Source: Candidatus Nitrotoga sp. AM1P
Lineage (GTDB): Bacteria; Pseudomonadota; Gammaproteobacteria; Burkholderiales; Gallionellaceae
Length of the DNA stretch: 64,000 bases
Reading direction: 5' to 3'
NCBI RefSeq assembly: GCF_013168275.1
Contig: NZ_AP019547.1
Coordinates: forward strand, 1,736,001 to 1,800,000
This document shows, piece by piece, positions 1 through 64,000 of this stretch. Position 1 is the first letter of the stretch; the number at the start of each line of letters is the position of its first letter. Below the pieces are notes generated by a model. The model saw only the letters and a list, made by a program, of their open reading frames with translations, was not told the DNA's origin and did not search any database. A program made the position numbers and the translations under genes.

Positions 1-502
1 CTGAAAGCTGGCGTGGGTTAGATAGGGTTTCTGTATTTTCTCGTTCATCAGCCATCTCAGCTGCCTGACGGCGTGCTCTGGCGGCATTAATATAGCTTGC
101 CAAATCGGTGGGAGGCGCTGAATTTGGAGCTGGACGGATAGCTACTGGAACTTCAGTTTCTGTGACTGCTTTTTCCGGTAAAGGCTTAATCGGTATTTCT
201 GTTTCGATAGGCCGAGGTTGAGGCGAAGGTGGCGGTTCATGTTTCGGCTCGGGTTCGGGTTCGGGTTTCGGCTCAGGTTTAGGAGGTTCAATCTGAGAAT
301 TCGATTTTGGAGGTGAGGATTCTTGTTCTGGTTCTGTGTCGGGCAATTCTACAAAGCGTGCATCAATGGGCGGCGAAGAAACAATTTCTTCCTTGGGAGA
401 TTTCAGGAAATAGCCAAATTCCCAAATGATGACCAGCCAAATGAGGGCCGCCAGTGGTATTGGCCACCAGAATCGAATCTCCTTCGATCTTGATTCGGAC
501 AT
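1..502 (-). CDS. tonB: TonB-like energy transducer, 3' end outside the window
   Basis: Links the ExbB/ExbD proton channel of the inner membrane to outer-membrane TonB-dependent receptors. The reading frame opens with ATG at 502 and stays open to the window edge (about 167 codons seen). An N-terminal hydrophobic helix (about residues 12-32) is followed by a long proline/glutamate/lysine-rich stretch with EPKPEPEPEP-type repeats, as in the periplasm-spanning TonB linker. The C-terminal receptor-binding domain lies beyond base 1 and cannot be checked. It begins 10 bases after the exbD stop, so exbB-exbD-tonB form one operon. Family assignment rests on architecture and context. Confidence 0.8.
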   Translation of the reverse strand, partial: MSESRSKEIRFWWPIPLAALIWLVIIWEFGYFLKSPKEEIVSSPPIDARFVELPDTEPEQESSPPKSNSQIEPPKPEPKPEPEPEPKHEPPPSPQPRPIETEIPIKPLPEKAVTETEVPVAIRPAPNSAPPTDLASYINAARARRQAAEMADERENTETLSNPRQLS

Positions 503-512
503 GCTTACCACG

Positions 513-914
513 TCATTTATGTTTTACCGCAATCAAAAAATGTTCGGCACCGGCGGATCGAGCCTGCAACATCGCCTGCACTACTATGCCTTGCGGTGCT
601 TCGTTGTCCGCGGATACGACCACGCTTTGTTGTGAAGCTTGTAACAGTGGCTTGAGCGTGGTGGCCAGGGTTTCCAGTGTTACAGGAATACGATTGATAA
701 AGATTTTGCTGTCACCCGTCAGCGTCAACGTTACCGGTGCATCAGCACGGAGCTTTTCGGCTTCTCCTTGAGGTAGATTCACCTGCAGGGAATCAAGATT
801 CTGCATCGACAATGAAGACAGCATGAATGTCACCAGCAAGAAAAACATCACATCAATCATCGGAATGATCTCGATGCGTCCCTTGCGATACGTTCTGGAT
901 TTACGCAGTTTCAT
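513..914 (-). CDS. exbD: Biopolymer transport protein ExbD
   Basis: 133 aa, the usual ExbD length. There is one transmembrane helix near residues 17-37 (IIPMIDVMFFLLVTFML), carrying the conserved aspartate (MIDV) that takes part in proton translocation, followed by a periplasmic domain. It pairs with ExbB to energise TonB. The start lies 5 bases after the exbB stop, which indicates one transcript. The helix and the aspartate are seen directly; the role comes from the family. Confidence 0.92.
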   Translation of the reverse strand: MKLRKSRTYRKGRIEIIPMIDVMFFLLVTFMLSSLSMQNLDSLQVNLPQGEAEKLRADAPVTLTLTGDSKIFINRIPVTLETLATTLKPLLQASQQSVVVSADNEAPQGIVVQAMLQARSAGAEHFLIAVKHK

Positions 915-919
915 GGGCG

Positions 920-1561
920 CTATTCCTGCTGATCCAAACGGATGTGATCAATCAGGCGTGTACCAAGGCGCTCCATTTCATCCATTGTTTGGGATTGCAG
1001 ACGAGAAAAATAATTAAATCCAAATAAAGCAATGAGTGCGATTAATAAGCCAACGGCAGTTGCAATAAGTGCCTGCGCCACGCCTCCTGTCACCCCCGTA
1101 GGATTGACGATGCCGCTGCCGCCGATTATTTGGAAGGCATGCATCATTCCAATAATGGTTCCCATCAGCCCGAGCAAAGGCGCCGCGGTAACGATTGTTT
1201 CTAACACCCATAACCGACGTGCGAGGGATGTTTCAATCACCAGAGCTTCATCAGCTGCACGAGATTCAGTCCACCATGAAGGTCGATGCCGGTTGGCGAT
1301 CACCACCTCAAAGAACCGCTTGTAGTAATGACGCTCGTTCAGCCCGGAAAGTATCTTTTCCAGGTCTTCCCATGCGAAACCATAAGTTTCAACAAGATTC
1401 AGTAAGTCATATGAAAGACGTGCAAAACGCCAATAGAGGAATGCCTTCTCCAGCATAATGGCTAAAGCGATTACCCCCAGTAAAGACAATGGCACGATAA
1501 TCATCCCGCCGAGTTTAAATGCGATCCAGGCTTCTTGTAGTTCTTGCATGGTTATCTCCAA
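920..1561 (-). CDS. exbB: ExbB/TolQ-family proton channel protein
   Basis: 213 aa MotA/TolQ/ExbB-family inner-membrane protein. It has an N-terminal helix (about residues 17-37) and two C-terminal helices; the TAAPLLGLMGTIIGM segment (about residue 125) and the GGVAQALIATAVGLL segment (about 155-175) are the family hallmarks. It is the first gene of the exbB-exbD-tonB operon and forms the multimeric channel that uses the proton motive force. A purine-rich stretch (TTTGGAGATAACC) lies just before the ATG. Context with a TonB-like protein favours ExbB over TolQ. Confidence 0.92.
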   Translation of the reverse strand: MEITMQELQEAWIAFKLGGMIIVPLSLLGVIALAIMLEKAFLYWRFARLSYDLLNLVETYGFAWEDLEKILSGLNERHYYKRFFEVVIANRHRPSWWTESRAADEALVIETSLARRLWVLETIVTAAPLLGLMGTIIGMMHAFQIIGGSGIVNPTGVTGGVAQALIATAVGLLIALIALFGFNYFSRLQSQTMDEMERLGTRLIDHIRLDQQE

Positions 1562-2022
1562 ATGAAAGGGATAATCCCCATTTGCTTGTTAAAAAACTTA
1601 TTGATGATTACCAGGAAAATTTTCGTCGTAGTCCAAACTGAGATACATCTGTTCCAATTTTAATTCCCTGAACTTCCTCATTTTACTCAACTTTAGACAT
1701 TCAGCCTTCATCTTTACATCTCCCGAACGATGACACTATTAAAGCTGAAACGATAATAACTCTTGTTACCTGATACTAATGGCTGCACTAGACTCGCAAT
1801 TTTGGGTTACCGTGCTGTTTCGGGAAGGTCAATATCGAAGACTTCTGGTTGAAACCGTCCCTTTAGACAAACCTGTGCCTAGAATTGATCGTGAGTGCTC
1901 AGACAAAGGTGCATCTTGAACTTGATGAGATAAGCAAGATTTAAATCAATCAGGCTTTTCGGTATATCGTAATATTCACGCTTGTGCGTTAGCTTTAACG
2001 GCTCAAAGAATCAATCAGCGTA
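1562..2022. other. Intergenic region upstream of exbB and the hsd scar
   Basis: About 460 bases without a convincing gene. The left part must hold the exbB promoter (minus strand); I see no clear Fur box. Short open frames near 1930-2030 (plus strand) resemble decayed coding sequence but match nothing I can name, and they fit the idea that a restriction locus was eroded here. Confidence 0.4.
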
Positions 2023-2142
2023 ATGGCCAAACTGCCCCAGACAAACTTTGCTCACTTGGAGCAGCACGATAAACAACTATCGCGCTTGGGCATGTTGGCG
2101 GAAAAGTATTTCGCAGAAGATCCCAATACCTGTTTACTCAAA
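2023..2142 (+). pseudogene. 5' remnant of type I restriction subunit hsdR
   Basis: About 40 codons read TNFAHLEQHDKQLSRLGML followed by AEKYFAEDPNTCLLK. This matches, from memory, the N-terminus of proteobacterial type I restriction endonuclease R subunits. Homology stops abruptly at the AAA tract near 2140, where an hsdS 3' end begins in another frame. A full HsdR has over 700 residues, so this is a non-functional stub left by a deletion. Confidence 0.65.
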
Positions 2143-2246
2143 AACTCACCCCGGTCACGCTCGCCAAAGCTTTTCGCGGCAAACTGGTGCCGCAAGACCT
2201 CAAAGACGAACCGGCCAGTGAGTTGTTGGAACGCATCCGCGCGTAA
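2142..2246 (+). pseudogene. 3' remnant of type I specificity subunit hsdS
   Basis: In the frame +1 to the hsdR stub, the sequence reads LTPVTLAKAFRGKLVPQDL then KDEPASELLERIRA and a stop at 2244-2246. AFRGxLVPQDxxDEPAxxLLERIRA is the typical C-terminal tail of HsdS. Only about 34 codons remain. The head-to-tail junction of hsdR 5' with hsdS 3' indicates a deletion that removed hsdM and nearly all of hsdR and hsdS. Confidence 0.7.
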
Positions 2247-2320
2247 CGTAGCGATCAATCCACAAACAACTCAGGCGTGGTAGTAAAATTGCCACGAAAA
2301 TCGAAAATTAAGGAGTTGCT

Positions 2321-3670
2321 ATGTTTACAAAACTCTCATTGAAAAATTTCAAGGCTTGGCGGGATGTCGAGAATGTGGACGAAGCCGGACAATTGCAAAA
2401 AGATAGAATTGAAATTCCTTTGGCTCCGGTAACGATGTTGCTCGGCACTAATTCATCAGGGAAATCATCTCTGCTTCAAGCATTGTTGTTGCTTAAGCAA
2501 ACTGCCGCTTCTCCAGATCGCAGTATTCACCTTAATCTGGGCGGTGATGAAGCCAATGACTACTTCAATTTCGGTCACTTTGACGATGTGTTAAATCGTA
2601 ATGCATCACCTCGGCAGTTTAAAATCGGTTTTCATTTTCAGCGCCCGGATGTGGAATCATCAGCTGAAAAAAACCGTATAGCATCAGGCGAATTCTTAGC
2701 TACTTACAGCAAAACATCGTCGGGTAGTGCCGTAATAGAGGAATTGAGTTTGCGTAGTGGGTCATCCTGCTATCGAGCAATTCGTCGCGAAAAAGGCGCG
2801 TACTCAATAATGGTTGGAGACGAGGCGCAACCGAGAGGTAAGAGCAAAGCATATGCACCTGAACGTTCAATAGCATTGCCGTCAGAGGCGATTCAGTTAC
2901 TTTCGAATGACGGGCCGATGGCGGAGGATATCAGCCTTGCTATTCGCCGAGAGTTGGGAAGTATTGCCTACCTGGGGCCGCTACGCAGAAAACCGGAGCG
3001 CGATTACGTCTGGAATAAAACCAAGCCTGGAGAGTTGGGAATTGATGGAGTAGGTGTGATCAATGCTATTTTTGCAAGCGCTTTGCTGCGATCGAATGGA
3101 GATGATACCGTCAAAATTATTCAGGAAGTGTCCGGCTGGCTAGCTCGCATGGGCCTTGCAGAACGGATTGAAGTAAAGCAATTGGGGCATTCAACACGTT
3201 ATGAAGTTGTAGTTCACAAAGATGGAGTGGTAGCTAACTTGCGTGATGTGGGGATCGGTATTTCTCAAGTATTGCCGGTTCTAACTCTGGCATTTTTTGC
3301 GCCTGCAGGTTCAACCGTGCTGCTGGAAGAACCTGAGATTCATCTTCATCCTCTCGCGCAATCGGTGCTAGCGGAATTATTTGTCGAGGTCAGTCGCGCA
3401 AGGAAAACTCAGTTCATCGTTGAAACCCATTCAGAGCATCTCTTTAGACGTATGCAAACTTTGGTAGCCGAAGAAACCATTACAACAAATGATTGCCGTC
3501 TGTACTTTGTCGGACGCGAGGGCGCCGATGCTAAACTGAAGCCATTGGTACTTGATGATTATGGGCGTGTGACTGAATGGCCGCCCATGTTTTTTGGTGA
3601 CGCGATGGGCGAAACCAGCAAGCAAGCTCGACTGATGTTCGAGCGACAAATGCGGGATTGCAAAACATGA
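2321..3670 (+). CDS. AAA/ABC-type ATPase with DUF3696-like C-terminus
   Basis: 449 aa SMC/OLD-like ATPase. Walker A is GTNSSGKSS (residues 42-50), followed by LLQALLLLKQT. A signature-like GIGISQVLPVLT is followed by Walker B VLLEEPEIHLHP (about 333-344) and the switch histidine in ETHSEHL (about 370). The C-terminal part (DDYGRVTEWPPMFFGDAM) resembles DUF3696, common in defence-island ATPases. The RBS AAGGAG lies 6 bases before the ATG. Its stop overlaps the start of the PIN gene (ATGA), so it is the first gene of a three-gene operon. It probably acts as a sensor or regulator of the nuclease; its target is unknown. Confidence 0.85.
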   Translation: MFTKLSLKNFKAWRDVENVDEAGQLQKDRIEIPLAPVTMLLGTNSSGKSSLLQALLLLKQTAASPDRSIHLNLGGDEANDYFNFGHFDDVLNRNASPRQFKIGFHFQRPDVESSAEKNRIASGEFLATYSKTSSGSAVIEELSLRSGSSCYRAIRREKGAYSIMVGDEAQPRGKSKAYAPERSIALPSEAIQLLSNDGPMAEDISLAIRRELGSIAYLGPLRRKPERDYVWNKTKPGELGIDGVGVINAIFASALLRSNGDDTVKIIQEVSGWLARMGLAERIEVKQLGHSTRYEVVVHKDGVVANLRDVGIGISQVLPVLTLAFFAPAGSTVLLEEPEIHLHPLAQSVLAELFVEVSRARKTQFIVETHSEHLFRRMQTLVAEETITTNDCRLYFVGREGADAKLKPLVLDDYGRVTEWPPMFFGDAMGETSKQARLMFERQMRDCKT

Positions 3671-4194
3671 GAGCACGTTACGTGGTTGACACCAATGTGT
3701 TGATTGCGGCGAGCGCAGTAGACGCCTCTTCTCCCATTGCGCGTGACGCGACTCCAAGTGAGCCCGGCTTAAGGATGAAAGTCTGGCAGTGGCTTTACGA
3801 TTTTCAACTATCTGAAAGCCATCTGATTCTTGACGGCGAGGGCGGGATTGAATTGGAGTACAAAAATAAACTTGGATTTAATGACTATGGCATGCAAGTC
3901 GTGATGCACAAGTGGAACACGTGCGCATTTGATCTAGTGAGCGTTGCTTACGATAGCAACGGTGACGGGGTTTTGAATGAACCTCTGCAAACTATTGTTC
4001 ATGACCGAGCAGACCGAAAAATGGTGGCCGCTGCACTTGATGCTCAGGCAAAGTACGGTGAAAGTGCAATTGCATTTGCCGGAGATACCGATTGGCACGG
4101 ATGGGAGACTGCGCTGAAGGATGCAGAACTAATTTTAGAACCCATTATTGAAGATTGGTCGCGAGCCAAATTTGCTGAGAAAAGCAGAAAATGA
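3667..4194 (+). CDS. PIN-fold ribonuclease-like protein
   Basis: 175 aa. The sequence opens with RARYVVDTNVLIAAS, a classic PIN-domain first strand with catalytic D8. Further acidic positions fit the PIN active site: E62/E64 in IELEYKNKL, D116 in DRADRKMVAAAL and D140/D142 in AFAGDTDW. PIN domains cut RNA with bound metal ions. I chose ATG 3667 over an upstream TTG (3658) because it makes an ATGA overlap with the ATPase stop. The gene's own stop overlaps the ligase start in the same way. No antitoxin gene of the VapB kind is present, so a nuclease effector under ATPase control is more likely than a VapC toxin. Confidence 0.8.
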   Translation: MRARYVVDTNVLIAASAVDASSPIARDATPSEPGLRMKVWQWLYDFQLSESHLILDGEGGIELEYKNKLGFNDYGMQVVMHKWNTCAFDLVSVAYDSNGDGVLNEPLQTIVHDRADRKMVAAALDAQAKYGESAIAFAGDTDWHGWETALKDAELILEPIIEDWSRAKFAEKSRK

Positions 4195-4886
4195 CAGATT
4201 TTTTCAGATTCCCCCACACCCCCCATATTGCCTGGCTCGGTGACGGTACGCCGCGTGATGACAAGGTGCTGGCCGCATTCGAGGCCGAAGCATTCTTGGC
4301 GCACGGCGTAATTCTCGAAGAAAAAGTCGACGGTGCCAATCTGGGATTTTCGGTGGGAAGCGATGGCGAAGTCAGGGCGCAAAACCGGGGGCAATATTTA
4401 CCCCAACCATTCACTGGCCAATTTGTACGCCTGAATGAGTGGCTGGCTATTCACGAAGAAGCCCTATTCGAAGCGCTGGGCGAATCTCTGATGTTGTTCG
4501 GTGAATGGGTGGCCGCTGTGCATAGTCTGGAATATCCCGGTTTGCCGGATTATTTCTTGGTGTTCGATGTGTATGACCGCAATGCTCGTCGTTTCTGGAG
4601 TACAGCACGGCGTAATGCGTTGGCGTCCCAGCTTAGCTTGCGCTCCGTTCATCAGATAGGAATGGGACGTTACCGACTGAGTACGCTCAAGCAAATGATT
4701 GCCACGACTCCAAGCGCCTATCGAAAGGGCGAGTGCGAGGGAATCTATCTCAGACATGAAGACAAAGACTGGCTAATCGCCCGCGCCAAATTGGTTCACC
4801 CCGATTTCACGCAAAGCATTGGCGAGCATTGGCGTTCGCGTTCACTGCGTTGGAACTCGCTAGCAGTTGGCTTTGAATCTTATTAG
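4191..4886 (+). CDS. RNA ligase family protein (Rnl2-like nucleotidyltransferase)
   Basis: 231 aa. Motif I is EEKVDGANLG with the AMP-accepting lysine K45. Motif III lies around 121-129 (YFLVFDVYD), motif IV is EGIYLRHE (183-190) and motif V is ARAKLV (197-202). These are the covalent nucleotidyltransferase motifs of T4 Rnl2-like RNA ligases, which seal 3'-OH/5'-phosphate RNA ends using ATP. The length fits the compact bacterial RNA_ligase family. Translation is coupled to the PIN gene by an ATGA overlap. Pairing a predicted RNase with a ligase suggests cleavage and repair of a specific RNA; this is inference. Confidence 0.85.
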   Translation: MTDFFRFPHTPHIAWLGDGTPRDDKVLAAFEAEAFLAHGVILEEKVDGANLGFSVGSDGEVRAQNRGQYLPQPFTGQFVRLNEWLAIHEEALFEALGESLMLFGEWVAAVHSLEYPGLPDYFLVFDVYDRNARRFWSTARRNALASQLSLRSVHQIGMGRYRLSTLKQMIATTPSAYRKGECEGIYLRHEDKDWLIARAKLVHPDFTQSIGEHWRSRSLRWNSLAVGFESY

Positions 4887-4994
4887 GAGTTCTTATAAAC
4901 CTTGAGTTTCTAATCTCGTTTTTATGACAGATGACGGCATTTAATTAGATTGGTCTTTAAAATTGTGGAGACTATCCAAAAGGGGCGAGCGATC

Positions 4995-5564
4995 ATGAGC
5001 AAAGCTTTTACCAAGGAAACGGACGAAAGTCCTGACGAAGAAGAGGGTCAGCCGGTATCTCCCCTCCCGCCCGGAGTCAAAAACTACATCACCCCCATTG
5101 GTTACCAGCGTATGAAAGATGAGCTTGATCAGCTATGGAAAGTGGAACGTCCGGTATTGGTGCAAACTATTACTTGGGCCGCTTCCAACGGCGATCGCTC
5201 GGAAAATGGGGATTATATTTATGGCAAGAAGCGCCTGCGTGAAATCGATCGGCGCATCCGCTTTCTTTCCAAGCGTCTGGAAAACGCCGCAGTGGTGGAT
5301 CCGGTGCAGCGAGAATCGTGTGATCAAGTATTCTTTGGGGCGACAGTCACAGTGTGCCGGCAGGATGGCGCAGAGCACATCTACAGCATAGTCGGCGTGG
5401 ATGAAGCGGATGCCGGGCGCGGATTGATTAGCTGGGTATCACCGCTCGCTCGAGCACTGCTAAAGACGCGCGCCGATGATGTGGTTATGCTGCACATCCC
5501 CGGCGGGATAGAAGAGCTGGTGGTGGTGGGCGTTGCTTATCGGGCGATACGTTTTGACGATTGA
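4995..5564 (+). CDS. greB: Transcript cleavage factor GreB
   Basis: 189 aa. It binds RNA polymerase through its secondary channel and stimulates cleavage of backtracked transcripts. The N-terminal coiled coil carries the acidic tip (NGDRSENGDYIYGKKRLREIDRR), followed by the C-terminal FKBP-like domain with GRGLISWVSPLARALL. The start at ATG 4995 follows AGGGGCGAGC; an upstream in-frame TTG at 4950 has no RBS. An acidic N-terminal extension of about 30 residues (DESPDEEEGQPV) precedes the conserved ITPIGYQRMKDEL. It is preceded by 108 bases without features, so it is probably not part of the ligase operon. Confidence 0.93.
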   Translation: MSKAFTKETDESPDEEEGQPVSPLPPGVKNYITPIGYQRMKDELDQLWKVERPVLVQTITWAASNGDRSENGDYIYGKKRLREIDRRIRFLSKRLENAAVVDPVQRESCDQVFFGATVTVCRQDGAEHIYSIVGVDEADAGRGLISWVSPLARALLKTRADDVVMLHIPGGIEELVVVGVAYRAIRFDD

Positions 5565-5644
5565 GTTGTGGTAAAAACGCGAGCTTTGAATATATCACTT
5601 TAAACTTTAACAGCAGCGTTCCTCGTTCCACCCGCCCGTTCGGA

Positions 5645-6286
5645 TTAGCCAAGAGTAGGAAATAAGCCACGTATTCCACCCGCAATGAACTCTACGGAAA
5701 TGGCCGCGAGTACCAAGCCCATTAACCGAGTAAATACGTCAATGCCTATCTTGCCCAAACGTTGCGCCACCCACGGTGCAATCAGGAAGGCTAACCAGAC
5801 CGTTACGCTTAGCAACATAATTTCCAAGCTCATGATTAAATAATGCTCAATGCCGTGCGCCTTGTGTGCCTCCAGAATCACCGCGCTAATGGAGCCGGGC
5901 CCTGCCAGCAGTGGAATGGATAACGGCACGATGGCATGTATCGAGCTTGTTTCGCCCCCAGCACCGTCATTATCGGCTTCGATGGAGGTGTAGAGGTTAC
6001 CATTCAACATTCTGAAGGCCATTAACATCAGTAGAATGCCGCCCGCCACGCGAAATGAACTGATGCTGATACCAAAAAAAACCAGTAGTGGCTGACCTAT
6101 CAATAACGCAACCAGCAAAATGACGCATACCGCCAGTGATGCGACGCGGCCAACCTTGGCTCGTTTTGGTGCCGTCATGCCGGAGGTGAACAGAATGATG
6201 ATGGGGATGATCCCGATCGGATCAAGGATGGCGAACAGACTGATAAAAATCTTGGTGTATTCGGTGAAATCCAGCATGGCGCTCAA
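5645..6286 (-). CDS. MarC family integral membrane protein
   Basis: 213 aa with about six hydrophobic helices. It begins FISLFAILDPIGIIPIIILFTSGM, the typical first helix of MarC/YhgN/UPF0056 proteins, and FRVAGGILLMLMAFRML is the second signature. The name comes from the mar locus, but the family is not proven to act in multidrug resistance; the transport function is unknown. It is convergent with greB and downstream of the rsmB-like gene on the same strand. Confidence 0.88.
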   Translation of the reverse strand: MSAMLDFTEYTKIFISLFAILDPIGIIPIIILFTSGMTAPKRAKVGRVASLAVCVILLVALLIGQPLLVFFGISISSFRVAGGILLMLMAFRMLNGNLYTSIEADNDGAGGETSSIHAIVPLSIPLLAGPGSISAVILEAHKAHGIEHYLIMSLEIMLLSVTVWLAFLIAPWVAQRLGKIGIDVFTRLMGLVLAAISVEFIAGGIRGLFPTLG

Positions 6287-6365
6287 TCAAGAAAATGCAG
6301 CAAAATAGGTGAAGTAAGTTACCAGTAAAATTGCTCGAATAAATTCCTGGTTACCTTTTCCAAAC

Positions 6366-7652
6366 TTAGGCAGGATCGACGTTGTTCGGGGCAACCGCTT
6401 TGACCCGTTCCAATACCGCTGCGAAAAAGGCATCGGTGCTGTGCAGTTGCGGCAACAGTTGCAGGCACTCTTCCGCTTCCAGCGGGATTTTTTGCTGTGC
6501 GAGAATTTCTCCTGCAGGACGTAACGTGAATTCTGGATGGTCGGCAAGAAATGCATCGACTATCGCGCGGTTTTCCTGGGGCAAAAAACTACAGGTGGTA
6601 TACACCAGGCGACCGCCGGGTTTGAGCAACTTGCTGGCTGAGGCCAGGATAGAGGTTTGCAACTGGGTGAATTCAGTCACGCTTTGGGACGATTGGCGGA
6701 ATTTGATGTCCGGATTGCGGCGTAGGGTGCCCAATCCGCTACACGGCGCGTCCACAAGAACGCGGTCGATTTTGCCAGCCAGACGTTTTATTTTGCTGTC
6801 ATTTTCATGTGCTATGAGTTGCGGGTGCAGGTTGCTAAGCCCCGAACGTTTCAGACGTGGCTTGAGGTTGGCCAGTCGTTTTTCAGATACGTCCAGCGCA
6901 TACAGCCTGCCCTGCGACTGCATCATGGCGCCCAGCATAAGTGCTTTGCCGCCTGCGCCGGCGCAAAAGTCCACAACCATGTCATTGCGCTTGGGTGCGA
7001 GCAGAAATCCAAGCAGCTGGCTGCCTTCGTCCTGTACCTCTATTTTTCCGCCGAGAAACAGCGGGTGCTTGGTGAGTGATGGCTTATCCTTCAGGCGAAT
7101 GCCGATGGGGGAATAAGGCGTGGCTTGCGCGTCCATGCCGTCTGCCTGCAAGGCTTGCAGCACCTCGTCGCGCGTGGCGAGCAGGGTGTTAACGCGTAAA
7201 TCCAGTGCGGCGGGTTGCTGCATGGAGCGCCCCAGCATGAGGATGGCTTCATCTGTCATGGTGATTTGCAGCTGTTCGACCAACCATTCTGGCAGTTCGG
7301 CCTGCACCGACAAAGATAATTCGGCAAGAGTGATGGCTTTCACTTGCCCCAGCCAGTCGGCTTCATCGCGTTTCAGAAGCGGAGTGAGTTCGCGCAGGTT
7401 ATAGCCGCTGAATTTGATCCAATAAGCCAGCGCCATGCGGCGCGGTGTGGCCTGGTTGACGCAGGCATGTTCCAGAAACAGGCGGTGACGTAACACACCG
7501 AACACAGTTTCTGCCACCAGCGCACGTTCGTTGGAGCCGATGCGCTCGCGCTGAAAAAAGTGGCGCAGTACAGCGTCAGCGGGATGTTCCAGCGGCAGAA
7601 TGCTACGCAGGGCTTGGATAACGAGGTCTAGGCGATATTCGGTCAGTAGCAT
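6366..7652 (-). CDS. RsmB/NOP-family RNA (cytosine-5) methyltransferase
   Basis: 428 aa. It has an N-terminal NusB-like region and a C-terminal Rossmann methyltransferase domain. The SAM-binding motif is VVDFCAGAGGKALMLGAM, the catalytic motifs are DAPCSGLGTLRRNPD (motif IV) and YTTCS (motif VI), each with its cysteine. It probably makes m5C in 16S rRNA or another RNA. Betaproteobacteria often encode both a Sun/RsmB protein and a second paralogue of this kind, so I do not assign position 967 with certainty. Confidence 0.85.
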   Translation of the reverse strand: MLLTEYRLDLVIQALRSILPLEHPADAVLRHFFQRERIGSNERALVAETVFGVLRHRLFLEHACVNQATPRRMALAYWIKFSGYNLRELTPLLKRDEADWLGQVKAITLAELSLSVQAELPEWLVEQLQITMTDEAILMLGRSMQQPAALDLRVNTLLATRDEVLQALQADGMDAQATPYSPIGIRLKDKPSLTKHPLFLGGKIEVQDEGSQLLGFLLAPKRNDMVVDFCAGAGGKALMLGAMMQSQGRLYALDVSEKRLANLKPRLKRSGLSNLHPQLIAHENDSKIKRLAGKIDRVLVDAPCSGLGTLRRNPDIKFRQSSQSVTEFTQLQTSILASASKLLKPGGRLVYTTCSFLPQENRAIVDAFLADHPEFTLRPAGEILAQQKIPLEAEECLQLLPQLHSTDAFFAAVLERVKAVAPNNVDPA

Positions 7653-7750
7653 GGTTCTAAATTAGGGTAAGAATATTGAAGTGGTGATGGAAGCAATCAC
7701 AGGAATGGAGGCGAAGTTTACAGGACAGGGCTTCATGACTTTGGAATTTC

Positions 7751-8920
7751 TTATTCGTCCGCGACACGGATGTCAGAAATAACAACTTCCAAGATCATTT
7801 CACCGGAACCTTTAATCTGGCGAAACTTGATTGGCAGCAGGCGATATTCCAGCCCGAGCCAGACTTCCATACCGTCTCCCCCTTCGCTATGCAGCCTGCG
7901 CAAAGGCAATGCGCGCAACTTGCCCATTTGGGTGATAACTTCCTCTTCTGCACCGATTTCAAGTTCATATTTTTCAAGTTTTTTGCCAGTGGTGATAGCA
8001 ATCGATAAAATTTCATTGTGCAGAGGAAGTTGTGAGAGTTGATATAAAAAGCTCAAGATATCTTGGGCGCCAGAAGGCAACTCAGTTTCACCGCCGTGAG
8101 AAAAATGCAATTTATTTCCTGCCCAGTTGAAGGCGGCATTCGTTTTTTGTTTACCGCTGGATACATTTTGCTCTTCTTCGTAGCCTTCGGGTTGCAGCCC
8201 AAAGTTGCCAGCCTTGCCGTGGCTGGTTTGCATGAGTTGATAGCTTTTGAACAATCGGGCTAGTCCGGTTGTTTGCGTTTCCCCTTTCAGGATATATTTA
8301 TCTTCAATAATTTCAAGCCGATGGGTGATTTCACCAATCTGAAAATGGTCCTGGCCCAAGTAGACGGCAAACTTTAACTGTGCGTGTTTGGGTAATGGGT
8401 GCGCTACGGGTTCTCCTACCTTGGCTACGGCAGATGCCGTTTCAATAGCAGGTATTGATGCCGGCTCGGAGACGGCTGCTACAACCGATGCTGCTTCTGT
8501 AGCAGGTATTGATGCTGGTTTGGGTGTGATTGCTACGGCAGATGCTGCTTCAATAGCAGGCATTGATTCTGGTTCGGGGATGGCTGCAACCGCAGATGCT
8601 GCTTCTGTAGCAGGTATTGATTCAGGTTCGGGAGTGGCTGCTACAGCAGATGATGCTTCTGCAACAGGTATTGATTCCGGTTCGGGTTCTGGTAGGGGCG
8701 TTACAGTACTGTCAGTTTCGGTTGGCGGGCTTGCAGGTTCAACTTCGGGAGTGGGCACGTCGGCTTGTAGTGGTATCGCTTCGAGTTTAGCGGTAAGCGG
8801 TGGCAGTAGCGCCTCGCTATTCGGCAACTCTACTTGAAAGAGCCACAATGCTGCACTATGCAACAGCACGGACAGCGCGATGGCAAGAGTGATGCGGCTG
8901 GTGGGCGTGCCAGAATTCAT
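7751..8920 (-). CDS. DUF3108 domain protein with five 18-residue tandem repeats
   Basis: 389 aa. There is an N-terminal hydrophobic anchor (about residues 11-29), then a Pro/Glu/Ala-rich spacer holding five near-identical 18-residue units (residues 80-169, consensus EPESIPATEAASAVAAIP). A C-terminal DUF3108 beta-rich domain (about 185-389) follows. The spacer resembles TonB-type periplasmic linkers. The C-terminal domain is paralogous to the next gene upstream (8945-9673): both have matching TGLARLFK/IGLLAMFK, SGAQDILSF/AGTQDRLSA and EVWLGLEYRLLPIKF/EIWLATEHGNFPYKM blocks. Function is unknown; it is likely anchored in the inner membrane with the domain in the periplasm. Confidence 0.8.
   Translation of the reverse strand: MNSGTPTSRITLAIALSVLLHSAALWLFQVELPNSEALLPPLTAKLEAIPLQADVPTPEVEPASPPTETDSTVTPLPEPEPESIPVAEASSAVAATPEPESIPATEAASAVAAIPEPESMPAIEAASAVAITPKPASIPATEAASVVAAVSEPASIPAIETASAVAKVGEPVAHPLPKHAQLKFAVYLGQDHFQIGEITHRLEIIEDKYILKGETQTTGLARLFKSYQLMQTSHGKAGNFGLQPEGYEEEQNVSSGKQKTNAAFNWAGNKLHFSHGGETELPSGAQDILSFLYQLSQLPLHNEILSIAITTGKKLEKYELEIGAEEEVITQMGKLRALPLRRLHSEGGDGMEVWLGLEYRLLPIKFRQIKGSGEMILEVVISDIRVADE
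8414..8683 (-). repeat. Five 54-bp in-frame tandem repeats
   Basis: Five units of 54 bases encode residues 80-169 of the DUF3108 protein. Unit-to-unit differences are mainly single substitutions (ATEAAS, AIEAAS, VAEASS), which indicates recent expansion. The opposite strand is also open across the repeats, giving a spurious 149-residue ORF. Confidence 0.85.
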
Positions 8921-8944
8921 TTCATAAATAGCCCAGAATGATTG

Positions 8945-9673
8945 CTACTCAAAATTTATTTGGGTCAATACCTGCGTAAATTTGTCACCGCCGGACTCGG
9001 TGATGATCATTTTGTAAGGAAAATTGCCATGTTCTGTTGCCAGCCAGATTTCAGTTTGATTCTCACCATCTTGCGGCGGGCTGGCTACGTACAATGCCTT
9101 AAATGTACCGAGCGGAATTGTCATGTTTTGGTCGGGCGTAATGCGATAACTGTATTCGTCCACTTTACTGCCGTTAGTCATGTCGAAGTTGAGCTCGGTG
9201 GCATTTTGCAGGGGCGCGAACATGAACTGGTACATCGCGCTTAATCGGTCTTGAGTTCCAGCTGGTAGCGGCAGCGTGCGTTTCCCGGTGCGATCAGTCA
9301 GAGTGATGTTTTTAGTCTTCCAGTCAAAATCGGCGCGCGTATTTCGCTCGGTATCGAGTTTGCGTTCCTGAATATAAGTATGTGGGCGTAAGCCCTTGGT
9401 TGTCACGGTACCTTCGCTGGTGACGCGGATAACTTCTGCTTTGAACATGGCGAGCAAGCCGATTGCTTTGGTCACGCTTTCAATATGGTAGCCGCCCTGC
9501 TTACGGGTATAGGTTTCGGAAATGGTCGCGACTTTAATATTGCCTTTGAGTACATCGTAATGGGCATCAACAGTGGTGAACTGTACTGGTAAGGCAGGCG
9601 TAGCAGCAAATAGTGCTTGCGGTGCCATGCTAACAAGTAATAGCAAGCTGGCTAGGTAAATAATGTTACGCAT
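8945..9673 (-). CDS. DUF3108 domain-containing exported protein
   Basis: 242 aa with a clear signal peptide (LASLLLLVSMAPQALFAATP, cleavage near residue 23) and a DUF3108 domain covering the rest. Homologues sit next to purN/purM in many betaproteobacteria; the function is unknown, with a periplasmic lipid-binding-like beta fold suggested. Its start overlaps the 3' end of purN by 8 bases, and the repeat-bearing paralogue follows 24 bases downstream, so purM-purN-DUF3108-DUF3108 are probably co-transcribed. Confidence 0.85.
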   Translation of the reverse strand: MRNIIYLASLLLLVSMAPQALFAATPALPVQFTTVDAHYDVLKGNIKVATISETYTRKQGGYHIESVTKAIGLLAMFKAEVIRVTSEGTVTTKGLRPHTYIQERKLDTERNTRADFDWKTKNITLTDRTGKRTLPLPAGTQDRLSAMYQFMFAPLQNATELNFDMTNGSKVDEYSYRITPDQNMTIPLGTFKALYVASPPQDGENQTEIWLATEHGNFPYKMIITESGGDKFTQVLTQINFE

Positions 9674-10349
9674 TAGCGTATTCCATTTCCGGAGAGATTA
9701 GTGTGCAATCGGGCTGTTCCAGACGTTTCATTCGCACCTTGCCATCCGCACTCAGGCTGATGTCGTCGTTGCAGAACCAACGGATGGCTTGCGGAAAAAT
9801 ACGATGCTCTTGATGTAATACGCGTGCTGCCAGGGTTGCCGGGGTATCGTCCATGAGTACCGGCACTGCGGCCTGGATGATGATGGGGCCGTGATCGACG
9901 TCGCTGGTAACAAAATGCACGGTGCAGCCGTGAATCTTCACGCCGTCCTGGAGCGCGCGCGCATGAGTATTCAGGCCACTATATGCGGGCAACAGCGAGG
10001 GGTGGATGTTAATAAGTTTGTTTTGATAGCGAGCCACGAACTGAGGGGTGAGAATGCGCATGAAGCCGGCAAGCACGATAAGGTCGGGCCGATAGCTGTC
10101 TATGCAGATAGCTAGCTCGGAGTCGAAGGACTCGCGGTCTGGATAGCTGCGATGCGCCACGACCCTTGTTGTAATTCCATACTGTTTGGCAATTTCCAAT
10201 CCTGGGGCATCGACTCGGTTGCTGATGACCGCCGCTACCCTACAGGGCAGGTCGGCTTCGAGCAACGCGCGCATGTTACTGCCGTGGCCGGAAATCAGAA
10301 TAACGATGGACTTTATCGTTACGTTAACAGATTCGGGTTTGTGGTTCAT
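9666..10349 (-). CDS. purN: Phosphoribosylglycinamide formyltransferase
   Basis: 227 aa. It transfers a formyl group from 10-formyl-THF to GAR in purine synthesis. The N-terminal phosphate loop is [14 protein letters not shown], and the folate/catalytic segment [20 protein letters not shown] contains the catalytic Asn-His pair, followed by [17 protein letters not shown] with the catalytic Asp. I chose ATG 10349 over GTG 10352 because GGA sits 6 bases upstream. It overlaps the end of purM by 26 bases. A C-terminal tail of about 30 residues exceeds E. coli PurN and is usual in betaproteobacteria. Confidence 0.93.
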
Positions 10350-11403
10350 CACCTATCCGCGCTTCAATTGTGCCTATGCGCCATACGGTTTCTCCAGCGG
10401 CGATCAGCTGGGCAATTGCGTTTGCGGCATCATTCTGGTCCATGATAACCACCATGCCGATGCCGCAATTGAAGGTACGGTACATTTCTTGTTGCGCTAC
10501 GTTGCCCTGTTCGCGGAGCCACTCGAACAGTTTGGGTGTGTGCCAGGCGAGTCCGTCAATCACGGCGGTAACGTTGGAAGGCAGCACACGCGGCACATTT
10601 TCAAGCAGACCACCGCCAGTGATGTGCGCCATACCTTTTATTTGAAGGGTTTGCATCAGCGCCAGCAATGGTTTCACATAGATGCGCGTGGGCGCCATAA
10701 TGCAATCCGCCAGCGTGCGCTCACTATCAAATTTAGCATTGAGGTCGGGTTGGCTGCGCTCGATGATTTTACGTACCAGCGAGTAACCGTTGGAGTGCGC
10801 GCCGTTGGAGGCGAGCCCCAGCACGATGTCTCCAGGCCGAATGTCAGCGCCGGTGATGATGTTGGTTTTTTCCACTACACCCACAGCGAAACCGGCGAGG
10901 TCATATTCGCCCACCGGATACATGCCCGGCATTTCGGCGGTCTCGCCGCCGATGAGCGCGCAACCAGCCAGCTCGCATCCCGCCGCTATGCCCTTGATGA
11001 CTTCGGTAGCAGCATCCACATCCAGCTTGCCACAGGCGAAATAATCGAGGAAAAATAGCGGCTCTGCGCCTTGCACCAGAATATCGTTGACGCTCATCCC
11101 AACCAGGTCGATGCCAACTGTATCGTGACGATTCAATTCAAACGCCAATTTCAATTTGGTACCTACGCCATCAGTGCCAGACACCAACACCGGCTCGCGG
11201 TATTTTTTAGAAATTTCGACTAATCCGCCAAAGCCGCCTATGCCACTCAGAACTTCCGGGCGCATCGTACGTTTGGCGAATGGTTTAATGTTTTCCACCA
11301 GACGATCACCTGCGGCTATATCTACGCCGGCGTCGCGGTAGGAAAGTGTGTCAGGTAAGCTCAAGTTGAGTTCTCGCTTTCTTCGGGATACAGTGCAGGC
11401 CAT
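10324..11403 (-). CDS. purM: Phosphoribosylformylglycinamidine cyclo-ligase (AIR synthetase)
   Basis: 359 aa. It closes the imidazole ring of AIR from FGAM with ATP. The conserved blocks [56 protein letters not shown] and [16 protein letters not shown] are all intact. The first 15 residues ([15 protein letters not shown]) are not conserved, and a TTG just before [11 protein letters not shown] could be the true start. It is the first gene of the purM-purN unit on the minus strand and divergent from hda. Confidence 0.94.
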
Positions 11404-11519
11404 TTTGTTAGTGATATTTTAACCCAAATGACCGTTCAACGCTTCGCTGTACTACAAGGAGGTACGCTCGCGTGCTGCTGAACGCTTCCCAGGGCTAGCA
11501 GCATTGTTGGTTTTATTGA

Positions 11520-11538
11520 ACCATGCCCCAGGCATGGT
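11520..11538. repeat. Inverted repeat in the purM-hda divergent region
   Basis: ACCATGCC-cca-GGCATGGT is a perfect 8-bp inverted repeat with a 3-base loop, 36 bases before the hda start. It could be a leader hairpin or an operator; no T-run follows, so a terminator is unlikely. Confidence 0.4.
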
Positions 11539-11573
11539 AGTTATCCCTATTCGCGTATCGTGATTCATTTTTT

Positions 11574-12242
11574 ATGACGCAATTATTATTAAACATCACT
11601 CCGGACTGGTTACCTACGCTCAATAATTTTGTACCGGGTCGCAATGTTGAGTTGCTCTCGGCATTGCACCACGCATTGGCAGGAACCTCGAATGAACGGT
11701 GTTTCTACCTATGGGGCGAGGTGGGCTGTGGCAAAAGCCATCTTATGCAGGCAGCAGTGGAGCAGGCACGCTCATTGGGACAGTCCGCAGTCTTTGCTCA
11801 TGGCGCTGTGCCGGATTTGGTTCCCGTGATTGCAGTGGATGATGTTGAGTTGCTAGATGCAGCTGCCCAGATTGTGTTGTTCGCCCTTTATAATAGGGTG
11901 CGCGAAAGCGGCGGCATGTTGCTGGTTAGCGGTGTATCTGCGCCGGCCCATTTAAACTTGCGTGATGATCTGCGCACCCGGTTGGGGTGGGGGCTGGTAT
12001 ATCAGGTGCATGCGCTGAATGATGCAGAAAAGGCACAAGCATTGGAGCAGCATGGACAAGCGCGCGGCTTCATCCTGCCACGCGACGTGACGCAATATCT
12101 GTTGCGTCACGGACGACGTGATATGCCTGCACTGCTCGGGCTGATGGACGCTCTGGACGCGCAGTGTTTGCGTTTGCAGCGTGCGCCCTCGATACCGTTG
12201 CTGAAAGAAGTGATGCAAACTTTTAACCTGGAGTCTGTGTGA
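11574..12242 (+). CDS. hda: DnaA regulatory inactivator Hda
   Basis: 222 aa DnaA-related AAA+ protein that, with the loaded sliding clamp, promotes hydrolysis of DnaA-ATP after initiation. It begins MTQLLLNITPDWLPTLNNFV; the first residues fit the short clamp-binding motif at the N-terminus of Hda. Walker A is GEVGCGKSH (48-56) and the Walker B-like VIAVDDVELL lies near 86-95. The C-terminal DNA-binding domain of DnaA is absent, as expected. Its stop overlaps the GTG start of the next gene (GTGA). Confidence 0.9.
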   Translation: MTQLLLNITPDWLPTLNNFVPGRNVELLSALHHALAGTSNERCFYLWGEVGCGKSHLMQAAVEQARSLGQSAVFAHGAVPDLVPVIAVDDVELLDAAAQIVLFALYNRVRESGGMLLVSGVSAPAHLNLRDDLRTRLGWGLVYQVHALNDAEKAQALEQHGQARGFILPRDVTQYLLRHGRRDMPALLGLMDALDAQCLRLQRAPSIPLLKEVMQTFNLESV

Positions 12243-12901
12243 ACCTTACGCTATTTGATTTAGACAATACCTTGCTGAATGGTGACAGTGATTTTGAGTG
12301 GGCTCAGTTTCTCATCGAACAGGGCGTGCTCGATCGCGAACTGTTTGAGACGAAAAACTTGGCTTTTTATGAGCAATACAAAGCGGGAACGCTGGATATT
12401 TATGAGTTCCTCGACTTCCAGTTGAAACCTTTGTCGCGCCATGCGCGCAAGGTATTAAATGGCTGGCGTGACGATTTCATGCAGCACAAGGTGCGTGGCA
12501 TGATGACTATACCTGCGCAAGAGCTGGTAGCACGGCACCGTGCGGCGGGGGATGTGTGCATCATCATTACTGCTACTAATAGTTTTGTGACCTCGCCGAT
12601 TGCGCGTGAATTCGGCGTGGAACATTTGATTGCTACCGAGCCGGAAGAGAAGGACGGTGAATTTACCGGGTGTGTATCTGGCGTGCCGTGTTTCCGTGAA
12701 GGCAAAATTACCCGGTTGGAAAGCTGGTTGGCGCAACGAGGATGGGGATGGAATAGTTTTTCTGATAGTTTTTTTTACAGCGATTCTTTGAACGACCTGC
12801 CATTGCTGGCGAAAGTAAACAATCCAATAGCGGTCGATCCGGATGCAACATTACGCAAGCATGCAGAACAGCATGACTGGCGTATTTTGACTTTGCGTTG
12901 A
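12239..12901 (+). CDS. HAD-IB family phosphatase
   Basis: 220 aa. HAD motif I is FDLDNTLL (D7 and D9), motif II is the IITATNS segment, and motif III/IV is in EGKITRL and YSDSLNDLPLL. The cap arrangement and the CxxGxVxG-like segment fit the SerB/CicA-type HAD-IB hydrolases, which act on phosphoserine-like or small phosphate esters. Translation starts at GTG 12239 and overlaps the hda stop. The hda-HAD pair recurs in betaproteobacteria; the substrate is unknown. Confidence 0.85.
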   Translation: MNLTLFDLDNTLLNGDSDFEWAQFLIEQGVLDRELFETKNLAFYEQYKAGTLDIYEFLDFQLKPLSRHARKVLNGWRDDFMQHKVRGMMTIPAQELVARHRAAGDVCIIITATNSFVTSPIAREFGVEHLIATEPEEKDGEFTGCVSGVPCFREGKITRLESWLAQRGWGWNSFSDSFFYSDSLNDLPLLAKVNNPIAVDPDATLRKHAEQHDWRILTLR

Positions 12902-13086
12902 AGGCTAGTGCAATATGGCAAGCGCACCATAATCGGTACGTTGTGTTCTGTTGTGGAAACGCATTATTTGATTGATGAAATGCAATGAAAATATGCAATC
13001 AAGACGCGAATGAAAAGGCGCTACAAGCATCGAGCTAAAATAATTTATGCGCATATAACTGAAGGACTAACTGATCATTTATGCCT

Positions 13087-13118
13087 AAAAAAGCGCACGT
13101 TAAACCGTGCGTTTTTTA
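13087..13118. terminator. Rho-independent terminator, possibly bidirectional
   Basis: AAAAAAG, then CGCACG-ttaaac-CGTGCG, then TTTTTT: a GC-rich 6-bp stem extended by A/T pairs with a T-run on both strands. It lies between the HAD gene and the permease gene, 25 bases before the permease start. Confidence 0.8.
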
Positions 13119-13142
13119 TTGAATGCTGATGCCAAATAAATA

Positions 13143-14108
13143 ATGTCCCCACGAGTCCTTTTTCCCCTGCTGCTATGCGCAGTCCCGCTGAGCCTAGGCT
13201 TTGGCCTGATGAACGGCTCATTGCCACTTGCACCGATTGAGGTGTGGTACGCTTTGTTGGGCAATAACGAGGACACTGCAACAGAGGTGTTATGGCAGTT
13301 GCGCTTGCCACGTGTACTGGCGGCATTTGTCTGTGGCGGGCTGCTGGCTTTATCTGGTGTACTGTTGCAGGCACTATTGCGCAATCCGCTGGCAGATCCT
13401 TATATCCTTGGTATTTCCGGCGGTGCGGCGGTAGGTGCGCTGGCCGCCATGTTGCTCGGCGCGGGTTTGGCTACCACGCAGTTATCTTCGTTTACAGGTG
13501 CATTGCTGGCTATAGTTGCGGTATTTGGTTTGGGCTTTCGACACGGAGAGCGAAATATATACCGTCTACTGCTTACTGGAGTGGTGCTTTCTGCCGGTTG
13601 CGGCGCGCTGATCAGCCTGCTGCTGACATTGGCGCAAGGTGAGCAGGTGAAGGGCATGTTGTTCTGGCTGATGGGGGATTTGTCGCATGCGCAAGGTTTG
13701 TCATTTGCCTGGTTTGTGTTACTGGCAGTAGGGTTGTGCGCCATGGTGTGGTCTGGCGGGCTGGATGTGCTGGCGGGTGGGCTGGACAAGGCGGCGGCAC
13801 TGGGGGTGGCGGTTGGTCGCTGGCAGGCGGGATTGTATTTCGCTGCTGCTGTGCTTACTGTGACGGCGCTGCAACTCGGCGGTAGCATAGGTTTCGTCGG
13901 TTTGATGATACCGCATGCCATTCGCCTCCTTGGTGTCAGTGCACATCGCTGGCTTATCCCATTGTCGACAATATTGGGTGGCAGCTTTTTGGTGCTGGCC
14001 GATACTTTGGCACGTATGTTGTGGTCGCCGCTGCAATTACCTGTGGGTATATTCACTGCGCTGCTGGGCGTGCCGGTATTGCTGTGGTTATTGAGTCGGC
14101 GGAGCTGA
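13143..14108 (+). CDS. FecCD/BtuC-family ABC transporter permease
   Basis: 321 aa with about nine to ten hydrophobic helices. Conserved family blocks are LRLPRVLAAFVCGGLLALSG, LLQALLRNPLADPYILGISGGA and GFVGLMIPHAIRLL. The family moves vitamin B12 or Fe(III)-siderophores from the periplasm. The gene overlaps the ATPase gene by one base (TGATG). No substrate-binding protein gene lies beside it, so cobalamin versus siderophore cannot be decided from context. Confidence 0.88.
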   Translation: MSPRVLFPLLLCAVPLSLGFGLMNGSLPLAPIEVWYALLGNNEDTATEVLWQLRLPRVLAAFVCGGLLALSGVLLQALLRNPLADPYILGISGGAAVGALAAMLLGAGLATTQLSSFTGALLAIVAVFGLGFRHGERNIYRLLLTGVVLSAGCGALISLLLTLAQGEQVKGMLFWLMGDLSHAQGLSFAWFVLLAVGLCAMVWSGGLDVLAGGLDKAAALGVAVGRWQAGLYFAAAVLTVTALQLGGSIGFVGLMIPHAIRLLGVSAHRWLIPLSTILGGSFLVLADTLARMLWSPLQLPVGIFTALLGVPVLLWLLSRRS

Positions 14109-14878
14109 TGCAAGCATTTTTGGAGGTGCGTAAACTCACAGTAGCAATAGGCGGCAAGATGATATGCCGCGAACTTGATATGATGATTCGTCCAGGCGAG
14201 TGTTGGGGCGTGTTAGGACAGAACGGGGTAGGAAAGACCACTTTGCTCCGAACGCTGGCCGGTTTGCATACGCCACAGTCTGGCATGGTGAGTTGGAATG
14301 GGGTGGCACTGGCCGCTCATACTCGGCGCAACCTCGCGCGGCATCTTGGGGTGTTGCTGCAAAATGAAGGCGGTGAATTCTGGGGTAGTGTGCAGGAATA
14401 TGTATTGCTGGGCCGCTTTCCCCATCGCGCCTCGCTGTTCGGTTATAACGTACAGGATGAAGCGCTGGCACAGCAGGCTTTAGTGCAGATGGAGTTGGAA
14501 GGGCTGGCACAACGACCATACAATACATTGTCAGGTGGTGAACAGCAGCGTGCCGCAATTGCCCAAGCGCTGGTGCAGCAGGCACAGTGTTATTTGCTGG
14601 ATGAACCATTACAGCATCTTGACTTGCGCCATCAGGCACAGACGATGCAAGTGTTCAGCCGCTTGAAGGAGCAAGGGTGTGCGCTTATGATGGTGCTGCA
14701 TGACACGCTGTGGGCGCAGCGCTGTTGCGATCATGTACTGATGCAGTTTGCTGATGGCCATGTGCTGTATGGTACAGCGCAAGAGTTGCTGACACGCGCA
14801 CACTTAGAGGCGCTATATCAGTGTCTGTTACGCGAGCTGTCCGTGGAGGGAGAGCGCTGGTTTGTAGCGGGTGTATAA
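14108..14878 (+). CDS. BtuD/FecE-like ABC transporter ATP-binding protein
   Basis: 256 aa ATPase subunit for the adjacent permease. Walker A is GQNGVGKTT (37-45), the signature is LSGGEQQRAAIAQAL, Walker B is CYLLDEPLQHLD, and the switch His is in MVLHD. The start at ATG 14108 uses the final A of the permease stop; a longer frame from 14021 is just read-through of the same frame. The helical region has the EFWGSVQEYVLLGRFPH segment typical of B12/siderophore importers. Confidence 0.88.
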   Translation: MQAFLEVRKLTVAIGGKMICRELDMMIRPGECWGVLGQNGVGKTTLLRTLAGLHTPQSGMVSWNGVALAAHTRRNLARHLGVLLQNEGGEFWGSVQEYVLLGRFPHRASLFGYNVQDEALAQQALVQMELEGLAQRPYNTLSGGEQQRAAIAQALVQQAQCYLLDEPLQHLDLRHQAQTMQVFSRLKEQGCALMMVLHDTLWAQRCCDHVLMQFADGHVLYGTAQELLTRAHLEALYQCLLRELSVEGERWFVAGV

Positions 14879-14936
14879 TCCCCGCTTCTAATTATGTCGC
14901 GGCTTTGTTGCGGCATTTCTGTCACAGTAGAAAGCA

Positions 14937-16277
14937 ATGATAAAAAAGCTGTTCAAGCGCATATTCGGAAAATCTGCCCGCACTCGGATAGAAGGAAAAT
15001 GTCACATCATCCCCTTTGAGATACATGGCGTTAGTCGCGATGGTATTAGCCCCGCTGCGCGCAGGGTGACGGATGGTTTGCAGGCGGCTGGTTACTCGGC
15101 TTTTGTCGTGGGCGGTGCGGTGCGCGATTTATTACTCAACCGTCACCCTAAAGACTTTGATATTGCAACCGACGCCACGCCGGAAGAAGTGCGCCGCGTG
15201 TTTCGTCGCTCGCGCATTATCGGGCGGCGCTTCCGTTTGGTGCATGTATTATTCGGCGAGGAAACGGTGGAGACTTCCACCTTTCGCCGCAAGATAGAGA
15301 GTGAAGAGGCAGAAACTGATGAACATGGTCGGTTGCTGCGTGACAATGAATTTGGCGATCAGGAGCAGGACGCGGCGCGACGCGATTTTACCGCTAACGC
15401 GCTATTTTATGATCCGTCCAGTCAGGAAATTTACGATTATCACAATGGCTATGCCGACATCTGCGCCAATACCTTGCGCATGATCGGTGATCCGGCCGTA
15501 CGTTACCGCGAAGATCCCGTGCGCATGCTACGTGCGGTGCGCTTGTCGGCCAAGCTGGGCATGAAGCTGGAGGCTGCTACCGCCGCACCCATTGCAAAAA
15601 TGAAAGATCTGCTGGGTAACGTGCCACAGGCACGCCTGCTGGATGAGATGCTTAAGCTGCTGCTATCGGGCCATGCGGTGGAGTGCGTCAAGAAACTACG
15701 GTCTATGGATTTACACCATGGAATGTTGCCAATGCTGGATGTGATATTGAAGCAGCCTTTGGGCGAAAAGTTCGTCATGCTGGCTTTGCAGAATACCGAT
15801 CAGCGTATTCATGATGGGAAATCTGCATCACCCGCTTTCCTGTTTGCCGCGCTACTGTGGCACGATGTACTGTCTGCCTGGAAAGTGCATCAGGAAGCAG
15901 GCGAACGTCCAGTTGCAGCGCTACATGCAGCGATGGACGAGGTACTTGACAGGCAGCAGGCGCAAATCGCCATTCCACGTCGTTATGATGCAGTCATGAA
16001 GGATTTATGGTTATTACAACCTCGTTTCGGGCAGCGTGGTGGGCAACGGCCATTTCGCTTGTTGTCTCAACCGCACTTTCGCGCTGCTTATGATTTTTTG
16101 CTACTGCGTTGTGAAAGTGGCGAGGTGGATTCGCAACTGGGTTTGTGGTGGGACGAGTTCCAGGATGCCAAGGACGAACGCCGCGCCGAAATGCTATTGC
16201 CTGACGAAGGGGTCAAGAAACGCCGTCGTCGCAAGAAACCGGGCATAACGGTACAAGCGGAACCGTCTACTAAATGA
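14937..16277 (+). CDS. pcnB: Poly(A) polymerase I
   Basis: 446 aa. It adds 3' poly(A) tails that mark RNA for decay. The nucleotidyltransferase head has FVVGGAVRDLLLNR and the catalytic DFDIATDATPEEV (metal-binding Asp pair). Then come the RRFRLVHV, RRDFTANALFY and REDPVRMLRAVRL blocks shared with tRNA nucleotidyltransferases. The basic C-terminal tail (KKRRRRKKPG) is typical of PcnB rather than CCA-adding enzyme. It is upstream of folK, as in many proteobacteria. Confidence 0.93.
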   Translation: MIKKLFKRIFGKSARTRIEGKCHIIPFEIHGVSRDGISPAARRVTDGLQAAGYSAFVVGGAVRDLLLNRHPKDFDIATDATPEEVRRVFRRSRIIGRRFRLVHVLFGEETVETSTFRRKIESEEAETDEHGRLLRDNEFGDQEQDAARRDFTANALFYDPSSQEIYDYHNGYADICANTLRMIGDPAVRYREDPVRMLRAVRLSAKLGMKLEAATAAPIAKMKDLLGNVPQARLLDEMLKLLLSGHAVECVKKLRSMDLHHGMLPMLDVILKQPLGEKFVMLALQNTDQRIHDGKSASPAFLFAALLWHDVLSAWKVHQEAGERPVAALHAAMDEVLDRQQAQIAIPRRYDAVMKDLWLLQPRFGQRGGQRPFRLLSQPHFRAAYDFLLLRCESGEVDSQLGLWWDEFQDAKDERRAEMLLPDEGVKKRRRRKKPGITVQAEPSTK

Positions 16278-16417
16278 TGAGTCTCACGGAAGCCATCATT
16301 TGCAGATGGGGAAGTAAACGAGACATCGTCATTTTGACTGCCTATTTTCGTTAAAATGCGATAGTTATCGTGTCGCTGCACACATCCTGCTGAAATCGCA
16401 TAAGGCATATTTTAAGA

Positions 16418-16915
16418 ATGAATTCCAAGCATACGGCTTTCATTGGCTTGGGCAGTAACCTGGATGACCCATGCAAACAGTTATTACACGCTTTGCGGGC
16501 ATTAGCCAGTTTGCCACATATCCAAGTATTGGCGAGTTCTGCGTTCTATCGTAGTGCGCCAATAGGTTATCTCGAACAGCCAGATTTCATTAATGCAGTA
16601 GCGCAACTGGAAACAACTTTGAGTCCACGTGCCCTGCTGGATGCGCTACTTGGACTGGAACGCGAGTGTGGCCGCACGCGGGAATTTCGTAACGCACCGC
16701 GAACACTGGATTTGGATGTGCTGTTGTATGATGATTTGCGTCACCATGAGCACAGCTTGACCATTCCTCATCCGCAGATGCACCTGCGCGCATTTGTGTT
16801 GCGCCCATTACTGGAAATCGCACCGGATTGTATTATTCCTGGTGTGGGTGCGGTGGCAGAAGCGTTACTAGGTTGTAAGCAACAGCAATTGGAGCGAATT
16901 GTAGATGTTGTTTGA
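16418..16915 (+). CDS. folK: HPPK (2-amino-4-hydroxy-6-hydroxymethyldihydropteridine pyrophosphokinase)
   Basis: 165 aa. It transfers pyrophosphate from ATP to hydroxymethyl-dihydropterin in folate synthesis. It starts FIGLGSNLDDP; the signature is RTLDLDVLLYDD, with the two metal-binding aspartates, then LTIPHPQMHLRAFVLRPL. Its end overlaps the deoxynucleoside kinase gene by 11 bases. Confidence 0.94.
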   Translation: MNSKHTAFIGLGSNLDDPCKQLLHALRALASLPHIQVLASSAFYRSAPIGYLEQPDFINAVAQLETTLSPRALLDALLGLERECGRTREFRNAPRTLDLDVLLYDDLRHHEHSLTIPHPQMHLRAFVLRPLLEIAPDCIIPGVGAVAEALLGCKQQQLERIVDVV

Positions 16916-17546
16916 TAGGTACCGTTACGTAGTGGTCGAAGGGCCGATCGGGGTGGGCAAGACCAGCCTGGCACGCCGTCTTGCCAAACATTTTGAAGCG
17001 ACTGCACTGCTGGAAAAGCCCGAAGCAAATCCTTTTTTGGCACGATTTTATGAAGATCCTGCACGTCATGCGTTATCTACTCAATTGTTCTTCTTGCTTC
17101 AACGAATTAATGAGCTACGGGATTTGGCACAAATGGATTTATTCCGCGCCAGTACCGTGGCGGATTATTTGTTCGACAAGGATGTGCTGTTTGCCCGCTT
17201 GAATCTTAGCGATGATGAATTTGCGCTTTACCAGAACATCTACCGCAACCTGGCACCGCAAGTGCCTACACCGGACTTGGTAATCTACCTGCAAGCCTCG
17301 CCGGAATCTTTGGTTGAGCGCGTGCACAAACGTGCTGCACCTTACGAGCGGCAGATTGCTGATTCCTACCTGATGCGTCTGGCGCAAGCTTATAGCGATT
17401 TCTTTTATCATTACGACACGGCGCCCGTATTTATCGTGAACAGTGAGAATTTAAATTTTGTGGATAGCGACGAAGATTTCGCTTTTCTGTTACAGCGTAT
17501 CGAGGGGATGCGCGGGCAACGTGAATTCTTTAGTAGAGGAGCATGA
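16905..17546 (+). CDS. Deoxynucleoside kinase family protein
   Basis: 213 aa. The P-loop is GPIGVGKTS (residues 13-21). ERS-like and lid segments follow: [20 protein letters not shown] in the middle and [15 protein letters not shown] near 145. It matches the dNK/dGK family that phosphorylates deoxynucleosides with ATP. It lies between folK (11-bp overlap) and panB (ATGA overlap), an order seen in other betaproteobacteria. The exact nucleoside is unknown. Confidence 0.85.
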
Positions 17547-18337
17547 TGCGAACGACATTAACGTCATTGCAGACGTTACGTAATCAAGGCGAAAAAATCG
17601 CTGTATTAACCTGTTACGACGCCAGCTTTGCGGCGTTGCTCGAAGCAGGTGGCGTGAACGCGTTGTTGGTGGGCGATTCGCTCGGCATGGTATTGCAAGG
17701 ACATGAAACTACCCTGCCGGTGACCTTGGATGAGATGGTTTACCACACAGCTTGTGTAGTCCGTGGATCGAAACAGGCATTCATAATCACCGATATGCCG
17801 TTCGGCACCTTTCAGGTCAGCCCGGAAAAAACATTTGAAAATGCCGCGCGCCTGATGGCAGCGGGCGCGCAGATGATCAAACTTGAAGGCGGTGCGGCGA
17901 TGGCTGAGACTATTTCCTTCCTTACCGGGCGGGGCATTCCAGTATGTGCCCATATCGGGCTTACACCGCAATCGGTGCACCAGATGGGTGGTTATCGAGT
18001 GCAGGGTAAAAATGACGCTGACGCTCAGCGTCTGTTGCAAGATGCGGTAATCGTCGAGCAGGCTGGGACTGGATTGATGGTGTTGGAAGCTATGCCAGCG
18101 CTGCTGGCCGCAGAAATTACCGCCAATGTTTCTATTCCCACCATAGGCATAGGCGCGGGTGCGGCTTGTTCCGGCCAAGTGCTGGTATTGCACGATATGC
18201 TGGATATTTACCCAGGCAAAAAAGCACGCTTTGTGAAGAATTATATGCAGGACGCACAAGGTATTGCCGATGGAGTGATGCGTTATGTGATTGAGGTGAA
18301 ATCTGGCGCCTTTCCCGGTGTGGAACATAGTTTTTGA
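17543..18337 (+). CDS. panB: 3-methyl-2-oxobutanoate hydroxymethyltransferase
   Basis: 264 aa. It makes ketopantoate from alpha-ketoisovalerate and methylene-THF, the first step of pantothenate synthesis. Motifs are [20 protein letters not shown] (metal-binding Asp), ADMPFG-like [17 protein letters not shown] and [12 protein letters not shown] (catalytic Glu region). It overlaps the kinase stop by ATGA; ATG 17546 is an alternative start, with GAGG placed better for it. It is followed 28 bases later by panC. Confidence 0.95.
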
Positions 18338-18365
18338 AGAAGAAATAATTTTTTAAGGGACCTTG

Positions 18366-19202
18366 ATGCTAGTGATTCACACCATTGCCGAACTACGCTT
18401 GCATTTGCAAGGTGTAACGGGCATCGTCTTGGTGCCGACTATGGGTAATCTGCACCAGGGGCACCTTGATCTGGTGCGGATTGCACGCCAACATGGCCAG
18501 TTTGTGGTGGTAAGCATATTTGTCAATCCGCTACAGTTTGGCATGAACGAGGATTATTCCAAATATCCGCGAACACTGGAGCAGGATTGCAAAATGCTGG
18601 AACAGTGCGGGGCGGATATGGTCTTTGCGCCGAGCAAGCGTGACTTATATCCGCAGCCGCAGCAAGTAACAGTAGAGTTACCGCCCATCGCCAATGAGTT
18701 ATGCGGTGCTTTCCGTCCCGGTCATTTTCGCGGCGCGGCGACGGTGGTGCTGAAGCTGTTCAACATTGTGCAGCCACGTATCGCGGTGTTTGGGAAGAAG
18801 GATTATCAACAGTTGTATTTAATGCGCCAAATGACGGCACAATTGAATCTGCCCGTAGAAATTATCGGCGGCGAAACTGTGCGTACATCGGATGGCCTGG
18901 CGCTGAGTTCACGCAACCAGTACTTAAACATTGTAGAGCGAACTGAAGCGGTTTCTCTATATCAAAATCTTGTGGGGATTCGCCTGGCTATTATGGATGG
19001 TGCAACGGATTCCTTGAAGTTGGAACGGCAAGCTATGGAAGTGCTTAGCGCACGTGGTTGGCAGGTCGACTATGTGGCGATACGCAGTCAAGCCAACTTG
19101 GCTGAACCCACCACAGGCGAGTGCAATCTGGTCATATTGGCTGCGGCTTGGCTGGGGAAGACTCGACTTATAGATAACCTGGAGATCTTAAGAAATGGGT
19201 GA
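18366..19202 (+). CDS. panC: Pantothenate synthetase
   Basis: 278 aa. It condenses pantoate with beta-alanine using ATP. The HIGH-like motif is MGNLHQGHLDLV, followed by FVNPLQFG, RPGHFRGAATVVLKLFN and FGKKDYQQL, with the KMSKS-like loop region LALSSRNQYL. I chose ATG 18366 over TTG 18363; AAGGGA lies about 8 bases upstream. It is the second gene of panB-panC-panD. Confidence 0.95.
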   Translation: MLVIHTIAELRLHLQGVTGIVLVPTMGNLHQGHLDLVRIARQHGQFVVVSIFVNPLQFGMNEDYSKYPRTLEQDCKMLEQCGADMVFAPSKRDLYPQPQQVTVELPPIANELCGAFRPGHFRGAATVVLKLFNIVQPRIAVFGKKDYQQLYLMRQMTAQLNLPVEIIGGETVRTSDGLALSSRNQYLNIVERTEAVSLYQNLVGIRLAIMDGATDSLKLERQAMEVLSARGWQVDYVAIRSQANLAEPTTGECNLVILAAAWLGKTRLIDNLEILRNG

Positions 19203-19334
19203 CTCGGGTGTGGCTATAAATTAAAAACTTTCTTGGTGAAGCTTTTTTGGTGAAGCAGTACTGGGGTGAAATTTGGATTTATAGAGGCGTCCTTATATAA
19301 TGCCTGCCCTTGTTCTCCCGTAGGGGGTAACGCA

Positions 19335-19715
19335 ATGCAAAGAACTATGCTCAAAGCCAAATTGCATCGAGTGCATGTGACGCATTCGGAATTGCATTAT
19401 GAAGGCTCGTGTGCGATCGATGAGGATTTATTGGATGCCGCTGATATCCGTGAATACCAGCAAATCGATATTTATAACGTCACCAATGGTGAGCGTTTCA
19501 CCACCTATGCCATCCGTGCACAACGCAGTTCTGGCGTCATCTCGGTGAATGGTGCTGCGGCGCATAAGGCCAATCCAGGCGACATACTAATCATCGCCAC
19601 TTACGCACTGTATACCGAACTGGAGTTGCAGAAATTTCATCCAAAATTGGTGTATGTGGATGAGCGCAATCGTATTATTGCCCAACGTGATGAAATTTCA
19701 GTACAGGCGGCTTAA
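19335..19715 (+). CDS. panD: Aspartate 1-decarboxylase
   Basis: 126 aa pyruvoyl enzyme that makes beta-alanine for PanC. The self-cleavage site Gly24-Ser25 is intact in YEGSCAID; Ser25 becomes the pyruvoyl group. Other blocks are [26 protein letters not shown] and [16 protein letters not shown]. The frame is open further upstream, but ATG 19335 has the strong RBS AGGGGG 5-10 bases before it and gives the standard family N-terminus. Confidence 0.95.
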
Positions 19716-20399
19716 GCTAATCCTCTGATTGACCTTGTATTTTCTCAGTCTCGTAATTGTTCTATGTGTGACAGTAAGCTAGTTCTTTAAGGCAACTCAA
19801 AAAATCTAAATGGGGTTGATGTATTTCCATAGGATCTGGCCTATAGATGATCGCATATATTCAGTGCTTGACTATACCTCGTGATAGATTCCCAGCAAAA
19901 ACGCCTTAAGGATGCCGATGGCGATATGCACTTAGGGTGCCCACTCCCCAAGCTTTGTTGGGAGCGGTCGCCCGTGCAGTATGGTATTGAGTCATCCACC
20001 AACAAAGTTGGTGCATCATTGCGCACCAGTTGACTGGGCGGGATGATGTTGTCACTAACTTCGCTATCTATGATTTTGCCACAGCGCAGACCTGCTGCAC
20101 GGCGATAAAATTAGCATGTGGCCTCCGTTTTCTACTGCGTTCGCTACTTATCAGAGTATTGATTAATCTTGATTAGATCTTGCAGGCGATAGAAGTTACG
20201 TCTTAAAAAATAACTTTATGCATTATGTGCTGATTGGTCGAAATATATGAAATCTTAATTTTTATAGTTATCTTATGTTCGCTATCGAACCGACTGTGTT
20301 TATTATTTAGTAATATATTGAACACGTTTTATGAAACTTAGAAAGTCTTTAACCATAAATTATATAAATATATAATTTATAACAAAAATGGAGTTTGTT
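19716..20399. other. Long intergenic region after panD
   Basis: About 680 bases without a gene I recognise. Near 19981-20035 there are nested dyads (CACCAAC-aaa-GTTGGTG, and TGGTGC-atcattgc-GCACCA), which superficially resemble NtrC-type sites but with wrong spacing. The right part (20160-20390) is very AT-rich and probably carries the promoter of the DUF883 gene. Coding remnants cannot be excluded. Confidence 0.4.
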
Positions 20400-20714
20400 A
20401 TGACACAATTTATTAGCCAAAACTTAAAAAATGATTTACTCAAAGATTTCAATGCTGTTGTGAACGAAGGTGAGCAATTGCTGAAATCTGTGGTAGACGA
20501 AGGTGGTGATAAAGCTAATGCTTTACGCGCAAAGATGGAATCAAATTTGAAAGCTGCTAAAGATAGGCTGCGTCACATTGAAGAAACTGCGATTGAAACT
20601 ACCAAGACAGCAGTGCGGGCCACTGACAATTATGTTCATGAAAATCCTTGGCGTGCTATAGGTGTGGCTGTTGGAATTGGAGCAGTGATTGGACTGCTTT
20701 TGAATCGTCGTTAA
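20400..20714 (+). CDS. DUF883 (ElaB/YqjD/YgaM) family protein
   Basis: 104 aa. A helical N-terminal part has long coiled-coil character (residues 10-75), then VHENPWRAIGVAVGIGAVIGLLLNRR, the typical C-terminal membrane anchor of this family. E. coli members are stationary-phase, inner-membrane, ribosome-associated proteins. I chose ATG 20400 because GGAG is 7 bases upstream; ATG 20388 lacks an RBS. It opens a group of stress/envelope genes. Confidence 0.88.
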   Translation: MTQFISQNLKNDLLKDFNAVVNEGEQLLKSVVDEGGDKANALRAKMESNLKAAKDRLRHIEETAIETTKTAVRATDNYVHENPWRAIGVAVGIGAVIGLLLNRR

Positions 20715-20725
20715 TTTTTCTGATT

Positions 20726-20765
20726 TTTTGTATCGAACGATACGGTAGCTCTTCGCGATACAAAA
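20726..20765. repeat. Perfect 10-bp inverted repeat with extra GTATCG half-site
   Basis: TTTTGTATCG (20726-20735) and CGATACAAAA (20756-20765) are exact complements around a 20-base spacer. The left arm is also part of GTATCG-aa-CGATAC (20730-20743). It lies between the DUF883 gene and the M48 gene. It could be a terminator-like hairpin or a regulator site with alternative pairings. Confidence 0.5.
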
Positions 20766-20801
20766 TATTGTGATGGGTAAGTAAGAATCGTAAAGGAAAG
20801 T

Positions 20802-21617
20802 ATGTTTAATAATAAGATTTATTCGGCAATATTTATCAGTCTTTCATTAATTGCACTTGACGGATGTAAAACCACTACCAGTGGCGGTGCGGTCGGTGCA
20901 AAGCGCTCTCAACTCATGCTTGTTTCTTCACAGCAATTAGAGCAAGTTGCCGAACAAAGCTATACCAAGCTGAAAGAAGATGCAGCACAAAAAGGAACAC
21001 TGAATCAAGATCGCGCGATGTTGGAACGGCTCCTTACGATTACCAACCGCATCAAACCGCATACCGCAACATTTCGTCCTGATGCGCCAAGTTGGAAATG
21101 GGAAACCAATATAATTAGCGATAAACAGCTTAATGCATTCTGTATGCCTGGAGGAAAAATTATTTTTTATTCAGGACTGATCAATGAATTAAAGTTAACC
21201 GATGATGAAATCGCAGTTGTGTTGGGGCATGAGGTTGCCCATGCATTGCGCGAGCACTCTCGTGAACAGGTCTCTCAGGCAATTGCTGCCAATACCACAA
21301 TTAGTGTTGGCGCCGCATTGTTGGGTTTAAGTGAGGGTATAGCTGATCTGGCTGGCGCTGGTTATCAGGCACTGATCGCAACCAAATTCAGTCGTACTGA
21401 CGAGACTGAGGCTGATCACATTGGCCTGGAACTAAGTGCACGAGCAGGCTACGACCCACGCGCAGGAATCACATTGTGGCAGAAAATGATGAAGGCCAGC
21501 GGCGGCCAGCGTCCGCCTGAGTTTCTGAGTAGCCATCCGGCCGACTCAACTCGCATTCAGCACATCGAAAAATTGCTGCCAACCGTCATGCCCCTTTACG
21601 AAGCGGCACGTAGATAA
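20802..21617 (+). CDS. M48-family metalloprotease, putative lipoprotein
   Basis: 271 aa. A lipoprotein-type signal with Cys at about residue 22 (LIALDGCK) is followed by an M48 peptidase domain. The zinc motif HEVAHALREHSRE lies near 142, and the third ligand segment TDETEADHIGLELSARAGYDP near 205. The C-terminal FLSSHPADSTRIQHIEKLLP is the family tail. It resembles YcaL/LoiP-type periplasmic quality-control peptidases. It acts in the periplasm, probably on outer-membrane or misfolded proteins. Confidence 0.88.
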   Translation: MFNNKIYSAIFISLSLIALDGCKTTTSGGAVGAKRSQLMLVSSQQLEQVAEQSYTKLKEDAAQKGTLNQDRAMLERLLTITNRIKPHTATFRPDAPSWKWETNIISDKQLNAFCMPGGKIIFYSGLINELKLTDDEIAVVLGHEVAHALREHSREQVSQAIAANTTISVGAALLGLSEGIADLAGAGYQALIATKFSRTDETEADHIGLELSARAGYDPRAGITLWQKMMKASGGQRPPEFLSSHPADSTRIQHIEKLLPTVMPLYEAARR

Positions 21618-21788
21618 CCCAATAATCTTCTGAGCGCTGGCAAATATATTCGCTAGCGCACTGAATAGATTTTTGAAGTATGAAAAAACCCACAGAAGAC
21701 TGTGAGCGTTTGATCGATGATGATATGGATTTATCGTATCTCTATCGATCCATATTCTGTTTCTAGTTAAATTTATAGGAGAAAAAGC

Positions 21789-22149
21789 ATGAATACTTAC
21801 CATAGATTGCTTGTTCTGATTGTGTCGGTTACCGGCGTCTTGTCTTTCACTGGCTGCGGTAAAACTCAAAGGGAACTGGAAACAATTAAAGGGTCAGGTT
21901 AAAGAGCAATGGGAAAATCTTACAGATGATCATCTTGACGTTATAGCGGGCAAACGTGATCAACTAGCAGGCAAAATTCAGGAAGCTTATGGAGTCACTA
22001 AAGCAAAAACGGATTATAAAATAGCCAAGGAAAAATGTGATGATCTAGCTGGTAACCCTAAAGATGTTTGCCCAAAGGAAGCTAAAGCTGCAATGGCTGC
22101 TGCAAAAGCTGATGCCAAGGCGCAAATGGAAACGTCGAAAGCAAATTAA
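21789..22149 (+). pseudogene. CsbD-like lipoprotein with an internal frameshift
   Basis: An ATG at 21789 (RBS AGGAG) starts a lipoprotein signal, MNTYHRLLVLIVSVTGVLS then FTGCG, in one frame, which stops at 21901. The CsbD-like part is in the frame +1 to it: KLKGNWKQLKGQVKEQWENL, DVIAGKRDQLAGKIQEAYG and an alanine/lysine-rich tail to 22149. Removing one base near TGCGGTAAAACTC would fuse them into a normal CsbD-type lipoprotein. A one-base insertion or a sequencing error explains this best. CsbD proteins are stress-induced; their function is unclear. Confidence 0.7.
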
Positions 22150-22355
22150 CGACTGGTAATTAAGGTGCGATAGCGCATACTGATATTGTGCTTGAGAAGC
22201 GTGACGCTGAGCGCAGTTACTAAAGACAATACGATGCTTGAACAGAGGAAGCCAATAATAGTAAATGATTAACTGAAGCCTAGACTCATTAAAGAAAAAG
22301 CAGGCTTAGGGTCGGTGACCACGATTGATTTTCTATAACTAAAAAAGGAACTAAC

Positions 22356-22571
22356 ATGAAAACGATACATAAAGTTGCAATAAACACATTAATCGCAACT
22401 ATGCTTCTTGGCTTAGGTGGATGCTCGGGCATGTCAACACAGGGTAAGAATACCGCTATCGGTGCTGGGGCGGGCGCACTCGGCGGTGCGGTGCTGACAG
22501 GAGGTAGCACTGCTGGAACGATTGGTGGCGCTGCAGTTGGCGGGGTTATCGGTCACGAGATCAGCAAGTAG
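22356..22571 (+). CDS. Small glycine-zipper lipoprotein
   Basis: 71 aa. The signal peptide has a lipobox (LLGLGGCSG, Cys at about 24). Then comes a glycine-rich stretch (AIGAGAGALGGAVL, GTIGGAAVGGVIGHEI) typical of YMGG-like/OsmB/Rickettsia 17-kDa glycine-zipper proteins. The RBS AAGGA lies before the ATG. It likely inserts into or lies against the outer membrane. No specific role is known. Confidence 0.82.
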   Translation: MKTIHKVAINTLIATMLLGLGGCSGMSTQGKNTAIGAGAGALGGAVLTGGSTAGTIGGAAVGGVIGHEISK

Positions 22572-22664
22572 AATATATATGAGCAACTCGATGTATCTAT
22601 AACTAGACTGAATGCGAAGATACATCGTTTATCAGATATACAATTTATTCAGGGAGTTTACTAA

Positions 22665-22862
22665 ATGATGAAATTAAAAACACACACTGCTGCGGCATTA
22701 GCAGTAAGTGTCTTAATGTTGGTTTTATTGGGTTGTCAGAAACACGAAGGTCCGGCCGAGAGTGCTGGCAAAGAAATTGACAAGGCAGTTCAGAAAACCG
22801 GAGAGAAAATTGAAAAGGCCGGAGAGAAAATTCAAGACGCCGTTAATGGTGACAAAAAATAA
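22665..22862 (+). CDS. Small lysine-rich lipoprotein
   Basis: 65 aa. Signal with lipobox LVLLGC (Cys about residue 24), then a short amphipathic charged helix with the repeat KTGEKIEKAGEKIQDAV. The GEKIEKAGEKI heptad-like repeat recalls small entericidin-like stress proteins, but I cannot assign a family with certainty. The RBS is AGGGAG; either ATG (22665 or 22668) may be used. Same strand and style as its neighbours. Confidence 0.75.
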   Translation: MMKLKTHTAAALAVSVLMLVLLGCQKHEGPAESAGKEIDKAVQKTGEKIEKAGEKIQDAVNGDKK

Positions 22863-23001
22863 TAGCGTGAACTTTCTCTATATGTATATTCAGTTGCACG
22901 CGTTCTTTTTTTGCTGAAATTCTACGAATGGCTTGGCCTTTGCTGAAGTTTTATAATTTATTTTTAAAATCCGGCTATGCTGGCTTATCTAGGAGTGCCA
23001 A

Positions 23002-23481
23002 ATGAAATCGATGCAAATTATTTTAGTAGGAGCTATGACGGCTGCGACGTTAATAGGAGGCTGTGCCAACAGTAGTAACCCTGCTGCGTCGAACAATACA
23101 TCTTCATTGCCATCCACATCCTCATCATCGTCCAATTTTATTGGCTATGGTGTGGTTGAAGATATAGAGACTATTAAGGTTTCCGATGATAGTAAAAATA
23201 TTGCCGGAACCTTAATCGGTGGAGCGGTGGGTGGTCTATTGGGACATCAAGTTGGTAGCGGAAGAGGCCAGACCGCAGCTACAGTTGCGGGTGTGATCGG
23301 AGGTGCTGTTGCCGGTCGTGAAATTGAAAAGCGTTCACAAGTCGCTAGCCGAGATGAGTATCGTATCCGTGTTCGATTGAGTAACGGTACTACTCATGCA
23401 GTCACTCAAAGTAGCGTTAGTGATATAAAAATCGGTGATCGAGTGCGTGTGGACAATGATCGCGTATCACGCGCTGATTGA
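23002..23481 (+). CDS. Glycine-zipper 2TM domain lipoprotein (SlyB-like)
   Basis: 159 aa. Lipobox LIGGC (Cys about 21) and a Ser/Asn-rich linker. A glycine-zipper follows (IAGTLIGGAVGGLLGHQVG, then AATVAGVIGGAVAGREIE), and a C-terminal domain with EYRIRVRLSNG and IKIGDRVRVDNDRV. This is the SlyB/PcP outer-membrane lipoprotein layout. SlyB is PhoPQ/stress-regulated in enterobacteria; regulation here is not visible. Confidence 0.85.
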   Translation: MKSMQIILVGAMTAATLIGGCANSSNPAASNNTSSLPSTSSSSSNFIGYGVVEDIETIKVSDDSKNIAGTLIGGAVGGLLGHQVGSGRGQTAATVAGVIGGAVAGREIEKRSQVASRDEYRIRVRLSNGTTHAVTQSSVSDIKIGDRVRVDNDRVSRAD

Positions 23482-23850
23482 TGATGCGTATGCATGGTTT
23501 CCATAATGACTAATGAGTCGAATACTTCAGCAACGTACATTTTTGTATGTTGTAGTTAAATGGCAACAAAAAAGAAGATGCTATCACTATAAGTTGAAGG
23601 CTTTCATAGTTATCTGTTACTGTTAACTTTCGGCGTTATAGGTGCTTCTGTCATAAGGAATATCCTAAAAGGATCTTGGATCCTACCTCTATAATTTAGG
23701 ACAGGTGATACAAGGCGCCGCAATTTTTGATTGTGCGCCTTTTTTATTCCCCAATTTTTGCTGTGAATCTGATAATGCACATAAATTTAGCATGAAATAA
23801 TGAAAGCTTAACGCAAAAAAATACCCTTAACTTAATAGAGAGAGAACCTC
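23482..23850. other. Intergenic region before the OmpA-like gene
   Basis: About 370 bases. It contains a 9-bp hairpin (CAACGTACA-tttt-TGTATGTTG, 23531-23552) and a strong terminator at 23712-23746. A TATAAT hexamer at about 23690 lies just before the terminator, without a clear -35 box. No reading frame is recognisable. Confidence 0.45.
23712..23746 (+). terminator. Rho-independent terminator
   Basis: AAGGCGC...CAAT-tttttg... pairs with ATTG...GCGCCTT (7-bp outer and 4-bp inner stem), directly followed by a T-run. It may end transcription from the glycine-zipper gene or a short RNA. Confidence 0.8.
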
Positions 23851-24621
23851 ATGAGGAAGCCATTAGCAAATAAAAAAAACAGACTATCTGTGTCAATTGT
23901 TTTGATGCTGGGAATTGTCACCCCGTGGGTTAATGCACAAACAACAAGCAGCGAAAAGGATCATATTGAAGTAAATATTCATGACTCGAGTGGCCAGATA
24001 GTAAAGAGCGGAGCTGGAGAATGTTGGCACACTCATTTTGGTCAGGCAAACGAGGGAGGATGTAATTCAATGCCGATAGTGAAGCCGCCCGCGCCTGCTT
24101 TAATGGATAAGACTACTTCAGTTGATAAGCCTGCTCCAATTGATGAGGCGGCTCAAATTGACAAAATCACTCCAATTCCTTCACCAGTTCAAACCGAGGA
24201 ACCGGTTGCAGTGTCAGAATTGCCAGTTGTTTCCACTAAAAAAATAACATTAGATGCAAGTGAACTTTTCGATTTTGGTGAACCGATATTGCGGCCGTCA
24301 GCTCGGGCTGAGCTGGATGGTTTTATTGAAAAGCTTAAAGATACCAATCCTCAAGCAATCAAGGTAATTGGTCACACCGATCGCTTTGGTAGTGCCCATT
24401 ACAACCAGATTCTTTCCGAACAACGAGCAGCTACCGTAAAGGCTTACCTTGTTAGAAGAGGTGTCTCGCCCGATATAGTGCTTACCGAAGGAAAGGGTGA
24501 TACGCAGCCGATTACAATAAAGGACCAATGCCCAGGTAACAAAACCCCCAAAACTATCGAATGTTTGCAACCTGATCGCCGTGTTGAGATTGAAATGACT
24601 GGTACCAAGATAGGGCCATAG
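23851..24621 (+). CDS. OmpA-family peptidoglycan-binding protein
   Basis: 256 aa. A signal peptide (cleavage near VNA-QTT, residue 29) is followed by GECWHTHFGQANEGGCN, a short segment often found before OmpA domains in betaproteobacterial OmpA-like porin relatives. Next is a Pro/Asp-rich linker with DKxxPIDE repeats, then the OmpA_C domain (about 135-252): LFDFGEPILRPSARAELD, VIGHTDRFGSAHYN, LSEQRAATVKAYL and the final QPDRRVEIEMTG, which binds diaminopimelate in peptidoglycan. The beta-barrel of true OmpA is absent. Confidence 0.88.
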   Translation: MRKPLANKKNRLSVSIVLMLGIVTPWVNAQTTSSEKDHIEVNIHDSSGQIVKSGAGECWHTHFGQANEGGCNSMPIVKPPAPALMDKTTSVDKPAPIDEAAQIDKITPIPSPVQTEEPVAVSELPVVSTKKITLDASELFDFGEPILRPSARAELDGFIEKLKDTNPQAIKVIGHTDRFGSAHYNQILSEQRAATVKAYLVRRGVSPDIVLTEGKGDTQPITIKDQCPGNKTPKTIECLQPDRRVEIEMTGTKIGP

Positions 24622-25104
24622 TTTTCATTAATTTGTAGTGGGTTAATTCAAGAATCAACCACAGCCGTTAATGTTTAATTACCGCAAGCCGATAACGACG
24701 AAACTACTCGGGAATCACTCGTCTATTTTCTTGAGCGTTTGCCGATAAGCAACGCCGCAGACAGTTAATATTGGAATACGCTGCGAAATGCGGGAGGCGG
24801 TAGCCTCAGCGTTACTATAAAAACAGGAAAAGTTTTTATATGCGCGCTAACGCACGGACGAGTCTTTGCAAAGAAGTGATGATTCACTCGACAATGATGA
24901 GCGCCCAGATATTCATTGCGGACGGGCAATTATTTCTCCCCGGCTTACCAGAAATCCTATGATGTCTGTGTGAGAAATTCTGCAACGCTTAACTTTGCGT
25001 GACATCTTGCCTGTCGAAGGTTGTAAGGTGATTTGCACTTTCATAAAGTATCCTGTTTTAAAGGTGCCGAGTTGCCCAGATTTAACTGAAGTAAGGTGAC
25101 ATCA
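24622..25104. other. Intergenic region before the REC-GGDEF gene
   Basis: About 480 bases with no recognised gene. Two hairpins stand together: GGC-ggta-GCC near 24788-24797 and ATAAAAAC-aggaaaa-GTTTTTAT near 24818-24840. No T-run follows either. A decayed reading frame or a small RNA is possible but unsupported. Confidence 0.35.
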
Positions 25105-26043
25105 ATGGTCAGCCGATCTGATATTCTTAATGCTAATGTTCTGATTGTTGATGATCAGGACGTTAACATTCGCTTGCTCGAACACATGTTGAGTGGTGCG
25201 GGCTATGTTTCTGTCACATCCACAACGAATCCGTTTGATGTATGCGAGTTATACCGCAAAAATCGTTATGATCTAGTCTTACTTGATTTGCAAATGCCCA
25301 GAATGGACGGATTTCAAGTAATAGAAAGTCTTAAGGAAATTGAATCGGATAGCTATCTTCCCGTGCTTGTGATTACTGCCCAGCCGACACTAGAGTTGCG
25401 CGCGCTGCAAGCGGGTGCGAAGGATTTCATTAGCAAACCTTTTAACGTGGCCGAGACGTTGGCAAGAGTTCATAACTTGTTGGAAGTACGTCTGTTACAT
25501 AAGAAAGTGCATCATCATGCCAAGGTACAGGAATCCCGAGCATTGCATGATTCGCTGACTGGGTTAGCCAACAGGCAACTGCTGGCGGATAGGGTTTCAC
25601 AGGCCATCACCCACGCACAAAGCAACATGAATGCGATGGCGCTGTTATATATAGACTTGGATAGATTTAAACAGATTAATGACATCTTTGGCCACGACGG
25701 TGGAGATCTTGTATTGCAACTGGTCGCATCACGCTTGGTAACTGCGGTGCGCCAAGAGGACACCGTAGCGCGTTTAGGCGGAGACGAATTCGTGATTGTT
25801 CTGTGGCAAATTAGCAACGCTGCCGGTGCATCCATCGCCGCGGAAAAAATGATCCAAATACTGTCACAACCTTATAGCATTCATGGTCAAACCGTCAATA
25901 TTACCGCCAGTATAGGCGTCAGTATTTATTCCGTGCATGGTCGCAATGCGGAGGCTCTTTCGAAGAGCGCAGATCTGGCGCTATATGATGCCAAGCACGC
26001 AGGTAGGAATAACTATCGAATTTCAAACCGCATGGACTTGTAA
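25105..26043 (+). CDS. Response regulator with diguanylate cyclase output (REC-GGDEF)
   Basis: 312 aa. REC domain: NVLIVDDQDVNIRLL with acidic pocket, phospho-acceptor D61 in LVLLDLQMPRMDG, and the conserved Lys in FISKPF. A GGDEF domain follows with intact RLGGDEFVIVL, and an RxxD inhibition site (RQED) five residues upstream. It therefore should make c-di-GMP when phosphorylated and be product-inhibited. ATG 25105 (AAGG upstream) is preferred over GTG 25096. No histidine kinase is adjacent, so the partner is unknown. Confidence 0.9.
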   Translation: MVSRSDILNANVLIVDDQDVNIRLLEHMLSGAGYVSVTSTTNPFDVCELYRKNRYDLVLLDLQMPRMDGFQVIESLKEIESDSYLPVLVITAQPTLELRALQAGAKDFISKPFNVAETLARVHNLLEVRLLHKKVHHHAKVQESRALHDSLTGLANRQLLADRVSQAITHAQSNMNAMALLYIDLDRFKQINDIFGHDGGDLVLQLVASRLVTAVRQEDTVARLGGDEFVIVLWQISNAAGASIAAEKMIQILSQPYSIHGQTVNITASIGVSIYSVHGRNAEALSKSADLALYDAKHAGRNNYRISNRMDL

Positions 26044-26115
26044 AAATAGACTCGTAAAGGGCCGCTCTGCAATTTCACCATCAACTATTCCAAGGATACG
26101 GGCGAGTGTTGAGCT

Positions 26116-27549
26116 CTAATTCGGAATGTTGGCAGCGATGTATGCCTTAAGCTTTTCCAAATCTGCGTCCATCACCTCGACACGTTGTGGTAATTTTTCG
26201 ATAGATTCTAATCCGGTAGGCCGTTCTGGATTGCGTCCGAGTGCCTCGATGATGGTGTCTTCAAACTTGGCGGGCAACGCGGTTTCCAAGCAGATTAGCG
26301 GCAAGCTGGGACGGCGTTGTTCGAGGCCGACTTTGATCCCATCTGCGGTATGGGTATCGACCATTACGTCGTAGTCTTGCCATAGTTCGCGGATGATTTT
26401 AAGGCGGTCGAGGTGCGTGCTTTTTCCGGAAGCGAAACCAAATTTAGACAGCTCATGCCAATAGGGCGTGCCCTTGATATCGAACGCGCCCCCTGCATCA
26501 ATGCTGCTCCAGAATTCGCGCACCTTGGCTGCATCGCGTCCAACCAGATCAAATATAAAGCGTTCGAAGTTGGATGCTTTGGAGATATCCATCGACGGAC
26601 TGCTGGTGTGATAGGTGTGATCCGTCGCGCGCGGGCGATAGACGCCGGTTCTAAAGAACTCATCCAATACATCATTTTCGTTAGTGGCAAGAATAAGCTG
26701 GCCGATGGGCAAGCCCATCATGCGCGCAATGTGACCCGCGCAGATGTTACCGAAATTGCCGGAGGGCACCGAAAAGGCTACTTTCTCATCGTTGGATTGT
26801 GTCGCGGCAAAGTAGCCCTTGAAATAATAGACGATCTGCGCCGACACGCGTGCCCAGTTGATCGAATTAACCGTGCCGATTTTATATTTAGCCTTGAAGG
26901 CGTGATCATTGGATACTGCCTTGACCAAGTCCTGCGCTTCGTCAAACACGCCACGGATGGCGATGTTGAAGATGTTTGGATCTTGCAGTGAATACATTTG
27001 CGCACGCTGGAAAGCGGACATTTTGCCGTGCGGCGACAACATGAACACGCGGATGCCGCGCTTGCCGCGCATGGCGTATTCCGCCGCTGAACCGGTGTCA
27101 CCGGAGGTGGCGCCGAGAATATTAAGTTCTTCGCGCTGTTTATCCAGCACGTACTCGAACAGGTTACCCAGCAATTGCATCGCCATGTCCTTGAACGACA
27201 AGGTTGGGCCGTTGGATAATTCTAAAATATGCATTCCCGATTCCAGCGTACGCAGTGGGGCAATTTGCTGAGTGTCGGAATCAGCGCGAGCGTTGTGATA
27301 GTTGGCAGAGGTATAAGTCTTGCTAACGATTACCTTGAGGTCGGCTGCAGGAATATCCGTTGCAAATTTGGACAGTACGGCATAAGCGAGATCAGCGTAA
27401 GGCAGATTGCGCCAGTTATTCAGATCGGTTCGCGTTATTTGTGGGTATTCTTCCGGCAGGTACAGGCCGCCATCGGGCGCGAGTCCACCGAGCAGGATTT
27501 CGGTGAAATTTTTAGCGGGTGAATTGCCACGTGTAGAGATGTATTTCAT
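26116..27549 (-). CDS. thrC: Threonine synthase
   Basis: 477 aa PLP enzyme converting O-phosphohomoserine to threonine. It starts MKYISTRGNSPAKNFTEIL; the PLP lysine is in GPTLSFKDMAMQLLG, and the phosphate/PLP-binding loop is ILGATSGDTGSAAEYA. The length matches the long (yeast/E. coli-like) class. It lies directly downstream of hom on the same strand, as in many betaproteobacteria. Confidence 0.95.
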   Translation of the reverse strand: MKYISTRGNSPAKNFTEILLGGLAPDGGLYLPEEYPQITRTDLNNWRNLPYADLAYAVLSKFATDIPAADLKVIVSKTYTSANYHNARADSDTQQIAPLRTLESGMHILELSNGPTLSFKDMAMQLLGNLFEYVLDKQREELNILGATSGDTGSAAEYAMRGKRGIRVFMLSPHGKMSAFQRAQMYSLQDPNIFNIAIRGVFDEAQDLVKAVSNDHAFKAKYKIGTVNSINWARVSAQIVYYFKGYFAATQSNDEKVAFSVPSGNFGNICAGHIARMMGLPIGQLILATNENDVLDEFFRTGVYRPRATDHTYHTSSPSMDISKASNFERFIFDLVGRDAAKVREFWSSIDAGGAFDIKGTPYWHELSKFGFASGKSTHLDRLKIIRELWQDYDVMVDTHTADGIKVGLEQRRPSLPLICLETALPAKFEDTIIEALGRNPERPTGLESIEKLPQRVEVMDADLEKLKAYIAANIPN

Positions 27550-27646
27550 TGTTTTGCTCGCTTCGCTTTTAATCCCTATTCTTTTTACAGGAGAAAGAAG
27601 TAAGGAATAAGTTTTAACAAGTGTTTCTCCGTAGAGAGGGAATGCC

Positions 27647-28960
27647 TTATTTGCCCAATTCTTCCATGCGGATGCGCGTCACTTTACCCACTACCACTGA
27701 TAGTTTTTCAAGCCGGGCAATAGCTGCATTGACGCGTTTTTCGAGGGTCAAATGGGTAAGCAGAATCAAATCCGTCTCGTCTTCACCCTCACCGGGTTCT
27801 TTCTGAATCAAGGCATCAATCGAAATCTTCTCATCAGCCAGCACGCGTGTGATATCGGCCAGCACACCAGGTTCATCATGCACCCGCAGGCGCAGGTAGA
27901 AACAGGTCTGCACCTCAGCTATTGGCAGAATGGGCAGGTCGACCAATTGATCCGGCTGGAATGCCAAATGCGGCACACGATGTTCCGGGTCGGCAGTGTG
28001 CATACGCGTTACATCAACCAGATCGGCAATCACTGCACTGGCCGTTGGTTCGGCACCCGCACCCTTGCCGTAATACAACGTCGCACCGACTGCGTCGCCC
28101 TGCACTACCACCGCATTCATCGCACCTTCCACATTGGCGATCAGTCGTTTGGCGGGAATCAAGGTGGGATGTACGCGTAACTCAACACCTGCCATCGTAC
28201 GCTTGGTAATTCCGAGCAGTTTGATGCGGTAGCCGAGTTGTTCAGCGTACTTTATGTCCTTTGCATTAAGCTGGGAAATACCCTCAATATAAACCTTGTC
28301 GAATTGCATCGGAATACCGAACGCAATCGCAGAAAGTATGGTGATCTTGTGCGCTGCATCCACCCCTTCGATGTCGAAGGTCGGATCGGCCTCCGCGTAA
28401 CCCAAACGCTGCGCCTCTTTCAACACGGTATCAAAACTTAGCCCCTTATTACGCATCTCGGATAGGATAAAGTTGGTCGTTCCATTAATAATCCCGGCAA
28501 TCCACTCAATGCGATTGGCGCTCAGGCCCTCGCGTACCGCTTTGATAATCGGCACACCGCCCGCCACTGCCGCTTCGAATGCAACCATCACACCCTGCTT
28601 TTGTGCCTCAGCAAATATTTCGTTGCCATGCATGGCCAGTAGAGCCTTGTTTGCAGTGACTACATGCTTTCCATTCGCAATGGCCTTAAGCACCAATTCT
28701 TTAGCCACACCGCAACCGCCGATTAGCTCAATAACGATATCCACTTCCGGGTCGCTCACCACAGCGAAGGCATCGTTAACTACACGACAGGCGCCCTGTG
28801 TAATTTCATTGGCACGCGCTACATCTTTTTCCGCTACTGCGACAATGCGTATGGGACGACCCGCGCGGCGGGAAATTTCTTCAGCATTGCGTGACAACAC
28901 AGTAAATGTACCCGCACCTACGGTGCCCATACCCAGTAGACCTACGTTCATTGGCTTCAT
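27647..28960 (-). CDS. hom: Homoserine dehydrogenase
   Basis: 437 aa. The N-terminal NAD(P)-binding fold is VGLLGMGTVGAGTF; the central catalytic domain has VTANKALLAMHG, GGVPIIKAVREGL and INGTTNFILSEM. A C-terminal ACT domain (about 355-430, FYLRLRVHDEPGVLADITRVL) is the site of threonine feedback inhibition. It precedes thrC, with alaA upstream, all on the minus strand. Confidence 0.95.
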   Translation of the reverse strand: MKPMNVGLLGMGTVGAGTFTVLSRNAEEISRRAGRPIRIVAVAEKDVARANEITQGACRVVNDAFAVVSDPEVDIVIELIGGCGVAKELVLKAIANGKHVVTANKALLAMHGNEIFAEAQKQGVMVAFEAAVAGGVPIIKAVREGLSANRIEWIAGIINGTTNFILSEMRNKGLSFDTVLKEAQRLGYAEADPTFDIEGVDAAHKITILSAIAFGIPMQFDKVYIEGISQLNAKDIKYAEQLGYRIKLLGITKRTMAGVELRVHPTLIPAKRLIANVEGAMNAVVVQGDAVGATLYYGKGAGAEPTASAVIADLVDVTRMHTADPEHRVPHLAFQPDQLVDLPILPIAEVQTCFYLRLRVHDEPGVLADITRVLADEKISIDALIQKEPGEGEDETDLILLTHLTLEKRVNAAIARLEKLSVVVGKVTRIRMEELGK

Positions 28961-28994
28961 TATTTTTTACTCCAAAATTCAATTCGTTTATTCA

Positions 28995-29046
28995 TCCCCT
29001 CTCGGCCTCCCCTGAGAGTAGGGGAATTGGGAAGGGTTAGGGCACG
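28995..29046. repeat. Pyrimidine/purine-rich hairpin, REP-like
   Basis: CCCCTCTC...cctccc...tGAGAGtaGGGG with a following GAAGGGTTAGGG lies between alaA and hom. Sequences of this look (CCCTCTCC...GGAGAGGGTTAGGG) occur as dispersed intergenic repeats in proteobacteria. Only this copy is in the window. Confidence 0.4.
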
Positions 29047-29060
29047 TTTAGATCGCCTTT

Positions 29061-30299
29061 TTATTTCTTCCCAAAACGTTTGCGGTAATACTCCAGAAAA
29101 CGCGCAATTCGGCCAATCGCTTCGACTAAATCGTCCGCATTAGGCAGGAACACCACGCGGAAGTGGTCAGGATTCGGCCAGTTAAACCCCGTACCCTGAA
29201 CAACTAACACCTTCTCCGTTTCCAGCAGTTCAAGGATAAATTTCTGATCGTCATTGATTGGGTACATCCTGGAATCCAGGCGTGGAAACATGTATAGCGC
29301 GGCTTTCGGCTTGACACATGTAACACCCGGAATAGCGGTAAGCAATTGGTAAGCAAGATCCCGTTGCTTGCACAACCGTCCGGAAGGCGCGACCAGATCA
29401 TTGATGCTCTGATAACCTCCCAACGCAGTCTGGATGGCAAATTGCCCGGGCACGTTTGAACATAACCGCATCGAAGCGAGAATGCCCAGGCCATCAATAT
29501 AGTCCTGCGCGTGCTTCTTTCTGCCCGACACAATCATCCAGCCGGCACGATAGCCACAAGCGCGATAATTTTTGGACAAACCGTTAAACGTAACGAACAG
29601 TACATCATCCGCCAACGAAGCAATAGAGGTATGGCTCACGCCGTCATAGAGCACCTTGTCATAAATTTCGTCGGCGAACACAATGAGTCTGTTTTTGCGT
29701 GCGATTTCGATAATTTCTTGCAGCAACGAATCCGGGTATATCGTACCAGTAGGATTATTCGGGTTGATCAGCACGATAGCGCGTGTGTTGGATGTGATTT
29801 TGCTGCTGATGTCAGCCACGTCCGGTAACCAGTCAGCCTGCTCGTCGCATAAATAGTGGCGCGGCGTGCCGCCCGCCAGGGTAACCGCCGCTGTCCATAG
29901 CGGATAATCCGGTGCTGGTACCAGTACTTCATCGCCCGTATTCAACAGTCCCTGCATGGACATCACAATTAATTCGGATGCGCCATTACCAATAAAAATA
30001 TCCTCCAACCCTACCCCGGCGATATTCTTTTGCTGAGCGTAGTGCATGATGGCTTTGCGCGCGGCAAACAATCCCTTTGAATCAGAATAACCGGAAGAGT
30101 TAGGCAGGTTATGTATTACGTCTTGCTGAATTTCTTCCGGTGCTTCGAAGCCAAATGACGCCAAATTGCCAATATTCAGTTTTATAATACGATGGCCGTC
30201 TTCTTCCATCTGCTTGGCGCGCGCCATCACGGGGCCGCGAATGTCGTAGCAGACGCTGGCCAGTTTGGTGGATTTCAATATAAGGGGCACAATTTCCAT
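29061..30299 (-). CDS. alaA: AlaA-type pyridoxal-phosphate aminotransferase
   Basis: 412 aa fold-type I aminotransferase. The N-terminal block KSTKLASVCYDIRGPVMAR and IIKLNIGN then FGFEAPEEIQQDVI are characteristic of AlaA (glutamate-pyruvate transaminase). LINPNNPTG, FADEIYDKVLYD and FNGLSKNYRACGYRAGW (Schiff-base lysine) mark the active site. I chose ATG 30299; a TTG at 30323 would add eight non-conserved residues. It probably makes alanine from pyruvate and feeds the amino-acid block with hom and thrC. Confidence 0.87.
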   Translation of the reverse strand: MEIVPLILKSTKLASVCYDIRGPVMARAKQMEEDGHRIIKLNIGNLASFGFEAPEEIQQDVIHNLPNSSGYSDSKGLFAARKAIMHYAQQKNIAGVGLEDIFIGNGASELIVMSMQGLLNTGDEVLVPAPDYPLWTAAVTLAGGTPRHYLCDEQADWLPDVADISSKITSNTRAIVLINPNNPTGTIYPDSLLQEIIEIARKNRLIVFADEIYDKVLYDGVSHTSIASLADDVLFVTFNGLSKNYRACGYRAGWMIVSGRKKHAQDYIDGLGILASMRLCSNVPGQFAIQTALGGYQSINDLVAPSGRLCKQRDLAYQLLTAIPGVTCVKPKAALYMFPRLDSRMYPINDDQKFILELLETEKVLVVQGTGFNWPNPDHFRVVFLPNADDLVEAIGRIARFLEYYRKRFGKK

Positions 30300-30490
30300 A
30301 TCTGTGCTGTCCGGATGTTTCAATGGGTTCTCTCAATCTGTTGCTTCAAAATTGTGACATCAATCCACTGGGTGGTAGAATTTGATACGAACGAAAAACG
30401 TCATAAATACACTTATAGCCCTTGCAATTACTGACTACAAAGGGTGTGATTCTAACCGAGCGCGCTTGGGTCAGCAAATGGAGAACTCTC

Positions 30491-30859
30491 GTGAAACTGC
30501 ATCTCAACACCCGCACAGACCAAAATATTTTCACTGCCCACGGTGCTGGCTATGTCACGGTCAGCGGCCAGTGCTTTGAGCATTCCATAGTGGTTACGCC
30601 GGAACAGGTATTCAGCGATTGGCAGCCGCAAAATTTCGATGCATTAAATGAATCGCACTTTGTTTATCTTCTAGCCATGAAGCCAGAAATTGTGCTGCTC
30701 GGAACTGGTGCGCAGCAGCGTTTTCCGCATCCACGCCTATATCAGCAATTGACTGCGGCCGGCATCGGCGTGGAAAGCATGGACACCCCCGCCGCTTGCC
30801 GCACTTACAATATACTTATGGGAGAAGACCGCAAAGTGGTTGCCGCCATCTTGTTATAA
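30491..30859 (+). CDS. Mth938-like domain protein (DUF498)
   Basis: 122 aa starting at GTG 30491 (KLHLNTRTDQNIFTAHG). The frame is open upstream to 30422, but that part is not conserved. IVVTPEQVFSDW, PEIVLLGTGAQQRFP and GIGVESMDTPAACRTYNILMGEDRKV are the family core. The fold is found in bacterial proteins and in human AAMDC and NDUFAF3; the biochemical role is unknown. It is divergent from alaA. Confidence 0.85.
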   Translation: MKLHLNTRTDQNIFTAHGAGYVTVSGQCFEHSIVVTPEQVFSDWQPQNFDALNESHFVYLLAMKPEIVLLGTGAQQRFPHPRLYQQLTAAGIGVESMDTPAACRTYNILMGEDRKVVAAILL

Positions 30860-31193
30860 CCTGTTATGAGTTATAAATAGTAAGCCGCATCACACAAAAT
30901 CCCACCCTTCAAGTTAGCACTTTCCACCACTTGAATTACAACTTGCCCATTTTCCGCTGCGCATCCCGTTTGGTCACCTTAATTTCATCCGGCATTAAAA
31001 ATATTCAAAAAATATGAATTTTTTAGCCAAAATAAGCAATTTGCTTATTCGCTTTTTATAGTTGTTATCTTAGGATTCGATTCTGACCACCTTATTTTTT
31101 GGCGCATTTTTAATGTTATAAAAAGTAAAGCAGACGCTTGGTTTTAGTCGTTGCCAGGCGACGTTTATTAGTATATTCAGCGGAGGATATATC
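30860..31193. other. Promoter region of the PAN-domain gene
   Basis: 334 bases, AT-rich. The left part shows no gene. It contains the 29-bp palindromic element at 31029-31057 and the RBS GGAGG 7-8 bases before the start at 31194. Confidence 0.5.
31029..31057 (+). promoter_or_regulatory. Palindromic element, copy 1
   Basis: The perfect 19-base dyad AATAAGCAA-T-TTGCTTATT (31031-31049) is followed by CGCTTTTT. An identical 29-base stretch occurs at 48476-48504. Both copies lie 136-161 bases before a gene for a protein with an extracellular-type domain, in the same orientation. It could be a regulator site or a weak terminator; the T-run allows either. Confidence 0.55.
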
Positions 31194-31727
31194 ATGCGGG
31201 CCTACCTTCTTGTTGTAGCCGCGATGCTGGTGTTTTCCGTATCAGCACAAGCTGTCGATGGATTCAATTTGCCCGGTTCCGATTATGCCAATTTCAACGC
31301 ACATTCGGCATTTGTCTGTAGAAACTCATGCGGGGGCGATCCTCGATGTCAGGCTTGGACTTGGGTCAAGCCGGGAATCCAGGGGCCAAGTGGACATTGC
31401 TGGCTCAAGGACCGAGTTCCCACTCTGGTTAAGGACAATTGCTGCAACTCCGGCTCAGGCGAACACATTTCAAAGCGCGATCTGAAGGCAGAAGATAATA
31501 CCAATCGTCCGGGATCAGACTATAACAATTTCTGGATCGACTCATGGCAGACCTGCGAGACTACATGCATGAACGATCAAATGTGTGCGGCTTGGACTTA
31601 TGTGCGGCGGGGAATTCAGGGGCCACGTGGCCGTTGTTGGTTGAAGGCGGGTGTTCCCTTTCCGGTGAGTGACCGGAACACGATCTCCGGCGTGAAGTTT
31701 CGGTTTAGATCCGTTCGTATCGATTAA
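31194..31727 (+). CDS. Secreted protein with two PAN/Apple domains
   Basis: 177 aa. The signal peptide is cleaved after AQA (residue 20). Two PAN_4-type repeats share GSDYxNF, CxxxC, CxAWTxVxxGIQGPxGxCWLK and VP. Unit 1 has cysteines 42, 46, 52, 69, 83/84; unit 2 has 121, 125, 131 and 148 but lacks the CC pair. PAN domains bind proteins or sugars outside the cell. It is followed by a P-like domain gene and has the palindromic element upstream. No enzymatic motif is present. Confidence 0.88.
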   Translation: MRAYLLVVAAMLVFSVSAQAVDGFNLPGSDYANFNAHSAFVCRNSCGGDPRCQAWTWVKPGIQGPSGHCWLKDRVPTLVKDNCCNSGSGEHISKRDLKAEDNTNRPGSDYNNFWIDSWQTCETTCMNDQMCAAWTYVRRGIQGPRGRCWLKAGVPFPVSDRNTISGVKFRFRSVRID

Positions 31728-31802
31728 CTCAGTGCTTAATAATCCACTCACTTTATAAATTCAATCTACTTAACAATTTTTTTAATTCTTGATGTTATTT
31801 AA

Positions 31803-32120
31803 ATGGAGGTAAAAAATTATGCAAAGGAACAGCAATCAATCTCTGGTTTCATTCCCATAAACGTCGGGGCCGGCAAAAGTAATCTGGATGCCGCCTTGTG
31901 GTGGCCTGAATCAGCAGCGCAGACTCACAACGATATCGACGTACATCTGATTGATCCATCGGGTATTGAGCGGGCCAAAGGCTACTCAGGCGTCAGTGTC
32001 TTCGAGCGAACTGGTGTGAGCGGTGCTCTGCAAACGGGAACCTGGGTGATCCGAATCAGAGGGTACAATGTTCCAACGGGGTCTCAAACAGTGTATTGGG
32101 CAACCCACGTTCGCAATTAA
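31803..32120 (+). CDS. Orphan P-like/pre-peptidase C-terminal domain
   Basis: 105 aa without signal peptide. The sequence NLDAALWWPESAAQTHNDID then VHLIDPSG, RTGVSGALQTGTWVIRIRGY and GSQTVYWATHV resembles the C-terminal beta-sandwich found after subtilisin-type proteases. No protease domain is present. A good RBS (GGAGG, 31805-31809) sits inside the first codons and points to ATG 31819 in another frame, which stops after 13 codons, so a frameshift near the start is possible and the gene may be a fragment. Confidence 0.6.
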   Translation: MEVKNYAKEQQSISGFIPINVGAGKSNLDAALWWPESAAQTHNDIDVHLIDPSGIERAKGYSGVSVFERTGVSGALQTGTWVIRIRGYNVPTGSQTVYWATHVRN

Positions 32121-32125
32121 TTGCG

Positions 32126-32616
32126 ATGCTGACAGGGGTACGACGAGCTTTTGTTACAGTCATTCTGGCAGCTTATTTTGGAATCGGCTGTAAGCCATTC
32201 GCAAATACAAGCGAGTCTGGCAAGACGAGCGACCAGCGACCTACATCGGAGGTACCAGTGGCTCCCGGGCCGTATGAAAAAAAGCCATGTCGCAAAATGG
32301 AAAGCTGAAACCTTTGCAAGTTTTTGCAGACAAATCCTTCTATCGGGAAAGGCCGGAACCAGAGGAAGCTCTTATCGGTATGTTTCAACTGGCCCATGTT
32401 CGAGAGGGGCCAAATACACGCGACATGCCATTCAGGCTGGTTGTTGGTGCAGATAAACTAAAGGTATACGTGGCTGGTCTTGACGTTGAAACCCTTAGGC
32501 CATATGTCGGCCATGAGGTCGAGGTTGTCGGCAAACGAATCGATCAGCGCATAGAAGGTTATGGAATCGAAATCTGGATCGCGACTATTGAAAATACGGT
32601 TCTAGAATCGAAATAA
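32126..32616 (+). pseudogene. Putative lipoprotein split by a -1 frameshift at an A7 tract
   Basis: ATG 32126, 5 bases after the previous stop, starts a signal-like segment (AFVTVILAAYFGIGCKPF) and a Ser/Pro-rich linker; this frame stops at 32308. The second frame (to 32616) encodes an OB-fold-like domain: LIGMFQLAHVREGPNTRDMP, FRLVVGADKLKVYVAGLD and HEVEVVGKRIDQR. They meet at GAA-AAA-AAG (A7 at 32277-32283). A -1 slip on A-AAA-AAG fuses them exactly. It may be programmed frameshifting, a homopolymer sequencing error or real decay. An independent start at ATG 32287 lacks an RBS. Confidence 0.6.
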
Positions 32617-32741
32617 ATACCTGGTGCTGTTCGACTTCTGCTGGAGTATCAGCTATCGTATACTTTTACCTTTAAAGAAAAAATATAAAGCGTATGAATA
32701 ATTAGCCATCTGGTTGATGGCTATAACCTAAGGAGATCATC

Positions 32742-33206
32742 ATGAAAGGCAATAAAGACATCATTCAGTTTCTCAATCGCCAACTGAAACACGAGCTGAC
32801 TGCCGTTAATCAGTATTTTCTTCATGCACGCATGTACAAGAACTGGGGTTTCAATAGCTTGGGCAAGCACGAATATGAGGAATCCATCGAGGAAATGAAG
32901 CACGCTGATCTGCTGATAGAGCGCGTTTTGTTTCTGGAAGGTCTGCCTAATTTGCAGGAACTTGGCAAGCTGATGATCGGCGAGAAAGCCGAGGAGTGCG
33001 TGGCCTCTGATCTCAAGCTAGAATTGGGCGCACGCGAAAATCTGGTCGCTGGGATGACCGCTTGCGAAGGTGCTAACGATTATGTTTCTCGTGAAATTTT
33101 TAAAAAAATTCTGGAAGACACCGAACAACACATTGATTGGCTGGAAACCCAGTTGGACGTGATGCAGAAAGTCGGCATCCAGAATTGGCTACAAAGCCAG
33201 ATGTAG
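32742..33206 (+). CDS. bfr: Bacterioferritin
   Basis: 154 aa iron-storage protein that forms a 24-mer. Ferroxidase ligands are visible: E18, E51, H54, and C-terminal E127/H130 (EDTEQHIDW). The haem-ligating Met52 is present (EEMKHADLL), so it is a haem-binding Bfr. It starts at ATG 32742, with AAGGAG 7 bases upstream. A single copy is seen; an iron-regulated promoter was not recognised. Confidence 0.94.
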   Translation: MKGNKDIIQFLNRQLKHELTAVNQYFLHARMYKNWGFNSLGKHEYEESIEEMKHADLLIERVLFLEGLPNLQELGKLMIGEKAEECVASDLKLELGARENLVAGMTACEGANDYVSREIFKKILEDTEQHIDWLETQLDVMQKVGIQNWLQSQM

Positions 33207-33265
33207 ATCGTTCTGAGTTGGGGGCTTAATTCCACGCCTGTTTACATCAGAAAGGGGCGTTCTTC

Positions 33266-33523
33266 ATGAGTTTTTCTTGCGTTGAGCTTGTGCAGACCGC
33301 TCCTATCACTTGCGCGATTCAGCTATTTGTGGATCGTGGTTGGATCCATCTCATCGTGGGGCAATCCCCTCGCTCGATTTTCCTTCCTCACACTCGCTCA
33401 ACGGTCATCTGTCATATTAATCTTGAGTTTTTCAATCAAATTTGTGGTCATACTTTGATACAAAATGTGACCTTTGTGTTGCTATTAAAATTTCTAAAGT
33501 GTCGGGCTATTTATAACTTATGA
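33266..33523 (+). CDS. Possible small protein, unrecognised
   Basis: 85 codons opening with MSFSCVELVQTAPITCAIQL, preceded by a good RBS-like AAAGGGG 8 bases before ATG. It has mixed hydrophobic segments and no family I recognise. It lies in the 500-base gap between bfr and the DUF4139 gene (33207-33706), which otherwise holds only AT-rich promoter-like sequence. It may be spurious. Confidence 0.22.
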   Translation: MSFSCVELVQTAPITCAIQLFVDRGWIHLIVGQSPRSIFLPHTRSTVICHINLEFFNQICGHTLIQNVTFVLLLKFLKCRAIYNL

Positions 33524-33706
33524 GTAAAATTAAAGATACCAAGTATCAATTTGTATAAGCGGTAAATCACCTCAACATTCGGGTACGCTAAGTGTGGAAT
33601 ACAGAACACCGTTTGGAACATTCTTTAAAGAAATACGCTATATCAAGCCACCGTAAGATGGCGTACTTCAAATTTTGAATTTGCGGACTATATAAGGAGA
33701 AGCTAA

Positions 33707-35149
33707 ATGCCCAAGGTATCAATTGCAAACATGATTGTAGCGAGCTCCCTGTTAACATCTCTAAATGGAGTTGCTGCTCCTCGGGATGAGAAAGTCACAA
33801 CAGTGTCAGATCAAAAGGAAGTAGCTGTGACGATTTACAACGACAACCTGGCTTTAATTAAAGATGCGCGCAGGGTAAAACTGGATCGTGATTTCAATAA
33901 CCTGGCCTGGCGCGAAGTCTCCGCTCAAATGCAGCCCGAGACGGCACTACTGCGTAATCTTACCAATCCCGGTGGATTCCGTTTGCAGGAGCAAAATTTC
34001 GATTTTGATTTGTTGACGCCGCAAAAACTGCTGGAAAAATATCTCAACAAAGAGGTGACAGTAATTCAAACCAACCCAGCCACCGGTACGGAAATCAGAG
34101 AAACAGCCACAGTACTTGCAACCAATGGGGGTACCGTACTCAAATTTGCCGATCGTATAGAGACCGGCGTCCCTGGTCGCCTGGCATTTTCCGGTGTTCC
34201 GGAGAACTTACGCGATAAACCTACTCTGGTTGTCTCACTTATCAACCCGATGGCGGGCGAACAAAATCTTGAGCTTTCCTATTTGACTGCCGGGCTATCA
34301 TGGCGCGCCGATTATGTAGCTGAATTAAATGAACGTGATGATCGCCTTGATCTCAATGGCTGGGTTACGCTGACCAATCAAAGTGGGGCAGCGTATCCGA
34401 ATGCCAAGCTGCAACTGGTGGCCGGCGATCTGAACCGGGTTCGTCAACCGCAATCCATTCCGCGCAACATGATGGCTATGGCGTCGAAAATGGCGGATGC
34501 GGAGGAAATGAAAGAAGAATCCCTGTTTGAATATCATCTCTATACGCTGCAACGCACTACGACATTAATGGAGAATCAGACCAAACAGGTGGCGCTGATG
34601 TCTGCATCCAGCGTACCCATAAATAAAGAGTTTTTGTTGGCAGGCGCGAATTACTATTACTCTGGACAGTATGGAGACATTGGTCAGAAGCTTAAAGTGG
34701 GGGTGTTTGTAGAATTTCAAAACAAGGGCGATGGCTTAGGGATTCCGCTCCCCAAGGGGGTAATCCGGGTTTACAAAAAAGATGCTCAGCGCAATGCCCA
34801 ATTTGTAGGTGAAGATCAAATTAATCACACACCTAAAAATGAGTCTATTCGCCTGAAATTGGGAGAGGCATTTGATGTAACGGCCGACAAGAAGCAGACA
34901 GATTTTCAGAAATTGGCCGGAACGGGGCGTTCTAGTAACATCTTCGAAAGTGCCTACGAGATCGTATTGAAAAATGCCAAGAACGAGGCAGTCACCGTGG
35001 TGGTAAGAGAACCCATGCCTGGTGACTGGACGATGATATCCGAATCTCAACCACACACCAAGGTGACATCCGGCACCGCAGAATGGAAAGTAGCGGTACC
35101 CGCTGACGGCAAGGCCACATTGACTTACCGGGTGCGTGTCAAATATTGA
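33707..35149 (+). CDS. DUF4139 domain-containing exported protein
   Basis: 480 aa. An N-terminal signal-like segment (VASSLLTSLNGVAA, cleavage near residue 24) is followed by a beta-rich body: VTIYNDNLALIKDARRVKL, LSYLTAGLSWRADYVAELN, LDLNGWVTLTNQSGAAYPNA and LQLVAGDLNRV are the DUF4139 core. The end (VREPMPGDWTMISESQ and KATLTYRVRVKY) is the usual C-terminus. Function is unknown. RBS AAGGAG. It is convergent with clpB, with a 12-bp inverted repeat between them. Confidence 0.85.
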   Translation: MPKVSIANMIVASSLLTSLNGVAAPRDEKVTTVSDQKEVAVTIYNDNLALIKDARRVKLDRDFNNLAWREVSAQMQPETALLRNLTNPGGFRLQEQNFDFDLLTPQKLLEKYLNKEVTVIQTNPATGTEIRETATVLATNGGTVLKFADRIETGVPGRLAFSGVPENLRDKPTLVVSLINPMAGEQNLELSYLTAGLSWRADYVAELNERDDRLDLNGWVTLTNQSGAAYPNAKLQLVAGDLNRVRQPQSIPRNMMAMASKMADAEEMKEESLFEYHLYTLQRTTTLMENQTKQVALMSASSVPINKEFLLAGANYYYSGQYGDIGQKLKVGVFVEFQNKGDGLGIPLPKGVIRVYKKDAQRNAQFVGEDQINHTPKNESIRLKLGEAFDVTADKKQTDFQKLAGTGRSSNIFESAYEIVLKNAKNEAVTVVVREPMPGDWTMISESQPHTKVTSGTAEWKVAVPADGKATLTYRVRVKY

Positions 35150-35156
35150 TATTGAA

Positions 35157-35191
35157 AAGTGAACTAGTCTCAGATTGAAACTAGTTCACTT
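35157..35191. terminator. Bidirectional terminator-like hairpin
   Basis: AAGTGAACTAGT-ctcagattgaa-ACTAGTTCACTT is a perfect 12-bp inverted repeat with an 11-base loop, midway between the converging DUF4139 and clpB genes. Short A/T runs follow on both sides. Confidence 0.75.
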
Positions 35192-35212
35192 CAACGGCAT
35201 TTTTATATGATC

Positions 35213-37792
35213 TTAGCCTTTATCGAACCTCATTATTCCACCCAAGCAATGAATCTTGATGGTGTCTTTAGCGGCGAAGCGGCCTTCCAGAAGCTGTTTG
35301 GCAAGCGGATTCTCCAGTTGTGACTGAATAGCACGTTTAAGCGGGCGAGCTCCATAAGTAGGATCGAATCCGGCGGTAGCAATTTCCGTCAGAGCGGCAT
35401 CGGTAATTTCAAGTTTCATATCCATCGCAGCTAAGCGGTTTTCCAAATAGCCCAACTGGATACGTGCAATAGCCTTAATATTCTTTTCATCCAGCGCATG
35501 GAACACCACTACTTCGTCTATGCGGTTGATGAATTCAGGACGGAAATAATTCTTTACCTCGCCCATCACAGCCAGTTTGATGACCTGGTAATCGTCGCCT
35601 GATAGCTGTTGGATCATTTGACTGCCAAGGTTCGAAGTCATTACAACCACTGTGTTCTTGAAATCTACGGTACGCCCCTGCCCGTCCGTCATTCGGCCAT
35701 CATCCAGCACTTGCAGAAGTACGTTAAACACATCTGGGTGCGCTTTCTCCACTTCGTCCAATAATATGACGGAATAGGGTTTGCGTCGTACAGCCTCGGT
35801 AAGCCCGCCGCCCTCTTCGTAGCCGACATAGCCGGGCGGCGCACCGATCAGTCGCGACACGGAATGCTTTTCCATGTATTCACTCATGTCGATGCGGATG
35901 AGGTGATCTTCTGAATCGAACAAAAACCCGGCCAACGCCTTACATAATTCGGTCTTGCCGACTCCAGTGGGTCCTAAAAACAGAAAAGATCCATAGGGAC
36001 GGTTAGGATCCCCAAGCCCAGAACGTGAACGACGGATTGCGTCCGAGACCAAGCGTACGGCCTCGTCCTGTCCAACCACGCGCTCGTGCAACTTGGTTTC
36101 CATCTGCAGCAGTTTGTCACGCTCGCCCTGCATCATTTTGGAAACCGGAATACCGGTGGCGCGACTCACCACTTCTGCAATTTCTTCCGCACCCACATGC
36201 GTGCGTAGCAACCGATTCTGAGGTTTGGCTGCCTCTGCCTGATTCGCCTCTTTTAATTTCGCTTCAAGTTGCGGGAGTTTGCCATATTGCAACTCGGCCA
36301 CTTTGTCCAATTTGCCTTCACGTTGCACCCGGATAATTTCGGCACGTACGCGTTCGATTTCTTCCTTTACCTGTGCCGTGCCATGAGCCGAGCCTTTCTC
36401 CGCTTTCCATATCTCTTCCAGGTCGGCATATTCACGCAACAGCTTTTCAATCTCGTCTTCGATAAGTTGCATACGTTTTTTCGATGCCTCATCCTTTTCC
36501 TTCTTTACTGCTTCGCGTTCAATTTTCAACTGAATCAGGCGCCGGTCAAGTTTGTCCATCACTTCCGGTTTGGAGTCAATTTCCATTTTGATACGCGCGG
36601 CGGCTTCGTCGATCAAATCAATTGCCTTATCCGGCAAAAAACGATCAGTTATATAGCGGTGCGACAATTCTGCCGCTGCCACGATAGCCGGATCGGTAAT
36701 CTCCACACCATGGTGCAACTCATATTTTTCCTGCAAACCACGCAAGATAGCGATGGTTGCTTCTACTGTCGGCTCATCCACCAGCACCTTTTGGAAACGA
36801 CGCTCTAGCGCGCCATCTTTTTCAATGTATTTACGGTATTCATCCAGTGTCGTGGCGCCGATGCAATGTAACTCGCCCCGGGCCAACGCTGGTTTCAGCA
36901 TGTTGCCCGCATCCATTGCACCCTCAGCCTTGCCCGCGCCGACCATGGTATGCAGCTCGTCAATAAATACGATGATGCGTCCTTCCTCCATGGCTATTTC
37001 CTTCAGCACAGATTTCAAGCGTTCTTCGAATTCGCCGCGATATTTCGCACCGGCCAGTAGCGCCGCCATATCAAGCGACAACACGCGCTTGCCCTTCAGG
37101 GATTCCGGTACTTCTTCGTTGACAATACGCTGCGCCAAACCTTCCACGATAGCGGTCTTACCCACGCCCGGTTCACCAATCAAAACTGGGTTATTTTTGG
37201 TGCGGCGTTGCAGAACTTGAATAGCGCGACGAATCTCATCGTCACGTCCGATCACCGGATCCAGCTTGCCTTGACGCGCACGCTCGGTCAGGTCCACAGT
37301 ATATTTTTTCAGTGCCTCGCGTTGACCCTCCGCTTCCTGGCTACCCACATTTTGTCCACCACGGACCGCGTTGATTGCTTGCTCCAACGCTGTACGGACG
37401 ACACCGTGCTGCTTCAATAGACGCCCGCATTCACCCTTGTCTTCGGTTAGCGCTAACAAAAACATTTCCGAAGCAATAAATTGGTCGCCACGATTTTGCG
37501 CTTGCTTGTCGGTAAGATTAAACAAATTAGCGAGATCACGTCCAACCTGCACCTCGCCGCCATGTCCTTCCACCTTGGTCAGACGCGCCACACTTTGCGT
37601 CAACGCCTCTTTTAAAGGAACAACATTCCCACCTGCGCGTGCAAGCAGTGAGACCGCGCCACTATCGACATCGTTGAGCAATGCCAGCAATAAATGCTGC
37701 GGCTCAATGAATTGATTGTCACTACCCACAGCCAAACTCTGGGCATCAGACAGCGCCTGTTGCAGCTTAGTCGTAAATTTGTCAAATCGCAT
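35213..37792 (-). CDS. clpB: ATP-dependent disaggregase ClpB
   Basis: 859 aa Hsp100 protein. The N-domain spans residues 1-145. AAA-1 has Walker [10 protein letters not shown] and Walker [14 protein letters not shown]. The middle coiled-coil (about 410-530) with [20 protein letters not shown] distinguishes ClpB from ClpA/ClpC. AAA-2 has [14 protein letters not shown] and [16 protein letters not shown]. It rescues aggregated proteins together with DnaK. It has a sigma-32 promoter 33 bases upstream. Confidence 0.97.
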
Positions 37793-38115
37793 AATCGCTC
37801 CTTAAATAAAAGTTATGGATTAATAGATGGGGCAGTTGGCAGAAATTTCAAGTATCCCAAAGCTATAGTTGATAGATTGTGTTGGAACAACAAGACGGAA
37901 GGGCACGAGCCGAAAGGCACAGGCGTATAGTGCAATTTCGGAACTACCCGTCACATGTGCAAGCTACAGGAAATAGCTGAGCGTATAAAAGTTACTTTGA
38001 ATATGTTCCTGTAAAGTATGCGGCTTAATTTTAACAATGTATTGTCGAACTTGAATCCGCCTTCTTATAACTTACCTAAAGCATAGTACTACTTAGCTCA
38101 TGCGACAAAATCAGC
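37793..38115. other. Intergenic region between clpB and the EAL remnant
   Basis: 323 bases. The left 60 hold the clpB promoter; the rest shows no gene. Coding homology to an EAL domain starts abruptly near 38107. Confidence 0.5.
37825..37852 (-). promoter_or_regulatory. Sigma-32 heat-shock promoter of clpB
   Basis: Read on the minus strand: CTTGAAA, 13 bases, CCCCATCT. This matches the RpoH consensus (CTTGAAA, 11-16 bases, CCCCATNT) at every defined position. It ends 32 bases before the clpB ATG. Confidence 0.9.
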
Positions 38116-38499
38116 ATGCAGAATGCCGGGCCTATTAATTCCATGTTTCATACACTTGCAGATTTGGGCGTAAAGCTTTCGATCGATGATTTCGGTACCG
38201 GCTATTCCAGCCTGAGTTACCTGAGACAATTCCCGATCGGCAGCCTGAAGGTCGACCAGTCGTTCGTAAGCCAGATGTGCCGCAACCCGGACGATGCTAC
38301 CGTCGTCAGTGCCGTGATAAGCATGGGTAAAAGTCTCAAGAAACGCATCATTGCGGAGGACATAGAAACACGAGAGCAATACGAATTTCTGCTGGCTCAG
38401 GATTGCGGCGAAGGTCAAGGCTACTACTTTAATCATCCATTGGCAGCAAAGGAGCCGACCGCCTTATTGCAAACTGGCATTTCACTTATTGCGGATTAA
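38116..38499 (+). pseudogene. C-terminal remnant of an EAL phosphodiesterase
   Basis: 127 codons from MQNAGPINSMFHTLADLGVK to the stop. It has the EAL-domain C-terminal half: LSIDDFGTGYSSLSYLRQFP, LKVDQSFV, and GCGEGQGY-like DCGEGQGYYFNHPL. The EAL signature itself and any upstream GGDEF/PAS parts are missing; homology starts right at the LMQNA position of the family. The DDFGTGYSS metal/catalytic segment is intact but the domain is incomplete, so the product is very probably inactive. Confidence 0.8.
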
Positions 38500-38703
38500 A
38501 ACTAAATAATCCATCAGCAGATTTTCACCAGAACGAGCATTACGGGTGGATGTCTGATGATAGCTCATAATTATTCGAATCAAGCTATACATCGTCATGA
38601 GCTCGGTTGGTATAGTGGAATCCAACTACTTACTATAAGCAGCGAATTGTTTTTAATAACATTGATGCGTGAATACAGCTAGTGACAAGTAACCAAGGCG
38701 AGT

Positions 38704-41685
38704 GTGCTTTCTCCATATGAACAAATCCTTCAGGCTAGCCAGGTGCAACAGCCTTCGTCCGTAGCAATATCGATAATGTCGCTTACCCATGTAAAAAATA
38801 TGATGAAAAATTTAACCATTCAATCGCGCTTGATCTTCTATTTTTGTTTGATGGGAGCTACCTTGCTGGGAATCGGATCGGTTGTCCTTTTTGAAATGAA
38901 CAGCGCTAAAGACAGCCTTAAAACTATTTATGATGACCGCCTCCTTGCGCTTGATCAAATAACGGATATTGAATCGCTGATACTGGAAAACCGCCTCGTT
39001 ATAGCGGGTAGTCTGGTGACGCCGACGCCTGATATGATTAGACTTAATACCGCAAAGATCGAAAAAAATATCGCGGAAATCGAAAAAATATGGAAAGCCT
39101 ACATGGCCAACCATCTCACGTCTGAGGAAAAGGTACTGGCGGCGAAATTTGTCGATGACCGTAATAAATTAGTTACTCAAGGTCTGAAGCCAGTAATAGT
39201 CGCATTGCGGGCCAATGACATCAAGAAAGCAAATCAAATCGTCGTGGAAGATATCCAGCTCCTTTATCAACCAGTTGGGAATGGTATCAAGACACTCGGC
39301 AAGCTGCAATTGACCGTGGCAAAGCAGAAATATGATGAGATACGTGGCCACTACGAGACTATTCGTAACATTTCAATCGCTACGGCAATCATTGGTTTAG
39401 GGTTCGTTCTATGGATTGGATTTCTGCTTGTCCGCGCCATTATTCGTATCGCAGGTGATGCCAGGGAAATCACCGATCGTAGAAATTATGAGCGCGAAAT
39501 TCTTGCGACGCGAAACCAGCTGCAAGCTACGCTCAATGCGATCCCCGACTTGCTGTTCGAGCTAGGATTGGACGGACGTTATTATTCTTATCATTCTCCG
39601 CATGTTGAATTACTAGCGGCCCCGCAGGAAGAACTTCTTGGTAAAACAATATTTGAAGTCCTCCCGGCCGATGCAGCGGATATCGGAATGTCCGCATTAC
39701 TAGAGGCTAATGAAAAAGGTCGTTCACAAGGCAAACAATTCGAGCTTATACTTCCGCAAGGCAAGTTGTGGTTCGAACTGTCTATCTCCCGTATGCCTAC
39801 TGAGCTTGGCCAGGAACCACGTTTCATTTGTCTTTCGCGCGATATTACAGAACGCAAGCAAGCCGAGCATGAATTGACCCGCTTAGGGCGTGTTCTCGAC
39901 GAGTCATCGAACGAAATTTATGTGTTCAATGCGCAGACATTGCATTTCACCATGGTCAACGCCGAGGCGCAGCGCAACTTGGGTTATTCCATGGATGAAC
40001 TCAAGGGGTTGACAGTGTTAGACCTCGAACCCAATCTTACACATAACCTATTCGAGCAGCGTATCAGCACTCTCCGGCTTGGAAAGCAGGACGTTGTGAT
40101 TTACGAGGCCGAGCATCGAAGGAAGAATCAGAGCCTCTATCCCATAGAGGCCCGTCTACATCTACCAGCCAAAGAATATCCACCAGTATTTGTCGCTATT
40201 ATCCAGGACATCACCGAACGCAAAAATATCGAATGCATGAAAAGCGAATTTATTTCTACCGTCAGCCATGAGCTGCGCACGCCGCTGACCTCCATCCGAG
40301 GTGCGCTCGGGCTTGTCGCCGGTGGAGCGGCGGGTGATCTGCCACCGCAAGCCAAGGTGCTGGTGGACATTGCGCACAAGAATAGCGAACGCTTGATTCT
40401 GTTAGTCAATGATATTCTCGATATGGAAAAAATCGAGGCCGGCAAGATGGATATTCACTGTAAACCGGTTGAATTGATGCCTCTCTTACATCAGGCGCTG
40501 GAAGCAAATTGCGCCTATGGTGAGCAGTTCAATGTGAGCTATGAACTGGAAAACGATGTGCCGGACATCATGGTGAATGTGGATGCTAACCGTTTGATGC
40601 AGATTCTGGCCAATCTGCTCTCCAATGCCGCCAAATTTTCGTTCGCGGGCGATAAAGTGATGGTTGCCGTTATTGTCAGCGGCAACCGGGTTCGTGTGGC
40701 CGTGAAGGATCATGGCAGCGGCATTGCCGAGCCATTCCGTAACCAGATTTTCCAGAAATTCGCCCAAGGTGATTCCTCTGACTCCCGCAAGAAAGGGGGC
40801 ACGGGCTTGGGGCTTTCCATCACTCGGGCGATTGTCGAAAAGATGGGCGGTATGATCGGTTTTAGTTCAGAACCCAATGTGTTGACCACTTTCTTTATCG
40901 AATTTCCGATAGAGGCAAAGATAGCCGACCTCTCTTCTGACAAGACTGAAGAAAAAAGCAAGCGAATCCTCATTTGTGAGGACGATCGCCTCATCGCCGC
41001 GTTGCTACACTTTATGTTGGAACAGGATGGCTTCGTGGCCGATGTTGCCTACGATACCGTACAGGCAAAACACATGCTGGCACAGAATCATTATGCGGCC
41101 ATGACGCTTGATCTGTCGCTACCTGGCCAGGACGGCATCGCGTTTATCCGTGAACTGCGCATGGAGGAGAAAACCGCCAAATTACCGATCGTAGTGGTTT
41201 CGGCCCGAGCGATTGCGGGCAGCCTGGAATTGAATGGCGAGGCGTACAGTGTAATTGACTGGATCCCCAAGCCGATTGACAAAGAGCAGATGGTGTTGGC
41301 GATAAGGCGCGCAGTGGGGCGATTTTCCGGCATCCGTCCTCGAGTACTGCATGTCGAAGACGATCCTGATATCTTTAACGTGATGCATGGCCTCGTAGGT
41401 GATATGGCTGATCTTGATCATGCAGGCATGCTTGCCGAGGCGAAACACTTGCTTAAGCAGTGCCGTTACGACCTGGTAATCCTCGACCTCACCTTGCCCG
41501 ACGGTTCGGGTCAAGAACTTTTATCCCTATTGAATGGCGCAACGCCACCGATCCCGGTGATGGTATTTTCAGCCCGTGAAATTGAGCGAGAAGAAATCCG
41601 GAACGTGGCTTCCTTGATGGTGAAATCGCGTACCAGCGATGCACAATTGCTGGCAACCATAAAACGATTGATCGGAATTGAATAG
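38704..41685 (+). CDS. Hybrid sensor histidine kinase (4HB-PAS-PAS-HisKA-HATPase-REC-REC)
   Basis: 993 aa if started at GTG 38704 (AAGG 5 bases upstream); ATG 38776 or a later ATG would also keep the whole protein. Two transmembrane helices (about 42-63 and 222-245) flank a periplasmic four-helix ligand-sensor domain. Two PAS domains follow, then the H-box FISTVSHELRTPLTS, N-box LLSNAAKFS, and G-boxes VKDHGSGI and GTGLGLSI. Two receiver domains end it; phospho-acceptors are in MTLDLSLPGQDG and LVILDLTLPDGSG. It probably starts the phosphorelay served by the downstream receiver and Hpt proteins. Confidence 0.92.
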   Translation: MLSPYEQILQASQVQQPSSVAISIMSLTHVKNMMKNLTIQSRLIFYFCLMGATLLGIGSVVLFEMNSAKDSLKTIYDDRLLALDQITDIESLILENRLVIAGSLVTPTPDMIRLNTAKIEKNIAEIEKIWKAYMANHLTSEEKVLAAKFVDDRNKLVTQGLKPVIVALRANDIKKANQIVVEDIQLLYQPVGNGIKTLGKLQLTVAKQKYDEIRGHYETIRNISIATAIIGLGFVLWIGFLLVRAIIRIAGDAREITDRRNYEREILATRNQLQATLNAIPDLLFELGLDGRYYSYHSPHVELLAAPQEELLGKTIFEVLPADAADIGMSALLEANEKGRSQGKQFELILPQGKLWFELSISRMPTELGQEPRFICLSRDITERKQAEHELTRLGRVLDESSNEIYVFNAQTLHFTMVNAEAQRNLGYSMDELKGLTVLDLEPNLTHNLFEQRISTLRLGKQDVVIYEAEHRRKNQSLYPIEARLHLPAKEYPPVFVAIIQDITERKNIECMKSEFISTVSHELRTPLTSIRGALGLVAGGAAGDLPPQAKVLVDIAHKNSERLILLVNDILDMEKIEAGKMDIHCKPVELMPLLHQALEANCAYGEQFNVSYELENDVPDIMVNVDANRLMQILANLLSNAAKFSFAGDKVMVAVIVSGNRVRVAVKDHGSGIAEPFRNQIFQKFAQGDSSDSRKKGGTGLGLSITRAIVEKMGGMIGFSSEPNVLTTFFIEFPIEAKIADLSSDKTEEKSKRILICEDDRLIAALLHFMLEQDGFVADVAYDTVQAKHMLAQNHYAAMTLDLSLPGQDGIAFIRELRMEEKTAKLPIVVVSARAIAGSLELNGEAYSVIDWIPKPIDKEQMVLAIRRAVGRFSGIRPRVLHVEDDPDIFNVMHGLVGDMADLDHAGMLAEAKHLLKQCRYDLVILDLTLPDGSGQELLSLLNGATPPIPVMVFSAREIEREEIRNVASLMVKSRTSDAQLLATIKRLIGIE

Positions 41686-41686
41686 C

Positions 41687-41824
41687 ATGGTGAAATCAGG
41701 AAAAGATCCGGTAATAGTGGTAGATAGAGACAATATGATGTGTGAGGTACCGAAGTGTATTTTGCATAGCGAGGACTATCCAGTAATTGACGAAGCATCC
41801 AACAACCAGAGTACACATGAATAA
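41687..41824 (+). pseudogene. Truncated receiver-domain remnant
   Basis: 45 codons: DPVIVVDRDNMMCEVPKCIL then HSEDYPVIDEASNNQSTHE and a stop. This looks like the first ~40 residues of a CheY-type REC domain (VVDxDNMMREVLKxIL, YxVIGEASNGxEA), with the acidic pocket changed (DR instead of DD). It has no phospho-acceptor. It lies one base after the kinase stop and is probably a decayed third response regulator. Confidence 0.55.
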
Positions 41825-41932
41825 AGTATCTGCCACGATAGAAAAAGAAGCGAGTGGTTTTATGAGCAAGTCACTTCATCCTGCCAGCGTCTTGGACAAG
41901 ATAGCGATATTTCTCAAGAGAAAGGGATCGTA

Positions 41933-42322
41933 ATGGCAGACAAGTTGGTGCGTATTTTGTACGTGGAAGATGAACCGGATATCCAGATGGTGGCGCAGCT
42001 CGCCTTGGAAGCGCTGGGCGGATATACCATGGCGATATGCAGTTCGGGTGATGAGGCTTTACAACTGGCACCAGCGTTTCAACCCCAGCTATTTTTGCTG
42101 GACGTGATGATGCCGGGTATGGATGGGCCAAGCACGCTCAAAATGTTGCGTACCCTGCCTCAATTTACCCACACACCAGTAATTTTTATGACCGCCAAGG
42201 TTCAGCCCGGTGAGGTTGCAGGTTACAAGGAGCTCGGAGTAATCGATGTCATTCCCAAGCCTTTCGATCCGATGATGCTGGCAAGCAGGGTGGAGGAGAT
42301 ATGGGGGCACTATCATGACTGA
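41933..42322 (+). CDS. Stand-alone CheY-like response regulator
   Basis: 129 aa REC domain only. RILYVEDEPDIQ has the acidic pocket; the phospho-acceptor is D57 in LFLLDVMMPGMDG, with FMTAK and IPKPFDPM supplying the conserved Thr and Lys. It begins right after a 23-codon open frame (41864-41935) whose stop overlaps its ATG (TAATG). It overlaps the Hpt-GGDEF gene by 8 bases, so the two are translationally coupled. Confidence 0.9.
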   Translation: MADKLVRILYVEDEPDIQMVAQLALEALGGYTMAICSSGDEALQLAPAFQPQLFLLDVMMPGMDGPSTLKMLRTLPQFTHTPVIFMTAKVQPGEVAGYKELGVIDVIPKPFDPMMLASRVEEIWGHYHD

Positions 42323-43994
42323 TCCAAGCGTGCTGCAAGCAAAGTTAGAACGCCTATGCGATGTTTACGCCGCACAATTGCCTGAAAAACTCAAGCATAT
42401 CGAGCAAATGTGGGAGCAGTTGCCTCAGGATAATTGGGATGGGGAGGGTTTTCAAACCTTACATCGCATGGTGCATAGTTTGACCGGTTCAGGAAAAACC
42501 TTCGGGTTTGCCTTACTCAGTGATGTGGCACGCAATCTGGAAGAACATCTAAAGCAGATTGTTCAGACAGAAACAGCATTGAACGAAGATCAACGTCAGC
42601 ATATACAGAAATTGATGAGTGAGCTACGTCAAGTCGCTATTTACCGAGAGGCTTTGTTTAATAACCAGGCTGATTCGATCGCAATTGCGCCACCCAGCTA
42701 CGATGCTCTCAGTCCTCGTCGCATTTTTTTATTGGAGGATGATCCCGAACAGGCAGAAGAACTGAAAGTTCAACTCGGCTATTTTGGCTATGAAGTCACG
42801 GTGTTCAATACGCTGGCTGATTTCCGGGTTGCCATGCAGCAAACTGTTGACGTAGTCATACTAACGGACATTTCTTTCCCCGATAATAGTTTGGGTGGGG
42901 TTGAGGTCGTAAAGGAAATTCAGGCAGGACGAGAGACGCCTCTCCCTGTGATTTTTATCTCTGCGAACGATGAGTTTGTGATACGACTTGAAGCGGCACG
43001 CGCGGGTGGCATTGCCTATTTAAGCAAACCGCTAAATATCGGCAAACTAATTGATAAACTCGATGCTCTGACATCGACTTTATCAACTGTGCCGTACCGT
43101 GTCATGATTATTGATGATTCAGTAGATATTTCTACCTATTACAGCGAAGTATTGGAACAGGCTGGAATGGTGTCAATGGTAGTTCACAACCCGCTTAATG
43201 TGATCAAAACTTTACTTGAGTTTGCTCCCGATCTGATCTTAATCGATCTTTATATGCCGAAATGCAATGGGATGGATTTAGCCAAGGTCATTCGACAACT
43301 TGATGCCTTCGTCAGCATTCCGATTGTATTTCTTTCGGCCGAAATTGATCTCGACAAGCAGTTGGTCGCCATGAGCTTGGGTGGTGACGATTTTCTTGCC
43401 AAGCCAATACTACCGCAGCATCTGATTTCTTCCGTGAATAGCCGTATTCGACGATCTCTCATTCTGCGTTCCCTCGTGCTGCGCGATAGTTTGACCGGAT
43501 TGTTCAATCACACTGCTATAAAAGATGAGTTGGACCGCGAAGTTGTTAGATCAAAACGACATGGAACATCCTTAGCTTTTGCGATGATTGACATTGATCA
43601 CTTCAAACAGATCAATGACACCTATGGCCATCCTATTGGGGATCGTGTAATTAAAAGCCTTGCGCGTTTACTGAAACAACGGTTGCGCGCAAGTGACTTG
43701 GTGGGACGATATGGAGGCGAAGAATTTGCGGTAATCCTGGTGAATGCCGATAGAGCGACGGCATTACAAGTGCTGGATACTATCCGCAAGGACTTCTCCC
43801 AATTGCGTTACCTGTCGGATAGAAAAGAATTTACCGTTACGTTTAGTTGTGGGATCGCTGATATATCTCAGTTTCGCGATGTTACCAAACTAATTGAGGC
43901 ATCAGACAAGGCTCTTTATAATGCCAAACATGCCGGGCGCAATCAGGTGGTATTGTCGGATGCTCCTGTAGCGGAAGCTGCGAGTTCTATCTAA
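42315..43994 (+). CDS. Hpt-REC-REC-GGDEF phosphorelay diguanylate cyclase
   Basis: 559 aa. An N-terminal Hpt domain has the phospho-accepting H54 in HSLTGSGKTFGF. REC1 begins RRIFLLEDDPEQ and its acceptor region is TDISFPDNSLGG. REC2 begins MIIDDSVDIS with acceptor in LILIDLYMPKCNG. The GGDEF domain carries GGEEF in GRYGGEEFAVIL and an RxxD I-site (RASD) five residues upstream. The domain set lets it take phosphate from the neighbouring kinases and turn it into c-di-GMP synthesis. Translation is coupled to the CheY-like gene. Confidence 0.9.
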   Translation: MTDPSVLQAKLERLCDVYAAQLPEKLKHIEQMWEQLPQDNWDGEGFQTLHRMVHSLTGSGKTFGFALLSDVARNLEEHLKQIVQTETALNEDQRQHIQKLMSELRQVAIYREALFNNQADSIAIAPPSYDALSPRRIFLLEDDPEQAEELKVQLGYFGYEVTVFNTLADFRVAMQQTVDVVILTDISFPDNSLGGVEVVKEIQAGRETPLPVIFISANDEFVIRLEAARAGGIAYLSKPLNIGKLIDKLDALTSTLSTVPYRVMIIDDSVDISTYYSEVLEQAGMVSMVVHNPLNVIKTLLEFAPDLILIDLYMPKCNGMDLAKVIRQLDAFVSIPIVFLSAEIDLDKQLVAMSLGGDDFLAKPILPQHLISSVNSRIRRSLILRSLVLRDSLTGLFNHTAIKDELDREVVRSKRHGTSLAFAMIDIDHFKQINDTYGHPIGDRVIKSLARLLKQRLRASDLVGRYGGEEFAVILVNADRATALQVLDTIRKDFSQLRYLSDRKEFTVTFSCGIADISQFRDVTKLIEASDKALYNAKHAGRNQVVLSDAPVAEAASSI

Positions 43995-44112
43995 TCAATT
44001 TATTTGTCAGAAAAGTGAATCCGCCTAGTTAGAATACGTACTAAATGGGCGAAAATTAGCGAATAATGCGCCCCTACGTAAGTTTGGATTATCCAGGCTG
44101 CCAGGAGCGTAC

Positions 44113-46125
44113 ATGAGCAAGAAGAATTCAAACGATCCGATTCAAGGGCACTCTAAAGCGGAGATGCGACTTGTCAGTACTTCAGCGGCGGAGGGGACTC
44201 CGCGTTCTACCGAGGAACTTCTGCATGAGCTCCAGGTGTATCAGATTAAATTGGAGATGCAGAATGAGGCATTGCGGCAGACGCAGGTCGAACTAGAGAA
44301 ATCTCGCGACCTCTATGTAGATTTTTATGACTTTTCCCCTGTTGGCTATATCACCCTTAGCCACGATGCTATTATCAACGAAATCAATCTTACCGGTGCC
44401 GCGCTCCTCGGGATGGAACGTGGCAAGTTGCGGCACCGCCGTTTTGCCCCTTTTGTTTCCCCTCAAGATCGTGACCGATGGCATCGTTACTTTCTGTCTG
44501 TTCTAAAACATGGTCATAAAGAAGAATGTGAGTTTCAATTCCAGCGAAACGACGGATCAAGATTTTTGGGACTATTGCATTGCTTGCTACTGAAAAATGA
44601 TGGTGAAAAATCAGTGGTACGTGCAGTCCTGACCGACATCACCAAGCTTAAGCAGGCGGAGGCAGAAATTGTCGCGACAAACATTGAGCTTCAAGCCACA
44701 CTTGATGCTATACCTGATTTGTTATTTGAGATTGGAATGGATGGGCGTTATTATAATTACCATGCATACCGCACCGATTTGCTGGCGACATCTCCTGATG
44801 TACTTCTAGGCAAGACCATCTTTGAAGTTCTTCCACCGGAAGCAGCAAAGATATGTATGTCAGCTCTACAAGAAGCCTCGGAACAAGGTCGGTCAACTGG
44901 AAAAGTAATTTGCCTGCCCCTGCAACAAGGTGAGCATTGGTTCGAACTCTCAGTGGCATTCAAGAGCGAGAGTAACAGTCAGGATAAACGCTTCATTGTT
45001 CTCTCGCGAGACATTACGGCACGCAAACAGGCCGAAGTGGATCTTCGTATCGCCTCCGTTGCCTTTGAGTCGCAAGAAAGCTTGATGATCACCGATGCCA
45101 ACGGCGTAATCTTGCGAGTCAATAAGGCATTTATCGAGACCAACGGCTATACGACCGAGGAAGCTGTGGGTCAGACACCGCGTCTGATCCAGTCCGGCCT
45201 ACACGACGACGATTTTCACCGCGCGATTTGGGAGACCGTTCAACGCACAGGGACATGGAAAGGAGAGGTATGGGGCCGACGCAAAAATGGTGAGCTATAT
45301 CCAAAATGGCTGACTATTTCTGCCGTTAGAGGGGGCGATTGCGCTGTAACCCACTATGTCATAGCCTATATTGACATCACCGAACTAAGAAATGCCAAAA
45401 TTGCGGCAGAGAAAGCGAATCGTGCAAAATCGGATTTTCTTTCCAGTATGAGCCATGAACTGCGTACCCCGCTCAATGCCATTCTTGGTTTCGCTCAATT
45501 GTTAGAGTTGGATCCACCCGCGCCAACTCCTATTCAAATGATCAAGATTCAAGAAATTCTTCATGGTGGATGGTATTTGCTGGATTTAATTAATGAAGTT
45601 CTTGACCTTGCTTCAATCGAGTCCGGTAAGGTAGCGCTGTCACCAGAGCTTATGTCACTGCAAGAAATTCTGCTCGAATGCAAAACCATGATAGAACCGC
45701 AAGCGGAACAGCGTGACATCAAAATAAATTTCCCTCAGCTCGATATTTCATTTTTTGTCTATGCCGATCCAACTCGAATAAAGCAAGTTTTGATTAATCT
45801 ATTGTCCAATGCGATTAAATATAACCGCGTGCATGGAACAGTTGAGGTGACATGCACCGCAAATGCCCTGAAACAATTTCGCATCAGTATTAAGGATACC
45901 GGCGAGGGATTATCCCCGGAAAAACTTGCGCAACTGTTTCAGCCATTTAATCGTCTTGGGCAAGAAAACAGTGCAGTCGAAGGAACAGGTATCGGTCTGG
46001 TGATGGTCAAGAAACTAATAGAACAGATGGGCGGTAAGATCGGTGTGGAAAGCACGATAGGTGTGGGAAGTGAGTTCTGGTTTGAACTGCCTGTTGATGG
46101 CGTTGTAGCGAGCTTGGCAGTTTAG
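44113..46125 (+). CDS. PAS-domain histidine kinase
   Basis: 670 aa, soluble (no transmembrane helix). An N-terminal coiled segment (LHELQVYQIKLEMQNEALR) is followed by three PAS domains. HisKA has FLSSMSHELRTPLNAILGFA (phospho-His), and the HATPase has INLLSNAIKYN, IKDTGEGL and GTGIGLVMVKKL. The second PAS (about 195-310, LQATLDAIPDLLFEIGMDGR, KTIFEVLPPEA) is closely paralogous to the first PAS of the kinase at 38704. No receiver is attached, so it may phosphorylate the neighbouring REC/Hpt proteins. An IS4 element lies just downstream. Confidence 0.92.
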   Translation: MSKKNSNDPIQGHSKAEMRLVSTSAAEGTPRSTEELLHELQVYQIKLEMQNEALRQTQVELEKSRDLYVDFYDFSPVGYITLSHDAIINEINLTGAALLGMERGKLRHRRFAPFVSPQDRDRWHRYFLSVLKHGHKEECEFQFQRNDGSRFLGLLHCLLLKNDGEKSVVRAVLTDITKLKQAEAEIVATNIELQATLDAIPDLLFEIGMDGRYYNYHAYRTDLLATSPDVLLGKTIFEVLPPEAAKICMSALQEASEQGRSTGKVICLPLQQGEHWFELSVAFKSESNSQDKRFIVLSRDITARKQAEVDLRIASVAFESQESLMITDANGVILRVNKAFIETNGYTTEEAVGQTPRLIQSGLHDDDFHRAIWETVQRTGTWKGEVWGRRKNGELYPKWLTISAVRGGDCAVTHYVIAYIDITELRNAKIAAEKANRAKSDFLSSMSHELRTPLNAILGFAQLLELDPPAPTPIQMIKIQEILHGGWYLLDLINEVLDLASIESGKVALSPELMSLQEILLECKTMIEPQAEQRDIKINFPQLDISFFVYADPTRIKQVLINLLSNAIKYNRVHGTVEVTCTANALKQFRISIKDTGEGLSPEKLAQLFQPFNRLGQENSAVEGTGIGLVMVKKLIEQMGGKIGVESTIGVGSEFWFELPVDGVVASLAV

Positions 46126-46254
46126 TACGGGCCCAAGAATTAATTAATCAAGAACAGACCTGTCCGGTGATTCGAATTCAGCAGCAGCACAGTAACCAAT
46201 TGAATTCAGTTAACTAAATGCCATATTTTTTGTAACCGATTTCAACTTGCAGCA

Positions 46255-46278
46255 GACTTCCGATTTTTGTCGGGAGTC
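46255..46278 (+). promoter_or_regulatory. Hairpin sequestering the transposase RBS
   Basis: GACTTCCGA-tttttg-TCGGGAGTC forms a 9-bp stem (one G-U pair). The 3' arm contains the GGGAG Shine-Dalgarno, 7 bases before the transposase ATG at 46284. In read-through transcripts this hairpin would hide the RBS, a known way for IS elements to limit transposase made from outside promoters. Confidence 0.6.
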
Positions 46279-46283
46279 TGGAT

Positions 46284-47405
46284 ATGCATGCCGGGAAACT
46301 CGTGTTCGCTCAATTGATGGCGCACCTGCCATTGCATACTTTCCGTCAGTGTGTCGCCAATTATTCAAGTCGATATCCGACGCTTACGTTTTCACATCTC
46401 GATCAATTCCTCTGTCTAGCCTTCGCGCAGCTTACGTACCGCGAAAGCCTGCGCGACATCGAAACCTGTCTGCGCGCGCACCAAGCCAAACTCTATCACT
46501 TGGGTATCCGAGGCAGCATCACCAGGAGTACGCTGGCCGATGCGAACGAATCACGCGACTGGCGCATCTATCAAGATTTTGCGCTCAGCCAAATCAAAGT
46601 GGCACGCAAACTCTATTCACAAGACAGCTTTGTCGTGGAGCTAGAGCAGACCGTCTACGCACTCGATACCACGACTATCGACCTGTGCTTGAGCGTCTTT
46701 CCTTGGGCTCGCTTTCGCCAAGCGAAAGCGGCGGTCAAGATGCATACACTGCTCGATTTGTGCGGCAATATTCCAACCTTCATTCACATCAGCGACGGCA
46801 AGATGCACGAGGTCAATGTGCTCGACATCCTGATACCCGAAGCCGGCAGCTTTTACATCATGGATCGGGGCTTCATCGATTTCGCTCGCTGGTTCACGCT
46901 GCATCAAGCGCAGGCGTTCTTCGTGATTCGTGGCAAATCCAATCTGCTCTTTCATCGCGTTTACTCCCGCGCTGTGGACAAGTCCACTGGACTCTGTTGC
47001 GATCAGACCATCGTGCTGACCGCGCCGAAGGCTCGCAAGGATTACCCTCGTCATCTTCGACGCATCAAGTTCTACGATGCAGAACACGACAGGCATCTGA
47101 TCTTCCTGACCAACAACTTCGACTTGCCTGCGCTGACTATCGCCCAGCTTTATCGTTGCCGTTGGCAGGTCGAACTATTCTTCAAATGGATCAAGCAACA
47201 TCTTCGAATCAAGAAGTTTTACGGCACCACCGAGAACGCAGTCAAAACACAAATCTGGATTGCCATCACTGTTTACGTTCTGGTCGCCATCGTCAAAAAA
47301 CGACTCAATACCGATGCTTCGCTTGACACAATTCTACAAATCTTGAGCCTCACTCTTTTCGAAAAAACACCAATTGATCAATTGCTTAAAAACACGGAGG
47401 AATAA
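46284..47405 (+). CDS. IS4-family transposase
   Basis: 373 aa and apparently intact. N-terminal DUF4372-like region (LVFAQLMAHLPLHTFRQCV, SHLDQFLCLAFAQLTYRESL). The catalytic triad is D in YALDTTTIDLCLSVFPWA, D in YIMDRGFIDFARW, and E in YRCRWQVELFFKWIKQHL, the IS4 YREK-like signature. The length is typical of IS4 elements. A long second ORF in another frame over the same DNA is a shadow. Confidence 0.92.
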   Translation: MHAGKLVFAQLMAHLPLHTFRQCVANYSSRYPTLTFSHLDQFLCLAFAQLTYRESLRDIETCLRAHQAKLYHLGIRGSITRSTLADANESRDWRIYQDFALSQIKVARKLYSQDSFVVELEQTVYALDTTTIDLCLSVFPWARFRQAKAAVKMHTLLDLCGNIPTFIHISDGKMHEVNVLDILIPEAGSFYIMDRGFIDFARWFTLHQAQAFFVIRGKSNLLFHRVYSRAVDKSTGLCCDQTIVLTAPKARKDYPRHLRRIKFYDAEHDRHLIFLTNNFDLPALTIAQLYRCRWQVELFFKWIKQHLRIKKFYGTTENAVKTQIWIAITVYVLVAIVKKRLNTDASLDTILQILSLTLFEKTPIDQLLKNTEE

Positions 47406-47560
47406 ATGCAAACTCATCATGGTAATAACCAAATGAATCTATTCAATTAAAAGTCCGAACGCCAATGTTTAAATATAATAAAATTAAGACCAGTATGTAA
47501 CCACCCTTGCTCGATTGCACGAGCTTCAAATAGTTTGTAAATATTTCCAGGAGCCTTCAT

Positions 47561-47971
47561 ATTCAACTCATCACACTGCTGCTTGCCGTTACTATCTCAA
47601 GCGTTGCAATTGCAGCCCCCGTTATGACCAAGAAAATCAACCCTGACGGCACAGTTACCTATGCTCACCATTGACCCAGTGGGAGACCCGAAGGCCGGCT
47701 CTCCAGAAACAGTCCCCCAAAAATTAAGTAAGGAAATTGATAAACAAGCAAGAGAAGTAGGTGTCCAAGTTATTGACATAACATCAAAACCTGTCATGAC
47801 AAAGAAAGTTAACTCTGACGGGACGATTACTTATGACCCAATTGACCCAAAGGCCGATTTCACGGAAACCGTTCCCCAAAAAAAGACAAGGAAGTTGATG
47901 AAAAGTTAAAAGAGCTCGGGGTGAAGGTTATAGACATAACACCCAAGAGTGAGTTAACACCAAAAAAATAA
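47561..47971 (+). pseudogene. Decayed secreted protein with duplicated DGT-IDP module
   Basis: A signal-like segment (ITLLLAVTISSVAIAA) starts after AGGAG with spacing 7, but its first codon is ATT (47561), not ATG. The body repeats a ~55-residue module: PVMTKKxNxDGTxTY, IDPxxDPKA, ETVPQKxxKE and GVxVIDIT. Frames break twice: a +1 shift near 47665 and a -1 shift at an A7G tract (47878-47885, A-AAA-AAG). Joining them gives a ~135-residue exported protein ending LTPKK. No known family. Confidence 0.6.
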
Positions 47972-48005
47972 TCTTTCAATCTTGGACTCACTCAAAAATA
48001 CCTCC

Positions 48006-48248
48006 CTATGGCCGTTGGCCATGATTGATTCCAGTTTGTCTGTCTGTTAAGTCCATTTGCATTCCTTTTACAATGAGGGAAAAGATCTGCGCACGAGAAG
48101 ACATACCGTATAAAAAAATTAATTCTTCCAGAGAATAAACCTGCTCTACCTTCTTGTTTCCTCCCGTACGCGGATATACGCACATCATCATGAATGTATT
48201 TTTGGCGGCAAACACCAGAGAGTCGAACTCTATTCCCAAGGGACACAA
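48006..48248 (-). CDS. Possible small protein, unrecognised
   Basis: 80 codons from TTG 48248 with AAGGTG about 6 bases upstream. The sequence (LGIEFDSLVFAAKNTF, SLEELIFLYGMSSRAQIFSL, IVKGMQMDLTDRQT) looks protein-like and charged, without a signal peptide, but matches no family I know. A second frame over the same bases is open too. It lies in the degraded zone between the IS4 element and the protease gene; it may be a fragment. The rest of 47972-48665 holds only the palindromic element and an AT-rich promoter region. Confidence 0.3.
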   Translation of the reverse strand: MCPLGIEFDSLVFAAKNTFMMMCVYPRTGGNKKVEQVYSLEELIFLYGMSSRAQIFSLIVKGMQMDLTDRQTGINHGQRP

Positions 48249-48475
48249 TGCTTCACCTTAAAACACGAGTGTCACCTTCGGTGATTGTCTAGCTAGTTGC
48301 CGCTTAAATGTTTTTGTTCATGTTGCTATTTTGTACTCTAAGCTCCCTTCTTATGTTCATCTTTAATGTGCTGATATCTGGAACGTCATTGATGCTAGTG
48401 TTAACCACTGGGCTGCAGGAGAACGAGCTTATTCGGCCTGTAATTTTAATTAAATGGTAGAACGTCCTTTAATCA

Positions 48476-48504
48476 AAAATAAGCAATTTGCTTATTCGCT
48501 TTTT
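48476..48504 (+). promoter_or_regulatory. Palindromic element, copy 2
   Basis: Identical over 29 bases to 31029-31057: dyad AATAAGCAA-T-TTGCTTATT (48478-48496) then CGCTTTTTTT. It lies 161 bases before the metzincin start. See the copy upstream of the PAN gene. Confidence 0.55.
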
Positions 48505-48665
48505 TTGGGTGTCGCCCTACTATTGTGCCCTTGCCGGAATAGTAACTTCCAGGTGAAGAAGATAATTTGATATGAGCAGTTCGTAAGGTCCATTATTCAA
48601 TGGACATATCAGAATAGTATAAACATTGACTAAAAATTCAGCTTTTTATTACTAAGGAGATGACT

Positions 48666-49682
48666 ATGAAAGAGAATCTAAAAATTTGTCACGACAGAAT
48701 TCTGCCGCTTGATCTTGTCCGCCCACAGCAGACTATCAAGCTTGGCATTGGGCCCGCGCGGGCGGTCCTCGTTTTCAGAAAGATGTGGATCACTGGATCG
48801 ACACTACGCGTACGATTCATGGGCGGGACCGATGCTCAGCAAGCAACCGCCAAAAAACAAGCGCTTTGGTGGCTTCCACATGCGAATTTAAAATTCGAGT
48901 TTAACAATGCACCCGACGCAGAGATTCGCATTGCTTTTGATTCTTCGGATGGGGCGTGGTCCTATATCGGCACAGATTGTCGATTGATCCCACCCGATCA
49001 GCCCACGATGAATCTTGGATTTCTCGATGGTGGCACAGCCGCCCATGAGTTCGGCCACGCTATTGGTCTTGGACACGAACATCAAAATCCGGCTGGCGGA
49101 ATTGAGTGGAACGAGGAAGTCGTAATCCGCGACTTGAGCAGACCGCCCAATAGCTGGCCCCCGGAACAAGTCCGGCAAAATGTTTTGGAAAAATATGCGG
49201 TTGATCAGATCAGAGGGACGGAATTCGATCCCGATTCGATCATGCTTTACTTTTTTCCTGACAGTTGGGTCAAAAACGGCCATGGCACCAAAGAAAATAA
49301 CGAGCTGTCAGCGGTGGACAAGACCTTCATTGCCAGCACACAAGCCTATCCGCACACTGCGGTTCAAGCGATCGAGTTAGGCATCAATGCAGCGCCCGTA
49401 TCGGCCGCGATCGGTCTACCTGGTGAAGAAGACTTGTTCAAATTCACCGTAAAAAAGAGCGGTCGCCATATCATACAAACGGGCGGTCAAACCGATGTGG
49501 TGATGAAACTGTTCGGCCCTAACAGTCAAACCAGTCTTATCACCGAAGACGACGATGGTGGAATTGGGCTAAATTCGAGAATCGCAGCTGAGCTCATCCC
49601 GGGACAATATTTTGCCCAGATTCGACATTATAATAAGGCTCAAGGTACTGGCTCGTACAGCATCAGGGTGAACAAAAACTAA
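48666..49682 (+). CDS. Metzincin-type zinc protease with C-terminal PPC domain
   Basis: 338 aa. The zinc motif is HEFGHAIGLGHEH (about residue 126), with the Met-turn in SIMLYFF (about 190), as in matrixin/astacin-like M10/M12 peptidases. The C-terminal ~100 residues (GEEDLFKFTVKKSGRHIIQT, VVMKLFGPNSQ, YFAQIRHYNKAQGTGSYSIR) form a bacterial pre-peptidase C-terminal domain. ATG 48666 is chosen because AAGGAG lies 6 bases before it; ATG 48660 overlaps the RBS. No signal peptide is visible, although homologues are mostly exported. Confidence 0.85.
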   Translation: MKENLKICHDRILPLDLVRPQQTIKLGIGPARAVLVFRKMWITGSTLRVRFMGGTDAQQATAKKQALWWLPHANLKFEFNNAPDAEIRIAFDSSDGAWSYIGTDCRLIPPDQPTMNLGFLDGGTAAHEFGHAIGLGHEHQNPAGGIEWNEEVVIRDLSRPPNSWPPEQVRQNVLEKYAVDQIRGTEFDPDSIMLYFFPDSWVKNGHGTKENNELSAVDKTFIASTQAYPHTAVQAIELGINAAPVSAAIGLPGEEDLFKFTVKKSGRHIIQTGGQTDVVMKLFGPNSQTSLITEDDDGGIGLNSRIAAELIPGQYFAQIRHYNKAQGTGSYSIRVNKN

Positions 49683-49707
49683 ACAATCAGTTTCCCTTCT
49701 TCGCCGT

Positions 49708-49729
49708 GCCCGACAAACTAGTGTCGGGC
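49708..49729. terminator. Hairpin between converging genes
   Basis: GCCCGACA-aactag-TGTCGGGC is a perfect 8-bp GC-rich inverted repeat between the metzincin and lipoprotein genes, which converge. No T-run follows, so it is a terminator only by position. Confidence 0.55.
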
Positions 49730-49753
49730 ATCAGTGACTGCCAAATTTCACTA

Positions 49754-51031
49754 TTATCGTCCGCTCAACGGCAGGGTTAGCGCCGGTCCCAGCCCTGTTT
49801 TGCCGTTTGTTTCCAGCCGCGCCAGTTGCATCAGCAACGAAAAAGTAGCCATAGTGTCTTGATCAGCTTTATCTATATAGAACCAGTAGTCCAGATATTT
49901 GACTGCCACATGCGCACTAAGTGGCCTATCTCCACTGGCCGAGTATACGTGGAAGAGATTGCTCGTTATTTTTCGCCAGTCGAACGGCTGACCAGTTTCA
50001 TCGGTCGTTGCCTGAACGAATCCCCGTTCCATATGTTCCACAGGAACATCAAGTCCTTTGGAAACGAAATATAATACCTGAAGCAACGAGCGCGTCTCCA
50101 GGTCCAAAACGTCTACGCCTTCCGGCGGATGATTTATTTTGAACGGGTCCAGGTTCTCGATCTTGAGATCATATTTCGGCAGTCCCGGCCGGAGACCGAA
50201 AACCTGGGCGAGTTCGCGCATTTCGGTAGAGGTCAAGGCTTCCGGATGAATCCTCATCACCGGTTGCCGGTTCTTCTTGACTAATGCCAATGCGCTGTTT
50301 TGATCAGGACGAAACTCATAGCCTTCCTTGGCCGCGTCCAGCAAGTCGTGAGCCGTTGGGGCAGCGGCCACAGTACCTTGTGGCTCCTCACGCTCTTCAG
50401 TACCGAACACGATATGGCCACGATCCTGCAACGCTTGCAGTGCATTGATGCCGCGCAAAAATTCGGCATAGTCTGGCAAGCTCTTTAACGTCGGGCCACT
50501 ACCGTTCTGGGCATTGGAAATCCAATTAAGATTCTCCAGCCACAGACGGAATACCGTGGATATCGGCCACGTTGTTTTTGTAAGGTAAAGCACACCGTCA
50601 AGTGTCATCGGTGTAAAGAGCTTGCGTGTGAATTCCTGGTCGTCAAGCGGTGTCAGCGTGATGGTCGGACGGTCAGTAGTGGATATTTGCGCTTGCGGCA
50701 GCAGGGCAGCAAAGTGCTGCGCCGGATCACCGCCGCTCACACCGAAGAAGGGAGCCAGTTGAAAGCTTTTCTGCACCTCGGATTGCGTCGCAATCGCCGA
50801 TACCGCCAGGCTGCTCGGTGTATCGTTGTAGCGCAGTCGAACAATGTTGAGTAGCAATTGGGCCTCGCTGGTACTCTTGATCGCCTCATTGTAAATCAGA
50901 CGGTTAGCCTCGAGGCTGCGTGGGCCAGTGGCGCAACCGGCTGTTGATAAGCAAACGACCCCTATCGCCAGGTATGACATAAATCGGTTGCATCCGTAGG
51001 GTGCATTGTTCTTTTGCATAGGTATCTTCAC
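49754..51031 (-). CDS. Putative outer-membrane lipoprotein of unknown function
   Basis: 425 aa from GTG 51031, which has GGGAGG 6 bases upstream; ATG 51049 has none, and ATG 51019 is too far from it. A signal peptide with lipobox LSTAGC (Cys about 33) is followed by RSLEANRLIYNEAIKSTSEAQLLLNIVRLRYND, a conserved opening of a lipoprotein family seen in many proteobacteria. The rest is mixed alpha/beta with no known catalytic motif. Function unknown. Confidence 0.75.
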   Translation of the reverse strand: MKIPMQKNNAPYGCNRFMSYLAIGVVCLSTAGCATGPRSLEANRLIYNEAIKSTSEAQLLLNIVRLRYNDTPSSLAVSAIATQSEVQKSFQLAPFFGVSGGDPAQHFAALLPQAQISTTDRPTITLTPLDDQEFTRKLFTPMTLDGVLYLTKTTWPISTVFRLWLENLNWISNAQNGSGPTLKSLPDYAEFLRGINALQALQDRGHIVFGTEEREEPQGTVAAAPTAHDLLDAAKEGYEFRPDQNSALALVKKNRQPVMRIHPEALTSTEMRELAQVFGLRPGLPKYDLKIENLDPFKINHPPEGVDVLDLETRSLLQVLYFVSKGLDVPVEHMERGFVQATTDETGQPFDWRKITSNLFHVYSASGDRPLSAHVAVKYLDYWFYIDKADQDTMATFSLLMQLARLETNGKTGLGPALTLPLSGR

Positions 51032-51359
51032 TGGCAGCCTCCCTCCCATTTTTTATTGGCTCTATTATGAAAGAGAGTGGGTAATCAACTTTCAACCTCC
51101 CGCGGAAGCAATAAATCTGCTCATCCTTCGACAAGCTCAGGACAAGCGGATATTTAGATGATTATTTCTTGTTGTTCATCTTGCACTTTCGAAGGTTTAG
51201 CCACTACCATTCACGTAGAGCCTTCTTATTTGTCTAGCTGATTTTCCGATATCAACGAAGTTAACAAATTACAGGGCACCTCTAAAACTTCCCGTTTTCT
51301 CCATTTAGATTGCCTTGCTGAAAATGGCTTATCCAGTTGCATAGCGTTTAGGTGGCATT
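51032..51359. other. Intergenic region between the lipoprotein gene and trxC
   Basis: 328 bases. It contains the dispersed repeat at 51119-51144. No gene is seen. Confidence 0.5.
51119..51144. repeat. Dispersed CCTTCGACAAGCTCAGG-type repeat
   Basis: TCCTTCGACAAGCTCAGGAC followed by AAGCGG. This sequence type is a widely scattered short intergenic repeat in many bacterial genomes (usual form CTTCGACAGGCTCAGG). A single copy is seen here. Confidence 0.55.
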
Positions 51360-51794
51360 TTAGGCGTTAGCACGAGCCCACGACACAATACCGGCCACAT
51401 CCATGGCACCCGCCTGTCTTGCCACCTCGTGTCCATTTTTAAATATGGCCAGGGTGGGAATGCTGCGGATGTTATAGCGCGCGCCTAACTCCTGTGCCTC
51501 TTCTGTATTTAATTTAGCTAAACGTATTCCCGGCTCGAGTTTCTCTGCTGCCTGAATAAAAGCGGGCGCCATCATGCGGCAGGGACCACACCATGGTGCC
51601 CAGAAATCCACCAGAACCGGGATATCGTTACGCGTGATGTGCTTTTCGAAGTTGCTGCTGCTCAATTCAACCGGATGCGCGTTAAATAGAGCTTGTTTAC
51701 ATTTGCCGCAGCTTGGCTGACTAGTTAGCTTTTCAGTGGGAATGCGGTTTACCGCATCGCAACTCGGACAAACGATATTAATGGAATCACTCAT
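51360..51794 (-). CDS. trxC: Thioredoxin TrxC (thioredoxin 2)
   Basis: 144 aa. An N-terminal zinc-binding domain has two CxxC pairs (CPSC, CGKC) that mark TrxC rather than TrxA. The thioredoxin domain holds the active site WAPWCGPCRMMAP and the cis-proline SIPT. It is a cytoplasmic disulfide reductase, often linked to oxidative stress. It lies 46 bases after nadC on the same strand. Confidence 0.94.
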   Translation of the reverse strand: MSDSINIVCPSCDAVNRIPTEKLTSQPSCGKCKQALFNAHPVELSSSNFEKHITRNDIPVLVDFWAPWCGPCRMMAPAFIQAAEKLEPGIRLAKLNTEEAQELGARYNIRSIPTLAIFKNGHEVARQAGAMDVAGIVSWARANA

Positions 51795-51840
51795 GATTTT
51801 TACCTCCGTTGTGAATACTCTCTACATGGGGGGCGATAGT

Positions 51841-52686
51841 TTAAATTTCAAACCGCATTGATAAATCTACCGCCTGTATATCTTTGGTCAAGCCACCAAT
51901 GGAAATGCGTTCTACGCCAGTCTCGGCGATAGCGCGTACTTTATCCAGAGTAATGCCACCAGAGGCTTCCAGCTCGGCGCGTCCGGCAGTGAATTTGACA
52001 GCAACTCGCATATTATCGAGATCGAAATTATCGAGCAAAATTAGCTTGGCACCTGTATCTAGCGCTTCACGCAGCTGTTCCAGATTTTCTACTTCAATTT
52101 GGATGCTTATACCCTCAAGGGCAAGACGGAAAGCCTGTTCCAACGCAGGACGGATACCACCCGCAGCCAGAATGTGATTCTCCTTAATCAGTACGCCATC
52201 AAATAAACCAATCCGCTGGTTATATCCACCGCCCGTTTTCACCGCATATTTCTGTGCCATGCGCAGACCCGGCAGTGTCTTGCGTGTATCCAGAATCTTC
52301 GCGTGCGTGCCGCGCACTGCTTCGACATAGTGCCGTGTCTGCGTCGCGGTAGCGGAAAGTGTCTGCAAAAAATTAAGCGCACACCGTTCAGCAGTCAGCA
52401 TCGCACGTGCATCACCGCGTATTTCGCACAGCGTTTGCTTGGCTGTTATGACATCGCCATCCTGCACAAGCCAATGAATGATGCAATCTTTATCCATCGC
52501 TTTAAAACATGCATCAAACCAAGCTGCGCCGCATAACACTGCATTTTGGCGCGTTATAACAGTGGCGTGTGCTTCTGTATGCAAGGGAATGAGTTGTGCG
52601 GTAAGGTCACCGCTACGCAGATCTTCATCAAGAGCGGTGGTGACGTTGGCATAAATATGGGTCGCCAGTTTATGTTGGTTGGTCAT
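51841..52686 (-). CDS. nadC: Nicotinate-nucleotide pyrophosphorylase (carboxylating)
   Basis: 281 aa quinolinate phosphoribosyltransferase of NAD synthesis. Motifs are DLRSGDLTAQLIP, ERCALNFLQTLSATATQTRHYV, LDTRKTLPGLRMAQKYAVKTGGG, IQIEVENLEQLREAL and LEASGGITLDKVRAIAETGVERISIG. Length and blocks are normal. It is probably transcribed with trxC. Confidence 0.95.
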   Translation of the reverse strand: MTNQHKLATHIYANVTTALDEDLRSGDLTAQLIPLHTEAHATVITRQNAVLCGAAWFDACFKAMDKDCIIHWLVQDGDVITAKQTLCEIRGDARAMLTAERCALNFLQTLSATATQTRHYVEAVRGTHAKILDTRKTLPGLRMAQKYAVKTGGGYNQRIGLFDGVLIKENHILAAGGIRPALEQAFRLALEGISIQIEVENLEQLREALDTGAKLILLDNFDLDNMRVAVKFTAGRAELEASGGITLDKVRAIAETGVERISIGGLTKDIQAVDLSMRFEI

Positions 52687-53096
52687 TTTAGTTTAGTCGT
52701 GGGTACCCGTAATGTGCTCATTATCAAATTATAAATTTTCATCCGTATTGAGAATCTCCCCTCAAACCACCTATCACAAGTGCGAGGTAGTTCCGTATTG
52801 GATCAAACTGTATTTTGAATTAATAAAACCAATTCAATAAGTTCTGTGCTATTAGAACAAACTATCGAATGAATCTCGTAGTTCGCAACAAAAAACAATA
52901 CAGCAATGGCAAGTAGCGTTAATTTTAAATCCAGTCATTCCAAGCCTTGCTGTTCAATACCATCAGAGAACTGAGTAATATCCGATTTTAAATAACCCAT
53001 CAAAGTTTTAATTGTAATTAAACATAGCAAAACTTGGCGAAAAAATTCAGATTCTGCTGTATTTAACGATTTCAAAAGGAGCAAGTGGTGTAAACG
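52687..53096. other. AT-rich intergenic region before the IS5 remnant
   Basis: About 410 bases. A 7-bp inverted repeat (TTGAATT-aataaaacc-AATTCAA, 52816-52838) is the only structure found. No gene is recognisable and the terminal repeat of the IS5 element was not located. Confidence 0.4.
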
Positions 53097-53721
53097 AGTT
53101 TTTCTGAACTGGGAGACGCGGCCAAGAAGGAACAGGTTTCACCAGGATCGATCCCTGAACGAAATTGAAACAGTCACGCCTTGGACTGAATTGGAAAAAG
53201 TGGCTGCGCCGTATTATCCGAGCAGCGGTGGGCGGGGTCGTCCGCCCATTGGCTTGGTTCGAATGCTCCGCATGTATGTTGTGCAGCAATGCTTTGGGTT
53301 ATCTGACGAAGGGGCAGAAGATGCGCTTTATGACAGTCAGGCCATCCGTCGCTTTGTCGGTGTTGATTTGAGCTGCGAAACAGCCTCGGATGCCACCACA
53401 CTCCTCAACTTCCGCCATTTACTGGAAACGCATCAATTGACTGAGTCGATCTTCAATACGATCAACGCCCATCTTGCCGAGAAAGGTCTGTTTCTTCAGG
53501 AAGGCACAATCGTCGATGCCACACTGATCGCAGCGGCGCCCTCAACCAAGAACAAGGACGGAAAGCGGAATGGTGAGATGCACCAGACCAGGAAAGGTAA
53601 CCAGTGGCATTTCGGCATGAAAGCGCACATCGGACTCCATTTTTCCAACTTACTCCGTAACACCGCAGGTCACTATAATAAAAAGTTCATGTACAACACA
53701 CCTATATTTGCATTGCAATAA
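53097..53721 (+). pseudogene. IS5-family transposase remnant
   Basis: The longest open part (53191-53721) encodes LEKVAAPYYPSSGGRGRPPI then GLVRMLRMYVVQQCFGLSDE, TLLNFRHLLETHQL, GTIVDATLIAAAPSTKN and MHQTRKGNQWHFGMKAHIG, the N-terminal half of an IS5-type (IS1182/IS1031-like) DDE transposase. The start (SFSELGDAAKKEQ, 53097) is in another frame from LNEIETVTPW, so an indel lies near 53130. Homology ends at KAHIG (about 53635), before the second catalytic Asp. Inactive. Confidence 0.8.
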
Positions 53722-54108
53722 ATGCTTTCAATCGTGTATTCTCACAAACAATTTGCTGTGCAAAGTTAGTTTAAACATTTTTTAATAAGTTATTATTTTT
53801 TCATGCTGGGTAGTTTGTAACTAACATTATGTAAATAACTACATGTACTCTGTGTGTATATTATTCTTAATAAAACCGAAACAAAATCCCGTGCAAGCAT
53901 TGGACTATGCCGAATACCATCAAATATTTTGCTGTTACTAAAAGGTGCGAACTTAAAAAGTAATAAAGTTACTAATAAGTATCTGTAAAGTAAAATCGCC
54001 GCCTACCTTTAGGCTTTTAAAATATTAAGCTGCGTTATAGCCTGAGTGTAAGTATTGAACCCATAATAATCAACTACTACCATGCCTGAATATATTGGAC
54101 CTAATGCC
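53722..54108. other. AT-rich region upstream of moaA
   Basis: About 390 bases of AT-rich DNA. A small hairpin GCCTA-cctt-TAGGC with TTTT (54003-54020) could be a weak terminator or leader hairpin. I see no molybdenum-cofactor riboswitch core and no gene. Confidence 0.4.
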
Positions 54109-55224
54109 ATGTCTAAAAAAATAATTCCAATTATAGATTATCGTCATTCCAAGACAGCTCCAGTCATCCCCACCGTTATAGAAGAGCCAAATGGGCTTAT
54201 CGGTGACGCGTTTGGACGCCCATTACAGGATTTGCGTATCTCACTCACAGATCGATGTAATTTTCGATGCGTATATTGCATGCCTATAGAATCATTCGGC
54301 AAAGATCATGTATTTATGCCACGGGCTTCAATGATGACTTTTGAAGAAATCACGCGTATAGCACAAATTTTCGTTAACCATGGCGTTCAGAAAATCCGTC
54401 TTACGGGTGGTGAGCCCCTATTGCGCAAACACGTGGAAAATTTAATCGAGATGCTTGCCAAGCTGAAAACATACGATGGCAGCGACTTGGACCTGACACT
54501 GACTACTAATGGCGCGTTACTCGGGAAAAAAGCTCAATCCCTGAAAGATGCAGGATTAAACCGGGTTACGGTCTCCCTAGATTCGCTGGATGATACCACT
54601 TTCAAGCGCATGAACGGCGTTGATTTTCCTGTATCGGATGTGCTGTGCAGTCTAGATGTCGCCCACTCAGTAGGCCTCGGCCCAATTAAGGTAAACATGG
54701 TTGTAAAAAGTGGTATGAACGACCAGGAAATCGTACCTATGGCACGCTATTTCAAAGACTCCCCCTTCATACTGCGATTCATCGAATACATGGATGTAGG
54801 GACTTCTAACCATTGGGAAATGGGCGAGGTGATTCCATCTGCCGAAGTAGTGCGACGAATTTCCGCCCACATGCCACTTGAAGAAATCGAACCAAACTAC
54901 ACCGGCGAAACTGCAGAGCGTTGGCGCTATCAGGATGGCGGGGGTGAAATCGGAGTGATCTCAAGCATCACTAAGACCTTCTGCCACGAATGCGTTCGTG
55001 CCAGGTTGTCAACCGAAGGCAAACTATATACCTGCCTCTTTGCAGAAAGTGGCCACGATTTGCGAGCACTGATGCAAAGCGGGAAAACAGATCAAGAAAT
55101 TTCTACTGCCCTTGCACACCTATGGCGGTTACGCGCGGATCGCTATTCAGAATTGCGAAGTGCAAACACCAAGAGCAAGACACAAACGGGCAAAAAGATT
55201 GAAATGTCTTATATTGGAGGATAG
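54109..55224 (+). CDS. moaA: GTP 3',8-cyclase MoaA
   Basis: 371 aa radical SAM enzyme for the first step of molybdopterin synthesis. The N-terminal cluster motif is CNFRCVYC (C50, C54, C57), followed by [11 protein letters not shown]. The C-terminal second cluster has [10 protein letters not shown] and KLYTCLF. The protein ends in the conserved Gly-Gly tail. The second cluster segment reads CVRARL where most MoaA have CNRIRL. ATG 54109 gives the usual N-terminus; ATG 54082 would add nine residues. It is followed by a 44-codon ORF and moeA. Confidence 0.93.
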
Positions 55225-55225
55225 T

Positions 55226-55360
55226 TTGCAAGTACGCATCTGTCTGCCAGATGCGTCAAAACCGCTCATCCAGACAGCACTTCCCATAGCAAGCGGAACT
55301 CAAAATCAGTCTGGTAATGATGTTGTAATCTTCAACGCTTTATCCGGCCGCCAAACTTAG
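55226..55360 (+). CDS. Possible 44-aa protein between moaA and moeA
   Basis: TTG 55226, 5 bases after GGAGG, starts a 44-codon frame (QVRICLPDASKPLIQTALPI...NALSGRQT). It begins one base after the moaA stop and ends 13 bases before moeA. The RBS placement and tight packing support translation, but I know no such family. It might be a degraded molybdenum-cofactor gene. Confidence 0.35.
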   Translation: MQVRICLPDASKPLIQTALPIASGTQNQSGNDVVIFNALSGRQT

Positions 55361-55373
55361 CAAAGGACACTTC

Positions 55374-56624
55374 ATGGAATCTAAGTTTTTGTCCACCCTG
55401 GAAACAATGGGTGATTATGACCCCAACTCAATGCCAGTGGAACAAGCACGCCAGCTTATCCAACAGTTTCTCGCGCCACTCGCGGAGAGTGAATCGATCA
55501 ACGTGAGCGATGCATTGCATCGCACGTTGGCAGCAGACATACTTTCCCCTATGAATGTGCCGCCACACAACTACTCAGCAATGGATGGTTACGCTGTGCG
55601 CAGTAACGACTTAACAACTGCTCCTAGCAAACTCGCCATTATCGGCAGTGCCTATGCTGGACGCATGTTTGAGGGTCATGTTGCTGCAGGCGAATGTGTA
55701 CGCATTATGACTGGCGCCCTCATTCCTGAAGGTTGTGATAGCGTGGTGATGCAAGAGCACGTTCAGGTCGCCGGATCCTTTATTGAAATAGGGGAAGGGC
55801 ACCTCCGTGGTCAGAACATTCGCTTAGTCGGGGAAGATATTACGCAGGGTGCTACGGTGCTGACTCGCGGACAGATCATTCGCCCCGCCGAGATGGGCCT
55901 GCTGGCTTCGCTTGGTTTAAGTGATGTTAAAGTTTATCGCAAACTAAAAGTTGCGCTACTTTCAACCGGTGACGAATTGCAGCAACCGGGAACACCATTG
56001 GCTCCTGGTCAAATTTATAACAGTAATCGCTATTCCCTGTTAGGCATGTTGGGCGAACTAGGCGTGGAAATTATCGACATGGGTACCATTCGTGACGACA
56101 AAGCCAGTCTCAAAGTCGCCTTGCTAGACGCTGCAGCGCGGGCTGATGTCATTATAACCAGCGGCGGAGTTTCAGTAGGTGAGGCTGACTATATCAAGCA
56201 ACTGTTAGCGGAAATTGGCGAGGTTGTGTTCTGGAAAATAGCCATGAAACCAGGCAAGCCACTTGCTTATGGCAAGATCGGGACTTGTCATTTTTTTGGA
56301 TTACCAGGTAACCCCGTTGCAGTCATGGTAACTTTCCAGCAGTTCGTTCGCGACGCTTTACGGGTACTTATGGGGCAACAACCCAAACTAATCCTTGAAT
56401 TCCAGGCTACCTGCATCAGCCCTATCCGAAAAGTTCCCGGACGCACAGAGTTTCAGCGCGGCATTCTCAGTCAAGATAAAAACGGCGGATGGATAGTACA
56501 TACAACGGGTGCTCAATGCTCCGGCATTCTCAGCTCAATGAGCAAAGCCAATTGTTTCATTGTGTTACCTGTATCACAGGGAAACATTGAAGCAGGTTGT
56601 GCTGTTCGAGTACAACCATTTTAA
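55374..56624 (+). CDS. moeA: Molybdopterin molybdenumtransferase MoeA
   Basis: 416 aa. It inserts molybdate into adenylylated molybdopterin. Blocks: VPPHNYSAMDGYAVRSND, IMTGALIPEGCDSVVMQE, LLSTGDELQQPGTPLAPGQI, ITSGGVSVGEADY, KIAMKPGKPLAYG and FFGLPGNPVAVMVTF are all conserved. RBS AAAGGA. It belongs with moaA and the mod genes. Confidence 0.94.
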   Translation: MESKFLSTLETMGDYDPNSMPVEQARQLIQQFLAPLAESESINVSDALHRTLAADILSPMNVPPHNYSAMDGYAVRSNDLTTAPSKLAIIGSAYAGRMFEGHVAAGECVRIMTGALIPEGCDSVVMQEHVQVAGSFIEIGEGHLRGQNIRLVGEDITQGATVLTRGQIIRPAEMGLLASLGLSDVKVYRKLKVALLSTGDELQQPGTPLAPGQIYNSNRYSLLGMLGELGVEIIDMGTIRDDKASLKVALLDAAARADVIITSGGVSVGEADYIKQLLAEIGEVVFWKIAMKPGKPLAYGKIGTCHFFGLPGNPVAVMVTFQQFVRDALRVLMGQQPKLILEFQATCISPIRKVPGRTEFQRGILSQDKNGGWIVHTTGAQCSGILSSMSKANCFIVLPVSQGNIEAGCAVRVQPF

Positions 56625-56829
56625 CTATACCAAGGCACGGTCCGAGCATGTAAACTAAGCCATTCTGCAAAAACTTTGTAGATGCAAATTACCTGTTACG
56701 GATATTTTTTTCATAACCAAACTATTTCATATTATGAAAATACTCTCCTGATAAATTCTTGGGAATATTAAAAAAGCCAGTAAATCCCGCTAGAAATATT
56801 TGAAGCTCTTTAGCCTATAGAAGATAAAT

Positions 56830-57498
56830 ATGCAAAATGAAACTGATGAATCCATAATCATAGCAACAATGGACAATGATTTAGAGGGAATAAAGAACGC
56901 AATTAAACTTGGCGGGGATATAAACATTCAAGATTTTTTTGGAAAAACGGCGTTGCACTATGTGGAAAGTGTAGAGGCGGCACAACTGTTGGTTGACAAC
57001 GGAGCTGATCCAAACATCGTTGATTATAATAATCGTCCACCCATATTCGATGTTAACGATCCCGAACTTGCAATATTTTTAATCGATCACGGTGCCGACG
57101 CTAAATTTCAAGATAAAGATGGCTTAACCGCCTTGTATATATGGGTGGACTTCCCTAAAGTGGCTAAACGTTTATTAGTTGCAGGGGCCAGCCCCAATGT
57201 CCAACTTGAAACAGGAAGTATGATTATTAAAAAAGGAAATACCGTTTTGCATAAGGTGGGAAATCTGGAATCTGCCCAGCTTTTAATTGAATATGGTGCG
57301 AATATCACAATTAAAAATATTGAAAGAGCAACCGCCGACCAAACAACAAAGGGTGAAATACAACGCTATCTTAAATCTGTGCGTGAACAAAATAGCTTGT
57401 TACCAATCGATGCTCAGCTAAAATTTAGTGAGCCTATATCGAATAATACCGACAGCCGACTAATTGGAGATACAACCGTTTATCACAGTAAGCCTTGA
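56830..57498 (+). CDS. Ankyrin-repeat protein
   Basis: 222 aa, no signal peptide. About four ankyrin repeats of ~30-33 residues run through residues 10-175 (DFFGKTALHYVESVEAAQLL, LVDNGADPNIVDYNNR, LIDHGADAKFQDKDGLTALY, LLIEYGANITIKN). The last ~45 residues are unrelated. It is a protein-binding scaffold with unknown partner. It is AT-richer than its neighbours and interrupts the molybdenum block, so it may be a recent arrival. Confidence 0.85.
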   Translation: MQNETDESIIIATMDNDLEGIKNAIKLGGDINIQDFFGKTALHYVESVEAAQLLVDNGADPNIVDYNNRPPIFDVNDPELAIFLIDHGADAKFQDKDGLTALYIWVDFPKVAKRLLVAGASPNVQLETGSMIIKKGNTVLHKVGNLESAQLLIEYGANITIKNIERATADQTTKGEIQRYLKSVREQNSLLPIDAQLKFSEPISNNTDSRLIGDTTVYHSKP

Positions 57499-57629
57499 TA
57501 TTTAAATTAATTTTTTTCAATTAGCAGTTATAGCAATGGGTAACGCGCGCGGGTTACAATAAAACACAAAATTCCTCCGCGCAAAATAGACATTCTGTCC
57601 TTCTAAGTTTCAACACATCTGGTTCATCG

Positions 57630-58700
57630 TTACTCTGCCAACGCAACCGTCTTGATCATGGCATACACGACAAGTCCTTTACGTAAGTCGAGTCGATCAC
57701 GTGACCATGCAGTGATTTCAGCGAACAGATTTTGCCCTTCACTTAACCGTAAACCCAGCAGCACATGCCCCTCACGAGCGGGGTCTATACGCTGCACGGT
57801 CACGGGCAATACATTCAACAGACTGGTGTTCTCCGGTTTCGTGAGCGCGATTCCAACATCCTTCGCAAGAATACGCAAACGTTGTGACTTGCCAACGCTG
57901 TCTGAATAAATAGGGGTGCTCAACCAAAAACAATCCTGGCCAACATAAAAAGACGTTAACCCATGCTCTTTCTGCCCCAGCTGGCCCTTGATAACTGACA
58001 CCACACCATCATCGTGAAACAGCGGGGAATCCGACCGAGATAAGGTGTGTTTAAGCGTTTCAACGCGATCAATGCGTCCATCCCGTAGAAACACCACCCG
58101 GTTTGCAAGACGCTCTACTTCGGCGGGCGCATGGGTAACATAGACAATCGGTACATCCGCTTCTTCAACCAGGCGCTCGAGATAGGGGAGAATCTCACGC
58201 TTGGTTTGCGTGTCGAGCGCCGAAAGGGGCTCATCCATCAAGAGCAGGCGCGGACTGGTCAACAGCGCACGCCCCAACGCAACACGCTGACGCTCTCCAC
58301 CGGAAAGTTTATTAATATTACGCTCAATAATATTTTCGATGCCCAACATACGAACCACTTCATCCAGATGGAGTTTACGCTCCGCAATTGGTGTGCGTTT
58401 GTAACCGTAGAGGAGATTTTCGCGTACAGACAGATGGGGTAATAAACTGGCCTCTTGAAAAACCATGGCGATCCGTCGCCGATGCAATGGAACCCAGTGG
58501 CGTCCATTCAGCCAAACTTCATGACGAAAGCTGACGCGCGCGTCGTTCGGACGCTCCAGACCGGCAATCAGTCGCAGCAATGTCGTCTTACCCGAGCCGG
58601 AACGTCCAAACAGAACGGTGACACCTTCCGCTGGCCAATCAACGTCGACATCAAAAATAAAATTTGAATGGGTAATTCGGGCACGTACCGACAAGGTCAT
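57630..58700 (-). CDS. modC: Molybdate ABC transporter ATP-binding protein
   Basis: 356 aa. Walker A GRSGSGKTT, signature LSGGERQRVALGRAL, Walker B LLMDEPLSALD, and switch His in YVTHAP. The C-terminal ~70 residues form a TOBE/mop molybdate-binding domain (NVLPVTVQRIDPAREGHVLL) that allows trans-inhibition. It overlaps modB by 4 bases (ATGA). It powers ModB, but the binding protein ModA is truncated here. Confidence 0.93.
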   Translation of the reverse strand: MTLSVRARITHSNFIFDVDVDWPAEGVTVLFGRSGSGKTTLLRLIAGLERPNDARVSFRHEVWLNGRHWVPLHRRRIAMVFQEASLLPHLSVRENLLYGYKRTPIAERKLHLDEVVRMLGIENIIERNINKLSGGERQRVALGRALLTSPRLLLMDEPLSALDTQTKREILPYLERLVEEADVPIVYVTHAPAEVERLANRVVFLRDGRIDRVETLKHTLSRSDSPLFHDDGVVSVIKGQLGQKEHGLTSFYVGQDCFWLSTPIYSDSVGKSQRLRILAKDVGIALTKPENTSLLNVLPVTVQRIDPAREGHVLLGLRLSEGQNLFAEITAWSRDRLDLRKGLVVYAMIKTVALAE

Positions 58701-59422
58701 GGTTTTACCATCTCAAAACCTCGATTAAACCGGTACACCACAAACAGCACGATAAATGCGAAGATCAATAGCATCAGACTCAGTCTTCCCGCAGCGGCAT
58801 ACTGCATGCCCTCAGTATAGCCATAGATTGTGGTTGATAAGACGTGGGTCACGCCCGGAATATTGCCGCCCACCATCAGGATGACCCCGAACTCGCCCAT
58901 GGTGTGAGCGAAAGTGAGCGTCATGGCGACGATAAAGCCCCCTTTGGTCATCGGTAAAATGACGCTAATGAAACGATCTATTAGACCAGCCCCCAGCGAA
59001 GCCGCCACCTCGATCGGGCGTCGCCCCAGATTAGTGAAGGCTTGCTGCAAGGGTTGTACGGCAAATGGCATGGAATACAATATTGAGCCGATCAATATGC
59101 CCTCAAAAGTAAAGGCAAGATGATGGAGCCCCATATCCTCTAACGCTCCGCCGATGAAGCCGCGCGGGCCAAGCGTGATCAAGAGATAAAATCCAAGCAC
59201 GGTGGGTGGTAATACCAGCGGCAAGGCAACCACAGCCTGCACGGCGGTTCGATAGGTAGAACGCCCGCTAGCCAACCACCACGCAATCGGCGTGGCAATC
59301 ACCATTAAAATTAAGGTGGTGTATAGACAAAGCCGGAGCGTAAGCCAGATTGCCGTCCAATCCTCTGCACTCAAACTCAAGCTTTGTCTTAAGTATTCCA
59401 ATATCAGTACTCCAACATCCAT
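58697..59422 (-). CDS. modB: Molybdate ABC transporter permease
   Basis: 241 aa with five to six transmembrane helices. The EAA-type loop for ModC contact is present (RRPIEVAASLGAGLIDRF), with VVALPLVLPPTVLGFYLL and the end TIYGYTEGMQYAAAGRLSLML typical of ModB. It starts 11 bases after the modA remnant stop and overlaps modC. Confidence 0.92.
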   Translation of the reverse strand: MDVGVLILEYLRQSLSLSAEDWTAIWLTLRLCLYTTLILMVIATPIAWWLASGRSTYRTAVQAVVALPLVLPPTVLGFYLLITLGPRGFIGGALEDMGLHHLAFTFEGILIGSILYSMPFAVQPLQQAFTNLGRRPIEVAASLGAGLIDRFISVILPMTKGGFIVAMTLTFAHTMGEFGVILMVGGNIPGVTHVLSTTIYGYTEGMQYAAAGRLSLMLLIFAFIVLFVVYRFNRGFEMVKP

Positions 59423-59433
59423 TTTCCAATCTG

Positions 59434-59580
59434 TTATTTTTTAGGCACCACAAAACCATAGCTTTCCACGATTTTGCGCGATTCGGGCGTCTGGAAGTAA
59501 GCCGCAAATTGCCGTGCCAGCGCACTGTCCTTCGCTCGTTTGGTGATTACGAAGGCTTGGGCCAATGGTTCATGAAACAT
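59434..59580 (-). pseudogene. modA: modA remnant (last ~48 codons)
   Basis: The frame reads EPLAQAFVITKRAKDSALAR then QFAAYFQTPESRKIVESYGF and VVPKK, the C-terminus of a molybdate-binding ModA. An intact ModA has about 250 residues with a signal peptide; all of that is gone. It lies just before modB and just after a ModE-type operator, so an internal deletion joined the promoter region to the gene's end. Confidence 0.85.
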
Positions 59581-59606
59581 GAAAATAGACTAAGGTATAT
59601 AACGAT
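59579..59606. promoter_or_regulatory. Probable ModE operator
   Basis: On the plus strand ATGAAAATAGA-ctaagg-TATATAACGAT. The right half matches the ModE half-site TATATAACGAT exactly; the left half matches 6 of 11, at the canonical 6-base spacing. It lies between modE and the modA remnant. The left half overlaps the first bases of the modA remnant, near the deletion joint. Confidence 0.6.
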
Positions 59607-59641
59607 AGTTAAAAAAATTGCGCAACAACGGTTATTTTTTA

Positions 59642-60451
59642 TTAGTCCACACCAACAATAATGTGCGACGCCTTGATCAAGGCGCATGCACAGCTACCCA
59701 CGGTAAGCGCAAGCATTTTGTGCGACTCATTGGTGATAATCGCAGCAAGCGTAACACCTTTACCCAGATCAAGCAGTACCTCGGTATTTACCGAACCTTC
59801 CTCAATATGACTAATCACCCCACACAAACGGTTACGCGCTGATGTTTTGATCTTTTCGTCCGCCGGGGTCAGAACTATCCATGACGCCTTAATCAAAGCA
59901 TACACGACCTTGCCTGGTACAAGATCAAGTGAGCGTACACTATCCTGAGTAACAATGGCGTACAGGGCTTCACCACTGGCAAGCTTCAACGTCACCTCCG
60001 CATTTACTACACTCTGTTGCACGCTTTCAACAATTCCCATGAAAGCATTGCGTGCACTCGTTTTCACTTCTATCCTTTTCAGAAGCTGAAAACTATTACC
60101 CAGCGTTACATCTTCATCAAGCGCTGCGAAAAATTGGGTTTGCAAAGCAGCGATGCGTCCCATTTCATTTACCAAACGCTGCCCCACTTCCGTTAGCTCT
60201 GCCCTGCCGCCACCACGACCTCCTTGCCGAGCCACTACAAGAGGTACGCCAGCAAGATTATTCATGGCTTCAACTGCTTCCCAAGCACCCTTGTAGGTCA
60301 TCCCGACTGTCTTTGCGGCGCCATTAATCGAATTTGCCTGACCAATCGCAGCCAGTAATTCAAGTCTTCGTGCGGAAACCTTGCCACCGTCAAAGTCGAG
60401 CGACAAGGGGGCACTAAAACTACCAATTTGTTTTTTAGGTGGCATAGTCAT
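59642..60451 (-). CDS. modE: Molybdate-responsive regulator ModE with two TOBE domains
   Basis: 269 aa. An N-terminal LysR-like winged helix (residues 20-110; SARRLELLAAIGQANSINGA, MTYKGAWEAVEAMNN, GRGGGRAELTEVGQRL) is followed by two mop/TOBE domains (about 128-195 and 200-267; SARNAFMGIVESV and SARNRLCGVISHI). With molybdate bound, it represses transport genes. It stands directly upstream of modA'BC on the same strand. Confidence 0.93.
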   Translation of the reverse strand: MTMPPKKQIGSFSAPLSLDFDGGKVSARRLELLAAIGQANSINGAAKTVGMTYKGAWEAVEAMNNLAGVPLVVARQGGRGGGRAELTEVGQRLVNEMGRIAALQTQFFAALDEDVTLGNSFQLLKRIEVKTSARNAFMGIVESVQQSVVNAEVTLKLASGEALYAIVTQDSVRSLDLVPGKVVYALIKASWIVLTPADEKIKTSARNRLCGVISHIEEGSVNTEVLLDLGKGVTLAAIITNESHKMLALTVGSCACALIKASHIIVGVD

Positions 60452-60564
60452 GAAAATAACGCTACTAAATTACAGGCTGTAAAAAACATTATTTACAAAA
60501 CAACACAATATATTGATTAATAAGCACCGATCTACACCATCAATAACTAAACTTAGTCCCTTAT

Positions 60565-61512
60565 CTAATGAAGAACCACAAAAGGTTTGAATCCCAAGCG
60601 CGGTTGCAACCTTTCTGCGATAGCGCGTGCCTCATCCTGTGTAGCATAGGGGCCAATGTGCACGCGCACCATATCATCATCCTTCTGGTACAGCTCGACG
60701 CGTTTGCCACCACCTTCGAATTCAATATTCATACGTCCGAGAAAACTCTCTGCACCCTGCTGTGACCGAAAGGCACCCAATTGCAAATACACATTACCCA
60801 TCGCTGCCGGTTCGCTTGAAACAGACATTGCAGTTGTTGGCTTCAAGGGGGTAACAACTACTGAATCCGTTATTTCTATAGGCTGGACATTGCTGTCTGC
60901 CACCAAGCTTTCTACCTCCACCACTACTTCAGCACTGCCATTATCTACAATACCAAGCTTATAAGCAGCGACATATGAAAGATCAATGATGCGCTCACGC
61001 AGAAATGGACCTCGGTCATTTACACGTACCACTACCGATTTTTTGTTGCTAAGATTAGTTACGCGCGCATAACTGGGTACAGGTAATGTAGGATGAGCGG
61101 CAGTCATGCCATACATGTCATATATTTCGCCGCTAGCAGTGCGCTTGCCGTGAAATTTCTTACCATACCAGGAAGCAATACCTCGCTCTTTAAACCTACC
61201 AGGCGTAGTTAAAGGCGTGTACGTCTTTCCTAAAGCGGTATATTGGCTGTTAGCAAAACGGTGTAACGGCTCAGCACGCGGAACTGCATTCGGGATGGTA
61301 TCCAGATTAGCGGGCACATCGGCACCAGGACTATCACCTTCCAAATAACCGCCACGCTTGGATTGGGCAATCGGAGTAGTTGGGGTAGCTTGTGCTTCGA
61401 TTACGGGAGCGGGTGTACTGCGCATTTCATCCTTGCGTGGCGGTACGCTGCCACATGCGGTGAGGATGATTACTGCAAAAAATATCAGTCCAGTTTGTAT
61501 ATTCACTTGCAC
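60565..61512 (-). CDS. rlpA: Septal ring lytic transglycosylase RlpA
   Basis: 315 aa lipoprotein (lipobox ILTACG, Cys about 20). The DPBB domain (about 125-215) has GIASWYGKKFHGKRTASGE, VPSYARVTNL and VRVNDRGPFLRERIIDLSY with the catalytic Asp. The C-terminal SPOR domain (about 240-312; YLQLGAFRSQQGAESFLGRM) binds denuded septal peptidoglycan. The start is GTG, at 61512 or more likely 61506 given AGGGGG. It lies in the rodA/mrdA cell-wall cluster. Confidence 0.92.
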   Translation of the reverse strand: MQVNIQTGLIFFAVIILTACGSVPPRKDEMRSTPAPVIEAQATPTTPIAQSKRGGYLEGDSPGADVPANLDTIPNAVPRAEPLHRFANSQYTALGKTYTPLTTPGRFKERGIASWYGKKFHGKRTASGEIYDMYGMTAAHPTLPVPSYARVTNLSNKKSVVVRVNDRGPFLRERIIDLSYVAAYKLGIVDNGSAEVVVEVESLVADSNVQPIEITDSVVVTPLKPTTAMSVSSEPAAMGNVYLQLGAFRSQQGAESFLGRMNIEFEGGGKRVELYQKDDDMVRVHIGPYATQDEARAIAERLQPRLGFKPFVVLH

Positions 61513-61548
61513 AACCCCCTATTTATGATTCCATTATTAAACACATTC

Positions 61549-61836
61549 CTATTTGATACAGGAGAGAATTGAATATAAGTATAGCGTAATCCGTCCAAAT
61601 CTATTCAACCTCAGATTGAGGTAAGTTGTAAAAAATGGGGCCGAAATTGTGCAGACAATTACCCACGAACCGTAAGGGAAATTATTGAGACACCGGTAAA
61701 AAACATCTGAGGTACGCTCAAAAATGCGCGGGTTCATCATCAGCGCTACCGCACCCGAGCGTAGGCAGTACAACAGATTACTCAGCGCGTCGAGATCTTT
61801 TTTAACCGGCAGCGGAAACAGGCCCGCCTTGGCTAG
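61549..61836 (-). pseudogene. Unidentified coding remnant between rodA and rlpA
   Basis: A 95-codon frame on the minus strand without a good start codon reads LAKAGLFPLPVKKDLDALSN then LLYCLRSGAVALMMNPRIFE and RTSDVFYRCLNNFPYGSW. It looks protein-coding but I do not recognise it. It fills a 410-base gap (61513-61922) where related genomes often carry mltB, though this does not look like MltB. It may be the 3' end of a foreign or decayed gene. Confidence 0.28.
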
Positions 61837-61922
61837 TTATCACCTGTTGCTTTCACGCAGCAATATTATGAAAATCAGCTCGCTACTTAACGCGTTGGAC
61901 GCCCTATTGCCAGCCAATCTCA

Positions 61923-63020
61923 TCAAGTTTGCACCAATTTTTTATGGGTATGAATACTCATAAGCATGCCAAAACCAAGCAATAATGTGACCATAGACGT
62001 GCCGCCGTAGCTAATGAGCGGTAACGGTACACCCACCACTGGCAGAATGCCACTCACCATACCCATGTTGACGAAAGCATAGGTGAAAAAAGTGAGTGTG
62101 ATGCTCCCAGCCATAAGGCGTGTGAAGTAAGTTGAAGCATTGGCCGTAATAACGAAACCACGCGCAATAACGAATAAATACAAGCTTAACAACACAATAT
62201 TACCGAGCAAGCCGAATTCTTCCGAATACACCGCAAAAATGAAGTCGGTGGTGCGCTCCGGCAAAAAATCGAGATGAGCCTGAGTACCATTAAGATACCC
62301 CTTGCCAAATATCCCACCGGAACCCACCGCAATGATGGCCTGGATAGTGTGGTAGCCCCTGCCCAGTGCATCCTGTGCGGGATCAAGCAACATCATAATA
62401 CGGTGGCGCTGATAGTCGTGTAGCGTGGACCACGCAAATGGCGCACTTGCCATTATTATGACCAAGAAGGTCAGCATGATTCGCCAGGATATACCGGCAA
62501 GGAATAACACATAAAATCCGCTAGCGGCGATCATAATAGCCGTACCCAAATCTGGCTGGCGCGCAATTAACGCCACCGGCAGCAGCAGCAGCAAGATTGC
62601 GACAAAATAATTTTTTAAAGTCAACATGGCTTCGTGCTTTTCAAAATACCAAGCCATCATTAATGGTACCGCTATCCTCATCAGCTCAGAAGGCTGAATG
62701 GTCGTCACTCCAATGTTTAACCAGCGCCGAGCACCGTTCGTGATTTCGCCGAAAAATGCTACGGCAATCAACAACACCATCCCTAACAGATAGGCTGGAA
62801 CGGCTGCCCGCATCAAATAATGAAGCGGCATATTGGCCACTATCCATAGTGCAGCGCACGCCACCAGTATATTTGTCATCTGCGCCAAAACACGGAACCA
62901 ATTACCGTCACTAGCGCTATATATCACCACCAAGCTAACCAGCAGAAGTAATCCAAGCAGCGTTAACAGAACGGGATCAAGGTGCGCGACGAAACGTTGC
63001 CATACGCGCCGCTTAATCAT
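61923..63020 (-). CDS. rodA: Rod shape-determining peptidoglycan glycosyltransferase RodA
   Basis: 365 aa SEDS-family polymerase with about ten transmembrane helices. Blocks are SASDGNWFRVLAQMTNILVA, EITNGARRWLNIGVTTIQPSEL, RQPDLGTAIMIAASG and VVGVPLPLISYGGTSMVTLL. I chose ATG 63020 (RRVWQRFVAHLDP), which overlaps the mrdA stop by 8 bases; the longer frame upstream is mrdA in another phase. It works with PBP2 in cell elongation. Confidence 0.95.
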   Translation of the reverse strand: MIKRRVWQRFVAHLDPVLLTLLGLLLLVSLVVIYSASDGNWFRVLAQMTNILVACAALWIVANMPLHYLMRAAVPAYLLGMVLLIAVAFFGEITNGARRWLNIGVTTIQPSELMRIAVPLMMAWYFEKHEAMLTLKNYFVAILLLLLPVALIARQPDLGTAIMIAASGFYVLFLAGISWRIMLTFLVIIMASAPFAWSTLHDYQRHRIMMLLDPAQDALGRGYHTIQAIIAVGSGGIFGKGYLNGTQAHLDFLPERTTDFIFAVYSEEFGLLGNIVLLSLYLFVIARGFVITANASTYFTRLMAGSITLTFFTYAFVNMGMVSGILPVVGVPLPLISYGGTSMVTLLLGFGMLMSIHTHKKLVQT

Positions 63021-64000
63021 GTTCCACTCCTTCGGCTTCATCCACTGTAAGCAAGGGATGAGGCACCTTACCCAGCAGGAAATAATCCAACACCTTACGA
63101 GCAATCGGCGCAGCGGTAGAGCTACCGTGCCCCCCGTTCTCAACAAGCACTGCTAGCGCGATCTTGGGCTGATCGGAAGGTGCAAAGGCCATAAACCAAG
63201 CGTGGTCGCGATGCCGCTCCTGAATCTTGCTCTCGATGTATTTCTCGCCCTGTTTAATGCCGATTACCTGCGCCGTGCCGGTTTTGCCAGCGAAGGAATA
63301 GGATGCGCCCGCACCGGCCTTCGCGGCGGTGCCTCCAGGCTGCGTCACCGCCACCATAGCGCTTTTCACCAACGCGACATGCTCCGAATTGAGGTTGAGA
63401 TTAGATTCTGGATTCGTCCCCAATGTGCGTTTTTCGCTAGTGCGCGAACTTTGCACCTCCTTCAACAGATGGGGGCGGTAGGCTACTCCATCGTTGGCCA
63501 GTACCGCAGTGGCATAAGCCAATTGCAACGGCGTAACTAAATTGTAGCCCTGACCGATACCAACCGAAACCGTATCACCGGTATACCATTTTTGCTTGTA
63601 GCGTTTCTGCTTCCACTCCTGTGACGGCATCAAGCCGGAGACCTCACCTTCCATATCAATACCAGTTTTCTTACCGAATCCAAACTCCGAAAAAAAGCTA
63701 TATATGTTGTCTATACCCAATTCGGTGGCCAGTCCATAATAATAAGTATCACAAGACACCACGATGGATTTAAACAAATCTACGCTGCCATGCCCATCCT
63801 TTTTCCAATCTCGGTATCGGTGACGACTGCCGGGCAGACTGAAATAACCTGGATCACTGATAGTGTAGCCGGGTGTGCGTTTGTTGTAATACAGCCCAGC
63901 TAATGCCATGAATGGCTTGATGGTGGAGCCAGGTGAATACTGGCCTCGCAATGCGCGATTATTGAGGGGCACATCGGGCGAATTGTTAAGCTCATTCCAA
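63013..64000 (-). CDS. mrdA: Penicillin-binding protein 2, 5' part outside the window
   Basis: C-terminal ~329 residues of the transpeptidase. The frame is open to the window edge: WNELNNSPDVPLNNRALRGQ precedes the SxxK motif SPGSTIKPFMAL (active Ser). SxN is replaced by SCD (VVSCDTYYYGLA), as in PBP2, and KTG is in FAGKTGTAQVIG. It cross-links elongation-specific peptidoglycan with RodA. The N-terminal anchor and dimerisation domain lie beyond base 64000. Confidence 0.95.
   Translation of the reverse strand, partial: WNELNNSPDVPLNNRALRGQYSPGSTIKPFMALAGLYYNKRTPGYTISDPGYFSLPGSRHRYRDWKKDGHGSVDLFKSIVVSCDTYYYGLATELGIDNIYSFFSEFGFGKKTGIDMEGEVSGLMPSQEWKQKRYKQKWYTGDTVSVGIGQGYNLVTPLQLAYATAVLANDGVAYRPHLLKEVQSSRTSEKRTLGTNPESNLNLNSEHVALVKSAMVAVTQPGGTAAKAGAGASYSFAGKTGTAQVIGIKQGEKYIESKIQERHRDHAWFMAFAPSDQPKIALAVLVENGGHGSSTAAPIARKVLDYFLLGKVPHPLLTVDEAEGVEHD

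Follow-up and report, generated by a model that had tools for sequence, protein, structure and literature searches.

An ATPase, PIN nuclease and RNA ligase operon in Candidatus Nitrotoga: a candidate cut-and-seal defence module

Introduction

RNA-cutting defences have mostly been treated as one-way devices, and the repair of cut RNA has mostly been credited to phage. Here, we have analyzed an operon in a stretch of 64 000 nucleotides from Candidatus Nitrotoga sp. AM1P (the whole stretch is hereafter called the window), in which genes for an ATPase, a PIN-fold nuclease and an ATP-dependent RNA ligase (together, the trio) follow one another. The nearest catalogued system is HEC-03, a PADLOC candidate pair consisting of HEC-03A and HEC-03B: the ATPase matches HEC-03B, and the adjoining PIN protein, a far relative of HEC-03A, matches that profile distantly. 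However, unlike the two-gene composition inferred from the profile names, the operon of the window has a third gene, for an RNA ligase, which overlaps the PIN gene. Several HECs, with HEC-06 but not HEC-03 being named, have antiviral activity according to the excerpt cited (PMC12988326). Menshen (NsnABC) is similar in that the window ATPase matches its NsnB at 192 bits. Menshen is described in the excerpt cited as containing a DUF262 gene together with a predicted OLD nuclease (PMC10952713), whereas no DUF262 could be detected by Pfam in the three window proteins, and the flanking genes are ExbB-like and GreB-like. Likewise, neither the Toprim nor the HNH nuclease of OLD, Gabija and Septu could be found by Pfam in these three proteins.

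Other known systems resemble the nuclease or the ligase. VapBC shares with the operon a PIN-fold RNase, as predicted here from fold and residues, but the window PIN lacks a small antitoxin gene; on either side of it are genes for a 449-aa ATPase and a 231-aa ligase, and it is partnered by an enzyme potentially able to mend the cut product. T4 RNA ligase 2 and the Naegleria RNA ligase showed 12–18% identity to the ligase in structural alignments; in contrast with T4 RNA ligase 2, the window ligase is a one-domain protein of 231 aa without the Rnl2 C-terminal domain. The RtcB2-PrfH and RtcBA operons also contain an RNA ligase that counters RNA damage, although no nuclease appears in the parts of the descriptions cited (PMC9223846, PMC5175333), and RtcB is, in the excerpt cited, another kind of ligase that joins other ends (PMC11090510). 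Finally, tRNA cutting is opposed by a ligase in the contest of PrrC with T4 Pnk/Rnl1 (PMC12409363, in part); kinase and ligase are phage-borne there, whereas nuclease and ligase lie in one bacterial operon here.

A previous interpretation made from the DNA alone (hereafter the sequence-only reading) knew of no named system containing this trio. Such a statement has to be narrowed for the ATPase and PIN, which are related to HEC-03 (295 and 23 bits, respectively), and holds for the full set of three genes to the extent that our literature search, which was not exhaustive, found no published account of the trio or of the ligase as its third gene, and no literature joining DUF3696 and RNA ligase. 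The ATPase and PIN belong to or resemble a catalogued candidate pair, and the ligase as a third gene appears to be the new part.

Results

The three genes are all located on the forward strand and coupled via two ATGA overlaps, exactly as the sequence-only reading had laid them out. The ATPase gene (2321..3670, 449 aa) encodes AAA_15/AAA_21 and DUF3696 domains (Pfam), is HEC-03B-like by PADLOC, and is preceded on the same strand by a Shine-Dalgarno-like AAGGAG (2310..2315). Its stop overlaps the start of the gene for the PIN-fold nuclease (3667..4194, 175 aa), a distant HEC-03A relative, at 3667..3670, and the PIN stop overlaps the start of the ligase gene (4191..4886, 231 aa) at 4191..4194; the AAGGAG and both overlaps were read from the sequence. 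Two genes outside the system mark the edges of a variable site. The left one is exbB-like (920..1561, reverse strand; MotA_ExbB, 93 bits) and its product is 98–99% identical to its counterparts in the stretches from genomes G324 and G362. The right one is greB-like (4995..5564, forward strand; GreA_GreB domains), with a copy at 73% identity or higher in 18 out of 19 genomes of the genus and only a 39% paralogue in the nineteenth. The GC content of the trio (49.0%) is close to that of the window (48.1%), so the trio is not conspicuous by composition. Nothing reached the Rfam gathering score within 1500–5700, and matches in a promoter and terminator scan were no more frequent than in shuffles.

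Comparison within the genus revealed that the stretch left of greB is variable. Another trio (locus L140) lies between exbB and greB in G324, of the same genus, and a shortened HsdM-like gene and others occupy this interval in G362 (L143); the window aligns to the latter over 1–2035 and again from 4935, thus the intervening content differs. Genes for HsdR, HsdM and HsdS are found left of greB in G341 (L142), whose fetched stretch excludes exbB. The restriction-modification scar suspected beside the trio is real: a type I remnant on the forward strand (1945..2246) joins the 5' end of hsdR (1945–2142) to the 3' end of hsdS (2140–2246), with the deletion junction at about 2140–2142, and type I genes are present in relatives. 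Blastn identity between the scar and L142 was 88.1% over 1945–2142 (hsdR) and 86.9% over 2140–2238 (hsdS), and tblastn identity was 83% for the HsdR N-terminus and 74% for the HsdS C-terminus, the L142 genes being named by Pfam. An hsdS end is also located upstream of the trio in L157 (65%, E 8e-23), whereas L140 contains part of hsdR (60%, E 6e-8); its match to hsdS is weak (E 0.056). The ATPase gene immediately follows an HsdS gene in L002 and in L003 (the latter from Zoogloea ramigera), the two loci whose PIN is closest to that of the window; in L002, a PDC-S02 nuclease comes before HsdS. L013 has a pAgo neighbour.

We also took a census of 124 proteins encoded next to trios or ATPase-PIN pairs, obtained from the first 126 of 171 neighbours (to L039) after two RNA ligases had been removed by hand. 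No PADLOC family occurred in more than three of the 124 proteins (HNH in three; pAgo, PDC-S02, PDC-S18 and HsdS in two each), and the commonest Pfam families were catalase and DUF3422 (six each); covering this part of the neighbours and having no background control, these counts are weak evidence either way. The wider neighbourhood is not strongly defence-like. Thus, the proposed nearness to known defence genes holds for the site itself, with its restriction-modification genes, and for some relatives with hsdS or pAgo, whereas the census adds little to it. That the trio is accessory and lies among restriction genes supports a defence role without proving it.

The best of all PADLOC models for the ATPase was HEC-03B (294.7 bits; residues 1–445 on profile positions 1–454 of 458), followed by NsnB (191.6 bits), which we take to be a component of Menshen, and PDC-M55A (184.6 bits). 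AriA, presumably the ATPase of PARIS, scored 98 bits, and GajA, PtuA and Old 40, 38 and 37 bits, respectively. The comparison previously drawn with Septu, Gabija and OLD as ATPase-nuclease systems therefore concerns distant relatives (37–40 bits); AriA is nearer and HEC-03B (295 bits) nearest. The ATPase is predicted to be a sensor or regulator.

The PIN fold was predicted with high confidence, and the acidic residues earlier proposed as its active site were found to be nearly invariant. The catalytic residues of both PIN and ligase are nearly invariant and kept in all locus classes. Foldseek with the PIN model returned nothing at E<=0.001, its top matches being PRORP, VapC and a PIN protein, and the fold assignment that it had left weak was settled by VIA-align; a search of PDB sequences with the PIN profile yielded unrelated chains only (E>=0.07). 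The match of the PIN to HEC-03A was weak (23.2 bits, E 1.5e-5), and the genome of the window was not recovered by a six-frame search with this profile at E<=1e-3; the relatives in L071–L073 scored 66–73 bits. No PIN relative was identified in the viral collection using alignment A1 (33 pattern matches, 0 confirmed) or among 72,556 plasmid records.

The ligase fold, which is that of the Rnl2 and Naegleria ligases and differs from that of RtcB, was also predicted with high confidence. The nucleotidyltransferase domain spans the 231 aa, and the C-terminal domain of Rnl2 is absent. In an 88-row residue count that takes in viral and solitary ligases besides those of trios, K45, D47 and G48 were present in 86 rows, E105 and D126 in 85, and E183 and K200 in 84, the remainder being gaps or masked; L071 and L087, which have masked residues in alignment A5, were excluded from A6. 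The ligase profile gave weak matches by sequence to archaeal, Aquifex and Naegleria ligases in PDB, and no PADLOC model matched the protein. On the basis of its family, the ligase is predicted to seal 3'-OH/5'-P RNA ends. Eleven loci of the viral collection contained a ligase; ATPase and PIN were also present only in L073, and in the other ten (27–36% match) the ligase alone was detected. Matches to phage ligases comprised 135 records, 127 of them from Staphylococcus phages, with 25–28% identity among the 15 listed; all 135 were below 60% identity, which gives no indication that the gene came recently from a phage.

To examine recurrence, 71 loci were gathered by PIN alone (alignment A1) from public genomes, with one genome per species. 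ATPase, PIN and ligase were found in this order in 45 of them, distributed in Pseudomonadota, Cyanobacteriota, Acidobacteriota, Verrucomicrobiota and Bacteroidota; the trio is thus kept in unrelated genomes of five phyla with the same gene order, in agreement with the sequence-only reading. All 44 trio loci that could be scored had the three genes on the same strand and in the same order, and the ATPase and PIN genes overlapped by 4 bases in 32 of the 44; the forty-fifth (L071) was too divergent for scoring of strand and overlap. Split frames were kept unchanged (ATPase in L005 and L049, ligase in L062). Among the remaining loci, 14 had PIN and ligase without ATPase, and four were truncated by contig ends (L044, L046, L049 and L070). 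In three loci, ATPase and PIN were adjoined by an RNA ligase of another subfamily, inverted upstream in L026 and L035 and downstream in L048. These ligases (79–84 Pfam bits, about 22–28% identity) gave the highest PF09414 score in their respective genomes, suggesting that the ligase was supplied more than once. Five loci (L006, L031, L054, L058 and L069) had ATPase and PIN without ligase, and no PF09414 match was found in their genomes.

Two further samples were chosen via the HEC-03A profile alone, with G000 and G398, a sample centre picked for having the trio, excluded from the ratios. HEC-03A was identified in 13 of 299 genomes of the phylum, with the ligase adjoining in 10, and in six of 247 genomes from the phylum to which G398 belongs, with the ligase adjoining in five (four of five, in 246 genomes, without G398). 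When both samples were pooled, the ligase adjoined 14 of 18 HEC-03A matches. No ligase was present within the approximately 3.5 kb examined around the other four (L084, L085, L095 and L173), which include the strongest sampled HEC-03A members (L084 and L085; 251 and 174 bits, respectively). The ligase, missing in five of 71 and four of 18 loci, is therefore a usual but dispensable partner. The reverse search with the ligase (alignment A2) detected it in 18 of the 299 genomes, including its own. Outside its own genome, PIN adjoined 10 of the 11 strong matches (E<1e-40), the eleventh (G003) being partial, and no PIN was found in the examined stretch for the weaker six of these 17 matches. The distribution of the ligase was patchy: two of 19 genomes of the genus and four of 100 of the family, counting its own genome and one partial case among the four.

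PIN and ligase had been regarded as a pair in their own right, and the 14 loci without ATPase bear this out. Thirteen of these pairs, from Gammaproteobacteria, occupy two places in the PIN tree; the fourteenth (L072) is of another PIN subfamily. Ten of the thirteen adjoin hrpB (HrpB_C domain in L053; a homologue beside the pair in 10/10), and three (L050–L052) adjoin another gene common to them. The genomes of the 13 pairs contained no HEC-03B-like ATPase (best score 20 bits). These pairs seem to have been passed down vertically at two stable chromosomal positions, which resembles a housekeeping gene pair more than a defence system. Over 45 rows, PIN and ligase distances correlated with r 0.72, whereas none of 1000 shuffles exceeded 0.25; the values were 0.36 for ATPase-PIN and 0.37 for ATPase-ligase over the same rows. 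When ATPase-less pairs were included (58 rows), r for PIN and ligase was 0.64. The PIN-ligase correlation is partly due to shared ancestry. In our view, PIN and ligase form the core, which the ATPase usually controls.

The window and L140, at the same site in the same genus, share 37% identity in the ATPase and 26% in the PIN versus 76% in the ligase, and the corresponding values for L157, from another genus of the family, are 37%, 27% and 89%. DNA identity to both loci is mostly 30–60% before the ligase start and mostly 65–95% after it, and the blastn alignment with L140 resumes at 4190. The ligase DNA is 77% identical to that of L140 and its flanks 91–94%; because the ligase is more diverged than the flanks, separate acquisition of the trios and replacement at the site are equally likely. 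Under either history, the ATPase-PIN pair and the ligase have recombined as separate units. That closely related ligases adjoin PINs only 26–27% identical sits uneasily with strong co-divergence of PIN and ligase.

Discussion

Our results suggest that the trio is probably a defence module, and a cut-and-seal action on RNA is slightly favoured. For the whole statement, an anti-phage module whose PIN RNase nicks RNA under the control of the ATPase and whose Rnl2-like ligase closes the nick, the case is evenly balanced. The reversible tRNA or RNA cleavage switch put forward in the sequence-only reading would remain the best model. Two-metal PIN nucleases leave 5'-P/3'-OH ends, and Rnl2-type ligases join exactly such ends; since the ends made by the PIN would be those sealed by the ligase, an end-healing gene would be unnecessary. 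In the proposed mechanism, the DUF3696-type ATPase would keep the PIN RNase in check and, on sensing infection or a related stress, would release or activate it. The PIN would then nick structured host RNA, most likely tRNA, leaving 5'-phosphate/3'-hydroxyl ends, and translation and phage growth would stop. The small Rnl2-like ligase could reseal the ends without an end-healing enzyme, absorbing leaky cleavage at rest and letting survivors recover, and the module would be a cut-and-seal switch and not a one-way suicide device. Fold and family point to RNA as the probable target, whereas tRNA is a guess prompted by VapC precedents (PMC5175333, PMC12409363, in the excerpts cited). We infer activation by infection, the ligase as a safety valve and the anti-phage effect. 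Counting against this reading are the loci in which the ligase is missing, the weaker ligase matches with no PIN nearby, the settled ATPase-less pairs, the neighbour census and the absence of the Rnl2 C-terminal domain.

A broader form of this proposal is a reversible immune switch, in which the operon's dedicated ligase mends exactly the nick that the PIN makes in an essential RNA, and the cell both enters and leaves dormancy. In this form, the ATPase-PIN cassette would be exchanged under an arms race while the ligase group persists, and the PIN-ligase pair alone would be a kind of toxin-antitoxin system whose antitoxin repairs the target. We hold this form tentatively, as somewhat doubtful.

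The alternative that survives best, although unlikely, is RNA processing or maintenance: PIN and ligase would cut and rejoin a host RNA as a programmed step (in its splicing, circularisation or repair) with the ATPase as an optional regulator and no immune role. Consistent with it, the 13 ATPase-less pairs lie in two settled gammaproteobacterial places in genomes without the ATPase, genes for two RNA enzymes, yicC and that of RNase PH, are found near one of the pairs (L056), and several relatives bear the JGI name 'ATP-dependent RNA circularization protein'. However, the patchy occurrence elsewhere (2/19 genus and 4/100 family genomes), the restriction-rich variable site, the hsdS or pAgo neighbours of some relatives and an ATPase family common to candidate defence systems argue against it.

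It is quite improbable that the ligase is a shield, that is, that the PIN hits invader RNA while the ligase separately mends host RNAs that phage or rival RNases have cut. Many anticodon nucleases leave ends that need a healing enzyme, and no end-healing gene occurred among the 25 families listed, out of 115 in the neighbourhood; moreover, strong members of the ligase family nearly always adjoin a PIN (10/11). The precedent for such a role comes from phage and cellular RNA ligases that reverse the damage done by host or toxin RNases, as described in the excerpts cited (PMC7824862, PMC12409363, PMC9223846). A DNA-directed system, in which the PIN nicks and the ligase seals DNA, is very unlikely. 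Already disfavoured and least probable is an HEC-03 pair carrying a passenger ligase by chance, which would suit the lack of a PADLOC model for the ligase and the ATPase-PIN pairs without it, but not the ligase adjoining 14 of 18 sampled HEC-03A matches, the other ligase subfamily beside three ATPase-PIN pairs or the PIN-ligase pairs without ATPase.

A two-gene tool model seems to miss a frequent third gene. The trio also offers a direct way of asking whether an antitoxin can work through repair of its target. If true, a bacterial operon with both cutter and sealer, present in five phyla, would represent immunity with a built-in undo.

Variation in gene content and in the ATPase

Among the related loci without an ATPase gene, 10 (L053, L056, L057, L060 and L062-L067) have their PIN-ligase pair at a settled place, adjoining hrpB in each of the 10. 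In L056, the yicC and RNase PH genes lie on the opposite side of the pair from hrpB. L064 carries the label of a Klebsiella pneumoniae metagenome-assembled genome; this label looks mistaken, because both the gene order and the PIN group with uncultured Gammaproteobacteria. A solitary short ligase frame (163 aa, L158:8207-8698) was observed in genome G346, and neither a PIN nor an ATPase gene was detected with it at this locus. The frame is probably a decaying vestige of a trio.

A complete trio of the second PIN subfamily was found on a contig of the viral collection IMG/VR (L073:2909-5501), comprising the ATPase (2909-4300), PIN (4300-4812) and ligase (4809-5501) genes, with a DUF4145 gene adjoining it.

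On the basis of residue counts in the alignment, the second Walker B glutamate of the ATPase (E337 in the window) is replaced by Q in 17 of 77 rows, 14 from trio loci and three from ligase-less loci; an example is the ATPase frame of the same-genus trio (L140:7965-9347). This natural change is one that slows hydrolysis in other ABC-type ATPases.

Genomic neighbourhood of the trio

Catalase and DUF3422 proteins have six members each among the proteins listed in our census of neighbours. The Nitrosomonas loci L010, L011, L014, L016 and L017 are similar in gene layout, from which we infer that they probably share one insertion site.

Argonaute-type genes were observed directly 5' of the trio in L013 (L013:3515-6660) and L015 (L015:3794-6660). 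The order in L013 is REase-PNTD protein, pAgo and trio, and L015 has the same layout; both families have two matching members among the census proteins listed. The trio in L004 is preceded by genes for a histidine kinase of the PAS type and a sigma-54 activator of the GAF type (L004:3333-6543), the latter with an RtcR-like PADLOC match (378 bits); the regulator of that trio is possibly to be found here.
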